The notes beneath the pieces were generated by a model. That model ran no database searches, had not been told where the DNA came from, and was given only the letters and a program-made list of their open reading frames with translations. Of a DNA stretch of 49,880 nt, positions 1 through 49,880 are shown in pieces. Within the stretch, counting starts at the first letter, position 1. Each line of letters opens with the position of its first letter. This DNA is from Bacillota bacterium. GTDB lineage: Bacteria; Bacillota; UBA4882; UBA10575. A program made the translations under genes and the position numbers. The stretch covers positions 1 to 49,880 of the forward strand of contig JAKOVI010000060.1 in assembly GCA_029782135.1 (NCBI GenBank), read 5' to 3'.

Positions 1-1521
1 GAACCGGCCTGCGCCAGTCCGACCCTTTTGACCAAAATTTTGCGAGAAGATTGGGGCTTTGAAGGTCATGTCGTCTCCGACTGTGGCGCGATCCGGGATT
101 TTCACCGGCACCATAAGATCACCGCAACGCCGGAAGAGTCGGCCGCCCTGGCGGTGAATAACGGATGCGATTTAAACTGCGGAGAGGTCTTCTGGCATCT
201 GGTCAAAGCCGTCGAAGATGGCCTGATCAATGAAGAAACGATCGACCAATCGCTGGCCCGCTTACTGAAGACCCGGATGAAACTGGGAATGTTTGACCCG
301 CCGGAGATGGTACCCTATACATCCATCCCTTATGAACGGAATGATTGTGAGGAACACCGTGTCCTGGCTTTAGAAGCAGCCCGGAAATCGATCGTGTTAT
401 TAAAAAATCAGGATGCTTTGCTCCCGCTGAACAAGGACGAACTCAGGACGATCGCCGTGATCGGACCGAATGCCGACCATCAGCCGTCATTATTAGGCAA
501 TTATCACGGCCTTCCTTCCCGCGCGGTCACGCCCCTGGCCGGAATCCGTGCGGCGGTGGGAGATAAAGTGAAAGTCCTGTATGCAGAGGGCTGCAAACTG
601 AACGAAACACAAAAAAGGCACTATGGCGAATACCCCACCAGCGGGTTTGCCGAGGCGATGGCCGCCGCGGAGCGGGCTGATGTTGTCATCTTGTGTCTGG
701 GCCTTTCCCCCGAGTTGGAGGGGGAAGAAGGCGCCGCCGCCAATTCCGACGCCGGTGGGGACCGGAGCACGTTAAACTTACCCGGCGTCCAGGAAGAACT
801 ATGCCAAGCGCTGCTGGCAACCGGTAAGCCGGTGGTGTTGGTCCTGCTGAACGGTAGTCCCCTGACGATTAACCAGGCACAGGAGAAGGTGCCGGCGATT
901 CTTGAGGTCTGGTACCCCGGGGAAGAAGGCGGGACCGCCCTTGCGGAAGTGCTCTTTGGGGATTATAACCCGGCCGGCCGCTTACCGGTCACCTTTGTCC
1001 AATCCGTCGACCAGTTGCCGCCGTTCACCGATTACCGGATGGCGGGGCGCACCTATCGCTACATGACGGCGGAACCGCTTTATCCCTTCGGTTACGGCCT
1101 GAGTTATACGGAGTTCGCTTACCGGAATCTGCGTCTAACTCCTTGGAAAGTCGACACTGCCGACTGGGAAGATCTTACCGTCGCGGTCGAAGTGGAAAAC
1201 CGCGGAGCACGTGCCGGCGAAGAGGTAGTGCAGGTCTATGTCAAAGCTGAGGAAGCTTCGGTTCCAGGACCGCGGTGGGCGCTGAAGGGCTTTCGACGGA
1301 TCCGGCTTGAAGCAGGCGCTACGGCGGAGGTGAAGTTTACCCTGGACCGCCGGGCGCTGGCGATCTTCGATCAGGAAGGGAAATGCTGGCTGGGGCCTGG
1401 GAAGTTTATCATCTATGTTGGCGGCCAACAACCGGATGCGCGGAGCAGGGAACTGACAGGGAAAGAAGTGCTTGCCGCCGAGTTGGAAGTGACCGGTACG
1501 GCCGTGCGCCTGGAGGATTAG
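1..1521 (+). CDS. Glycoside hydrolase family 3 (beta-xylosidase/beta-glucosidase type), 5' end outside window
   Basis: The reading frame is open from base 1, so the true start lies upstream; 506 residues are visible. The first residues (PACASPTLL, then LREDWGF and VVSDCGAI) are the end of the GH3 catalytic barrel. Asp27 of the visible part (bases 79-81) is the expected nucleophile. A GH3 C-terminal sandwich domain follows (SIVLLKNQ, AVIGPNA). The last ~110 residues form the fibronectin-III-like domain common in this family (EEVVQVYV, LKGFRRI). GH3 enzymes of this type remove beta-linked glucose or xylose, sometimes arabinose, from oligosaccharide ends. No signal peptide can be judged. The GH43 gene follows at once, suggesting one hemicellulose operon. 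Exact sugar specificity is not readable from sequence. Confidence 0.93.
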   Translation, partial: EPACASPTLLTKILREDWGFEGHVVSDCGAIRDFHRHHKITATPEESAALAVNNGCDLNCGEVFWHLVKAVEDGLINEETIDQSLARLLKTRMKLGMFDPPEMVPYTSIPYERNDCEEHRVLALEAARKSIVLLKNQDALLPLNKDELRTIAVIGPNADHQPSLLGNYHGLPSRAVTPLAGIRAAVGDKVKVLYAEGCKLNETQKRHYGEYPTSGFAEAMAAAERADVVILCLGLSPELEGEEGAAANSDAGGDRSTLNLPGVQEELCQALLATGKPVVLVLLNGSPLTINQAQEKVPAILEVWYPGEEGGTALAEVLFGDYNPAGRLPVTFVQSVDQLPPFTDYRMAGRTYRYMTAEPLYPFGYGLSYTEFAYRNLRLTPWKVDTADWEDLTVAVEVENRGARAGEEVVQVYVKAEEASVPGPRWALKGFRRIRLEAGATAEVKFTLDRRALAIFDQEGKCWLGPGKFIIYVGGQQPDARSRELTGKEVLAAELEVTGTAVRLED

Positions 1522-1622
1522 ATAGGCGGGAGAAGACAAAAACTGCCAGGATGCACCCGGATCAAGACGGGAAAAAGGTTCGGAATGGTGTACAGCCACC
1601 AGTGAACGGGAGGTTGGTGTTT

Positions 1623-2507
1623 TTGCAGAGCAGTGCGATCCAGATTCGTGATCCCTTTATCCTACCGGTCGAGGATGAGGGTTTATATTACCTGTACGGA
1701 ACGACCGACCCCAACTGCTGGGGGGAGCAGGCCGTGGGATTTGATGCTTATACCAGCAAGGATCTCGAGGAATGGGAGGGCCCCTTTCCGGTCTTCCGGC
1801 CGGAACCCGGTTTTTGGGCGGACCGGAACTTCTGGGCGCCGGAGGTCTACCACTATAACGGAAGATACTTTATGTTCGCCAGCTTTAAAGCGGCGGGGGT
1901 CTGCCGGGGGACGCAGATCCTGGTGGCCGCGACCCCGCTGGGCCCCTTTCAACCCTACAGTGCCGGGCCGGTGACGCCCCGGGACTGGGAATGCCTGGAC
2001 GGAACCTTGTACCTGGACCGCCAAGGCGACCCTTGGATCGTCTTTTGTCACGAATGGGTCCAGGTTGTTGACGGGGAGATCTGGGCCCAGCGTTTGGACC
2101 GGAATTTACAAAGGACGGTTGGCGACCCGGTCTTGCTCTTTAAAGCTTCCACCGCACCCTGGACCCGGCCGCACCGCCGGAAGTTTGGCGGGGTGGAAAA
2201 GGATGGTTTCGTCACGGATGGTCCTTTCCTCTACCAAACTGCCGGGCGGGCGCTCCTCATGCTCTGGTCAAGCCGGGGAGAAGCAGGTTATGCCCTCGGG
2301 ATCGCGCGCAGTGAGGACGGGAACATCCGCGGGCCATGGCAGCACGAGGCGGAGCCCTTATACAAACAAGACGGCGGGCACGGGATGGTCTTTACGGCCT
2401 TTGATGGCCGCTTAATGCTGACCCTGCATGCCCCGAACAAGACCCCTGCGGAGCGTCCCCGGTTTTTCCCCTTAAGGGAGATTAACGGCCGGCTGAGGAT
2501 CAGTTAA
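1623..2507 (+). CDS. Glycoside hydrolase family 43 protein
   Basis: About 294 residues matching the GH43 five-bladed propeller: IRDPFIL near the N-terminus carries the usual Asp base, and WAPEVY, CLDGTLYLD and GGHGMVF follow. The family cleaves arabinose or xylose from arabinan, xylan or arabinoxylan oligosaccharides. No signal peptide is seen, so it probably acts in the cytoplasm on imported oligosaccharides. I chose TTG at 1623 because GGGAGG at 1608-1613 lies 9 bases upstream; an in-frame ATG at 1551 has a poorer ribosome site and would add 24 residues. The position where many family members have the general-acid Glu (EGP) reads VTDGPF, so the acid may be Asp or lie elsewhere. Probably co-transcribed with the GH3 gene. 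Confidence 0.88.
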   Translation: MQSSAIQIRDPFILPVEDEGLYYLYGTTDPNCWGEQAVGFDAYTSKDLEEWEGPFPVFRPEPGFWADRNFWAPEVYHYNGRYFMFASFKAAGVCRGTQILVAATPLGPFQPYSAGPVTPRDWECLDGTLYLDRQGDPWIVFCHEWVQVVDGEIWAQRLDRNLQRTVGDPVLLFKASTAPWTRPHRRKFGGVEKDGFVTDGPFLYQTAGRALLMLWSSRGEAGYALGIARSEDGNIRGPWQHEAEPLYKQDGGHGMVFTAFDGRLMLTLHAPNKTPAERPRFFPLREINGRLRIS

Positions 2508-2551
2508 AAATTGGCTGGATTTGCTGTTAGTGAAGTTTCTATAAAAAACGG

Positions 2552-2574
2552 GAAAGACCCGATACGGGTCTTTC
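2552..2574. terminator. Stem-loop terminator between convergent genes
   Basis: A perfect 9-bp stem (GAAAGACCC / GGGTCTTTC) with a five-base loop, preceded by an A-rich run and followed by a short T-rich stretch. It sits between the GH43 stop and the M3 peptidase stop and could serve both strands. Confidence 0.75.
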
Positions 2575-2613
2575 TTCATACTTCTTCTTGCTGCCGTTTC
2601 CGTTTTTTAATTC

Positions 2614-4311
2614 TTATAACTTGCGGTCATTGACCCCGGCGAGCCATTCTTCGACGACGGGGAGGACGGCTTCGAGACAACCGGCGGCGAACGGGTTCTT
2701 CAGGCCGGCGAGGGCGACCAGTTCAAGAAAGGGACGGCTGCCGCCGGCCTGACAGAGCCGCAGATAATCCTGCCAGGCCGTTTCCCGGCAGCGCTGGGCT
2801 TTTACCCAGAACTGCAGGGCGCAGACCTGAGCCAGGGTGTAGTCGATGTAATAGAACGGATCGGTGAAGATGTGACCCTGGCGGAACCAGAAACCGCCCC
2901 GCTCGAGAAATGCATTGTCCTCATAATCACGGTGGACAAGGTACTGGCGCTCAATTTCCCGCCAGGTTTGTTTCCGGTCGGCGGGGGAAGCCGCCGGGTG
3001 CTCGTAGACCCAGTGCTGAAACTCGTCAACCGTCGCGCCGTAAGGGATAAAGAGAATCGCCCCGCTCAAATGGGCGAATTTGTACTTGGTCTCTTCGTCC
3101 AGGAAGAAGAGCTTCATCCACGGCCAGGTTAAGAACTCCATGCTCATCGAGTGGATTTCACAAGCCTCGAGCGTCGGCCAGCGGTACTCGGGTACCTCAA
3201 AATGACGGCTGCTGTAGACCTGAAAGGCATGGCCCACTTCGTGGGTGAGGACATCGATATCACCCGAGGTCCCATTGAAATTGGCGAAGATAAAGGGTGC
3301 CTGATACTTACTGATGTAAGTGGCATACCCGCCGCCGGCTTTTCCCTTTTTCGCGAGTAAATCGAGGAGTTCGCTTTGGACCATGAAAGAGAAGAAGGCC
3401 CCGGTTTCCGGCGAGAGTTCGTTATACATCTGTTGGCCGCGCGCGAGGATCCATTCCGGGCCGCCCTGCGGAACGGCGTTGCCGGTCAAAAAGTTTAAAG
3501 GCTCATCATAGTATTTGAGCGCGGGCAGTTGCAACCTTTCCGCCTGCCGCCAGCGCAACTCGGTGGCCAGGGGGACCAGTTTCTCCCGGATCTGCCGGCG
3601 GTAGCCGGCCACCATTTCGGCATTGTAATCCGAACGGCCAAGGCGGGCATAGCCGACTTCGATAAAGTTTTTAAACCCAAGCTTCCGGGCGATTTGATCC
3701 CGGACATTGACCAACTGGTTGTAAATCCGGTCGAACTCTTCCTCGTTCGCCAGGAAAAACCCGGTATATGCTTCCTGGGCACTTTTCCGCCGGTCGCGCT
3801 CCTTTGCTTCCAGGAAGGGTTCCATCTGGGCGAGGTTGCGTTCTTCGCCTTCAAACCAGATCCGGGCGGACGCCCGCAGCCGGGTGTATTCACTGACCAG
3901 TTTGTTTTCTGTCTGTAAATCCCCGATAATTTCCGGGGAGAAGGTTTTCAGTTGCAGTTCGGCCAGGCGGAACAGTTGCTTACCCAACTTCGCTTCGAGG
4001 GCCGGGCGGTAGGGAGAGCCAACTAGCGCTTGATAATACCGGTGGATTAAGCCTTCGTAAACCGGGGCCACCTCGTCAAAAAAGTCGTTCTCCGCCCGGT
4101 AATAGGGATCCGTGGTATCGAGCGAGTGCCGGATCCGGGCGAGGGTGGACATTGATTCAAACTCGCTCCGCAGGGCATTGATCTCCTTCATCGCCGCTTC
4201 CTGCCCGGCGCCGGAAGCGGCCTGCGAAAAAGCGTTGAGAAGGCGGTTAAACTCCGCTTCCAGTTCTTCCATCGCCGGCCGTTCGTAACGGTATTCCTTA
4301 AAGGTTAGCAA
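2614..4311 (-). CDS. M3 family oligoendopeptidase
   Basis: Zinc peptidase of family M3B that trims short peptides in the cytoplasm. The zinc motif HEVGH is at about residues 357-361 and the downstream EACEIHS supplies the third ligand, as in the M3 consensus. From the TTG at 4311 the protein is 565 residues, typical for this subgroup. That start is supported by AAAGGAGG eight bases upstream; the longer frame from ATG 4347 would read through this ribosome site. No signal peptide or membrane segment is evident. The mug gene ends 49 bases upstream on the same strand, so the two may share a transcript. Confidence 0.93.
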   Translation of the reverse strand: MLTFKEYRYERPAMEELEAEFNRLLNAFSQAASGAGQEAAMKEINALRSEFESMSTLARIRHSLDTTDPYYRAENDFFDEVAPVYEGLIHRYYQALVGSPYRPALEAKLGKQLFRLAELQLKTFSPEIIGDLQTENKLVSEYTRLRASARIWFEGEERNLAQMEPFLEAKERDRRKSAQEAYTGFFLANEEEFDRIYNQLVNVRDQIARKLGFKNFIEVGYARLGRSDYNAEMVAGYRRQIREKLVPLATELRWRQAERLQLPALKYYDEPLNFLTGNAVPQGGPEWILARGQQMYNELSPETGAFFSFMVQSELLDLLAKKGKAGGGYATYISKYQAPFIFANFNGTSGDIDVLTHEVGHAFQVYSSRHFEVPEYRWPTLEACEIHSMSMEFLTWPWMKLFFLDEETKYKFAHLSGAILFIPYGATVDEFQHWVYEHPAASPADRKQTWREIERQYLVHRDYEDNAFLERGGFWFRQGHIFTDPFYYIDYTLAQVCALQFWVKAQRCRETAWQDYLRLCQAGGSRPFLELVALAGLKNPFAAGCLEAVLPVVEEWLAGVNDRKL

Positions 4312-4360
4312 CAGGCAGACCTCCTTTTGAGGGTGGAGAGTATTCACTCCGGGGCGGTTG

Positions 4361-4882
4361 TCAGTCCCGTTCTTGCGCGTCGAGCAGTCGCCGCAAGGCG
4401 CAAAACCAGTTCAATTTCTCCGTCTCCGGGAGGCGATTCAGGCCGCTGGTGGAGGGGAGGACAAAATCCATTACCCCGTCGACGACCGGGCAATCCTGGA
4501 GGCCGTGGCAGACCCGGGAACGGCCGGAGAAATTTTTATAGACCCCGATCCCTACATAGGCGGCGATCAGCGGCCGGTACTGTTCGATTTTCTCCCGGAG
4601 GATGACCGCCCCTTCCCGGTAGTCCTCGCGGGTGAGGTCTTTGATGCCAGCCGTGGGACGGGCGACCAGGTTGGTCAGGCCATAGCGGTAAAGGGGGAGG
4701 AGCTTGTGGTCATCCTGGAATGTGAGCGGTTGATCGATCAGTCCGGATTGGTATAAGAGCGGGAAAAAACGGTTACTGCGCCCAGCGTAGTGGTGACCGA
4801 GCATAGCTGAGCGTAACCCCGGATTATAACCGATAAAGAGAATTTTTAAGTCGTCGTCCAGATAATCGGGGAGGAGATTCAT
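4361..4882 (-). CDS. mug: Mismatch-specific uracil/thymine DNA glycosylase (Mug/TDG family)
   Basis: A 173-residue base-excision repair enzyme that removes uracil or thymine from G:U/G:T mispairs. The N-terminal motif reads GYNPG (residues 18-22), a variant of the family's GINPG with the catalytic Asn20 kept. The second active-site loop reads PSTSGLNR (143-150), close to the NPSGLNR consensus. Length matches bacterial Mug. Start ATG 4882 follows AGAAGGGG; a TTG one codon earlier is less likely. It lies between an iron-related membrane protein and a peptidase, with no obvious functional link. Confidence 0.9.
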   Translation of the reverse strand: MNLLPDYLDDDLKILFIGYNPGLRSAMLGHHYAGRSNRFFPLLYQSGLIDQPLTFQDDHKLLPLYRYGLTNLVARPTAGIKDLTREDYREGAVILREKIEQYRPLIAAYVGIGVYKNFSGRSRVCHGLQDCPVVDGVMDFVLPSTSGLNRLPETEKLNWFCALRRLLDAQERD

Positions 4883-4914
4883 CAAACCCCTTCTTTTTTT
4901 TGTCTAGTTTTTGC

Positions 4915-5790
4915 CTAAACCTCGATCCCCATGAAGGTCCGGATTAGGTAGCCAATGAAAAAGCTCAGCGCGGCAACGCCGAGGCTGATCGCGGTCATTT
5001 CCAGAAAACGCTGGCGGAAAGAGAGATCCTTGGCGACAGCAAGATAAAAATTGAAGACCATGATAATCAGGACGGCGGCCACTAAGGTGAGGATCAAAGC
5101 AGAAAAGAAGTTGCCGGTCAAAAGGTAGGGCAGGATCAAACAGATTACGGTCAGGACATAAGCAGCCCAGGTGTAAAGGGCGGACTTAAAAGACTCCTGG
5201 GAGTCGTTCCCTTCAGCCTTCGTGGACAAATACTCGGAAGCTCCCATGGAAAAGGAGGCCGCAACGCCGGTGATTAAACCGGTCAGCGCAATCAACTTTG
5301 TATTCTGGAGGGCAAAGGTCAGCCCGGCGAGGGTTCCGGTGAGTTCCACCAAGGCATCGTTCAGTCCCAGGACAATCGAGCTGACATAATTGAGGCGCTC
5401 TTCGGCGATGAGATTGAGCAGTTGATGTTCGTGTTCTTCTTCCTCGGACGCAAACTGTTTCAATTCCGGGATCTCGACTTTCATACCGAGTTTCTCGTAT
5501 GCTTGGTGGGCCCGCTCTTCTCCCCGTTCCATCAATTTGAGGCCAAAGGTTAACCCGAAGAGACGGGCGATCCAGTAATATTTGAAGATCCGCCATTGCC
5601 GCGGCTTTACCTTCTGTCCGGTATATTTCTGGTAAATGTCATGATGGCGGAGCTCATCCGTGGCGATTTGTTGCAGCACCTTCCGGTTATGTTCATCCTT
5701 CGCCTGCCGGGCCAGTCGTTGGTAGAGGTAGTATTCGGTCAGTTCGTTCTGCTGGAAGATTAGCAGTTGTTCTAATGTCTCCGGTGCCAT
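4915..5790 (-). CDS. Ferritin-like/VIT1-CCC1 family membrane protein
   Basis: About 291 residues in two parts. Residues 1 to ~135 are a helical ferritin/rubrerythrin-like domain with Glu and His positions suited to a di-metal site (NELTEYY, TDELRHHDIY, EEEEHEH). Residues ~140-290 form a VIT1/CCC1 membrane domain with about five transmembrane segments (GLNDALVELTG, SMGASEYLSTKAE). Family members move iron or manganese across the membrane; the ferritin-like half may sense or load the metal. ATG 5790 is preferred (GGAG eight bases upstream) over GTG 5799, which overlaps that site. Divergent from the metal-uptake operon, which suggests a shared metal-homeostasis theme, but co-regulation is not shown. 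Confidence 0.9.
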   Translation of the reverse strand: MAPETLEQLLIFQQNELTEYYLYQRLARQAKDEHNRKVLQQIATDELRHHDIYQKYTGQKVKPRQWRIFKYYWIARLFGLTFGLKLMERGEERAHQAYEKLGMKVEIPELKQFASEEEEHEHQLLNLIAEERLNYVSSIVLGLNDALVELTGTLAGLTFALQNTKLIALTGLITGVAASFSMGASEYLSTKAEGNDSQESFKSALYTWAAYVLTVICLILPYLLTGNFFSALILTLVAAVLIIMVFNFYLAVAKDLSFRQRFLEMTAISLGVAALSFFIGYLIRTFMGIEV

Positions 5791-5835
5791 GCGTTTCACT
5801 CCAATCTGTGTTGAAATTTATATCCCCGAATTTTT

Positions 5836-5864
5836 ATCGTAACATAATATCCAGCCATATGCAA
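5836..5864 (-). promoter_or_regulatory. Possible promoter for the ferritin-like/VIT1 gene
   Basis: On the minus strand TTGCAT (5859-5864) and TACGAT (5836-5841) are separated by 17 bases, about 45 bases before the start codon. The match is moderate. The rest of the 323-base gap 5791-6113 holds only this, the repeat-bearing promoter at 5983-6034 and no gene I can support. Confidence 0.35.
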
Positions 5865-5982
5865 TTTTAAAAGATTTAACCTTTGAAGATGCTGCGCACG
5901 GTTTACCGCAAAAGTCGATCCCACAGCCCTCTTGCCGATCGTTTGTTGGATAGAAAGACGGAAACCCGGATAAATTATTAAC

Positions 5983-6034
5983 TTGACAGTGATAATACAT
6001 TGTAATACCATAACAGTAATACATAGTAATACAT
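5983..6034 (+). promoter_or_regulatory. Promoter overlaid by four TAATACAT direct repeats (likely metal-regulator operator)
   Basis: TTGACA at 5983-5988 and TACCAT at 6006-6011 have a 17-base spacer. Direct repeats of TAATACAT begin at 5993, 6003 (one inserted C), 6017 and 6027, giving spacings of 10, 14 and 10. The pairs are one helical turn apart and cover the spacer, the -10 box and the start region, a layout expected for repression. The downstream gene encodes a ribbon-helix-helix protein, a family that binds short repeats as tandem dimers, so autoregulation is inferred. Confidence 0.65.
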
Positions 6035-6113
6035 GACTTTTCGACGGCGACTTTTCAACTTCAGAAAGCGGTGGCGAAAAAGTCAGTGCCAGGTCGTTGG
6101 GGGAGGCCGGAAA

Positions 6114-6380
6114 ATGAAAGAGAAAAAGAAACAGGAAGTTATCACTTTTAAAGTCGAAGCGGAACTCGGCAAGGCGATGGAGGGGATTCCCAACCGTTCC
6201 GAGTTTATCCGGAATGCAATCTTAGCAGCCTTGAGAAACACTTGCCCTTTGTGCCGGGGAACAGGGATCCTCACCCCCGAACAACAAAAACACTGGAATA
6301 ATTTTGCCGAAAAGCACACGATCAAAAAATGTGACGAATGCCACTCATTTCACCTGGTTTGCGAATTGGAGAACAAATAG
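6114..6380 (+). CDS. Ribbon-helix-helix regulator with Cys/His metal-binding tail
   Basis: An 88-residue protein. Residues ~7-42 fit a CopG/NikR-type ribbon-helix-helix (QEVITFKVEAEL strand, NRSEFIRNAILAAL helix). The C-terminal half has two metal-ligand clusters: C44-x2-C47 followed by GTG, and C73-x2-C76-H77-x2-H80-x2-C83. This arrangement suggests a structural or sensory zinc site. It heads the znuA-znuC-znuB genes, ending 24 bases before znuA, so I infer a zinc-responsive repressor of metal uptake. ATG 6114 is set by GGGGGAGG seven bases upstream. No effector domain of NikR type (ACT) is present. Metal identity is not proven. Confidence 0.85.
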   Translation: MKEKKKQEVITFKVEAELGKAMEGIPNRSEFIRNAILAALRNTCPLCRGTGILTPEQQKHWNNFAEKHTIKKCDECHSFHLVCELENK

Positions 6381-6404
6381 CGGGCGTTTATGGGAGGAAG
6401 AAAA

Positions 6405-7361
6405 ATGGTCAATAACGACAAGAAACGGCGTTGGATCTTTCTGCTGCCGGTGCTTGTGGCGATTATAGCGGTGATCGTCAGTTCGGGGCGGCAAAACGGA
6501 ACCCGCAGGTCTCAGGAAGAAAACGGGTCCTTGAAGGTGTTTGTTAGTATTCTCCCGCAAAAATACTTTGTGGAAAAAATCGGTGGCAAGCTGGTCAAGG
6601 TGGGGGTACTGGTTGGTCCGGGACAGAACCACGACAGTTATGAACCATTACCGAAACAGATGGCGGCCTTGGCCGAAGCGGACCTTTTCTTCCGGATCGG
6701 CGTCCCTTTTGAAGCGGTCTTAATCGACCGGATTCAGGAGCTCAACCCAAGCCTGAAGGTGGTCGACACCAGGGAAGGGATCACCTTGCGTCCGATTGAA
6801 GGGGCGCACCGGCACGGGGCGGCGGAGGAGGGAAGCGATACGGCGGTCCCGGAACCCGTTGACCGCGATGAGGTGAAGGACCCACATATCTGGCTCGACC
6901 CGCTGCTCGTTAAGATCCAGGCGGAAACGATCTGCCGGGCCCTCATCACCCTTGATCCGGATCATCAGGCTTTCTATGAAGAGAACCTCCGCCGCTTTCA
7001 AGCCGAGCTTGACGGGTTGGACCGGGAGTTGGCGGAGGTTTTCCGGGCGGCGAAGGTCGACAAGATCATGGTCTATCATCCGGCTTGGGGTTATCTCACC
7101 GACCGTTACGGGCTGGAACAAATCCCGATTGAGGTGGAAGGGAAGGAACCGGGCCCCCAACAGTTAGCCCAGGTTATTGAACGGGCCAAACGGGAAGGGA
7201 TTCGGGTTGTCTTTGTGCAAAGCCAGTTTGACACCAGGGCGGCCGAGTCTGTTGCCCGGGCGGTCAATGCGCAAGTTGTGACGCTCGATCCGTTGGCCGA
7301 AGATTATCTGACGAACTTGCGCCAGATGGCCGAGGCGCTTGCCCGGGGGTTGTCGCAATGA
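6405..7361 (+). CDS. znuA: Zinc (or manganese) ABC transporter substrate-binding protein
   Basis: A 318-residue cluster A-I metal-binding protein. It starts with a basic stretch and one hydrophobic segment (about 10-27), a signal anchor or uncleaved signal; no lipobox Cys is seen. Likely ligands are His76 (QNHDSYEP), His161 (DPHIWLDP), His225 (VYHPAWGY) and an acidic residue near the C-terminus. A short His/acid-rich loop (HRHG and following residues) precedes His161, as in zinc-type rather than manganese-type proteins. ATG 6405 has GGGAGG seven bases upstream; an ATG at 6390 lies before that site. Its stop overlaps znuC. Confidence 0.92.
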   Translation: MVNNDKKRRWIFLLPVLVAIIAVIVSSGRQNGTRRSQEENGSLKVFVSILPQKYFVEKIGGKLVKVGVLVGPGQNHDSYEPLPKQMAALAEADLFFRIGVPFEAVLIDRIQELNPSLKVVDTREGITLRPIEGAHRHGAAEEGSDTAVPEPVDRDEVKDPHIWLDPLLVKIQAETICRALITLDPDHQAFYEENLRRFQAELDGLDRELAEVFRAAKVDKIMVYHPAWGYLTDRYGLEQIPIEVEGKEPGPQQLAQVIERAKREGIRVVFVQSQFDTRAAESVARAVNAQVVTLDPLAEDYLTNLRQMAEALARGLSQ

Positions 7362-8083
7362 CAAAGGTATTGGAGATAAATGAGGTCAGTTTTGCCTATG
7401 AACGCCGTTTAATCCTGGACCGGATCGATTTAATGGTTGAAGCGGGCGATTTTTTTGCGGTGATTGGACCGAACGGCGGGGGGAAGACGACGCTGCTCCG
7501 CCTAATCCTGGGCAGTATCGAACCGGTGCGCGGAACAGTCCGGCTTTTTGGGCAATCTCCGCAGAAAACGAGCCGGTTAGCCGGGTATGTCCCGCAGTCC
7601 GTTGATCTGGAAAAAGATTTTCCGGTATCGGTCTTGGAAGTGGTCCTGATGGGCCGGATGTTAACGGGAAAGATCTTTCCCCGTTATTCGGCGGCGGATC
7701 ACGCAGCCGCGGAAGCAGCCCTGAAAGCGGTTGGCCTTCATGAACTGGGTGGGGCCAAGTTTGGTGAACTGTCGGGCGGGCAAAAACAACGAACGTTGAT
7801 TGCCCGTGCTTTGGTTTCCGACCCGCAACTCCTGATCTTGGATGAGCCGACCGCCAACCTTGACCACCGGGTCAAACTGGAGATTTATTCGCTGCTGAAA
7901 GAATTAAATCAGAAAGTGACCATTATTGTTGTCTCGCATGATCTTGGTTTAATCGCGTCCTATGTTAATAAAGTGGCTTACCTCAACCGGCGCCTGGTGC
8001 CGCACCCGCCCGGCAAGATCTCGCCGGCGAGCATTGCCGATTTATACCAACGGGCGGCGGCACCGCCCGGTGTCGTAGAGTGA
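7358..8083 (+). CDS. znuC: Zinc ABC transporter ATP-binding protein
   Basis: A 241-residue ABC ATPase: Walker A GPNGGGKTT (37-45), signature ELSGGQKQR and Walker B LLILDEPTANLD are all present. It overlaps the znuA stop by four bases (ATGA), so translation is coupled. It powers uptake through the permease encoded next. The gap of 150 bases before that permease is unusual for such an operon and contains a fragment shared with the inverted repeat at 22887-22961. Confidence 0.93.
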   Translation: MTKVLEINEVSFAYERRLILDRIDLMVEAGDFFAVIGPNGGGKTTLLRLILGSIEPVRGTVRLFGQSPQKTSRLAGYVPQSVDLEKDFPVSVLEVVLMGRMLTGKIFPRYSAADHAAAEAALKAVGLHELGGAKFGELSGGQKQRTLIARALVSDPQLLILDEPTANLDHRVKLEIYSLLKELNQKVTIIVVSHDLGLIASYVNKVAYLNRRLVPHPPGKISPASIADLYQRAAAPPGVVE

Positions 8084-8086
8084 ATT

Positions 8087-8099
8087 CATTCTGCCCCGG
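8087..8099 (+). repeat. Single arm of a dispersed palindromic element
   Basis: The 13 bases CATTCTGCCCCGG match the right arm of the 15-bp inverted repeat at 22887-22961. No second arm is visible nearby, so this would be a half copy. Thirteen matching bases are unlikely but not impossible by chance in 50 kb. Confidence 0.4.
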
Positions 8100-8233
8100 G
8101 ATGAAGAAAGGTTTACGAAGGAAGTTTCGATACGAGTCACGAGCAATATGACATCAAGATATAGTGGACAACTTGGAGATTAACAAACAAACGGCGAATC
8201 TAGCGTCAAGAACGGAAATGGTGTGATAAACCA

Positions 8234-9073
8234 ATGATGGAGTTTCTGGCGGCCTTCTTCAAATATCAATTTATCCAAAATGCAGTCTGGGCGGCTTTCC
8301 TCTCCAGTCTGGCCTGCGGCATCACCGGCGCCTATGTGATCGTCAAACGGATCACTTTTATTAGCGGCGGGATTGCCCATGCGGTGCTGGGCGGGATGGG
8401 TATTGCTTATTATTGCGGGGCGGACCCTTTGGCCGGGGCGGTGATTGCCGCCTTGTTCTCAGCTCTTCTGCTTGGGCTGGTTAATTTAAGGGCAAAACAA
8501 CACGAAGATACGATCATTAGCGCCCTTTGGGCGGTCGGGATGGCAGTCGGGATTATTTTTATCGCGAAGACGCCCGGCTACAATGTTGATTTGATGAGTT
8601 TTCTCTTTGGAAATATTCTGATGGTAACCAGTCCCGTCCTGAAGGTGCTTTTGGTTTTGGACCTGATCATTCTGCTGATTGTTACGGTCTTTTACCGCCA
8701 TTTTCTTCTGATCTGCTTTGATGAGGAATACGCCCGCCTGCGCGGTTTGCCGGTTGAGCTGCTTTATATTGTTCTTCTTTGCCTGATTGCCTTAACAGTT
8801 GTCATCCTGAGCAAGGTGGTCGGTTTAATCCTCGTCATCGCGCTCCTCACACTACCTGCCGCGGTGGCCGGTTTATTGACCGCCAATTTTGCGCGGATGA
8901 TCGGGCTGGCGACGTTGTTAAGCCTCTTCTTTACCCTGGCGGGCTTGGTCGTCTCTTATCACCTTGACTTGCCCGCCGGGGCAGTCATCGTCCTGATCGC
9001 CGGCCTCTGTTATCTGGCGGTGATGGGTGGACAACGGTTTTACCTGCGCCGGCAGCGCCGGAGCGAACTGTAA
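8234..9073 (+). CDS. znuB: Zinc ABC transporter permease
   Basis: A 279-residue ABC-3 family integral membrane protein with about eight hydrophobic segments. Family features include ITFISGGIAHAVLGG near residue 40 and the later KVVGLILVIALL segment. It forms the channel for ZnuA/ZnuC. The start is ATG 8234 or 8237; the ribosome site is weak (GGTGTGA). Separated from znuC by 150 bases with no convincing promoter or terminator. Confidence 0.92.
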   Translation: MMEFLAAFFKYQFIQNAVWAAFLSSLACGITGAYVIVKRITFISGGIAHAVLGGMGIAYYCGADPLAGAVIAALFSALLLGLVNLRAKQHEDTIISALWAVGMAVGIIFIAKTPGYNVDLMSFLFGNILMVTSPVLKVLLVLDLIILLIVTVFYRHFLLICFDEEYARLRGLPVELLYIVLLCLIALTVVILSKVVGLILVIALLTLPAAVAGLLTANFARMIGLATLLSLFFTLAGLVVSYHLDLPAGAVIVLIAGLCYLAVMGGQRFYLRRQRRSEL

Positions 9074-9086
9074 AAAGAGCTTGTTA

Positions 9087-9115
9087 TTGTTTCAGGACGG
9101 CGGTAGTGTTATAAT
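9087..9115 (+). promoter_or_regulatory. secA: Probable secA promoter
   Basis: TTGTTT at 9087-9092, 17-base spacer, perfect TATAAT at 9110-9115. The transcript would have a leader of about 150 bases containing two GCCGGC motifs (around 9181-9200) that could pair. Confidence 0.6.
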
Positions 9116-9269
9116 GACTAAGATCGGGAAACCTTTTGCTTGTTCTTGCGTTATGTTAATTTGAAATGTTCCATTGGTTGCCGGCCGGAAGATTGCCGGC
9201 CAGCTAATTACGGGATATGGAAGAGTGGCACCTCTTTAAACTGGAGATGCGGAAGTGAGGAATGATCGG

Positions 9270-11903
9270 ATGCTGAGTTTCCTGAAGAATATGTGGGATA
9301 CCAACCAGCGGGAACTGAACCGGATCGCACCACTGGTGGAGAAGATCAATGCCTTGGAACCGGAGATGGTTAAGCTCAGCGATGAGGAGTTACGCGGAAA
9401 AACCGCCGAATTTAAAGCCCGGCTGGCCAAGGGAGAAACGCTGGAGGAGTTGTTGCCGGAGGCTTTTGCCACCGTCCGGGAGGCTGCCAAAAGAACCCTT
9501 GGGCAAAGGCATTACGATGTGCAGTTGATCGGCGGGGTTGTGTTGCATGAAGGCAAGATCGCCGAGATGAAAACGGGCGAAGGAAAAACTTTGGCGGCGA
9601 CCCTTCCGGCTTACCTGAACGCCCTCACCGGCCAGGGGGTGCACGTGGTGACGGTCAATGATTACCTGGCCAAACGGGACAGCGAATGGATGGGCCGCAT
9701 CTACCGTTTTCTCGGTTTATCGGTCGGCGTGATTTTACACCATATGACACCCGAAGAAAGGCGGGCCGCTTACAACTCCGATATCACTTACGGAACGAAC
9801 AATGAATTTGGCTTCGATTACCTCCGTGACAACATGGCGATCGACCGGTCGGAGCTGGTCCAGCGGAAGCTGCACTATGCGATCGTTGACGAAGTCGACA
9901 GTATTTTGATCGATGAAGCCCGGACCCCGTTGATTATTTCCGGACAAGCCGAGGAATCAACCGGCTTGTATGCCACCTTTAACCGCATCGCGAAACTTTT
10001 GCGCCGGGACGAAGATTATACGGTGGATGAAAAGGCGCGGACGGTGGCTGTCACCGAAGAAGGGGTGGCGAAGGCCGAAAAGATGCTGGGGGTCGAAAAC
10101 CTCTATGCGCCGGAACACACCAATCTGGTCCATCATTTAATCCAGGCTTTAAAGGCGAAAGAATTGATGAAGCGTGACCGGGATTATGTGGTGAAGGACG
10201 GTCAGGTCCTGATTGTCGACGAATTCACCGGCCGGATCATGTTTGGTCGCCGTTACAGCGAAGGTTTGCACCAGGCGATCGAAGCGAAGGAAAACGTGAA
10301 GATTGAACGGGAAAGCCAGACCCTGGCGACGATCACGTTTCAGAACTACTTCCGGATGTATGAAAAGCTGGCGGGGATGACGGGGACGGCCGAGACGGAA
10401 GAACTGGAGTTCCGGAAGATCTATGGCTTGGAAGTGGTGGTCATCCCGACCAACCTGCCGATGATCCGGATCGATTATCCCGATGTGGTTTACAAAACCG
10501 CCGCGGCGAAATTCCGGGCGGTGCTCGACGAGATCGAAGAGGTGCATAAAACCGGCCGTCCGGTCCTGGTCGGGACGATCTCGATTGAAAAATCGGAAGC
10601 CCTGTCGGCGGCCTTAAAAAAGAAAAATATTCCCCATCAGGTTTTAAACGCCAAATACCATGAGAAAGAGGCGGAGATTATTGCCCAGGCCGGACGGTTG
10701 GGTGCGGTGACAATCGCGACCAATATGGCCGGGCGGGGAACGGATATTCTCTTGGGCGGCAATCCGGAGATGTTAGCCCAGCAGATTTTGAAGGCCAAAG
10801 GCAATCCGGAAGAGGCGACCCCTGAAGAGATCGAAGCAGCCAAACGGGAGGCGTTGGCGATTACCACTAAGGAACACGAAGAGGTGGTCCGCCTCGGCGG
10901 GCTGCATATCATTGGTACGGAACGTCATGAGAGCCGGCGGATCGACAACCAGCTGCGCGGCCGGGCCGGCCGCCAGGGGGATCCCGGTTCCTCCCGGTTT
11001 TTCGTGGCGATGGATGATGAACTGATGCGGTTGTTTGGCGGCCAGATGATTGTTCAATGGATGGAACGGTTGGGCTGGCAGGAGGATATGCCGATTGAAC
11101 ATCCGCGGATTGCCAAGGCGATTGAGAATGCACAACGGCGGGTGGAAGGGCGGAACTTTGAGCTCCGCAAACAGGTTCTGGAATATGATGATGTTTTAAA
11201 TAAACAGAGAGAGACGATTTACGGCTTGCGGCAAAAGCTGCTGATGGGCGCCGATCTGAAAGATCAGGTGATGGAAGCCCTCCGGGCGGTGATCGACCGC
11301 TTGGTGCTGGCGCATACCGATGCCCGCCTCCCTGATGAATGGGATTACCAGTCGATTTTAAGCTCGGCGGAGCAGCTCTTCCTACCGGCAAAAATGTTGA
11401 CCGGTAAGAAACTGGAAGCGGCCGCCGGTGGTGACCCTGAACAACTGAAAGAGTATTTATGGAATGCCGCTACTGATTTTTACGCGGAGAAAGAAGTACG
11501 GACGGGCGCTGAAAGGCTCCGTGCCTTCGAGCGCTATGTGATGCTGCGGACGATCGACCGCTTATGGATTGAGCACCTGCAAAACATGGATGATCTGCGT
11601 GACGGGATTGGCCTCCGGGCTTATGGGCAGCAGGATCCCCTAACCGTCTATAAGATCGAGTCTTACCAGATGTTCCAGGATCTGCTCGATGCGATCGAAG
11701 AAGATGTCGTCCGCTACGTCTTCAAGATCGAGTTAACCCAAGAAGGGCTGCCGGCACAGCAGCGGGTGCGGAATATCGTTACCAACCGGGGGGAGGATGG
11801 CGAACCGCAGGTCGTCCAGCGGAAGACCGGGAAGAAAGTGGGGCGGAACGATCCCTGCCCGTGCGGCAGCGGGAAGAAATATAAAAAATGTTGCGGGGCA
11901 TAA
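9270..11903 (+). CDS. secA: Preprotein translocase ATPase SecA
   Basis: An 877-residue SecA motor that drives proteins through SecYEG. Seen in order: NBD1 with the P-loop MKTGEGKTL and the [15 protein letters not shown] box; the preprotein cross-linking domain; NBD2 ([23 protein letters not shown] region); helical scaffold/wing; and a zinc-binding tail with [13 protein letters not shown], which binds SecB or membrane in other bacteria. ATG 9270 gives the family-typical start MLSFLK and has GTGAGGA eight bases upstream; GTG 9255 is an alternative. prfB follows 81 bases later, a common secA-prfB order in Firmicutes. Confidence 0.98.
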
Positions 11904-11984
11904 GCCCGGCATTCAGGCAGGAACAGACAAGATTTGCGAACCAGCCGGCCCAGGTTGGATAAATGTTGGTAAGGAGTGAGTGCG

Positions 11985-13095
11985 ATGATTGAGCCGACTG
12001 AATTAAGGAAACAGATCAGTGACGCCTTACAGAGAGTTAAGAAATTGAGGGAGTATCTTTGACCTCGATACTAAAACTGAACGGGTGAAAGTCTTGGAGG
12101 CGGAGACGGTGCGCCCGGATTTCTGGGCAGATCAGGATAAAGCCCAGCGTGTTTTACAGGAATTAAATTCGATGCGTTCCGAGATCGAGGCTGTCACCGG
12201 GTTGGAAGGGAAATTCCAGGAAGCCGCGGATCTCCTGGAGTTGGCTTTGGCCGAGAATGAGGAAGATGTAATTGGCGAGGTTGAAGAAGCGGTCAAAGCT
12301 GCGCTTGCCAAACTGGACCAGATGGAACTGCGTACACTCTTCAAGGGTGAGTTTGACCGGAGTAATGCCTATCTGACGATTCATCCCGGCGCGGGCGGCA
12401 CGGAGTCACAGGACTGGGCAAGCATGCTTTTACGCATGTATACGCGCTGGGGGGAACGGAATAACTATCAGGTGGAACTGATCGATTTATTGCCCGGAGA
12501 TGAAGCCGGGATTAAAAGCGCCACCATTTTGCTGCGGGGCGAAAATGCTTATGGTAATTTACGCGGGGAAAAAGGGGTCCACCGTTTGGTACGGATCTCC
12601 CCGTTTGATGCTTCCGGGCGGCGCCATACCTCCTTCTCTTCGGTAGAGGTGATGCCGGAGATCAATGATGAGGTTGAGATTGAGATCAGACCGGAAGAGA
12701 TTAAAGTAGATACCTACCGCTCGGGCGGCGCCGGGGGGCAACATGTTAACAAGACCGATTCCGCCGTCCGGATCACCCATTTACCGACCGGGATCGTGGT
12801 CGCCTGTCAGAATGAGCGGTCGCAGTTTCAAAACAAAGAGACGGCAATGAAACTGTTAAAAGCGAAACTGGCCGAACGGCAACGCCAGGAACAACAGGAG
12901 AAGCTTAACCAACTGAAAGGGGAACAAAGGGAGATTGCCTGGGGCAGCCAGATCCGTTCTTATGTGTTTTGTCCATATACCCTGGTGAAGGACCACCGCA
13001 CTGAAGTAGAAACCGGTAATCTGCAGGCGGTGATGGATGGGGAGATTGATCTCTTTATCGAAGCTTTCTTGCGCTCCAAGTACAATGTGGGATAG
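11985..13095 (+). CDS. prfB: Peptide chain release factor 2, made by programmed +1 frameshift
   Basis: RF2 ends translation at UGA and UAA. The gene starts at ATG 11985 (AAGGAG eight bases upstream), reads 25 codons, meets an in-frame TGA at 12060-12062 and continues in the +1 frame from GAC at 12061 to the stop at 13095, giving 369 residues. The SPF tripeptide anticodon (RISPFDASG) and the GGQ catalytic motif (GGAGGQHVNK) are present. The frameshift window is the classical self-regulating type: low RF2 lets the ribosome shift and make more RF2. An annotation of only the long frame from 12085 would miss the N-terminus. Confidence 0.97.
12048..12063 (+). promoter_or_regulatory. prfB: prfB programmed +1 frameshift signal
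   Basis: Shine-Dalgarno-like AGGGAG (12048-12053), TAT, the slippery codon CTT (12057-12059), then TGA followed by C. Spacing and sequence match the well-known RF2 recoding site nearly base for base. Confidence 0.96.
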
Positions 13096-13191
13096 GATAA
13101 CGCGGGTAGGCCCGGAAGCCGCCGGCCTGCGGTGTCTTCGCAAGCGGTGAAGAACGACCAAGGGGCGATCCCGGGAAAAAGGGGTTAAAAA

Positions 13192-13902
13192 GTGGATAAA
13201 CGGCTGATCGGGATTGGCATTTTTCTTTTGCTCACCGGTCTGACCAGCGGCGCGCTATTAACGCGGGCGCTGGAACAGAAGATTAAGGGCGCCATCGAGC
13301 AACAGGCGCCGGTCGTTGAAGACCTTGCGGTGGAACTCGCTCCGCTTTCGGTAGGCGATTTTCTTAAAGGGCGGATCAGCGAATTTACTGTCTCTGCAAA
13401 ACGCTTGGGTTTTGACGAGGGACCGGTCTTTGAGGCATTCTCCCTTCGCAGCAAAGGGATGCAGATCGAGCCCGGGGCGTTGCTTTTTCAGCAGCGGGTC
13501 GAGATCAAGAAACTGGAGGAGACTTATCTGGCCTTCAACCTTTCGGAGAGTGAACTTACCGCCCGCATCCGCCGGGACCTTCCTGCTTTTGAACCGGTTG
13601 TTTTTATCAAAGAAGGGGCGGTTGAGCTGGAGGGGACGCTGGATCTCTTCGGTCAAGGCAGATTGCCTTTCCGGGCGACGGCTGCCCTGGAGAAAGCCTC
13701 GGACTATAGTCTGCGCCTGACCCCGCATGGTTTGAAAGTCGGAGGGATAACGCTCTGGCCGGAGCTTTTTTCCAAATATGCGCAGCAACTGACCTGGGAG
13801 TTTCCGTTGACTGTCCCCTGGCCACTGCGGCTGGTTAATTTTGAAGTGAAGCCGGGGGTAATAAAGGTAGAATGGCGTGAGGAAAAGGGGGATCAAGAGT
13901 GA
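13192..13902 (+). CDS. DUF2993 (LmeA-like) membrane-anchored protein
   Basis: A 236-residue protein with an N-terminal hydrophobic anchor (about 4-24) and an extracytoplasmic domain that fits DUF2993, whose mycobacterial member LmeA binds phospholipid. Recognition rests on the pattern SVGDFLKGRISEFTVSAK followed by repeated strand-rich units. GTG 13192 is preceded by AAAAAGGGG. The stop overlaps the lpxB start by four bases, so it is translationally coupled to lipid A disaccharide synthesis; a role in handling envelope lipids is inferred from this. No catalytic residues are recognised. Confidence 0.78.
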   Translation: MDKRLIGIGIFLLLTGLTSGALLTRALEQKIKGAIEQQAPVVEDLAVELAPLSVGDFLKGRISEFTVSAKRLGFDEGPVFEAFSLRSKGMQIEPGALLFQQRVEIKKLEETYLAFNLSESELTARIRRDLPAFEPVVFIKEGAVELEGTLDLFGQGRLPFRATAALEKASDYSLRLTPHGLKVGGITLWPELFSKYAQQLTWEFPLTVPWPLRLVNFEVKPGVIKVEWREEKGDQE

Positions 13903-15056
13903 AATACTTTTTTTCGGCCGGAGAACACTCCGGTGATCTGCATGCCGCCGCTCTGATCCGGGAGGTCCGGCGGCTGGATCCGGCGGCGGAGATCTGGGGG
14001 ATGGGCGGTCCCTTGATGGCCGAAGCCGGGGCGGAGATCGTTATTGACCCGACACGGGAAAGTACCTTTGGTTACCTGGAAGCGGCCAAAAAGTATTTTG
14101 TCTTCAAAAAATATTTCAAGCAGTTAACCCGCCTATTAAAAGAACGGCGACCGGATGTGATGGTCTGGGTTGATTTTGGCGGTTTCAATGTCTTGCTGGC
14201 CGAACAAGCAGCCGCGCTCTCGATTCCGGTTGTTTGCCTCTTCCCCCCTTCCGCGTGGGCTTACAGCAAAGGGCGGGCGGCGCGGGTCGCCGGGTGTGTG
14301 ACACATATCGCTTCCGTCCTGCCGTTCGAAGCTGATTTCTACCGGGAATATGGGCTGAAAGTTACTTATGTCGGTCATCCCCTCATCGACCGGGTTAAAC
14401 CGGCGGTTGAACCGGAGCGTTGGCGGCAATCGTACTACGTGAAAGCAGAGGAAAAAGTGATCCTGCTCATGCCGGGCAGCCGGCGGCAGGAAGTCCAGCA
14501 ATTGTTGCCGGTGATGCTCGAAGCGATTGCCCAAATTGCCGCCGGAGAGGAGAAGCTCCGTTTTTTCCTGCCGGTGGCGCCGACGATTGGACGGGAACTG
14601 ATCGGTTCTTATCTCGCGGCCTACCCCGGGTTGGTTTCATTGGTGGACAGCGCGGATGCTTATAATGTTATGGCTGCCGCCGACCTGGGGATACTCGCCT
14701 CCGGAACCGCGACTTTGGAAGCGGCTCTCCTGGGCCTGCCGATGGTGGTGGTTTACCGATTGAGCGGAGTTTCGGCTTTCCTCTTTAAAATCTTGATGAA
14801 TGAGGAGAAAAAGAAGGAGCCGCTGATGGTTGCCCTCCCCAATTTAATAAAAAGACGGCGCGTGATCCCTGAACTGATCCAGCACGATCTGACCCCGGAG
14901 AATCTTGTCGCCCAGTTTAGGCTGTTATTGGAGACCGAAGGGCTCCGGGCGGAGATCCGGAAGGAATTGTCTGAACTTTCGGCGTTGCTGGGTCCGCCGG
15001 GGGTGATGGAGCGCGTGGCCACCATTGTGGTGGGGGAGGCTTCCCAAAAAAGATAG
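13899..15056 (+). CDS. lpxB: Lipid-A-disaccharide synthase
   Basis: A 385-residue GT19 glycosyltransferase that joins UDP-diacylglucosamine and lipid X at the inner face of the cytoplasmic membrane. Family signatures: SAGEHSGDLHAAALI at the N-terminus, GMGG, VWVDFGGFN, CLFPPSAWAY, TYVGHPLID, LMPGSRRQEV and SGTATLEAAL. Full length, no frame breaks. GTG 13899 follows AAAGGGGG and overlaps the DUF2993 stop. Its presence in a Gram-positive-lineage genome points to an outer membrane with lipid A, as in Negativicutes, Halanaerobiales and Limnochordia relatives. No other lpx gene is within the window. Confidence 0.93.
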   Translation: MKYFFSAGEHSGDLHAAALIREVRRLDPAAEIWGMGGPLMAEAGAEIVIDPTRESTFGYLEAAKKYFVFKKYFKQLTRLLKERRPDVMVWVDFGGFNVLLAEQAAALSIPVVCLFPPSAWAYSKGRAARVAGCVTHIASVLPFEADFYREYGLKVTYVGHPLIDRVKPAVEPERWRQSYYVKAEEKVILLMPGSRRQEVQQLLPVMLEAIAQIAAGEEKLRFFLPVAPTIGRELIGSYLAAYPGLVSLVDSADAYNVMAAADLGILASGTATLEAALLGLPMVVVYRLSGVSAFLFKILMNEEKKKEPLMVALPNLIKRRRVIPELIQHDLTPENLVAQFRLLLETEGLRAEIRKELSELSALLGPPGVMERVATIVVGEASQKR

Positions 15057-15066
15057 TTGAGCATAA

Positions 15067-15093
15067 ACAGATCCGTTCCGGATCTGTTTTTTT
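15067..15093 (+). terminator. Rho-independent terminator after lpxB
   Basis: Perfect 9-bp stem (ACAGATCCG / CGGATCTGT), 3-base loop, then a run of seven T. It ends the unit reading through lpxB. Confidence 0.92.
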
Positions 15094-15155
15094 CGGTTCT
15101 ACCTCGCACTTTCCGATCATAATTTTTATCGATCAAGATAAAGAGGGATCGGCAA

Positions 15156-16010
15156 GTGCGAATTTTTGTGCTTTCTCGCTTTAAAGCCATAGTGCTGTTT
15201 CTTCTGGCGGCTTTTCTTTTCTGGTTTTCTTCGCATCCGGTGGTGCTGCGCCGGGCGGCGCGGCAAGTCTCTGTCTTGCTGGGGAACCGGATCATCCCGA
15301 TCTATTCGGTTGAGACCGAGGAGCCGAAGGTGGCCATTACTTTTGATGCGACCTGGGGCGCCGACCAAACGGAAGAGTTACTCCGGATTTTACGGGATAA
15401 CCAGGTCCGCTGCACTTTTTTCCTTTGTGGCCTCTGGCTGGAAAAATACCCGGAGATGGTGAAGAAGATTGCAGCCGGCGGGCATGAGATCGGAAACCAT
15501 TCCTACACCCACCCGCATATGAACAATCTTTCCGCCCAGCAAATTACGGAAGAATTAATGCGGACCCATCGCTTAATCAAGGAGTTGACCGGACAGGAGG
15601 CGACGATGTTCCGGCCGCCCTTCGGCGAGTATAATAACCTGCTGATCGAAACCGCGAAGGCTTGTAATTACACCACAATCATCTGGGATGTGGACTCCCT
15701 GGACTGGCAAAATCTTAGCGCCGAGGCGATGCTGAACCGGGTGCTGAGCAGGGTGCAAAAGGGTTCGATTATTCTTTTCCATAATGCCGGCAAAAATACT
15801 CCCCAAACCATTGCCCGCTTAATACCGGCTTTGCGGCAGAGGGGGTATTCCTTGGTGCCGGTCTCTGAGCTTGTGTTGACCGGCGAGACATATACCGATC
15901 ATACGGGACGACAGCACCGGAAAAAAACCGCGGTGCGGAAAAGAAGGCCCGGGGTGGAAATGGCGCCGTCCTTCATTAACCTTAATCCGGAGTGGGGGGA
16001 GCGGTTATGA
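15156..16010 (+). CDS. Polysaccharide deacetylase, PdaB-like
   Basis: A 284-residue NodB-homology enzyme with an N-terminal membrane anchor (about 8-25), facing the cell wall. Motifs: ITFDATWGAD (the FDxxWG form typical of PdaB-type sporulation deacetylases), HEIGNHSYTH with the metal-binding HSxxH, and FRPPFGEYN with the conserved Arg. The C-terminal ~40 residues are basic (HRKKTAVRKRR). The family removes acetyl groups from peptidoglycan or other amino sugars; in spore formers PdaB is needed for cortex. GTG 15156 has GAGGG at 15143-15147. The next gene overlaps its stop. Confidence 0.9.
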   Translation: MRIFVLSRFKAIVLFLLAAFLFWFSSHPVVLRRAARQVSVLLGNRIIPIYSVETEEPKVAITFDATWGADQTEELLRILRDNQVRCTFFLCGLWLEKYPEMVKKIAAGGHEIGNHSYTHPHMNNLSAQQITEELMRTHRLIKELTGQEATMFRPPFGEYNNLLIETAKACNYTTIIWDVDSLDWQNLSAEAMLNRVLSRVQKGSIILFHNAGKNTPQTIARLIPALRQRGYSLVPVSELVLTGETYTDHTGRQHRKKTAVRKRRPGVEMAPSFINLNPEWGERL

Positions 16011-16990
16011 GACTGATTGTCCTTGAAAGGAAAAAAATAGTGCTCTTTACCTGCTGGTTGCTGTTGGTGTTGTTGGGGGCCGGGCTGGCAACCTACTGGT
16101 CACAGGCCAAACGGCAGTGGTTTGGGGTTAAAGACGGGGTCACTTTGGAAGGGCATTCCATGGCCCGGCTTTTACCGGAGGAAGTAAGAAAAGTCGTCAC
16201 CGAAATGGCCAAGTTTTACACGATCGAACCGCGGAATGCCGGTTATTTTGCGGAAACCGGCGAAATCATCCCCGAAAAGGACGGACTGGGTGTTGATATT
16301 GAAGCCACCATCAACAATGTTTTATCGGCGGCGCCGGGTGAAAGCCTGAGCCTGGTCACCTATGCCCTCCCGGCGACCGTCAGTAAAGACTATTTTTCCC
16401 CTGTCTTTCAGGGACCGGCGACGAAGCAGCAGGTGAGCCTGGCCATCAATGTGGCCTGGGGGGAAGAGGAACTCCCGGCTTTGCTATCGATCTTAAAGCA
16501 GTATGGGGTAAAAGCAACTTTCTTTTTTGACGGGGCGTGGGTGAAAAAATTCCCGGAGATGGTCCGCTGGATTGCCGCGGACGGGCACGAAATAGCCAAC
16601 CATGGATTATACCATGGCCATCCGACGCGGATGAGCAAAGAAGAACTACGCCGTCTGGTACTGGAGAATGACCGGCTCTTGGCGGAGGTGATTGGTGGCG
16701 AGCCGGCGAAACTCTTTGCCCCTCCTTACGGGGAGTTCAATGACCAGGTGGTGGCGGTGGCCGCTGAATTGGGGTTCCGGACGATCATGTGGACGATTGA
16801 CACAATTGACTGGCAACGGCCGGCGCCGGAGGTGATCATCCGGCGGGTGGTGGAAAAATTGAAGCCCGGGGCGATTATTCTCATGCACCCCACGGTACCG
16901 ACTGTCCAAGCACTTGAGTCAATCCTTACCCAGTTGCGGGAGGAAGGCTATGCGGCGGTGACGGTTTCCACGCTTTTAAGGAGTGATTGA
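16007..16990 (+). CDS. Deacetylase-family protein with degraded active site
   Basis: A 327-residue paralogue of the preceding protein, overlapping it by four bases (ATGA). N-terminal anchor (about 7-28), then ~100 residues resembling a cell-wall-binding module (LLPEEVRK, IPEKDGLGVDIEATI), then a NodB domain. The motif-1 Asp is gone (LAINVAWGEEE against TFDATWGAD), HSxxH has become HGLYH and the motif-3 Arg has become Ala (FAPPYGEFN). The fold is kept but catalysis is doubtful, so it may be a binding or scaffolding partner. ATG 16007 is supported by GGGGGGAG upstream. Confidence 0.85.
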   Translation: MRLIVLERKKIVLFTCWLLLVLLGAGLATYWSQAKRQWFGVKDGVTLEGHSMARLLPEEVRKVVTEMAKFYTIEPRNAGYFAETGEIIPEKDGLGVDIEATINNVLSAAPGESLSLVTYALPATVSKDYFSPVFQGPATKQQVSLAINVAWGEEELPALLSILKQYGVKATFFFDGAWVKKFPEMVRWIAADGHEIANHGLYHGHPTRMSKEELRRLVLENDRLLAEVIGGEPAKLFAPPYGEFNDQVVAVAAELGFRTIMWTIDTIDWQRPAPEVIIRRVVEKLKPGAIILMHPTVPTVQALESILTQLREEGYAAVTVSTLLRSD

Positions 16991-17153
16991 CGAAAAGTTC
17001 TTTTTTTTTACTGGAAATGCTGAGGAAAAAAAGAGGGAAAACAGAAAGAAACACGAATCATAATAGTAAGAATTGTTCTATATCTACTTAACAATATTGA
17101 CTCGCAGATTGATGAGTGATTGAAGATAATTCAGCTTTATTTGGGGTGATATC

Positions 17154-19295
17154 ATGAAGCAGAGGAAATTCGTCGAAGTGATCATTAAACCTCTTGATTT
17201 AATCCTCGGTAAAGTTATGCAAAATCTTTCGATCCGCAAAAAGTTGACCGTTTTTTTCCTCCTGATCTCCCTGGGGCCAATCCTCATCATTGGACCGATC
17301 GTCTTTTTTAGCTCGCGCGACGCGATTACGAATAAAATCAAATATTACTCGATTGACAGTTTAACCAAGAGCAAGCAGCATATGGAGATGATTGTGACAA
17401 AGTATGAGGATCTCTCCTATGGGATGCTGGCCAATCCGGAGGTTAACAAGCTCTTTAATGACTTTACCTTTTCGCAAGGATACGAACGTTTTGTCAGCAG
17501 ACAAAACTTGGAGAGGTATTTGCATGCCCTGATCGGTTCCGACTCCGACCTTCATACCATCAGATTTTTGAGTGCCAACGGCGTCCTGGTTGATCTGGGA
17601 GTGGCCGTTTCGACGACTTTTGAAGCTGAATTTAAAGGATCGTCGATGAATGAGATGGTGACGATCGCCGACGGAGCTCCGGTTTGGTTCCCGCCAATTA
17701 CGGAGGAGGTAGGGATCAATTACCATCTCGTGATGGGGAGGATGATCAAGAACCCATCGACCGGAGCAGTTTTGGGTAATATCTTTTTCTTCATCAAGGA
17801 AAAGAGTATTGATAACACCCTGAACCAATATTACTATGACATTGGCAGTATGTCCGAAGAGGAGATCACCGGCAGCTTTACGATCCTGGTCGATAAACGG
17901 GGCCGGATTATTTCCAGTCCGCTCAAAAATCAAATTAACACCAATATCCTTGACCTGATGGCAAAGAAAGATCATCTCCGGATGTTGCTTGACGGCGAGT
18001 CCCTCGAGATGACTTTCCGCGATGTCTTTGATAAACAAGCAGTCCAAATTGCCTTTATGAAGGTTAACGATAACTGGTCATTGCTGGGGATTACCCCGAC
18101 GGCCTATATTTACCGGGAGACCAGACATCTGGCCTGGATTACCTGGCTCCTGGTTTTCTTGAGTGCCATCGTTGCCCTGTTGGGCTCTTTATATCTCTCC
18201 TTTAACATTACCAGCTCTTTGGACCATGTGGTCCAGGCAATTAAGGAAGCGGAATCCGGAGATTTTACCGTCCGGGTTCAGATCAAGAGCAAAGATGAGC
18301 TTAGTGTCCTGGGGAACAGTTTTAACCGGATGTTGGAACAGATCTCGGAGTTAATCCAGGATACCAAAGAAGCGGTCGAAGCGGTCCGTGGGCGCAGTGT
18401 CGACATGGAGCACAATTCTGAACTGTCGGCTCAGGCTGCGGTGACCGTGGCAGCGGCGATGGAGCAGATTAGTAAAGGAACATTGGAACAATCGTCGGAA
18501 GCGGAACGCACCTCACGCTTCATGGCTGAACTGGCGAAGTTGATCGATGATTCAGTTGCGAAAGCGAGAGAGGTTGAAGGGATTACCAGCTCGACCAAGG
18601 CCTTGAGTGTCAATGCCCAGGAAGCGGTAGAGCTGTTGATTGAAAAAACCAAAATGGCTGAGAATATTACCCGGGATATTGTCAGCGATATTGAGGAGTT
18701 AAATGAGAGCGCCGAGCAGATTAGCCGGATCACCGAAGCGATCGGGACGATTGCCGAGCAGACCAACCTCCTGGCGCTTAACGCGGCGATTGAAGCGGCC
18801 CGGGCCGGGGAGGCCGGGCGGGGGTTTGCCGTGGTCGCGGATGAGGTTAATAAGTTGGCCGCCGAAACCCAAGAATCAGCCCGGGTAATCAACAACATTC
18901 TGAAGAATATCGCGAACCGCACGCATCTGACCAAGGAGACGGCGGAACAGGCTTCCCAGGTCGTTGAGGAGCAAAACAACGCGGTGTTATTGACGAGAAA
19001 AGCTTTTGAGCAGATTGTGACGGCCATGGACAATGCGGTGCAACGGGTCAGTGCGATGACCGGGAATATCGGGACGATTAATCAGTTTAAAGACCAAACG
19101 ATCAGTTCGATCATCAATATCAGCGCGATCTCCGAAGAGGCGGCGGCTTCGGCGGAGGAGGTCTCCGCTTCAGCCCAGGAACAATCGGGGATTGCGGAAA
19201 CCGTTAAGCAGATTGCCGCTGATCTGCGCACCAGGGCTGAAAAATTAGTGGGGGCGATCACCCGCTTTACGATTGACAACCAGGACCGAACATAA
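17154..19295 (+). CDS. Methyl-accepting chemotaxis protein with dCache sensor
   Basis: A 713-residue chemoreceptor: TM1 at about 31-53, a ~270-residue extracytoplasmic dCache-like domain, TM2 at about 325-347, HAMP to ~400 and a cytoplasmic coiled-coil signalling domain. The invariant tip is at about 533-570 ([19 protein letters not shown], then [12 protein letters not shown]). It senses an unknown small ligand and controls CheA. ATG 17154 follows GGGGTGATATC. No che genes are nearby. The sensor's N-terminal half resembles the sensor-only protein at 44183-45271. Confidence 0.95.
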
Positions 19296-19330
19296 GAAAA
19301 CCTTGGTTACCAGAAGTTTACATGGGAGAC

Positions 19331-19359
19331 TTGTCCCTGATCAATGAGCGTGTTATAAT
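19331..19359 (+). promoter_or_regulatory. Promoter of the peptide/nickel-type transporter leader
   Basis: TTGTCC (19331-19336), 17-base spacer, perfect TATAAT (19354-19359). Transcription should start near 19366 or a few bases earlier, at the 5' edge of the folded leader. Confidence 0.8.
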
Positions 19360-19361
19360 TA

Positions 19362-19502
19362 GGGCAGATATAAGGCTGGTATCCGGCGAATGAACCAGAC
19401 CTACGAAATAATATATTTGTCCCAACCTGTTCGGAACCTGATGGTCCGAAAGCGGGTTAATTGTGTCATGTAGGGAGAGAGCCTTCGCCGGAAGGCTTTT
19501 TC
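19362..19502 (+). promoter_or_regulatory. Structured leader with antiterminator/terminator logic (candidate riboswitch, class unassigned)
   Basis: Pairings read by eye. P1: 19362-19372 with 19412-19423, 11 bp, one bulged U. P2 inside it: 19374-19380 with 19394-19401, bulged A, 13-base loop. P3: 19424-19435 with 19445-19458, 12 bp with a 2-base bulge. A possible pseudoknot: 19400-19405 with 19469-19474. An intrinsic terminator lies at 19480-19501. The P2 loop bases 19382-19390 (TCCGGCGAA) are the exact reverse complement of 19484-19492 in the terminator hairpin, so the two states exclude each other. The first gene's ribosome site comes ten bases later. No sequence core of a riboswitch class I know is present. 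Confidence 0.65.
19480..19501 (+). terminator. Leader terminator before the transporter operon
   Basis: AGCCTTC / GAAGGCT 7-bp stem with a GCCG tetraloop, then TTTTT. It lies between a strong promoter and the first gene, so it should act as an attenuator rather than an end-of-operon signal. Confidence 0.85.
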
Positions 19503-19525
19503 TGTTTTCTAAGGAGGGAAAAGCG

Positions 19526-21055
19526 GTGAAAAGAAGGTTTTCCCCTTATTATCTGTTATTCTTGGTTGGAATCATCCTGATTGCGGCGGTCTTTCTGAAG
19601 GGAGGAAAGGAGGAGCGGGAAAATAAAGTGGTTGTGGTTGTTCCCCAGGATCCCGACTACTTGGATCCACATTTGGCAGCCGCCGCCGGGACCTATGAAA
19701 TGATGTTCAATGTCTATGAAGGGCTGTTGAAACCGGCTCCGGACGGCTCTCTTCTGCCGGCCCTTGCCGAACGGTACAGCGTGTCGGAGGATGGACTTAC
19801 TTACACTTTTTCTTTACGTCCGGGCGTAAAGTTTCATAACGGGAAGCCGGTCACGGCTGCAGATGTCAAATACTCACTGGAACGTTTGATGGGGACGGCG
19901 ACCGGACAGCCGCTTTCCCCGTTCTTCACTAAGGTCCAGGCAGTTGAGACGGCCGGGACTCCCGGGGCCCAAAAGGTTATCCTAAGGCTGAAAGCCCCTG
20001 ATGCCGCCCTCCTGAGTAACCTGACGACCGCAATGATCATTCCTGAGGATTATCAAGAGCTGAATACCAGGCCGGTCGGGACCGGACCGTTCCGCTTTGT
20101 TGAATACCGGCCCGGGCAGTGGGTCGTGTTGGAGAAGTTCGCCGATTATTGGCAGGAGGGGCTGCCTTTACTGGATAAAGTGGAGTTCCGGATCATCCCG
20201 GACCGCGAGGCAGCGCTCATTGCCTTGAAAAACGGAACAGTCGATATCTATCCGCGAATTGAGCCGGGCCGGATTACGGAGTTGAGCGAGGAATTCTATA
20301 CTCTTCAAGAAAAACAGAATCTGGTACAGGTCCTGGCACTGAACCTTAAACGGGCGCCGTTTAACGATCTACGGGTCCGGCAAGCAATCAACTATGCGAT
20401 TGACAAGGATGAACTGATTGAACTGGCGGCCTTTGGCTTTGGGACCAAACTCGGTTCCGGCTTTAGCCCGGCGATGGTTGAATTTTACGAAACCGGGCTC
20501 GAGGATCTTTATCCGCACAATATTGAGAAAGCCAGGCAATTATTGGCGGAAGCCGGCTATCCGCAGGGATTCCGCGCGGTCTTGTCCGTCCCGTCCAATT
20601 ATGCTTTTCATGTCGATACGGCCCAAATCATCGTCGAGCAATTAAAAAAGGTTGGGATTGAGGCCGGGATTGAACTGGTCGAGTGGGCGGTCTGGTTGCA
20701 ACGGATTTACCAGGGACGGGATTATGAGATGACGATTACCGGCCTCTCCGGAAAACTTGATCCCCTCCCGGTCTTGATCAGATACACTTCGGATTATGCC
20801 AATAACTTCTTCAATTACGAAAATGCCGAGTATGACCGGTTGAACCAGCTGGCGGCGGCCGAAAGTGACCGGGGAAAACGGGCTGTTCTTTACAAAAAGG
20901 CCCAGCGGCTCCTGGCGGAAGAGGCGGCGGCGGTCTTTCTCATGGACCCACATTATTTGGTGGCCTTGAAAAAGACAATTGCCGGCTACCGGCTCTATCC
21001 GATCTACGTTCAGGACATGTCAACCGTCTACCTTACTAATCGCGGCACACGGTGA
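19526..21055 (+). CDS. Family 5 extracellular solute-binding protein (Dpp/Opp/Nik type)
   Basis: A 509-residue peptide/nickel-class binding protein. N-terminal hydrophobic segment at about 8-24 without a lipobox Cys, then the SBP_bac_5 pattern (YLDPHLAAA, VYEGLL, LRPGVKFHNGKPVTAADVKYSLER, VGTGPFRF, NLKRAPFNDLRVRQAI). It would deliver an oligopeptide, metal chelate or similar ligand to the two permeases that follow. GTG 19526 is set by AAGGAGGG (19511-19518) seven bases upstream; the open frame extends back through the terminator but that part is leader. Substrate cannot be named from sequence. Confidence 0.92.
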   Translation: MKRRFSPYYLLFLVGIILIAAVFLKGGKEERENKVVVVVPQDPDYLDPHLAAAAGTYEMMFNVYEGLLKPAPDGSLLPALAERYSVSEDGLTYTFSLRPGVKFHNGKPVTAADVKYSLERLMGTATGQPLSPFFTKVQAVETAGTPGAQKVILRLKAPDAALLSNLTTAMIIPEDYQELNTRPVGTGPFRFVEYRPGQWVVLEKFADYWQEGLPLLDKVEFRIIPDREAALIALKNGTVDIYPRIEPGRITELSEEFYTLQEKQNLVQVLALNLKRAPFNDLRVRQAINYAIDKDELIELAAFGFGTKLGSGFSPAMVEFYETGLEDLYPHNIEKARQLLAEAGYPQGFRAVLSVPSNYAFHVDTAQIIVEQLKKVGIEAGIELVEWAVWLQRIYQGRDYEMTITGLSGKLDPLPVLIRYTSDYANNFFNYENAEYDRLNQLAAAESDRGKRAVLYKKAQRLLAEEAAAVFLMDPHYLVALKKTIAGYRLYPIYVQDMSTVYLTNRGTR

Positions 21056-21060
21056 GCAAG

Positions 21061-22005
21061 ATGAGTACAGTCCAAGGGAGAATCGTTACATTCCTGCTGA
21101 CGCTGTGGTTGGTATCCCTCCTCACCTTTGTGGTCTTTCAAGTGATCCCCGGCAATCCGGCGCAGGTCATTCTGGGCGCCGACGCCTTGCCGGAGCAAGT
21201 GGCGGCCCTGGAAAAGGAGTTGGGTTTGGATCAACCGTTACCCCAGCGCTATTTGCACTGGGTGGGTGGTGTCTTGCGGGGAGAATTCGGCCACTCCCTC
21301 CGCTACCGCCAACCGGTCCGGGGCCTTATGGTTGCCAGTCTGAAGGTAACGCTGCCGGTCGCGGGGCTGGCTTTCGTCTTTATTGTGCTGTTGGGGATCC
21401 CCCTTGGGCTGACCGTCGGGAAGTACCATCTGCAAAAACGGGGGGTTATGTTCTCGGTGGTCACGCAACTCGGGACCGCCGTTCCTTCTTTTTGGATGGG
21501 GATCTTGATGATGCTCGCCTTTGCCAAACTGTTCCGTTTTTTTACCCCAGGTGCATTTGTCCCCTGGGAGGAGGACTGGTTGGCGGCGCTGGCCTCTTTA
21601 ATCCCTCCCGCGCTGGCGGTTGCCCTGCCGAAAGTAGCTGTTCTGACGCGCTATGTCAGTACCGCCTATGTCGAGGAGAAACAAGCCGAATATATCCGGA
21701 CCGCCTACGGGAAAGGCTTAGCGGAAAAGGAGGTGCTTTATACGCACCTTCTCAAAAACATCCTCATCCCGGTTGTGACGGTCCTTGGCTTGATGACCGG
21801 CGATATTTTAGGCGGGAGCATCATCGTGGAAAAGGTCTTTGCCCTTCCGGGGATCGGCCGGTTGTTGGTTGAAGCGATCAGTTTCCGGGATTTCCCGTTA
21901 ATTCAAGGCATTACGCTTTATCTGGCCGGCGTGGTCGTCTTCCTCAATCTACTGGTTGACTTTTTATACCGCATGTTTGATCCGAGGATCCGTTGGAGTA
22001 GGTGA
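21061..22005 (+). CDS. ABC transporter permease, DppB type
   Basis: A 314-residue binding-protein-dependent permease with about six transmembrane segments. The N-terminus (IVTFLLTLWLVSLLTFVVFQVIPGNPA) and the EAA loop region (YIRTAYGKGL) are typical of DppB/OppB/NikB. ATG 21061 with GGTGAG upstream is preferred; GTG 21052 overlaps the previous stop and is an alternative. Forms a heteromeric channel with the next gene product. Confidence 0.92.
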   Translation: MSTVQGRIVTFLLTLWLVSLLTFVVFQVIPGNPAQVILGADALPEQVAALEKELGLDQPLPQRYLHWVGGVLRGEFGHSLRYRQPVRGLMVASLKVTLPVAGLAFVFIVLLGIPLGLTVGKYHLQKRGVMFSVVTQLGTAVPSFWMGILMMLAFAKLFRFFTPGAFVPWEEDWLAALASLIPPALAVALPKVAVLTRYVSTAYVEEKQAEYIRTAYGKGLAEKEVLYTHLLKNILIPVVTVLGLMTGDILGGSIIVEKVFALPGIGRLLVEAISFRDFPLIQGITLYLAGVVVFLNLLVDFLYRMFDPRIRWSR

Positions 22006-22008
22006 GCG

Positions 22009-22818
22009 ATGAAAACAAAAGTCAGTCTCAGTCTGGTGATCGGTGCTGCGCTCGTGGGATGCTTCCTGCTCATGCTGGTGGTCAGTTTTTTTTATACCCC
22101 GTTTGCGGTCAATGAGATGCGGAGTGCGGAGCGGTTTCTCCCTCCCGGCAGACCGTATCTTTTAGGGACGGACAATTTTGGCCGGGATATCTTCAGCCGG
22201 ATCATGAAAGGGACCCAGACCGCCTTTTTCGTTGGTACGCTCTCCGTGTTGTTCGGGATGGCACTCGGGATCAGTCTGGGGGCGCTCGGCGGTTACTTCG
22301 GCGGGTGGACGGACCGCATCCTGACGCAGCTTGGTACAACCATTCAGGCCTTTCCCGGCGTGTTGTTTGCTTTAATGATCGTGGCGGTTTGGGGGCCGGG
22401 GACTTTCAATACGATTGTGGCCTTGAGTATTACCGCGTTTCCCGGGTTTATGCGCATCACCCGGAGTGGATTTATACAGATCAAAGAGTACAGTTTTGTT
22501 GAAGCGGCGCAGACAATTGGGGTCAGTCCGCTCAAGATCATGCTCCGGCATATTCTACCCAATCTTCTCCCTTCGCTTCTGGTGGCTGCTTCCAACGGGT
22601 TTGCCGGGGCTTTATTGGCGGAGGCGGGTTTGAGCTACTTGGGGTTGGGAGTCCAACCACCCGAACCGAGTTGGGGCCGGATGTTAAATGAAGCCCAGGG
22701 CTATCTGCTGCGGGCACCGTGGTACAGCCTTGCTCCCGGGATTGTGCTTGTTTTGGCGGTATTGGGGTTTAACCTGCTCAGCGATGGCCTCCGGGATTTG
22801 CTGGACCCAAAACAGTAG
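22009..22818 (+). CDS. ABC transporter permease, DppC type
   Basis: A 269-residue permease with an N-terminal membrane segment, the LLGTDNFGRDIFSRI box that marks DppC/OppC, and the EAA loop (FVEAAQTIGVSPLKIMLRHILPN). It starts three bases after the upstream stop. Two ATPase genes (DppD/DppF) usually follow but are absent here, so the pump must borrow ATPases encoded elsewhere or be incomplete. Confidence 0.92.
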   Translation: MKTKVSLSLVIGAALVGCFLLMLVVSFFYTPFAVNEMRSAERFLPPGRPYLLGTDNFGRDIFSRIMKGTQTAFFVGTLSVLFGMALGISLGALGGYFGGWTDRILTQLGTTIQAFPGVLFALMIVAVWGPGTFNTIVALSITAFPGFMRITRSGFIQIKEYSFVEAAQTIGVSPLKIMLRHILPNLLPSLLVAASNGFAGALLAEAGLSYLGLGVQPPEPSWGRMLNEAQGYLLRAPWYSLAPGIVLVLAVLGFNLLSDGLRDLLDPKQ

Positions 22819-22886
22819 TGGTCCGGGTTTGCTTGGCTTGCTGCCAGCGCCGTAAATCAATTCATCGAAGCCGGTTGCCAAACTCC

Positions 22887-22961
22887 GCCGGGGCAGAATG
22901 GTGTTTCCTTGTTCCGGTGTAAGAAATTCAAGTCACCGGAGTACAGCCATTCTGCCCCGGC
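22887..22961. repeat. 75-base palindromic element with nested hairpin
   Basis: Perfect 15-bp outer arms GCCGGGGCAGAATGG (22887-22901) and CCATTCTGCCCCGGC (22947-22961), and inner 7-bp arms TCCGGTG (22913-22919) / CACCGGA (22934-22940). No T run follows, so it is not a standard terminator. A 13-base piece of the arm recurs at 8087-8099, suggesting a dispersed REP-like element. It fills part of the 344-base gap 22819-23162, the rest of which is AT-rich with one weak hairpin. Confidence 0.75.
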
Positions 22962-23070
22962 AAGGTAGAGGCTTATGATGCAATTTTGGATATATGCCGA
23001 AGTTGATAACTGTCGATAATTATGATAACGAGAGAAGAAGAGCGGGAAGTATTTTTTTAGAATTGGATAG

Positions 23071-23097
23071 AGGGGCAATAAAGTCCCTTTTATTTTA
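23071..23097 (+). terminator. Weak terminator-like hairpin
   Basis: AGGGGC / GTCCCT 6-bp stem (one G-U pair) with loop AATAAA, followed by TTTATTTT. Placed between the transporter operon and the next gene; it may end the former. Confidence 0.4.
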
Positions 23098-23162
23098 CAC
23101 CCGAAAGGAAAAATATGTTAATTATAGAATAATATCCATAAAAACATTGGGGAGGGAGAACA

Positions 23163-24305
23163 TTGCGCCAGCCGTCCACAATGTTTCTTCCTGTCTGTTT
23201 GCTCCTCTGCTTCTTCTTGGCGGTTCCGGCCGGCGCCCGGGGCGAATGGCGGCTTGATCCGGTCCATTTCAAGTATAAAATTAAGGATGATGAAAGCTTT
23301 TCCGCCCTCGGGGGAGGGTGGGGGTTTTATGCGCCACATTACCGGTGGACGAATGATTGGAAATGGCGGAGCCAGCCGACGACGACCGAACCGCTCACTT
23401 TTCAAACCGAACTCCGGCGCCGGGTCTTTGCGGACTGGTGGCTGACCGCCGGTGGGAAATATGCCTACGCTCCGGCTTGTGATTTTCGCTGGTTCGAACT
23501 TGAAGTGAAAAAGAGCCAAGCCCGGCCTCTAGCCTTTCGGACCTGGGGAAACGGGGAATGGCGGAGAGTCTTCCCAGGTGCGGGAATCGAAGATTACGAC
23601 CGGCAAATCATCGGTCTTAGCCTGCGCTGGCGTCCGGCGCCGGCGCTCAGGTGGCAGGGGGAGTTTATGATTGAGGATAAGACTTATCCCACCCCGACCC
23701 GTTCCTCCCGGAAATTAGCCCTCCGCCATGAGTTAACCTCCCGCTTCTCTCACCATCGCTTGACCGGCATTTATGCGAACAGCACACGCGATTATCCGAA
23801 AAACCCCTGGATTAACTATAGTTACCGTTCTTTTCGCCTGGAATGGACCTGGGCGGCCAGTGACCGGAGCACGCTTACGGCGAAAAGCGGATTAAATTAC
23901 CGGCGCTCCGGTAATGGTAAAGAAGGAGGGAAACTTGATCTAACTGGGATCTATGAGTATAACCATTCACCCACCCGGAGGTTGAGCGGGCTGCTTGGCG
24001 CCTCCAAGGTGATTGCTTCCTACGATCCGCTCCGTGAGGATGAGGAGGAGGATTCCGGGGCGGAGACTTTTCCCTTTAGTAATATGCGTTGGGGGCTGCG
24101 GTGGCGGGAAAGCGTATCTCCTTTCTCCGTCCAATCGGAAGTGTTTGTTGTCTTTAAAGAGGAGGGTTTTGACTGGGGAGGGATGCTCAATCTGCAGGTG
24201 GAGTTGGAAAAGGTACGGATCCGTTTGGGGTTGGCGCCCAAAGGAGGATTCTACCAAACAGCGGAGAAAGGGTATTGGGTAGAAGCAAGGTATTATTTTG
24301 ACTAG
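23163..24305 (+). CDS. Predicted outer-membrane beta-barrel protein
   Basis: A 380-residue protein with a clear signal peptide (hydrophobic about 7-20, cleavage after AGARG or nearby). The mature part has alternating, aromatic-rich strands separated by charged loops, and ends WVEARYYFD, with aromatic residues near the C-terminus as in barrel proteins. I do not recognise a family. TTG 23163 follows GGGGAGGGAG closely; ATG 23181 would start directly at the hydrophobic core. Together with lpxB and the protein at 33935 it supports a diderm envelope. The AmmeMemoRadiSam fusion gene begins 36 bases later. Confidence 0.7.
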   Translation: MRQPSTMFLPVCLLLCFFLAVPAGARGEWRLDPVHFKYKIKDDESFSALGGGWGFYAPHYRWTNDWKWRSQPTTTEPLTFQTELRRRVFADWWLTAGGKYAYAPACDFRWFELEVKKSQARPLAFRTWGNGEWRRVFPGAGIEDYDRQIIGLSLRWRPAPALRWQGEFMIEDKTYPTPTRSSRKLALRHELTSRFSHHRLTGIYANSTRDYPKNPWINYSYRSFRLEWTWAASDRSTLTAKSGLNYRRSGNGKEGGKLDLTGIYEYNHSPTRRLSGLLGASKVIASYDPLREDEEEDSGAETFPFSNMRWGLRWRESVSPFSVQSEVFVVFKEEGFDWGGMLNLQVELEKVRIRLGLAPKGGFYQTAEKGYWVEARYYFD

Positions 24306-24341
24306 AAAACTTCCCTATTGTTGAGAGGGAGGAAGAAACGG

Positions 24342-25733
24342 ATGTTAACCTACGGTGCATTTGTTCCCCACCCGGCAATTATCCTGGAAGAGGTGGGCGG
24401 GGAGGAGACCAAAAAGGTTGCGCAGACCGTACAAGCGATGAAGAGCCTGCGGGCGCGAATCGAGGTGACGCGTCCGGAGACGATCTTAATTTTTTCACCC
24501 CATGGTCCGGTTTTCCAGGATGGCTTGGCGATCAGGGGTGGCAGGAGACTCCAGGGAAGTTTGGGCAACTTTGGTTTTCATCGGCGATGGGAATGGGAGA
24601 AAGATCAGGAGTTGGTCCAGGCGATCACCGAGGAAGTCGCCGCCGAGGGGTTAAACTGTATGGAATTAAACGAGGAGTTCCTGTTCCGCTACCGGTTCTC
24701 ACGGGAACTGGACCACGGGGTCTTGGTCCCCCTGGCCTTCTTGGCACCGGAAAACGTGCGTCTGGTGGCGACCGGGATGTCGCTCCTCCCCTGGTTGGAG
24801 CAGTACCAATTGGGGACGGCAATCGGCCGGGCTGTCCGGAATTCGTCTCGGCGGATCGCCGTTGTGGCCAGCGGGGATCTCTCCCATTGTTTGCTTCCGG
24901 GCGCGCCGGTGGCTTTTGACCCGCATGGCGAGGAGTTCGACCGGACCCTCGTCAATCTCCTGAAGGAGAAGAAGATAAAAGAGATCTTCAGCCTCCCGCC
25001 GGTACTGGTCGAAAAGGCAGCCGAGTGTGGTTTCCGGACGCTCTTAATGCTCCTTGGGGTCTTTGACGGTCTGGAGTTTAACCTTGAGGTGTTGAGCTAC
25101 GAGGGGCCGTTCGGCGTCGGTTATCTGGTCAGCGCTTTCGCGCCGCAGTCCGGTTTCGATCCGGAACGCAGTATCTATGCGAGCCTGGTTGAACAGCGGA
25201 AGGCTGTCGTGAGAGACCGCCGCCGGGAGGAGTCTCCCCTTGTTCGACTGGCCAGGCGGACGGTGGAGAACTATCTGTTGGGGACGGAAGAAGAAATTGA
25301 ACTTCCGCTCCCGCCCGAAGCGCAGAAACCGGCCGGGGTCTTTGTCTCGATCAAAAAGCACGGGAACCTCCGTGGGTGTATCGGGACGATTTTCCCGACC
25401 CAACCAAACGCCGCCGAGGAGATCAGGCATAACGCAATTGCCGCGGCTTTTCATGATCCACGGTTTGATCCGGTACAGGCCGAGGAGCTTGATGAGCTGG
25501 TTTATTCGGTCGATCTCTTAAAAGCGCCTGAACCGGTCTCCGGACCGGAAGAATTGGATCCGAAACGTTACGGGGTGATCGTCCGCCGGGGAAGCCGGAC
25601 CGGTCTTCTCCTCCCCGATCTGGAAGGTGTGGATACCGTCGAAAAACAAATCGCGATTGCCAAACAGAAAGCCGGGATCAGCCCGAAAGAAGAAGTGGAA
25701 TTGAAGAGATTTGAAGTGATCAGGTACTTTTAA
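24342..25733 (+). CDS. AmmeMemoRadiSam system B+A fusion (MEMO/dioxygenase-like plus AMMECR1)
   Basis: A 463-residue fusion. Residues 1 to ~270 resemble class III extradiol dioxygenase/MEMO-like subunit proteins (FVPHPAIIL, FSPHGPVF, VASGDLSH), with His residues placed for a metal. Residues ~300-463 are an AMMECR1 domain with the signature GNLRGCIGT (Cys346) and HDPRFDPV. AMMECR1, MEMO and a radical SAM protein recur together across bacteria and archaea; the shared biochemical role is not settled. The radical SAM partner is at 32322-33317 in this window. ATG 24342 has GGGAGG nine bases upstream. Confidence 0.9.
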   Translation: MLTYGAFVPHPAIILEEVGGEETKKVAQTVQAMKSLRARIEVTRPETILIFSPHGPVFQDGLAIRGGRRLQGSLGNFGFHRRWEWEKDQELVQAITEEVAAEGLNCMELNEEFLFRYRFSRELDHGVLVPLAFLAPENVRLVATGMSLLPWLEQYQLGTAIGRAVRNSSRRIAVVASGDLSHCLLPGAPVAFDPHGEEFDRTLVNLLKEKKIKEIFSLPPVLVEKAAECGFRTLLMLLGVFDGLEFNLEVLSYEGPFGVGYLVSAFAPQSGFDPERSIYASLVEQRKAVVRDRRREESPLVRLARRTVENYLLGTEEEIELPLPPEAQKPAGVFVSIKKHGNLRGCIGTIFPTQPNAAEEIRHNAIAAAFHDPRFDPVQAEELDELVYSVDLLKAPEPVSGPEELDPKRYGVIVRRGSRTGLLLPDLEGVDTVEKQIAIAKQKAGISPKEEVELKRFEVIRYF

Positions 25734-25771
25734 ACGCCGAATAACAGTCAGTTGCGAATGCTGAGAAGAAA

Positions 25772-25797
25772 AAGCCCGGGAGATCCGGGCTTCATTT
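25772..25797 (+). terminator. Rho-independent terminator after the AMMECR1 fusion
   Basis: AAGCCCGG / CCGGGCTT 8-bp stem, five-base loop, A-rich 5' flank, short T-containing tail. Confidence 0.75.
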
Positions 25798-25955
25798 GTC
25801 AAGGAATGCGTTGAAGAGAAAGAGGGATTTTGCCAACGAAGATAGGGGGAAACCCCTATGTCGTCTTGTTGACAATAAACCGATATAAAACTAAAGAGGT
25901 TTCTGCCGGAGCGCTTACCGTTCAACAAAGGGGTGGAAGGAGGAGATGGCAGACA

Positions 25956-27557
25956 ATGCTGGACCGGCCGCATCAGGAAAAAAACAAGCAACAAGCAATG
26001 GAGGCTTCCTTACAGACTTACGAAGCAATCTTCAACCATTCGCGGGTTGGTTTAGCGATTAGTGCCGCCAATACCGAAACCCTCGATTTGGTCAACCCCT
26101 ATTTTGCCTGGATGCATGGTTATACAGTGGAAGATCTCACCGGCCGTCCGTTTGCGGAAATCCTCGCGCCGGAAGAGCGTCCGCAATTAGCCCGACTGTC
26201 GGCTTTACTCCATGAAACAGGGAATCACTCTTATGAAGCAAAGCATCTCAAAAAGGATGGTACAGTCTTCCCGGTTTTAGTCAATGCCTACATGGTTTAT
26301 GGCAGGAAGAACGAACCCCTTTACCGGATCGCCAATGTTGTTGACTTGACGGAGTTGAAAAAAAACGAGCAACGTTTTCAACAGCTTTACAATCAGGCCA
26401 ATACTCTGGTGCGGACGGCCTTGCGGATCAATGCCGATTTAAACTTCAAAGAGGTTTTGAAAACGATCTGCCGGGAAGTTGCTACTTTGCTGAAAGCAAG
26501 TTGCGCCACTGTCCGCCTGCTGGAGAAGAAAACCCAGTCTTTGCGGCTCTTCTTTGCGCATGGTGGGAAGCGGAGGTGGTTTACGCCGAAGATTCCCGTA
26601 GCTTTGTTTAACCAATACTTTGGCGGTGCGGAGCGGGTGGTGGTGCTCCCGGATCTCCAGGCCATTAATGATCCAGCTTTTCTTAATCTCTTTCAATATC
26701 TTGATTTAAGAACCATTATCGCGATTAAACTGTACGATGAGGATGAGTTTAGCGGGGTGATCATGCTTTTCCGTTATGGGCAGGTCTGGACGGTGACCGA
26801 TGAAGAGTTGTTACTGATGCGGGGGCTGGGTGCCCAGGCCTCCCTCGCGATCCGGAACGCCCGCCTTTATCAGGAATTGCGGGAGAAGCAACAGAAACTC
26901 CAGGAACTTCATCATCAGGTCTTGCAAGCCCAAGAGGCGGAGCGGCGCCGGATCTCCCGCGAACTCCATGATGAGATTGGACAGGCTTTAACCGCTTTAA
27001 AAATGAAGTTGGAGTTGATGGCCGATATTTCCTGTCCGGATTGCCGGTTGCGCGCTGATCTGGAACCGGTGATTGCGCTGGCGGACGAAACCCTGGAGAA
27101 AACAAGATACATTGCATATGATCTGCGCCCGCCGGGGCTGGAGACCGTCGGCTTGACGGCGGTCCTCTACGATTATTGCCGGACCTTCTCCCAACGCGTG
27201 GGAATCCCGGTGACCTTTGATTGTTCGGCGGCCGAGCCGTTCGAACTCTCCGACGCAGCCGCGATCTCCCTTTACCGGATTCTGCAGGAAGCGTTAACCA
27301 ACGTGGCCAAACATGCCAAAGCTTCTTGGGTAATTGTTTACTTGCAGACGGATGAAGAATTTTTATCAATGATTGTACAGGATAATGGGGTAGGCTTGGG
27401 GAACAGCCAGCAAACCCCGGACACTCTGGCCGGAGGGATCGGAATCATGGGGATGCGGGAACGCCTGGCTTTAATCGGCGGGAAACTGACTGTTAATTTT
27501 TCCCCCGGAGAAGGATGGCGCCTGATTGCCCAGGTGCCGTGGGAGCGATTGACATGA
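25956..27557 (+). CDS. PAS-GAF sensor histidine kinase, NarX/DesK (HisKA_3) type
   Basis: About 533 residues without membrane segments, so a cytoplasmic sensor. PAS domain at ~15-130 (YEAIFNHSRVGLAI, NPYFAWMHGYT), GAF at ~145-310, a short coiled coil (YQELREKQQKLQEL), the HisKA_3 box SRELHDEIGQAL with phospho-acceptor His338, and an HATPase_c with NVAKHAKAS and DNGVGLG. ATG 25956 is chosen for AAGGAGGAG ten bases upstream; the open frame runs back to 25830. It overlaps the response regulator by four bases. Ligand unknown; GAF or PAS could bind a cofactor or gas. Confidence 0.92.
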   Translation: MLDRPHQEKNKQQAMEASLQTYEAIFNHSRVGLAISAANTETLDLVNPYFAWMHGYTVEDLTGRPFAEILAPEERPQLARLSALLHETGNHSYEAKHLKKDGTVFPVLVNAYMVYGRKNEPLYRIANVVDLTELKKNEQRFQQLYNQANTLVRTALRINADLNFKEVLKTICREVATLLKASCATVRLLEKKTQSLRLFFAHGGKRRWFTPKIPVALFNQYFGGAERVVVLPDLQAINDPAFLNLFQYLDLRTIIAIKLYDEDEFSGVIMLFRYGQVWTVTDEELLLMRGLGAQASLAIRNARLYQELREKQQKLQELHHQVLQAQEAERRRISRELHDEIGQALTALKMKLELMADISCPDCRLRADLEPVIALADETLEKTRYIAYDLRPPGLETVGLTAVLYDYCRTFSQRVGIPVTFDCSAAEPFELSDAAAISLYRILQEALTNVAKHAKASWVIVYLQTDEEFLSMIVQDNGVGLGNSQQTPDTLAGGIGIMGMRERLALIGGKLTVNFSPGEGWRLIAQVPWERLT

Positions 27558-28195
27558 TTCGTGTCGTTATTGCCGAAGATCACCATATCGTGCGGGAAGG
27601 ACTACGCGTCCTGCTGGAAAGGACCGGCGAGGTTGAAGTCGTCGGCGAAGCGTCCGATGGCGCGCAGGTCTTGGAGTTGATCCGGGAACTCCGGCCGGAT
27701 GTGGCAATTATTGATTTCGCCATGCCGGTACTCAACGGGAACCAGGTGTTATTGCGGTTAAAAGAGGGCCGGTATTCCACGATTCCCCTTGTCTTATCCA
27801 TGTATTCCGAGCCGGGAATTGTCCGTGAGGCCTTAAAAAACGGCGCAAAAGGTTACCTCCTTAAACGCTCTGTTTTTCAGGAGCTGATGTTGGCGATCCG
27901 GGCTTGCCTGAATAATGAGACCTATTTAAGTCCGGCGATCTCCCAGGTTTTGTTCGAAGAGCAAACCAATGAGGTGGATGAGGCGAATATGAAACTGACT
28001 CCCCGGGAAATCGAACTCCTCAACCTGATTGTCAAAGGTTATAAGAACCGCGAGATTGCCAAAGAACTGATGATTGCGGTCAAGACAGGGGAAAACCACC
28101 GGGCCAATATCATGAAAAAGCTGAAGGTCAACAATTTAGCAGAGTTAATTGCCAGCGCGGTGCGGCTGGGGCTTGCCAAGTTGGATGGCCAATAA
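27554..28195 (+). CDS. NarL/LuxR-family response regulator
   Basis: A 213-residue partner of the upstream kinase: receiver domain with acidic pocket EDHH and phospho-acceptor Asp54 (IIDFAMP), then a LuxR-type helix-turn-helix (LTPREIELLNLIVKGYKNRE). It starts at ATG 27554 inside the kinase stop (ATGA), so the pair is translationally coupled. The HTH normally ends in KTVxxHRxNIMxKL; here it reads KTGENHRANIMKKL. Target genes are not evident. Confidence 0.94.
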   Translation: MIRVVIAEDHHIVREGLRVLLERTGEVEVVGEASDGAQVLELIRELRPDVAIIDFAMPVLNGNQVLLRLKEGRYSTIPLVLSMYSEPGIVREALKNGAKGYLLKRSVFQELMLAIRACLNNETYLSPAISQVLFEEQTNEVDEANMKLTPREIELLNLIVKGYKNREIAKELMIAVKTGENHRANIMKKLKVNNLAELIASAVRLGLAKLDGQ

Positions 28196-28216
28196 AATGG
28201 AACGGGTGGGATCTTA

Positions 28217-28588
28217 ATGAAGAAGATTCTCATTGCCGATGATGAACCGGCGATCCGCTTTCTGATCCGCGCCACCCTTGAAGATCAGGGTTATCTCTTG
28301 CTGGAAGCGGCCGATGGCCTTGAAGCTTATGATTTGGCCCGTACCGAACTCCCTGCTTTAATTGTCCTGGATGCGATGATGCCGCAGATGAGCGGGTATG
28401 ATCTCTGTGCCCGGCTCAAAGCGGACCCGGTTTACCGCCGGATTATTGTCTTAATGCTGACGGCCAAAGCACAGGAGGAGGACAGAAAAGTGGCCGAAAT
28501 GGCCGGGGTTGACTATTATCTACCCAAACCCTTCAGCCCCAATGAACTGACAAACATCATCCGCTCCTTACTTACGCAAAAGGCCTGA
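28217..28588 (+). CDS. Stand-alone receiver domain (CheY-like)
   Basis: A 123-residue single-domain response regulator: IADDEP acidic pair (Asp8, Asp9), phospho-acceptor Asp52 (VLDAMMP), the switch Thr (MLTAKA) and Lys in PKPF. It has no output domain, so it probably relays phosphate or acts by protein contact. It begins 21 bases after the NarL-type regulator, within one operon, and the Hpt domain encoded at 30299 is a plausible partner. Confidence 0.93.
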   Translation: MKKILIADDEPAIRFLIRATLEDQGYLLLEAADGLEAYDLARTELPALIVLDAMMPQMSGYDLCARLKADPVYRRIIVLMLTAKAQEEDRKVAEMAGVDYYLPKPFSPNELTNIIRSLLTQKA

Positions 28589-28712
28589 GTTTGACAGTTG
28601 CTTTATCATTAAAAGTGTATTATTGACGAGGTCTTCTCCAACAAGAGGTTAACGGTTGGCTTGTTTGTGACGCAGAAAATCACCCTAGAAACGGTTAGAG
28701 GAGGAACAGCAC

Positions 28713-30221
28713 ATGAGATTCGGGATTCAAAAGAAAATTGCCGGCGGTTATGTGCTGATCGTTTTTCTAATCGTGATGAGCACTACGGTTATCCAGATCA
28801 AAACTAACCAACAGATGTTGGCCTATACGATGACGGCCCACCAGTATCACCAGGCGGAGAGGGCCACCTTTGAACTGTTTATTGCGATCCGTAATGAGGA
28901 AACGGCCATCCGCCGCTATTTTCTGACTAAGGATCCCCAATTTGTCGCGGCCTTTCGTAATGCGCAGCAACAGATCGCCCGGGAGAAAGAGGTTTTAGAG
29001 GAACTGCTGGCCGATGATGAGGAGGCGTTAAGCTGCCTCCAGGAACGGATCCTGCCGACCGCCGTCTACCTTGATGCCCTTTTGGAAGATGCACTGGCCA
29101 ATGGCCAAACGGAGGTAACCTCATACTGGTTGAGTTTTCCCGGGCTGACCGAGGATTTTATTCGCGCGGAGAAAGATCTGTATTTTCTGCTTAACCAGCG
29201 GCATAATAAGGCGATGTTTGCCCAGCACGCGTACTTGCAACAATCTTACCGGCTCTGGGCTTTCATCCTCATTTTACCGGCGATCCTGGCAAGCGTCCTC
29301 GGACTGATCATTGCCAGGGGGATCACCGGCCCCCTCCGGAAATTAATGCAGGGGATTGAAGGGCTGAAAAGCGGGGCTTATCGCCAAATCGACGGGGTAC
29401 GGAGCAAAGATGAACTCGGCGCTCTGGTCAACGCCTTCAATCAGATGGCGGATACGATTGAGCGCAACAGGCTTGAATTGCAGCAGTCTCACCAGACCGT
29501 CCAGCAGGCTTTGGAGAAAATGAAGGAGATCGATAAGCTAAAAACGGAGGTGCTGAATACGGTCAGTCACGAACTGCGCACCCCGCTCACCAGTATCCTG
29601 GGGTTTTCCGAATTGTTGTTGCAAAATAGTGCGTTGGACGCGAAAGCCGAAAAATATGTGCAGATGATTCATAAAGAAACGAACCGGCTGAGTCAATTGG
29701 TCAATAATTTCTTGGATCTGCAGCGGATCGAAACCGGACAGGTAAAGTTCAACCGGCAAATGGTGAATCTGCGTACCGTGATTGAAGAGGTGGTTGAAAG
29801 CTTTCAAGCGCAAAGCTTCCGGCATACGATTGAAATCCATCTGCCCAATGATCTTCCGCCGGTCGAAACGGATCCGGACCAGGTGGCGCGGGTCCTCGGG
29901 AATCTTTTATCCAACGCGCTCAAGTATTCCCCCCGGGCGGATAAGGTCGAGGTGGAAGTGGAGCGCGTCGCTCCAGACTTAATTGCGATTGCCGTGAAGG
30001 ATTACGGTCTCGGGATTCCCCCGGCGGAACAGGAGGCGATCTTTAAACCTTTCTACCGGGTTGACCATGCTGACCGGCAGGGAATCAGCGGAACCGGTTT
30101 GGGTTTAGCCATTGCCTACCAAACTGCCCGCTCGCTCGGGGGAGAGTTGCGCGTCGATTCCCAGGATGGAAAAGGGAGTACTTTCACTTTTACTCTTCCG
30201 GTCACTGTTTCTGGGGCGTGA
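28713..30221 (+). CDS. Membrane sensor histidine kinase with CHASE3-like domain
   Basis: A 502-residue kinase: TM1 ~10-30, an extracytoplasmic helical region ~35-185 of CHASE3 type (AERATFELFIAIRNEETAIRR), TM2 ~188-208, HAMP (~209-262), a coiled coil, the HisKA box VSHELRTPLTS with His286, and HATPase_c with N (NLLSNALKY), G1 (VKDYGLGIP) and G2 (GTGLGLAI) boxes. ATG 28713 has GAGGAGGAAC upstream. It overlaps or abuts the Hpt-REC gene, suggesting a phosphorelay. Confidence 0.94.
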   Translation: MRFGIQKKIAGGYVLIVFLIVMSTTVIQIKTNQQMLAYTMTAHQYHQAERATFELFIAIRNEETAIRRYFLTKDPQFVAAFRNAQQQIAREKEVLEELLADDEEALSCLQERILPTAVYLDALLEDALANGQTEVTSYWLSFPGLTEDFIRAEKDLYFLLNQRHNKAMFAQHAYLQQSYRLWAFILILPAILASVLGLIIARGITGPLRKLMQGIEGLKSGAYRQIDGVRSKDELGALVNAFNQMADTIERNRLELQQSHQTVQQALEKMKEIDKLKTEVLNTVSHELRTPLTSILGFSELLLQNSALDAKAEKYVQMIHKETNRLSQLVNNFLDLQRIETGQVKFNRQMVNLRTVIEEVVESFQAQSFRHTIEIHLPNDLPPVETDPDQVARVLGNLLSNALKYSPRADKVEVEVERVAPDLIAIAVKDYGLGIPPAEQEAIFKPFYRVDHADRQGISGTGLGLAIAYQTARSLGGELRVDSQDGKGSTFTFTLPVTVSGA

Positions 30222-30298
30222 TGAAGACCGGGCGGAAGAGGATGCTACCGAAAGGTCAGTCGGTAGCTAAAAAGTACCGAACCGGTGAGGTGAAAAGG

Positions 30299-31087
30299 AT
30301 GGTCAACAATGAAGGGAGGACAAAACAACCAGACAGGGTCCAGCAAGCGCAGGGAATCTTTTTAGCCGGGGTTGCCCGGCGGTTGCCGGATGCCCGGCAA
30401 TCCTTGGCGCAATTGCAGAGCAATCTTACTGACGCGGAGGCGCTTGCCGGCCTTTATCACTTTGCGCATACGCTAAAGGGCTCCGGTGAAATGGTCGGAA
30501 TGCACGAGATTGCCTCATCTGCTTGTGAAATGGTGACAGCCTTAACTCTGGTCCGCAGTTACGGGGTGAGGGTCGATGCCGGCCTCCTGCAGTTTATCAC
30601 TGAAAAACTGGAGGAAATCCAGGAACAGACCGCGGATCGCCTTCAGGGAGGAAAAGAGCTGCCGGGTTTGGCGAAGAACGAGGCGGAGCAATTGGTTGGC
30701 CGGCGCAAAAAGCGGAAGATTCTTGTGGTGGATGATGACCATACAATCACGGCCCTGATCCGGGAATCCTTGAACGGCCAGGGTTTGGAGGTTTTAACCT
30801 GTGACAACTTGACCGAGGCGGAGCAGCTTATCCAGAGTGAAGATCCTGATTTGCTGATTTTAGATATTCTTTTTCCCCAGGGGGACGGGATTGACTTTTG
30901 CAAGAAGATCCGTTCCAAACATAATAATAAGATTATCCCGATCATTTTTCTTTCCGTCAAAGCAAAACTGCAGGACCGGCTCTCCGGCTTTGCCTGCGGG
31001 GCTGATGATTATATCGCCAAACCGTTTGTCAATGGAGGAACTGATTGCACGGGTAAATGCGATCTTCAGTCGCGTCCAGGAATTTGA
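30299..31087 (+). CDS. Hpt-receiver part of a frameshifted Hpt-REC-GGDEF protein
   Basis: Residues ~10-115 form an Hpt domain with phospho-acceptor His57 (FAHTLKGSGEMVG). Residues ~138-245 form a receiver (VVDDDHT, Asp189 in LILDILFP). The receiver breaks off at YIAKPF: an apparently extra G at 31028 changes the frame and the last ~20 residues before the stop at 31087 are out of frame. Removing that G restores KPFSMEELIARV and joins the GGDEF part. ATG 30299 (GAGG eight bases upstream) is preferred; the frame is also open from GTG 30218 / ATG 30221, which would overlap the kinase stop. Confidence 0.8.
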   Translation: MVNNEGRTKQPDRVQQAQGIFLAGVARRLPDARQSLAQLQSNLTDAEALAGLYHFAHTLKGSGEMVGMHEIASSACEMVTALTLVRSYGVRVDAGLLQFITEKLEEIQEQTADRLQGGKELPGLAKNEAEQLVGRRKKRKILVVDDDHTITALIRESLNGQGLEVLTCDNLTEAEQLIQSEDPDLLILDILFPQGDGIDFCKKIRSKHNNKIIPIIFLSVKAKLQDRLSGFACGADDYIAKPFVNGGTDCTGKCDLQSRPGI

Positions 31088-31616
31088 GCATCTTGTCATG
31101 AAAGATGAGCTGACCGGGATCTTTAACCGCCGTTATTTAATCCAACGCTTGCACGAGGAGATTAAGCTGGCGCAGGATAAGGGCGGCATCTTTTCCGTGG
31201 TGATGGCGGATCTGGATAAATTCAAGGCGATTAATGATACTTATGGACATTCCGCCGGCGATCAAGTCTTGCAATATTTCGTGACCAAGCTCAAGCAGAA
31301 CCTGCGGGAGAGCGACGTTATCTGCCGTTGCGGCGGAGATGAATTCATCATTCTGTTACCGGAGACGTCTGGCAAGATCGCGGTTTCGATCATGCAACGG
31401 GTTAAAAGGTCGATCGAAAAGGAATCCTTCCCGCTCGCTGGCGAAAACGCGGAAATTCCCCTTTCTTTCAGTGCCGGGGTAGCTTGTTATCCGGCGGATG
31501 GAACCACGGCCGAAGAGCTCCTGTTGGCTTCGGATATTGTTATGTATCAAGCCAAGCAGTCCGGGGGGAACCAAGTACTGTCTGCGGCCAAAGCGGCAGG
31601 CAGGAGCCCGGATTAG
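31032..31616 (+). CDS. GGDEF (diguanylate cyclase) part of the frameshifted protein
   Basis: The +1 frame continues the receiver's last helix (MEELIARVNAIFSRV) and then a full GGDEF domain: MKDELTGIFNRRYL, MADLDKFKAIND, the inhibitory-site RESD and the intact CRCGGDEF active site. It would make cyclic di-GMP from two GTP, presumably under control of the receiver. ATG 31032 has no ribosome site before it, so independent translation is unlikely. Either the genome has a real frameshift or the assembly has one base too many. Confidence 0.8.
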   Translation: MEELIARVNAIFSRVQEFEHLVMKDELTGIFNRRYLIQRLHEEIKLAQDKGGIFSVVMADLDKFKAINDTYGHSAGDQVLQYFVTKLKQNLRESDVICRCGGDEFIILLPETSGKIAVSIMQRVKRSIEKESFPLAGENAEIPLSFSAGVACYPADGTTAEELLLASDIVMYQAKQSGGNQVLSAAKAAGRSPD

Positions 31617-31669
31617 TGAACCGCTCAATTTGTCCAGGATGTTAGCTGCGTTTTCGCATAGCTTTTATC

Positions 31670-31691
31670 GCTCCTGGAAAGGGGCTTTTTT
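31670..31691 (+). terminator. Rho-independent terminator after the signalling operon
   Basis: GCTCC / GGGGC stem (one T-G pair), loop TGGAAA, then six T. Between 31692 and 31888 I see nothing else I can support. Confidence 0.65.
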
Positions 31692-31888
31692 ATGCAGTGC
31701 ATGCCGCCCACTCCCGGGCGGGAGAAAAGATGGGGAAAATCCACTAGATAAAATAAGGAAAAGGCCTCATGTCAGCGCTGCCTTCTTCTGCCGATGGAAG
31801 GAAAGAAGGGGACCGGTGGCCGCTCAAGCGGGCACCGGAATGAAGGATCATCCGACACCTTCAAGTTTGGAGGAAGGAGGCCCGCGCA

Positions 31889-32095
31889 ATGAACTTATCG
31901 GAGTTAGGAAGGCTGATCAAAGAGAAAAAGACCGACTTATACCTGCGTTACCGCGAGCAAGGGGCAAGTGTTGAGGTTTTAAGGATCAGCGAAGAACTGG
32001 ACACCCTGATTTATGAGTACTACTTATTAAAGTTTCCGAAATATATCAAGAAAGAGTTACTCCCAAAGCCCAACCGGAAACAGGGAAAAGTCTAA
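31889..32095 (+). CDS. Spo0E-like aspartyl-phosphate phosphatase
   Basis: A 68-residue helical hairpin protein. The Spo0E-family motif appears as SEELDTLIYEYY (34-45). Spo0E members remove phosphate from Spo0A-P and so delay sporulation. The start is unambiguous: GGAAGGAGG eight bases before ATG 31889. The N-terminal extension is longer than in the smallest family members. It marks the host as a probable spore former. It stands alone between the signalling island and amrS. Confidence 0.82.
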   Translation: MNLSELGRLIKEKKTDLYLRYREQGASVEVLRISEELDTLIYEYYLLKFPKYIKKELLPKPNRKQGKV

Positions 32096-32198
32096 CGCTG
32101 AGGAAAGCCAGTGCCCGCAGGACATAGCCCGTTCAGGCTGGAGGGGAAATTTACTCAGGTCCGCTCCGGCGCCACCGCTTCCGCTTCAAAATATTAAA

Positions 32199-32227
32199 TT
32201 GCCAAAGGCGACAGAATAATCCATAAT
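32199..32227 (+). promoter_or_regulatory. Possible promoter for amrS-cobO
   Basis: TTGCCA (32199-32204), 17-base spacer, CATAAT (32222-32227), about 95 bases before ATG 32322. Confidence 0.45.
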
Positions 32228-32321
32228 AAAAGGGTAACGACAAGCAATCGCAGGAAAAATCCGGGAGCAATTGCCAGGGGGCAAGGCCGGAAGGATGTCG
32301 GCGGAAGTAGGTGAATGATCG

Positions 32322-33317
32322 ATGCCTGAGCATGAATGCCTCTATTATCACCCTTTACCGGAAGGAATAGTCGTTTGTACCCTTTGCCCGCATGCTTGCC
32401 GGCTCCAGGAGGGTGAACGCGGGCGCTGCCGGGGAAGGTATGCGAAAGCCGGGAAATTATATGCGGCCAACTACGGCCGTATTTCCTCGCTGGCGCTGGA
32501 CCCGATTGAGAAAAAACCCTTGTACCATTTTTATCCCGGATCCCTGATCTTATCGGTGGGTACGGTCGGTTGTAACTTGACGTGCCGGTTCTGTCAGAAC
32601 TGGCAGATTGCCCATCAGGATGCGGCGACCGAAGAAATGGCACCGGAAGAACTGGTGGCACTGGCTTTGCGTTGGCAACCCAAAGGGAATATCGGGATCG
32701 CTTATACCTACTCGGAGCCTCTGGTCTGGTTCGATTATGTAATGGCAAGCGCCCGTTTAGCAAAAGCCAAAGGCCTTAAAAATGTGTTGGTGACCAACGG
32801 CTATCTCAACCCGGAACCCTTGGCTGCCTTAATCCCGTATCTGGATGCGGTCAATCTTGACCTGAAAGGGCCAGAGCCTTTCTACCAAACATATTGTGGT
32901 GGAAGCCTCGCCCCGGTTCAGAAGACTGCCGCCCAGCTTGCCGGTCGTGTCCATCTGGAAGTCACCAGTCTTTTGTTGCCGGGGGAGAACGACCGTGAAG
33001 AAGACCTGGCTGCGCTGATTAGCTTTATTGCCGGTCTTGACCGCAAGATTCCGCTTCATTTCTCCCGCTACTTTCCCCAGTACCAGATGAAAATTCCGCC
33101 GACACCGTTATCCTCGCTGAAAAAGGCATTTTACCTTGCCAAAGAAGAACTGCCATATGTTTATCTTGGGAATATTCCGGACGACGGTATTTTCCATAAT
33201 ACCTACTGTCCGGAGTGCGGTGCCCTTTGGGTGGAGCGGCGCGGCTTTACGGCGACGGTTACCGTCCAAGATCGATGCTGCAGTGGTTGTGGAAGAGAGG
33301 TTGATCTGGTGCGATGA
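32322..33317 (+). CDS. amrS: AmmeMemoRadiSam system radical SAM enzyme
   Basis: A 331-residue radical SAM protein related to pyruvate formate-lyase activases. The [4Fe-4S] motif is CNLTCRFC (Cys84, Cys88, Cys91). An N-terminal Cys cluster (CTLCPHACRL, GRCRGR) and a C-terminal zinc-ribbon-like segment (YCPECGALW, CCSGCGREV) are typical of AmrS. Its partners, AMMECR1 and the MEMO-like domain, are fused in the gene at 24342-25733. The reaction is not established. ATG 32322 with TAGGTGA upstream. Its stop overlaps cobO. Confidence 0.93.
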   Translation: MPEHECLYYHPLPEGIVVCTLCPHACRLQEGERGRCRGRYAKAGKLYAANYGRISSLALDPIEKKPLYHFYPGSLILSVGTVGCNLTCRFCQNWQIAHQDAATEEMAPEELVALALRWQPKGNIGIAYTYSEPLVWFDYVMASARLAKAKGLKNVLVTNGYLNPEPLAALIPYLDAVNLDLKGPEPFYQTYCGGSLAPVQKTAAQLAGRVHLEVTSLLLPGENDREEDLAALISFIAGLDRKIPLHFSRYFPQYQMKIPPTPLSSLKKAFYLAKEELPYVYLGNIPDDGIFHNTYCPECGALWVERRGFTATVTVQDRCCSGCGREVDLVR

Positions 33318-33814
33318 TTCAAGTCTATACTGGTGACGGCAAAGGAAAGACGACGGCTGCCATTGGACTGGCGGTACGGGCGAAGGGGCAGGGACTGCGG
33401 GTGGCTGTTTTTCAGTTTTTAAAAAAGGGGGAGACCGGGGAAAAACAGGCTTTGCATACTTTGGGCATCCTTTTTCAACAGTATGGCTCCGGACGTTGGA
33501 TGATTGACCGCCAGCCGGACGAAGCGGAGATTACGCTCGCCCAAAAAGGCCTTGCCGCGGCAGCGGAAGCGATCGCCGGCGGCTATCAGGTCGTGATCCT
33601 TGATGAAATCAGTCATGCCGTTAATTTCGGCCTGCTCCCGTTGGAAAAGGTCCTTACCCTTGCCAGGACGTTGCCCGCAGAGTGTGAATTGGTCTTAACC
33701 GGCCGCGACTTCCCGGCCGAACTGTTAGCCCTTGCCGATTTGATCACCGAGATGAAAGCCGTGAAACATCCATACGAACGGGGGATCGGACCCCGGCGGG
33801 GAATTGAGTATTGA
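33314..33814 (+). CDS. cobO: Cob(I)alamin/corrinoid adenosyltransferase (CobO/BtuR family)
   Basis: A 166-residue P-loop enzyme (TGDGKGKTTAAIG, residues 6-18) that transfers the 5'-deoxyadenosyl group from ATP to reduced corrinoid. Further signature: VVILDEISHAVNFGLL and LVLTGRDFP. The C-terminus GIGPRRGIEY is the family's usual end (GIxARxGIEY). It overlaps amrS by four bases (ATGA). No other cobalamin gene is close, so it may serve salvage. Confidence 0.92.
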   Translation: MIQVYTGDGKGKTTAAIGLAVRAKGQGLRVAVFQFLKKGETGEKQALHTLGILFQQYGSGRWMIDRQPDEAEITLAQKGLAAAAEAIAGGYQVVILDEISHAVNFGLLPLEKVLTLARTLPAECELVLTGRDFPAELLALADLITEMKAVKHPYERGIGPRRGIEY

Positions 33815-33934
33815 TTCCCGGTTCATGCCGTGATTAACATTGATTCCCTGCAGGAAAAAGCGCGCATGCATGAAAATACTTCTTTCGAGTAAAAATTAAA
33901 CAGAAATGTTGTTTAAAGGAGTTCGAGGCAGAAA

Positions 33935-34555
33935 ATGAAGGGAAAGAAGTATTTGTTCGTCTTAATGGCCATCATTCTGATCGGTCTGGGCAGTGGCCCA
34001 CCGGCAACGGCGAAGGGTGTCTTCAGCGCTACGGATCTAATCTCCGTGCCGACCAACCGGACATTGGCACCCGGGAAATATAGTCTTGGCGTGCATGTGG
34101 ATGAGCATAGCCGGGCGAAAGTCCAGATTGATCTGGGAGTGGTGGATAATTTTGAATTTGGGGTGGCGGTTGATCTCTACCGGCATACCAACGATCCCTC
34201 CGTCCGCTTTAAATACCGGTTGATTCCCGAGACCGGCGACCGTTTTGGTTTAGCTTTGGGAATCCAGGATATCGGTAAAGATCAATTCTCTCCCTATCTG
34301 GTGCTTGGTCACCGGTTAGCCCCTTATGATCTCCGTTGGAATGCCGGGATCGGCGGGGGTGAACTGGGCGGTTTATTCTTTGGCGTCAGCAAGGTCTTCC
34401 CTACTACCCAATTCCCCAGTGTCACGTTGACCGGCGAATACGACGCTTATGGCTTTAATCTGGGGGCAAAAATTTTAATGAATAAAGGCCTGCATTTAAA
34501 TGTGGGCGTGCACGATCTGGAAACATTTATGTTCGGCTTGACAATCACAAATTAA
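33935..34555 (+). CDS. YjbH-like predicted outer-membrane protein
   Basis: A 206-residue protein with a signal peptide (hydrophobic about 6-20, likely cleaved near ATAKG). The mature domain consists of short amphipathic strands rich in Gly and aromatics (LGVHVDEHS, FEFGVAVDLYR, RFKYRLIPE, LALGIQD), like the YjbH-type proteins often found in diderm Firmicutes. Function unknown; barrel formation is inferred. The ribosome site (AAAGGAG, GAGG) precedes ATG 33935. It has its own bidirectional terminator downstream. Confidence 0.7.
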   Translation: MKGKKYLFVLMAIILIGLGSGPPATAKGVFSATDLISVPTNRTLAPGKYSLGVHVDEHSRAKVQIDLGVVDNFEFGVAVDLYRHTNDPSVRFKYRLIPETGDRFGLALGIQDIGKDQFSPYLVLGHRLAPYDLRWNAGIGGGELGGLFFGVSKVFPTTQFPSVTLTGEYDAYGFNLGAKILMNKGLHLNVGVHDLETFMFGLTITN

Positions 34556-34581
34556 GTTTAAAGAGCGGAGCGTTTTCGGAC

Positions 34582-34612
34582 AAAAAAATCACCCGTCAAG
34601 GGTGATTTTTTT
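34582..34612. terminator. Bidirectional terminator
   Basis: A 13-bp stem made of A7-TCACCC / GGGTGA-T7 with a five-base loop, between the converging outer-membrane-type gene and araD. Runs of T on both strands make it work both ways. Confidence 0.93.
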
Positions 34613-34621
34613 GTGGTTTGA

Positions 34622-34666
34622 ACCAAGGACGGGCAAAATCCAACAAAGTCCGTTGCCCGCCCTGGT
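34622..34666. repeat. Palindromic stem-loop downstream of araD
   Basis: ACCA-A-GGACGGGCAA (34622-34636) pairs with TTGCCCGCCCTGGT (34653-34666): about 13 pairs with one mismatch and a bulge. No T run follows on either strand; it may stabilise the 3' end of the ara transcript. Confidence 0.55.
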
Positions 34667-34699
34667 AGGAGGAAGGAGGAGCTGAACACCAAATTTTCT

Positions 34700-35395
34700 T
34701 TAGTTATTAATCTGGCCGTAGTAAGCCTTGGGGCCATGTTTACGCAGAAAGTGTTTATCCAGCAAATATTTTGGCAATGGCCGAAGCTTTGGATTGAGCT
34801 GGAGGGAGGCATATGCCATTTTGGCAATCTCCTCCAGGACAACACTGTTATGGACGGCTTCTTTCACGTCCCGGCCCCAGGTGAACGGTGCGTGTCCGGC
34901 GACCAGTACCCCGGGGAGATGGAGATAGTTTAAGTTACGGAAATACTCGATGATGACTTGAGCGGTGTTTTTTTCATACTCGGTGGCGACTTCGTTTTTC
35001 GTCAGGACCCGGACGCAGGGGATAGCGCCGTAAAAATAATCGGCATGGGTGGTCCCCAAACAGGGGATTGCCCGGTTGGCCTGGGCCCAAACGGTGGCGT
35101 GCGGCGAGTGCGTATGGACCACGCCCCCGATCTCCGGGAAACCACGGTAAAGCCCCAAGTGGGTGGGGGTATCCGACGAGGGGCGTAGCTCGCCTTCCAC
35201 GATTTCGCCATCCAAGTTTAAAACAACCATCGAATCAACCGTCAGTTTTTCGTAAGGGACACCACTGGGTTTGATCACGATCAGTCCCTGTTCCCGGTCG
35301 ATCCCGCTGGCATTTCCCCAGGTGTAAATCACCAGTTCGCGATGGTATAACTCCAAGTTGGCCTCTAATACTTGTTCTTTCAGTCTTTTAAGCAT
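34700..35395 (-). CDS. araD: L-ribulose-5-phosphate 4-epimerase
   Basis: A 231-residue class II aldolase-fold zinc enzyme that converts L-ribulose-5-P to D-xylulose-5-P; the length equals the E. coli enzyme. Metal ligands His94 and His96 (VVHTHSPH) and a later His in AGHAPFTWG; also TWGNASG and KPSGVPY for substrate phosphate. ATG 35395 is set by AAGAAGG upstream; GTG 35404 would sit on that site. Last gene of araA-araB-araD, 14 bases after araB. Confidence 0.96.
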
Positions 35396-35409
35396 CCGTG
35401 GCACCTTCT

Positions 35410-37092
35410 TTAGAGCGTTTGCAATTGCCGTTCCAGAATTCTGCCAAGTTCAAGGTATCTTTGGTAAGCTTCTTGATATTTTTGCGCCGCTTCCGGTTGA
35501 GGTGCATAGGTTTTGTCAAACCCGCTCCCCATCCGGGTTTGGGCGTCGCAGACCGAGGAATAAACGCCGGCGGCGACGGCGCCGAACATAGCGGCCCCCA
35601 ACGCGCAGGCCTGTTCGGAACGGGCGACTTTAATCGGCATATTTAAGACATCGGCGGTTACTTGCATCACGAAATCACTCTTTTTCGCAATACCGCCGAT
35701 CGCGATCACTTGGTCGATCGCGATCCCTTCTTCCCGGAAACGTTCGACGATTGCGCGGGCGCCAAACGCGGTTGCTTCCACCAATGCGCGGTAAAACTTC
35801 GGCGCGGTCGTCCCGAGGGTCAGACCGGCGACCGCCCCTTTCAGCGTTTGGTCGGCGTAAGGCGTCCGGCGGCCGTTTAACCAGTCGAGGGCGATCAAGG
35901 TTGTTTCCCCGCTTGGGAGCTGAGCCGCTTCGGCGGCGAGTTTCACCAGGATCTTCGCTTCGATCTTCGCCTGCAGTTTGTCAACCAACTCCGGGTTGAC
36001 GAGCGTGGTCTCGGGTAAGATTGCTTCCAGCGGCCAGCAGAGTAGTTTACGGAACCAAGCGTAAACATCGCCATAGGCGGACTGACCGGCTTCCAGGCCG
36101 ATGTGGCCCGGAATGACCGAGCCGTCTACCTGGCCGCAGATCCCGGCAATCAGTTTGTCACCGATCACTTCGGGGGCGGCAATCATAATATCGCAGGTCG
36201 AGGTGCCCATGATTTTAACCAAGGTCGCTTCGGTGATCTCCGCCCCGACCGCGCCCATATGGGCGTCAAATGCCCCGACGGCAACGGCGATCCCCGGACG
36301 TAAACCCAGCCGCTCCGCCCATTCGGCGGTCAAATGGCCAGCTTTCACATCCGAAGTATATGTTTCTTGATAAAGCCGTTCCCGCCAGCCGGCGAGCAAC
36401 GGGTCAATCCTGGTCAAAAATTCTTCCGGCGGAAGGCCGTTCCATTCCTGATGCCACATTGCTTTATGCCCGGCCGCGCACCGGCTCCGCTTTATGGCGG
36501 CCGGGTCTTGCACGCCGGTTAACAAGGCCGGAATCCAGTCGCAATGTTCAATCCACGAGTAGGCGTGCTCCCGGATCCGGGGATCCTCCCGTAAAACATG
36601 GAGAATTTTCGCCCAGAACCATTCCGAGGAATAGACGCCGCCTTCATACTTGGTATAGTCGACGCCACCCCAGTTTTTCGCGATCTGGTTGATTTCCGCG
36701 GCTTCCCGGACCGCGGTGTGGTCTTTCCAGAGAATGAACATGGCGTTCGGATTCTCACGCTCTTCGTCCCGCAACGCCAAGGGAAGGCCATTGCGATCGA
36801 TGGCGCAGGGGGTGGAACCGGTCGTGTCGACGCCAATCCCGACGACGCGCGCGCCGCTCCCCGCGGGCATTTTGGCCAAGGCGCCTTTGACGGCTGCTTC
36901 CATGCTTTCAATATAGTCCAGGGGATGCTGGCGGAATTGGTTTTTATCCGGATCGCAATATAATCCTTTCGCCCAGCGGGGATAGTACGAGACTTCACTG
37001 GCCATTTCCCGGCCGGTTGATGTTTCAATGATCAAAGCGCGGACTGAATCCGTGCCAAAATCAAGACCCAGAACATATTGTTCATTATCCAT
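35410..37092 (-). CDS. araB: Ribulokinase
   Basis: A 560-residue FGGY kinase that phosphorylates L-ribulose. Signatures: [14 protein letters not shown] at the N-terminus, [30 protein letters not shown] and [14 protein letters not shown] near the C-terminus. Length agrees with E. coli AraB (566). ATG 37092 has AAAGGGGG nine bases upstream; the frame opens earlier at 37128 without such a site. It starts 74 bases after the araA stop. Confidence 0.97.
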
Positions 37093-37166
37093 CACACAGA
37101 ACCCCCTTTGAACTAAGATTGACAACACTTGTTCTCAATTCAGAGACCAGGCTCAGGATCAGCCGG

Positions 37167-38678
37167 TTAGTCCCTGATCCCTTGGGCCAGGTGATAATAG
37201 ACTTCGTTCCAGCGGAGTTCTTTTTTGAAGGCGTTTATTTGCGTCGCTTCATCGATCAGCAGGTACTCGAGTCCGGCGATCTCCGCGAAATCCTCCAAGT
37301 GCTCTTTGGTCAGCGCCTGGCTGAATCCGGTGTGATGGGCACCTCCGGCAAGGATCCAAGCCTCGGCTGCTGTTTTCAAGTTGGGGAGCGGTGTCCAAAG
37401 GGCGCGGGCGACCGGAAGTTTGGGCAGATCCTGTTCGGGCGTGGTCACCTCGACCTCGTTAACCAACAAACGGAAACGGTTGCCGAGATCAATGATTGAC
37501 GCGTTCAGTGCCCGTCCGGCCGGTACATTAAAGACCAAACGCACCGGGTCCGCCTTGCCCCCGATCCCAAGCGGGTGGATCTCCAGGGAAGGTTGACCGT
37601 CGGCAATTGATTCGCAAACCTCGAGCATATGAGCACCTAAGACTTTCATCCGTCCTTCCTGGAGATGGTAAGTGTAGTCCTCCATAAAAGAGGTTCCGCC
37701 TTTCAGTCCATAAGCCATCACTTTCATTGCCCGGACCAGGGCGGCGGTTTTCCAGTCACCCTCGGCGCCAAAGCCGTAACCGGCAGCCATTAAACGTTGG
37801 ACCGCCAGTCCCGGTAGCTGGATTAGGCCGTGTAAGTCTTCAAAAGTGGTCGTAAATCCTTTGAACCCGCCGGTTTCCAAAAATTTTTTCAAGCCCAGTT
37901 CAATGCGGGCCGCTTCTTCCAGGGAGTTTCTTAGCGCACCGCCGGCGGCCAGTTCTTTTTGGACCCGGTATTTTTGCTCGTATTCAGCGACCAGATCCCG
38001 GATCGCGTTGGGCGGAATACTGTTGATCACAGCAACCAGATCGCCCACGCCATAACCGTTCACCGAATACCCCAGCCGGATCTGGGCGGCGACTTTGTCA
38101 CCTTCGGTGACTGCCACCTCCCGCATGTTATCGCCAAACCGGACGAATTTCGCACCTTGCAGGTCATTCCAGGCGAGCGCCGCCCTGATCCAGGCTGCCA
38201 ACCGGTCGATGATCTCTTCATCCTGCCAGAAACCGACGATCACCTTACGGGCTTTCCGCAACCGGGCACCGATAAAACCAAACTCCCGGTCACCATGGGC
38301 TGACTGGTTCAGGTTCATAAAGTCCATGTCAATCTCCGACCAGGGAATCTCCCGGTTAAACTGGGTATGAAGATGAGCCAAGGGCTTCGACAATACCTTT
38401 AAGCCGGCGATCCACATTTTGGCCGGGGAGAAAGTATGCATCCAGGCAATAAGACCGATACAGTTGGGAGCGGAATTGGCTTCAATGCAGAGATTGAAGA
38501 TCGCGTCAGGGGTTGTCAAGACCGGTTTCGGAACAACCTTTACCGGAATTTTTGGGTTCCCGGACAAGGAATCTGCGATAACCTTCGAATCTTCGGCTAC
38601 CTGGCGGAGGGTCTCCTCGCCGTAAAGGTGTTGGCTTCCCGTCACAAACCATACTTCTTTTTCCTCGATATTAATCAT
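37167..38678 (-). CDS. araA: L-arabinose isomerase
   Basis: A 503-residue isomerase converting L-arabinose to L-ribulose, a Mn-dependent homohexamer in other bacteria. Family markers: [15 protein letters not shown] at the N-terminus, the metal-site segments [11 protein letters not shown] and SFMEDYTYH, and GGAHHTGFS. Full length (E. coli 500). ATG 38678 follows AAAGGGG. First gene of the operon; a promoter can be drawn 22 bases upstream. Confidence 0.98.
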
Positions 38679-38700
38679 GGCAATCCCCTTTCTTTGTTAA

Positions 38701-38728
38701 ATAATAAATGAACTACTAAATGAACCAA
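38701..38728 (-). promoter_or_regulatory. Probable araA promoter with AAATGAAC direct repeat
   Basis: On the minus strand TTGGTT (38723-38728), 16-base spacer, TATTAT (38701-38706), close to the araA ribosome site. On the plus strand AAATGAAC occurs twice, 12 bases apart, across the spacer; a regulator site is possible. Confidence 0.5.
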
Positions 38729-38810
38729 GCCTCTTTGTTTTTACCTTATTCATTCATCCGGTGTCTTTAGAACATTTCTGAAGCACTGACTTGGTAACGG
38801 TTTTCACAAA

Positions 38811-38835
38811 ATAAAAAACCTGTATTCACAGGTTT
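38811..38835 (-). terminator. Minus-strand terminator upstream of araA
   Basis: AAACCTGT / ACAGGTTT 8-bp stem with a 4-base loop; on the minus strand it is followed by TTTATTTT. It lies before, not after, an operon, so it could attenuate a longer araA leader or stop an upstream transcript. Confidence 0.6.
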
Positions 38836-39133
38836 ATAATAATTGACCCCTTCTCTGCATTCAACTTGATAATCTTTTTTTTTAATGTAATTTTTTTGAT
38901 CTCCGGCGGCCGGATTAGTTCCTAAATTAATAAATGGCATATCAATTTGCATCTTGTCTTCCGGCGTTAAGAAAGGCCAGCCAAGGCGGTTCGCCGGATT
39001 AACGGATGGCATAAACAGCTAATTGCGGCATAAAGATTGATCGGAGAAATGCCCGTGCTTATTAAGCTCCGTTCGTGTGGTTGTCTGTTCTGTCAAAAAA
39101 TATCTTAGCATAATCAAAAAAACTCTATTCTTT

Positions 39134-39161
39134 TTGCCCGGTCCATTTTTTATATTAATAA
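39134..39161 (+). promoter_or_regulatory. Possible promoter of the sugar transporter operon
   Basis: TTGCCC (39134-39139), 16-base spacer, TAATAA (39156-39161). The leader to the first gene would be about 150 bases. Confidence 0.4.
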
Positions 39162-39177
39162 CAGATTAACAAGGAGA

Positions 39178-39196
39178 GGCAACCGCGCGGTTTGCC
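39178..39196 (+). promoter_or_regulatory. Operator-like palindrome
   Basis: GGCAACCGCGCGGTTTGCC: arms GGCAACCG and CGGTTTGCC differ by one inserted base. It lies just downstream of the predicted start, where a repressor such as a LacI- or AraR-type sugar regulator would bind. Confidence 0.45.
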
Positions 39197-39318
39197 AAGG
39201 CAGCTTGATATAAATCTTAGGAAAAAGGGGGTATTTGCAGGCCAGAGCAACGAAACGCGAAAAGTAATTTTTGGGCTGGGTTACCTTGTTTCAGTCAAAA
39301 ATCTAAGGAGGTTTCGTG

Positions 39319-40305
39319 ATGAAAAAGTTTGGGTTGTTACTGTTAGTGGCTGTTTTAGTTTTGTCTGTCGCGTGCGGTTTGGCATTGGCAGCTCCGCAAA
39401 AACTGATTAAAGTCGGGATTGTCAATTTACCGCCGGAAGAATCGGGTTACCGTCAGGCCAATGTGGAAGACATGAACAAGGTCTTCTCACGGGAAAACGG
39501 CTATGACGCGAAACAGACCAACACCGCCGACAACAGCGAGCAGATCGCCGCGGCGAGAGGGTACATTCGTGATGGCGTTGACTATCTCCTGATCTCGGCC
39601 GCCAACGCCACTGGATGGGACGATGTCCTGCAGTCGGCCAAAAGAGCGGGTGTCAAGGTCATTCTTTTTGACCGGCTCATTGATACGGATCCTTCGAACT
39701 ATGAGGCCGCACTTGTTTCCGATATGCATTATGAAGGTCAATTGGCAACCGACTGGGTGTTGAATAATGTGCCGAAACCGATCAAACTGGTCCTGATCCG
39801 TGGTCAACTGGGGAGCGCTGCTGAGATCGGGCGGAGCGCTCCGGTTCTCAAAGCGGCCCAGGAAGGCAAGCTGGAGATCGTGGCCGATGGGACCGGCGGA
39901 GACACCTGGAGCCTCGAGGAAGCCCGGAAAGTGGTCGAAGCCGCAATTGCCGCCGGGAAAGATTTCAATGTCATCTACGCGCAGAACGACGGTATGGCGC
40001 AAGGTGCTGTCCAGGCGCTCGAAGCGGCCGGGATCAGCCATGGGAAGAACGGCAAGGTTAAGATTATCGGCTTTGACTTTAACCGTTTTGCCCTCCGGAA
40101 CGTCCAGGCCGGTTACTGGGATGCCGATGTCCAGTGTAATCCGCGGCAAGCCAGCCAGATAGACCAGTGGATTAAGAGTGGTAACATTCCCAAGGGAATC
40201 GTTTATCAACAGGAATTAATCTTAACGACGGACACGATCACTGACGAACATATCGAAAAATATGGGATCAATGCTGATCCGGGCAAAGGTGTAATCACAA
40301 GGTAG
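39319..40305 (+). CDS. Sugar ABC transporter substrate-binding protein (YtfQ/AraU-like)
   Basis: A 328-residue type I periplasmic binding protein. Signal sequence about 1-25; cleavage after ALA is likely, and a Cys in SVACG could instead be a poor lipobox. The body matches YtfQ-type pentose/galactofuranose binders (VGIVNLPPEESGYRQAN, AQNDGMAQGAVQALEAAG). With the following ATPase and two different permeases it forms the YtfQRT-YjfF/AraUVWZ class; next to araABD, L-arabinose, perhaps its furanose form, is the likeliest ligand. ATG 39319 with AAGGAGG seven bases upstream. Confidence 0.92.
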   Translation: MKKFGLLLLVAVLVLSVACGLALAAPQKLIKVGIVNLPPEESGYRQANVEDMNKVFSRENGYDAKQTNTADNSEQIAAARGYIRDGVDYLLISAANATGWDDVLQSAKRAGVKVILFDRLIDTDPSNYEAALVSDMHYEGQLATDWVLNNVPKPIKLVLIRGQLGSAAEIGRSAPVLKAAQEGKLEIVADGTGGDTWSLEEARKVVEAAIAAGKDFNVIYAQNDGMAQGAVQALEAAGISHGKNGKVKIIGFDFNRFALRNVQAGYWDADVQCNPRQASQIDQWIKSGNIPKGIVYQQELILTTDTITDEHIEKYGINADPGKGVITR

Positions 40306-40322
40306 TTTTTCCTCATCGTTCA

Positions 40323-40364
40323 GGCAGTGCGGGGTCCGGATCTAATCCGGCCCACCGCACTGCC
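40323..40364 (+). repeat. Intercistronic stem-loop after the binding-protein gene
   Basis: GGCAGTGCGG (40323-40332) pairs perfectly with CCGCACTGCC (40355-40364), and CCGGAT with ATCCGG inside. No T run follows. Such hairpins often protect the upstream message so the binding protein is made in excess over the membrane parts. Confidence 0.75.
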
Positions 40365-40399
40365 GTTAATTTATGCGCTACCGGTAAGGAGGTCTTTGC

Positions 40400-41902
40400 T
40401 TGCTGTCAGAAATTATCCTTAAAATGGAGGGGATCAGCAAATCCTTTCCAGGGGTCAGAGCTCTACATAATGTCGATTTCACACTCCGAAGAGGCGAAAT
40501 CCATGCCCTGATGGGCGAAAATGGAGCGGGCAAGTCCACCCTGATCAAGATTATCACCGGTGTTTATGAAAAAGATGCCGGCCAGATTACGATCGAGGGA
40601 AGGCCGGTTCAGTTTAAATCACCCCAGGATGCACAGAACATGGGGATCGGTACGGTCTTCCAGGAGATTGCGCTGTGCCCCAATTTAACCGTGGCCGAGA
40701 ATATGTTTATCGGCCGCAGCCGGAGCAATTTTGTTAAGTGGAAACAGATGAACGCCAAGGCGGCAGAGATGCTCAAATCCCTCGGGATCCCAGCGAGTCC
40801 GACCCAAGAACTCGCCAGCTGTTCAATTGCCGTCCAGCAGATGATCGCGATTGCCCGCGCGGTCGATATGGACTGCAAGATTCTCATCCTGGACGAGCCG
40901 ACGTCTTCGCTGGACGAAGATGAGGTGCAGAAACTCTTTGCCCTCATGCGTGAACTGAAAGCGCGGGGTGTCGGGATCATCTTCATTACCCACTTTATTG
41001 ATCAAGTCTACGAGATCAGCGACCGGATTACAGTGCTCCGCAACGGTGAATTAATCGGCGAATACGAAACAGCGGCGCTTCCCCAAATCGAACTGATCTC
41101 GAAGATGATGGGGAAGGCGCTAAGTGATGTCACGGCAATGAAAAAACACGAACCGCCGAAGGCGGAGAATAGTGTACCGATCTTCGAGGCGAAGGAACTT
41201 TCGAGCGCCGCCGGGGTCAAGCCCTTTAATTTTGCGATCCAAAAAGGCGAGGTGAACGGGTTTGCCGGGCTGCTCGGCTCGGGGCGCAGTGAAAGTGTGC
41301 GAGCCATTTTCGCCGCCGACAAGGTGACCGGCGGTGAAGTCAAAATCAATGGCAAGCGTGTGAAGATTAAGACGCCCCTGGACGCTATGAAACAGGGAAT
41401 CGGCTATCTGCCGGAGGACCGCAAGGGCGACGGGATCATCGACGAGCTTTCCGTGCGTGACAATATTATCCTTGCCTTGCAGGTCATGAAAGGCTTTTTC
41501 AAGCCCCTCTCGTGGAAACAGACGGAGGAATTTGCCCACCAGTTTGTCGAGAAACTGGAGATTAAAACTCCGTCCCTCAACACGCCAATTAAATCGCTTT
41601 CCGGCGGCAATCAGCAGAAGGTAATTCTAGCCCGCTGGCTGCTCACCCACCCCATGTACCTGATTCTCGATGAACCGACGCGGGGCATCGATGTCGGCAC
41701 CAAGGTGGAGATCCAAAAACTTGTGCTCAAACTTGCGGAAGAAGGAATGAGCCTGACCTTCATCTCATCCGAAATTGACGAAATGCTGCGCGTCTGTTCA
41801 CGACTGATTGTGATGAAGGACCGGGAAATCATCGGCGAACTCAGTGGCATGAATTTGACGGAACAAGATGTGATGCACATGATTGCGCAGGGAGGTAAAT
41901 GA
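40400..41902 (+). CDS. Sugar ABC transporter ATP-binding protein (tandem ATPase)
   Basis: A 500-residue protein with two ABC domains. The first has Walker A GENGAGKST (39-47) and Walker B ILILDEPTSSLD. The second has the degenerate P-loop GLLGSGRSE usual in this class, the signature LSGGNQQKV and YLILDEPTRGID. It energises the two permeases. TTG 40400 is supported by TAAGGAGG seven bases upstream. YtfR-like by context. Confidence 0.95.
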   Translation: MLSEIILKMEGISKSFPGVRALHNVDFTLRRGEIHALMGENGAGKSTLIKIITGVYEKDAGQITIEGRPVQFKSPQDAQNMGIGTVFQEIALCPNLTVAENMFIGRSRSNFVKWKQMNAKAAEMLKSLGIPASPTQELASCSIAVQQMIAIARAVDMDCKILILDEPTSSLDEDEVQKLFALMRELKARGVGIIFITHFIDQVYEISDRITVLRNGELIGEYETAALPQIELISKMMGKALSDVTAMKKHEPPKAENSVPIFEAKELSSAAGVKPFNFAIQKGEVNGFAGLLGSGRSESVRAIFAADKVTGGEVKINGKRVKIKTPLDAMKQGIGYLPEDRKGDGIIDELSVRDNIILALQVMKGFFKPLSWKQTEEFAHQFVEKLEIKTPSLNTPIKSLSGGNQQKVILARWLLTHPMYLILDEPTRGIDVGTKVEIQKLVLKLAEEGMSLTFISSEIDEMLRVCSRLIVMKDREIIGELSGMNLTEQDVMHMIAQGGK

Positions 41903-41903
41903 T

Positions 41904-43022
41904 ATGCCAAGGATAAAAGCACACTTTGATCGCTTGTCCCATCTCTTCCTTCCCCTCTCTGTCCTGGTGATCTTAATTGTCATTAATTTAATTAAGGGCG
42001 CTGATTACTTCAGGATTACCATGGTCAACGGGGCCTTTTACGGGAACATCCCGAATATCCTTTTCGGCGCTTCGGAGTTGGTAATACTGGCGATCGGGAT
42101 GACCCTGGTGACGGCGGCTTCCCGCGGACAGGATATCAGCATCGGGGAGATTGGCGCGATTGCTTCCGCCATTTTTGTCCAGTATGTCTTGCGTGCCGGC
42201 AGTGCGGTCACCTTATGGACCATCCTGGCAGGTTTCCTCATCAGCTGCGTGGCCGGACTCCTGATCGGCGCCTTCAACGGCACCCTGGTTTCCTTCTTCA
42301 GGGTCCAGCCGATGGTGGCGACCCTCATTCTCTTTTTGGGCGGCCGGTCGATCGCCTTTATTATTGACGGAAAAGTATCGCCGATCCTGGCGAACGAGAT
42401 CTCGAACCAGATCGGGACCGTCATCCCGGGCGTGCCCATTCAGACGCCGATCATCCTGACTGCCGTCTTCATCGCCGTTGTCGTCGTGGTCCTCAAGACC
42501 ACAAACCTCCGGCTCTATGTGGAGGCGGTGGGGATCAACCCAAACGCGGCCCGCTTGAACGGGATCGACCCGAAGAAGATTATCTTCCTGACCTTTTTGA
42601 TCATGGGCGTCTGTTCGGCGGTCGCCGGCTTCATTGCCGTGAACAAGGCGGGGCGCCATGATAGTGTCAATCTGCTCAAGTTTATCATGATGGACGCGAT
42701 CCTCGCCGTTGCTTTAGGCGGGAATTCGCTGGGCGGCGGGAAGTTCAGCATTACCGGTTCGATTATCGGCGCGTACACCATCGAGATCCTGAACAGGACT
42801 CTGCTCCGGCTGGAAGTAAACCCTGAGGCGATTAAGGCCTTTAAGGCAGTCTTCATTATCATTCTCATGGTCATTGCCTCGCCGGTGGTGAGGGCTTTTG
42901 TCAGGAAAGTTGTAGATAAGGCGAAAACGATCGTCGCCGCTAACTCTGTGCGTAAGACTGTGGGTCTAAACAAGGCAGTGTTTTTCATAACGGACAGTTC
43001 TGCCGGGAAAAAGGAGGAGTAG
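41904..43022 (+). CDS. Sugar ABC transporter permease 1 (YtfT-like)
   Basis: A 372-residue permease of the ribose/xylose/arabinose branch with about 8-10 hydrophobic segments. Typical stretches are LVTAASRGQDISIGEIGAI (the family's GGIDLSVG position), MVATLILFLGGRSIAF and VEAVGINPNAARLNGI. ATG 41904 has GGGAGG eight bases upstream, overlapping the end of the ATPase gene. The C-terminal ~50 residues are basic and look cytoplasmic. Confidence 0.93.
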   Translation: MPRIKAHFDRLSHLFLPLSVLVILIVINLIKGADYFRITMVNGAFYGNIPNILFGASELVILAIGMTLVTAASRGQDISIGEIGAIASAIFVQYVLRAGSAVTLWTILAGFLISCVAGLLIGAFNGTLVSFFRVQPMVATLILFLGGRSIAFIIDGKVSPILANEISNQIGTVIPGVPIQTPIILTAVFIAVVVVVLKTTNLRLYVEAVGINPNAARLNGIDPKKIIFLTFLIMGVCSAVAGFIAVNKAGRHDSVNLLKFIMMDAILAVALGGNSLGGGKFSITGSIIGAYTIEILNRTLLRLEVNPEAIKAFKAVFIIILMVIASPVVRAFVRKVVDKAKTIVAANSVRKTVGLNKAVFFITDSSAGKKEE

Positions 43023-43023
43023 A

Positions 43024-44124
43024 ATGGAAGCGCTGAGCACAACCAAACAGAGATCGAGAATATCGAATTCGACCCTTCTTTTTATCATTGCCGGGATTAT
43101 CTTTTTCCTGATGTACGGGTTTGCCCTGATCAGTTTTCCGGGCAGTTTTATGCAGTTTCAGACCTTCTTTGACTTGTTCAACTTTAACGCGGCCCTTTTT
43201 ATTGTTACTCTTGGGATGTGCATCGTGATGATTGCCGGCGGGATCGATATTTCCGTCGGCGCGGTCTGCGGCCTGGTCACCATGGCTTGTGCGATGTTGC
43301 TGCAATCGGGAGCGGGGAACGTTTGGGAAGCCTTGCTGCTGGCCTTGGGGATCGGTCTTGCGTTCGGGCTCATGCATGGCTATCTCATTGCCTATCTTGA
43401 AATCCAGCCCTTTATCATCACGCTGGCCGGGATGTTCTTGGCGCAGGGGTTGCTGACGACCCTGCATAAAGATCCGCTCAATGTAACCAAACCGGCTTTT
43501 GTTGCCTTGCGGAATTTTACCATCGAGATTCCTTGGCTCGGGACCGTAAACAGGCTGGGTGTTTTCATCCCGTGTGAAATCAAACCGGGCGTCTTCGTCG
43601 TCCTGGTCCTGGTGATTCTCTACGCCGTCCTCATGAAGTGGTCGCGTTTCGGACGCAATGTCTATGCGGTTGGCGGCAATATTCAGAGCGCCCGGATGCT
43701 TGGGATTAACGTCAAGAAAACGCTCTTCCTTTCCTATGTGATCTGCGGATTGACCGCCGGGATCGGGGGATTTGTCTTCCTGATGACCACAGGCGCCGGT
43801 AATATCGGAAACGGGGCATTGTTCGAAATCAAAGCAATTGCTGCGAATGTGATGGGCGGTATTCTACTCAACGGCGGCGTGGGGAACTTGCTGGGCGCGC
43901 CAATCGGGACGTTGACCCTGCTGACCATCAATGAGCTGATCCGGGCGGCGGGTGTCCAATCGAACCTGCAAGCGATCGTCAGCGGGCTCTTGCTGTATCT
44001 CTTCATTGTCCTGCAAAGCATCGTCATGTCGTTACGGAGCGGGAGGAAATTCCGACTTACGCTCCCTCCTTGGCTGAAACCGCACCGGTTGCCGGAAGAG
44101 AAAGAGGCCGGGAACCAAGGTTGA
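43024..44124 (+). CDS. Sugar ABC transporter permease 2 (YjfF-like)
   Basis: A 366-residue second permease with the canonical MIAGGIDISVGAVCGLVTMA motif, FIITLAGMFLAQGL and YAVGGNIQSARMLGI. It starts one base after the preceding stop, with AAGGAGG in front. Two distinct permeases with one tandem ATPase is the hallmark of the YtfQRT-YjfF layout. A charged cytoplasmic tail follows the last membrane segment. Confidence 0.93.
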   Translation: MEALSTTKQRSRISNSTLLFIIAGIIFFLMYGFALISFPGSFMQFQTFFDLFNFNAALFIVTLGMCIVMIAGGIDISVGAVCGLVTMACAMLLQSGAGNVWEALLLALGIGLAFGLMHGYLIAYLEIQPFIITLAGMFLAQGLLTTLHKDPLNVTKPAFVALRNFTIEIPWLGTVNRLGVFIPCEIKPGVFVVLVLVILYAVLMKWSRFGRNVYAVGGNIQSARMLGINVKKTLFLSYVICGLTAGIGGFVFLMTTGAGNIGNGALFEIKAIAANVMGGILLNGGVGNLLGAPIGTLTLLTINELIRAAGVQSNLQAIVSGLLLYLFIVLQSIVMSLRSGRKFRLTLPPWLKPHRLPEEKEAGNQG

Positions 44125-44182
44125 CGGAAAGAGCTTTGGGGTGCGGATCAGAAACTAAGCAATTTTATACAGGTGAATTGTG

Positions 44183-45271
44183 ATGAATTTCGGCCGGATT
44201 AATCCAACCAAAGAGCGGGTTTCGCGGAAACAACCAATTTTACAGCGGATTTCGGTCCGGAAAATCCTGTTTTGCTTGTTAATTGTCCTGACCTTAACTC
44301 CGGTCCTGATTGTTGATTTAATCTCCTATGATAATTTTAAAAGAGCGGTTATCGACAAAGCTACCCGCTATTCTTTGGCGGAACTGACGCAAGCAGTGAA
44401 TAACATCCAAACAAAACTGGCCGCCTATGAAGCAATTTCTTTGCAATTGTTTGTAAATAATGATTTCCTTGCCGCGCTGGAGAAATATTACGACCACGGG
44501 AATAAAGCGCGGGAGGCTGCGGAAACCGTAAAGGCTTGTTTCAATGAACATATGAAAAACAATGCCGATTTGTACGGTTTCATGTTTGTGGGCGCTTCCG
44601 ACCAGGTTGAGCCGATTGTCGTCACTAGAGATTGGCAACAAGATTTTCATGATCTCAGCCGGCAATTCAAAGAAACCAACGCTTACCGGAGTATTATGGA
44701 AGCGGACGGCGGGATTGTTTGGGCGGCCCCTTTGCAAGTGAACCGCAGCAATTATCTGCTTTTAGGTCGCCTTTTTAAAAGAATTTCCACCGGGGCGAAG
44801 CTGGGAATTATCGCGATCATTATTGACGAAGAGAAAATCGATCACTTGGTGAATTTGGCGTTTTATCACGAATTTAATAATTCCTGGAACGGAATTGAGA
44901 AATATTCGCTCCTCATTAACCGGAGGGGTGAAATAATCTCTTCACCGTTTAAAGAGGATATCGGCAAGAAAGCCACGCAATTGATTGACAAGATGTTACC
45001 GGCGGACGGCACGAATGTGGCTGGGGATGAAGCCGGTAAGGGGCGGCAGGGAAGTTTCATTGCTACGGTTAACCAGGAGCAAAATTTCGTCACCTATAAA
45101 GCGGTGGGGAGAAATGGCTGGTATTTGGTGAATTTGGTTTCGGCGTCTTTTTTATATAAAGAAAGACGGGTGGTTACGGGGATCACCCTGGTTTTATGTT
45201 TATTCTTTGGCACGCTTGCCCTTTGGGTGTCTTTATATTTAACAAAGCGGGTCGGTAAAGAACGAAGATAG
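44183..45271 (+). CDS. Sensor-only dCache membrane protein (no output domain)
   Basis: A 362-residue protein: TM1 at about 28-48, an extracytoplasmic dCache-like domain of ~280 residues (YDNFKRAVIDKATRYSL, SLLINRRGEIISSPF, NGWYLVNLV), TM2 at about 333-355, then only YLTKRVGKERR before the stop. It ends where HAMP should begin; the sequence after 45271 contains no HAMP or kinase in any frame that I can see. It resembles the sensor halves of the chemoreceptor at 17154 and of YesM-type kinases. It could be a truncated kinase or a subunit acting on the neighbouring YesM. ATG 44183 follows AGGTG. Confidence 0.85.
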   Translation: MNFGRINPTKERVSRKQPILQRISVRKILFCLLIVLTLTPVLIVDLISYDNFKRAVIDKATRYSLAELTQAVNNIQTKLAAYEAISLQLFVNNDFLAALEKYYDHGNKAREAAETVKACFNEHMKNNADLYGFMFVGASDQVEPIVVTRDWQQDFHDLSRQFKETNAYRSIMEADGGIVWAAPLQVNRSNYLLLGRLFKRISTGAKLGIIAIIIDEEKIDHLVNLAFYHEFNNSWNGIEKYSLLINRRGEIISSPFKEDIGKKATQLIDKMLPADGTNVAGDEAGKGRQGSFIATVNQEQNFVTYKAVGRNGWYLVNLVSASFLYKERRVVTGITLVLCLFFGTLALWVSLYLTKRVGKERR

Positions 45272-45337
45272 GTAAAGAGTTTTCGAAGTTGAAAAGCGTT
45301 TATTTACAGATGATTCAGTTTACTTGTCACATAATTC

Positions 45338-45366
45338 TTCAAATAATGGAGAAAAAAGGTTATAAT
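45338..45366 (+). promoter_or_regulatory. Promoter of the binding protein-YesM-YesN operon
   Basis: TTCAAA (45338-45343), 17-base spacer, perfect TATAAT (45361-45366). The start codon follows within 25 bases, so the leader is very short. Confidence 0.65.
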
Positions 45367-45388
45367 TAGGTTAAGGGGGGTGAGCGGA

Positions 45389-46435
45389 TTGAAAGGTGTT
45401 CGAATCTTTTGTCTGTCCTTCCTTCTCCTTTGTCTGGTTTTAAGTTTATCCATGCGTTCTCCTGCCTTAAGTCCTGATTATGTGGTGGCGGTCGCCGAGA
45501 ATACGCCTGTTTCCGGTTCTTTCTATCCGAAAAACAGGCCGATTACCATTGCCATTGTCCCGAAATCCCTCGATAATCCGGTCTTTGTCGATTCCATGGA
45601 AACATCGATGCAGACCGCGAAGGAATTGGGGGTCAATTTGGAATGGGTGGGGCCGTTTAAGGTTGATCCGGATCTTCAGGTGAAAATTATCGAAGGGTTG
45701 ATTTGGCGGAAAGTTGACGGGATCGCGATCAGTACCAGCGATCCGGAGAAAATAAGGAAAGTAATTGATAAGGCGGTAGCGGCCGGGATCAAAGTCGCGA
45801 CGATCGATGCTGATTGCCCTGGCAGTAAACGCCTTTTTTATTGCGGCACCGATAATTATAAGGCCGGCTGGGCTTGCGGCGAGGCGATGGTGAAAATCGT
45901 CACCGAGCGGGGGTTAGCGCACAAACGGTTACGGACGGCAATCCTGACGGGCGGGATTGAGGCGCATAACTTAAACGAGCGAATTCGTGGCTTCCAAGAA
46001 GCGGTCGCCGGAAAACTGGATCTTGAGTATGTGGCCTTATTGGCTTGTGATGATGATACCACCACTGGGGCCAAGATGGTTGAAGCCTATATCAAAGAGC
46101 ACCCGGAGACCGATTTGTTCTTTTTTGCCGGCGGTTGGGCGTTTTTCGGGCCGACGGAATCGATGCCTTTGTATCAGGAATGGTGTAATAACGGGGGAAT
46201 CGCCGTCTCGATGGACACTTTTTATTCCGTCTTGCAAGCCGCGAAAAAAGGATTTGCCCAGGCCTTAGTGGGTCAAGACTTCCGGAAGATGGGGGTGCTT
46301 ACCGTTAAATATCTGGTGGACGCGATTCAAGGGAAACCGGTGCCAATGGAATATATCGATACTGGCTTGGAATTGGCCGATGAATCCAATTTTGATCAAT
46401 TGTTGAGTGAGAAAAAGCCATGGGAAATGAAATGA
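45389..46435 (+). CDS. Sugar-binding sensor protein (RbsB/XylFII-like)
   Basis: A 348-residue type I periplasmic binding protein with an N-terminal signal segment (about 6-21). The fold signature is ITIAIVPKSLDNPVF, GIAISTSDPEKI and FFFAGGWAFFG. No transport genes follow; instead its stop overlaps a YesM-type kinase gene, as in XylFII-LytS-YesN systems where the binding protein hands the sugar signal to the kinase. TTG 45389 is preferred (AAGGGGGGTGAG upstream); GTG 45380 lies within that site. Ligand probably a pentose, inferred from the adjoining ara genes. Confidence 0.9.
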   Translation: MKGVRIFCLSFLLLCLVLSLSMRSPALSPDYVVAVAENTPVSGSFYPKNRPITIAIVPKSLDNPVFVDSMETSMQTAKELGVNLEWVGPFKVDPDLQVKIIEGLIWRKVDGIAISTSDPEKIRKVIDKAVAAGIKVATIDADCPGSKRLFYCGTDNYKAGWACGEAMVKIVTERGLAHKRLRTAILTGGIEAHNLNERIRGFQEAVAGKLDLEYVALLACDDDTTTGAKMVEAYIKEHPETDLFFFAGGWAFFGPTESMPLYQEWCNNGGIAVSMDTFYSVLQAAKKGFAQALVGQDFRKMGVLTVKYLVDAIQGKPVPMEYIDTGLELADESNFDQLLSEKKPWEMK

Positions 46436-48225
46436 CAGCACTAAAATCAGTCTTTGCCGGCTTGCAAAACCGGCTGGTCAATACCTTCAAATTGCGTTCA
46501 TTGCGGACGAAATTTATCTTGTCGTTTGTTGCTTTAAGCACGATCCCGATGGTGATCCTGGCCACTTTTTCCTATGGGGTTTATCATGATATCCTGCAAC
46601 AAAACATTCAGTCGTACACCAGCGAGGTTATTGACCGGGTCGACCGGAACCTGGAGATTTACCTGAGCGATCTGGAACGGATTTTGGAACTGCGGAACGA
46701 CTATTATAACCTGCAATTTATTAAATTAAGCCTTGCGGGTGACGTTGAAGGCAACCGCAAGTTTACCTTCCGGCTTTGGGAAAATCTGAATAACATCCGG
46801 AATTACAAAACCGAATTAAGGGATGTCTCGATCACGACGATTGGCGGGGTAACGATTGGTTGTTACGGTGTGACCCATACCGATTTGTCACAGAACAAAT
46901 TGTTTCAGACCTTGGCGAACCGGACATCCAAGGAAAACAGTATCGCCATTTGGGGGCCGCACCCGGACTGGTTGGGAGGTCCCGTCTTTTCCGTCGGGAA
47001 GGCGATTCATGGTGACTATGATAATTTTTTGGGCATGATGAGCATCGATGTCGATGTGGAATTGTTGGACCGGATTTGCGGGAATATCAGGCTTGGGAAG
47101 ACCGGTTACATCATGTTGGTTGATGAAGATAACCGGATCATTTACCACCCGAATCCGGAGTTAATCGGGAAAATGATCGGTGCTTTGCTGGGAGAATCGT
47201 CGCTCACCGATTGGCAACAGGACTTTACGACAAAAATGGGGCCGGGTAATCAACTGATCCGGGTTAAGACTTTTGCTCCGGCGAACTGGAAAATTATCGG
47301 TCTCTCCAACCGGTTCGAACTGGCGACGGAGATGCAAAAGATTACCAGGCTTGCGCTAACGATCATTGTCAGCACCATTTTGGTCTTGACCTTAATGGCC
47401 GTTTACTTTGCCCATTTGCTGACCAATCCCTTGAAAGAATTGCAGCAATCAATGCGACAGGCTTCGGAGGACTTAAATACGAACGCAGTGATCCACACCA
47501 TGGATGAGATCGGGGAACTGAGCGAGACTTTTAACCAGATGTTGGCCCGGATTCGCCAGTTGATGAATCAGAGTGTCCAGGAACAGGAGAAGATGCGCCG
47601 GACCGAAATGCGCGCGCTGCAAGAACAGATTAAACCGCATTTCATCTATAATACGCTCGATCTCATTATCGGCCTCTTGGAAACGAATAAAAACGAAGAT
47701 GTGATCAACACAGTGGAAGCGCTGGGCGCCTTTTTCCGGACCAGTCTCAGCCATGGCCAGGAGTTAATCACGATCCGCGAAGAGGTCGAGCATGTCCGCA
47801 ACTACCTTTATATTCAAAAGATCCGCCATGGGGACAAATATAACTATCTGATCGAAGTCGAGGAGCAATTATTGAATAAGAAAACGATCAAACTCATCCT
47901 CCAACCGATTGTGGAAAACGCAATCTACCATGGGGTGAGGGAGTTGGAAACCGCCGGCGGCCTGATCACGATCAAAGGGTTTTTCATGGAAGATGCGAAT
48001 ACGGTCTGCTTCCAAGTGATTGATAACGGGGTCGGGATGGACCCGGCTAAAATGGAGGATATTAACCGCTGCTTGCGGGAGAGCGGGACCGAACAACGGT
48101 ATTTCGGGATTAGTAATGTCAATGAACGGATCAGACTGGCTTTTGGACCGGAGTACGGTGTAGAGTTGAGCGCGACCCCGGGCGGGGGAGTGACGGTGAC
48201 GATCAAACTGCCGGTTGTTAAGTAA
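46420..48225 (+). CDS. YesM-type sensor histidine kinase
   Basis: About 601 residues: TM1 ~31-53, extracytoplasmic dCache domain ~54-305, TM2 ~308-330, HAMP (~331-385), then the His_kinase domain LQEQIKPHFIYNTLD with His407, and HATPase_c (LQPIVENAIYHG, DNGVGMD, FGISNVNERIRL). This class pairs with AraC-type receivers to control sugar uptake genes. The start could be ATG 46420 or ATG 46432; the latter overlaps the binding-protein stop as ATGA. It is followed 13 bases later by the receiver gene. Confidence 0.94.
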   Translation: MGNEMTALKSVFAGLQNRLVNTFKLRSLRTKFILSFVALSTIPMVILATFSYGVYHDILQQNIQSYTSEVIDRVDRNLEIYLSDLERILELRNDYYNLQFIKLSLAGDVEGNRKFTFRLWENLNNIRNYKTELRDVSITTIGGVTIGCYGVTHTDLSQNKLFQTLANRTSKENSIAIWGPHPDWLGGPVFSVGKAIHGDYDNFLGMMSIDVDVELLDRICGNIRLGKTGYIMLVDEDNRIIYHPNPELIGKMIGALLGESSLTDWQQDFTTKMGPGNQLIRVKTFAPANWKIIGLSNRFELATEMQKITRLALTIIVSTILVLTLMAVYFAHLLTNPLKELQQSMRQASEDLNTNAVIHTMDEIGELSETFNQMLARIRQLMNQSVQEQEKMRRTEMRALQEQIKPHFIYNTLDLIIGLLETNKNEDVINTVEALGAFFRTSLSHGQELITIREEVEHVRNYLYIQKIRHGDKYNYLIEVEEQLLNKKTIKLILQPIVENAIYHGVRELETAGGLITIKGFFMEDANTVCFQVIDNGVGMDPAKMEDINRCLRESGTEQRYFGISNVNERIRLAFGPEYGVELSATPGGGVTVTIKLPVVK

Positions 48226-48238
48226 AGGGGTGGAGAAG

Positions 48239-48679
48239 TTGTTCGGACTATTGCTGGTCGAGGATGAAGAGGCGATTCGCAAGAAACTCATGAACAATGT
48301 GGCGTGGGCCGATTACGGCTTTGAACCGGTTTTAGGAGCGGCCAACGGACTGGAAGCGCTCGCGCTCATCGAGAAGTATCCCGTGAAGATTATGGTGACT
48401 GATGTCCAGATGCCGAAGATGAACGGGATCGAACTGATTAAAGAGATCAAACGCCGCGGCTATCAGATGAAGATCATTGTGATCTCCGGCTTTGCCGAGT
48501 TTGAATATGCGCAGGAATCGATCAAACTGAATGTCTCCGATTATCTGCTGAAACCATTCGCCAGTAAAAGACTGCTCGAAGTGGCCCTCCGTTTCAAGGA
48601 GGAGCTTGAAAAGGAAGAAGCAGAGCGGTCGGAGATGAATGACCTCCGCGACCAGTTAAAAAAAACAAAGCCGCTTTAG
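48239..48679 (+). CDS. YesN-type response regulator, receiver part (frame broken at A8 run)
   Basis: A receiver domain with acidic pocket VEDEE, phospho-acceptor Asp55 (VTDVQMPKMNG), VISGFAEFEYA and KPF, followed by the usual coiled linker (EELEKEEAERSEMNDLRDQL). The frame stops at 48677-48679 just after eight consecutive A (48658-48665). One more A would continue as LKKNKAALVEKLLLDLLNG into the AraC part. TTG 48239 has AAAGGGG eight bases upstream; GTG 48230 is an alternative. Confidence 0.85.
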   Translation: MFGLLLVEDEEAIRKKLMNNVAWADYGFEPVLGAANGLEALALIEKYPVKIMVTDVQMPKMNGIELIKEIKRRGYQMKIIVISGFAEFEYAQESIKLNVSDYLLKPFASKRLLEVALRFKEELEKEEAERSEMNDLRDQLKKTKPL

Positions 48680-48690
48680 TTGAAAAACTC

Positions 48691-49830
48691 TTGTTGGACC
48701 TACTTAACGGGAATGCGGTCGCCAATATTGACGCCCAGTTGGAGTTTTTGGGGATCAGCGGGATTAATAACCGTGACTTTCAAGTGGCGGTGATCGAGCT
48801 TCCGGAGAACCAATTAGCGGAGATGGACGAAGAAGAAAAGTATCTCCTCAGCTTGCACCTTCACCAACAGGTCCAACGGTTGGCCAATGCCAATGCCTAC
48901 CGCACTTTTGTCGTCAACCACCATCGCAACCAAGTGGTTTTAATCTTTATTGAACCGGATCAATATTTACCGCTGCGCCTGGAGGAGATTCTCTCCCAAG
49001 TACATTTGGCGTTAAAGCTTCCGGTCGCCTGCGGATTGGGCCGTGAATACCGGGATCTGGTGGACCTGGCCGTCTCCTACCGGGAGGCTTGTACCGCTTT
49101 GCAGTATCGGTATTTATACGGGATGAATCAGGTTTTCTTTATTAACGATCTGAATCCGGATAATCAATCCTACCATAAAATCCTCAACGCCCTCCATCGC
49201 GATCCGATCTTCGACAATATAAAGATCGGAGCGGATTCGGCGATCGAAGAGGACTTGAAAAGGATCATCAATGCGATCCGCCTGGCCAAGCTAAATCCCG
49301 AATTATCAAAGATGGTGGCCAGCAATTTAATTTTGTTAACCCTTGCCACCCTCAACGAGCTGGGGTATAACGCCGGGGAAATCTTCGGGGCCAATGACAC
49401 TACCCTGGAGGACCTGAACCAAGTGGAAAGTTTAGAAGAGGTCAAACGGCTTTTAGAATCTTTCTTTAAACGGATTAATCATCATATCCAGCAAAAACGG
49501 GCTTCCCTCAATCATCAACTGGTGGAGGAGATCCGGCAGTATCTTGATGAAAACTTTGCGGCGGATATTACCCTTTCCGCGATGGCCAACCGGTATAATA
49601 TCAGCCCTAGCTATCTCAGCCTTTTATTCACGGAACGGACGGGGAAGAATTTCATCGATTACCTCACTGAACGCCGGATCAAGAAGGCCAAAGAGTTGCT
49701 GAAGCATACCGACATGAAAATATACGAGGTCTCCAATGCCGTCGGGTATAAGGACTCCTTTTATTTCAGCAATTGCTTTAAAAAAATCGCCGGGATGTCT
49801 CCCAGCGAATACCGGAAAAATACGAAGTGA
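48691..49830 (+). CDS. YesN-type response regulator, AraC DNA-binding part
   Basis: Continues the preceding gene in another frame: a ~270-residue middle domain of the YesN type, then an AraC/XylS double helix-turn-helix (ITLSAMANRYNISPSYLSLLFTERTG, KIYEVSNAVGYKDSFYFSNCFKK, ending GMSPSEYRK). No ribosome site precedes 48691, so it is almost certainly the second half of one ~530-residue regulator. It probably activates the sugar transporter or arabinose genes in response to the kinase. Confidence 0.85.
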   Translation: MLDLLNGNAVANIDAQLEFLGISGINNRDFQVAVIELPENQLAEMDEEEKYLLSLHLHQQVQRLANANAYRTFVVNHHRNQVVLIFIEPDQYLPLRLEEILSQVHLALKLPVACGLGREYRDLVDLAVSYREACTALQYRYLYGMNQVFFINDLNPDNQSYHKILNALHRDPIFDNIKIGADSAIEEDLKRIINAIRLAKLNPELSKMVASNLILLTLATLNELGYNAGEIFGANDTTLEDLNQVESLEEVKRLLESFFKRINHHIQQKRASLNHQLVEEIRQYLDENFAADITLSAMANRYNISPSYLSLLFTERTGKNFIDYLTERRIKKAKELLKHTDMKIYEVSNAVGYKDSFYFSNCFKKIAGMSPSEYRKNTK

Positions 49831-49880
49831 TTATTCAGATTGATAAGATAAATATCTTTCCTTTTCGAATTCCAAATAAT

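Follow-up and report, generated by a model that had tools for sequence, protein, structure and literature searches.

The importer operon and its leader

The window, by which we mean the whole 49,880-nucleotide stretch of Bacillota DNA analysed here (contig JAKOVI010000060.1), carries on its forward strand a gene for a family 5 solute-binding protein and two genes for Opp/Dpp/Nik-type permeases, preceded by a leader that contains a promoter, two tandem hairpins, an intrinsic terminator, and a ribosome site (Table 1). The start of the binding-protein gene, a GTG codon, was picked from the Shine-Dalgarno site and from orthologues, and a TATAAT element like that of the promoter is also found upstream of the orthologous leaders. 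The whole leader has a predicted folding energy of -51.7 kcal/mol (z = -3.9), better than 200 of 200 shuffled sequences; with the terminator left out, z is -2.5. The sequence, and the comparison of the fold with 200 shuffles, thus bear out a preliminary description of this DNA, which had placed a promoter, an intrinsic terminator, a ribosome site, and a compact structured leader here. That description had also given three helices of 11, 7, and 12 bp; this holds approximately, but the exact lengths are 3+5+2 bp, about 4+6+2 bp, and, for the terminator, 13 bp.

Table 1. Features of the leader and operon (coordinates are those of the window)
Feature	Coordinates	Strand	Basis
Sigma-70-type promoter, TTGTCC-17-TATAAT, TG before -10 (extended)	19331..19359	+	10/12 consensus matches
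pan hairpin 1, 3+5+2 bp, bulged A's 19381 and 19399	19373..19402	+	RF01749 match; stem invariant in four leaders
Predicted antiterminator helix A, 5' strand, top of hairpin 1, TCCGGCGAA	19382..19390	+	
Predicted antiterminator helix B, 5' strand, overlapping 3' foot of hairpin 1	19400..19405	+	
pan hairpin 2, ~4+6+2 bp, bulged A's 19436 and 19450	19424..19458	+	RF01749 match, fold
Predicted antiterminator helix B, 3' strand	19469..19474	+	
Intrinsic terminator hairpin, 13-pair stem, U-rich tail	19474..19503	+	
Predicted antiterminator helix A, 3' strand, terminator apex, TTCGCCGGA	19484..19492	+	
Shine-Dalgarno AAGGAGGG	19511..19518	+	sequence
Solute-binding protein, family 5 (SBP_bac_5)	19526..21055	+	Pfam PF00496, 317 bits
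Opp/Dpp/Nik-type permease 1 (BPD_transp_1)	21052..22005	+	
Opp/Dpp/Nik-type permease 2 (BPD_transp_1)	22009..22818	+	

Importers of the Dpp/Nik type mostly carry peptides, nickel, or glutathione. The operon shares with the DppA, NikA, GsiB, and AppA systems the combination of an SBP_bac_5 binding protein and paired BPD_transp_1 permeases, and the solved binding proteins nearest to that of the window are AgaA, Lmo0135, 8upi, and YliB. The operon differs from those systems in two respects: its products score below every cut-off of the substrate-specific NCBIfam models, and it contains no ATPase gene. The second respect had been noted from the sequence of the window, and it extends beyond it: no ABC ATPase gene adjoins the operon in the window or in six related genomes; by contrast, at two orthologous Paenibacillus loci that were checked two ATPase genes lie directly downstream. 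A Paucisalibacillus record that holds a homologue of the binding-protein gene also holds a c-di-GMP-I riboswitch (L102:103-187, 62.1 bits).

Assignment of the leader to the pan family

The preliminary description recognised no known riboswitch core in the leader and left its class unassigned. A scan of the window with the Rfam covariance models, the search by which novelty was to be judged, yields no known riboswitch at gathering thresholds; at relaxed thresholds it yields the pan motif, RF01749, at 19373-19455, with a score of 26.9 bits, below the gathering score of 36.2 bits for this family, and an E value of 0.0082 against all families. The alignment spans the full model, positions 1-92, and includes both tandem hairpins. 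Across the 2.4-Mb genome, the leader is the sole pan match at E values up to 0.05 (E = 0.017). The other relaxed matches in the scan, to mir-515, GHRLOS, and ZFAT-AS1_3, were taken as chance.

The decisive evidence comes from orthologous leaders: the counterparts that precede this gene in two further genera of the family score 44.1 bits (G006) and 47.3 bits (G005), both over the gathering score. Because these leaders exceed the cut-off, we conclude from sequence comparison that the leader is a divergent member of the known pan RNA family, and not a new class; the claim of novelty does not survive. Weinberg et al. described the pan motif in 2010: each stem bears two bulged A's that are highly conserved, the stems usually occur as tandem copies, and the RNAs precede panB, panC, or the gene for aspartate decarboxylase (PMC2864571). 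The window leader resembles this description in its tandem hairpins, in the two bulged A's of each hairpin, and in its 5' leader position, and it differs in scoring below the cut-off and in preceding an ABC importer, not panB, panC, or panD. All four bulged A's are invariant across the four intact leaders (those of the window genome G000 and of G001, G005, and G006); the base pairs of the hairpins show zero variation among these leaders, and hence provide no covariation support. Orthologues in Paenibacillus, Cohnella, and Geobacillus, approximately 57-61% identical, have no pan match over the cut-off. Our literature search for a pan or pantothenate riboswitch ligand found no assigned ligand.

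Alternative pairing in the leader

The nine bases at the top of hairpin 1 are, as the preliminary description had stated, the exact reverse complement of nine bases at the terminator apex. Among trials with shuffled loops, 0.026% yield a match of nine bases, and when the upstream part of the window sequence was shuffled 300 times, pairing to the terminator apex as strong as that observed arose once. For transcripts that extend up to the terminator apex, all four intact leaders are predicted to fold into an antiterminator, with hairpin 1 unfolded and hairpin 2 enclosed by helices A and B. After transcription of the terminator's 3' arm, the predicted balance moves toward the terminator, to differing degrees: in full-length leaders, the expected number of helix A pairs, of about 9, is 0.01 for the window, 0.57 for G006, 1.92 for G005, and 4.32 for G001, in which the shift is incomplete. 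In G005, a G-C pair of helix A is replaced by A-U, with both sides changed, and in helix B one pair is changed on both sides among the four leaders. Measured against shuffles, this covariation is weak (57 of 500) with four sequences only, and no slid register equals it.

The on/off alternative pairing proposed in the preliminary description is therefore plausible, with a mutually exclusive terminator and antiterminator predicted in four leaders, and the folding models predict that the pan leader acts by transcription attenuation through these two structures. Complementarity between the hairpin 1 loop and the terminator was considered as a general feature of pan RNAs and was rejected: the mean complementarity is 3.67 nt, versus 3.47 nt for swapped loops, in a test set of which the four matching leaders formed part, and no leader but these attains 8-9 nt. 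Across pan loci overall, the terminator arm favours the hairpin 2 region over hairpin 1 (2.82 pairs, versus 1.88 when swapped). The predicted use of the hairpin 1 loop in an antiterminator distinguishes the leaders of this lineage from the other pan loci tested, and we regard the predicted hairpin-1-loop antiterminator as a lineage-specific expression platform that is new as far as our sources show.

Departures from this arrangement occur within the family. In genus g2, the leader of G007 retains the helix A match and that of G011 a weaker one, and hairpin 1 has drifted in both. At a locus in G012 (L073, G012:C129), the leader upstream of the binding-protein gene retains the promoter and terminator and has lost both pan hairpins, a natural loss of the sensor.

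pan loci, vitamin B5 genes, and a model for the operon

A census of the phylum, in which the stretch downstream of each RNA was scored, comprises 164 pan loci, most of them over the cut-off and a few weaker. A terminator-like hairpin follows the pan RNA at 132 of the 164 loci, versus 1 of 164 for mononucleotide shuffles. Downstream of 139 loci lies panB, panC, or panD, and in seven of these 139 a PanS-type carrier comes first and panC next. The remaining 25, with none of the three genes nearby, mostly have genes for salvage or uptake of vitamin B5: an ECF S-component at 13, several of which adjoin CoaX, BioY-like, or BirA genes; an OPT transporter at five, accompanied in two cases by type II pantothenate kinase; PanF and its DUF997 partner at two; and a binding protein of the window type at two (G005 and G006). 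Two further loci have an amidohydrolase, and at one nothing is recognised. Representative products score over the cut-off for PanF (TIGR02119, 647 bits) and type II PanK (NF009842, 271 bits); the PanS homologue scores 300 on NF047939, for which the cut-off is 400, and the representative ECF S-component is confirmed only as PF12822, so that its identity as PanT is inferred. In G005, pan RNAs precede both PanF and the window-type importer. Because pan precedes several unrelated salvage and uptake systems, the census argues, at the level of gene neighbourhoods, that pan reads B5/CoA status generally.

Among 16 genomes of the family, all of them drafts, which limits the reading of absences, seven have the importer, three have panBCD, and six have neither. 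The three panBCD genomes (G003, G004, G008) have panB, panC, and panD and lack the importer, and two of the three have weak pan-like matches at panB. Conversely, panB, panC, and panD were not found in the draft genomes that bear the importer (G000, G001, G005, G006, G007, G011, and G012). This mutual exclusion is not significant taken alone (Fisher test, approximately 0.15 over the 16 genomes). From its gene content, the window bacterium appears unable to make vitamin B5. CoaX is found in G000, G001, G005, and G006, and pantothenate could thus be used in these organisms once imported. A sodium/solute symporter of G000, 28% identical to the PanF of G005, may provide a second B5 uptake route; a PanT-like query found no match in the relatives, in a set that held no positive control. 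In genus g2, neither CoaX nor panB, panC, or panD was found in the three draft genomes (G002, G007, G011), and hairpin 1 has decayed in the two that have the importer; this genus may depend on a different CoA precursor or a different kinase.

We propose, with a probability of roughly 70%, that the leader is a pan attenuator of an ABC importer that takes up pantothenate or some other CoA precursor. According to this proposal, at high B5/CoA status an effector would occupy the pan domain and hold hairpin 1 folded, the loop and 3' foot of hairpin 1 would be unavailable to the antiterminator, and the terminator would form, turning the importer off; at low effector levels, hairpin 1 would open, the antiterminator would form, and the importer would be made. 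The direction of control, with termination in the presence of effector, is inferred from the mutual exclusion of hairpin 1 and the antiterminator together with the feedback logic of vitamin genes. On this view the importer would carry pantothenate or a closely related derivative, and another locus would supply the ATPase. Two observations, pan control and the absence of panBCD, are what suggest a role in B5 transport. The guess in the preliminary description that the ligand is related to the imported compound remains plausible; given the association with pan, it can be narrowed to vitamin B5/CoA metabolism. We hold tentatively, as slightly more apt to be wrong than right, the more far-reaching reading that the operon represents an undescribed class of Dpp-type importer for B5 or a CoA precursor and that pan is a true B5/CoA-metabolite riboswitch, with a Bacillota regulon that spans synthesis and several unrelated uptake systems and with the hairpin-1-loop antiterminator in the importer lineage.

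The same target and logic would result if pan were a protein-binding attenuator, with a dimeric B5/CoA-sensing protein clamping both hairpins and setting the terminator. The discoverers of pan suggested a motif that binds a dimeric protein, since the structure is simple and tandem (PMC2864571), and each hairpin is small, with little space for a ligand pocket; on the other hand, the literature searched offers no candidate RNA-binding protein, and pan precedes unrelated enzymes and carriers, though either kind of sensor would permit that. We judge a protein sensor unlikely. Less probable still is that the leader is a pan attenuator of an importer whose substrate, a peptide, a beta-alanine source, or a metal, is only loosely linked to B5. 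Consistent with a loose link, the importer scores on peptide, nickel, and glutathione models, all below cut-offs; the orthologues in Paenibacillus, Cohnella, and Geobacillus lack pan over the cut-off; and the six family genomes with neither panBCD nor the importer imply that another B5 route must exist there. However, nearly all other genes under pan control serve B5/CoA synthesis, salvage, or vitamin-type uptake, and with panB, panC, and panD all undetected in the importer genomes, beta-alanine would not help. A fortuitous resemblance to pan, in a leader that would be a structured attenuator of some unrelated kind as first proposed, is very improbable, since, although the window copy falls below the gathering threshold, two orthologous leaders lie above it, the bulged A's are kept in both hairpins, and the host genomes look like B5 auxotrophs.

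Attenuation of a B5 or CoA-precursor importer by pan thus remains our preferred reading, and it bears on two gaps in the literature: a CoA riboswitch was listed in a 2022 review as notably missing (PMC9971707), and many B5 auxotrophs are unexplained by known transporters (PMC6593275). PanF, PanT (of ECF type), and PanS are known bacterial carriers linked to B5 (PMC6593275, PMC12570885). Just as one precedes the window importer, pan RNAs of the phylum lie upstream of genes for PanF, for a PanS homologue, and for ECF S-components; the window importer, a candidate B5 carrier, is an ABC system of the Opp/Dpp/Nik type, a superfamily to which none of the three belongs. As far as our sources show, a Dpp-type ABC importer is new as a pan target, and hence a candidate carrier of B5 or a CoA precursor. 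With its short length and its complete pair of terminator and predicted antiterminator, the leader is a practical system in which to look for the pan effector, and the census supplies new candidate carriers of B5 or pantetheine, namely the Dpp-type system of the window and the OPT transporter beside type II pantothenate kinase.

Several other pan loci deserve mention. The five OPT loci (L054, G022:C1; L061, G024:C200; L036; L041; L042) point to a candidate carrier, for B5 or pantetheine, from a superfamily other than that of the window importer. At L062, L227, L245, and L299, pan heads an apparent operon that encodes a BioY-like protein, an ECF S-component, and CoaX. At L055 (G030:C110:69692-69787), a pan RNA scoring 54.5 bits is followed by just a 78-aa open reading frame that belongs to no family, and no pan-related gene is recognised there. 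At L065 (G069:C88) and L243 (G109:C36), pan precedes the amidohydrolase gene, with a BirA-like gene near both and CoaX near L065, and the enzyme possibly frees a B5 precursor.
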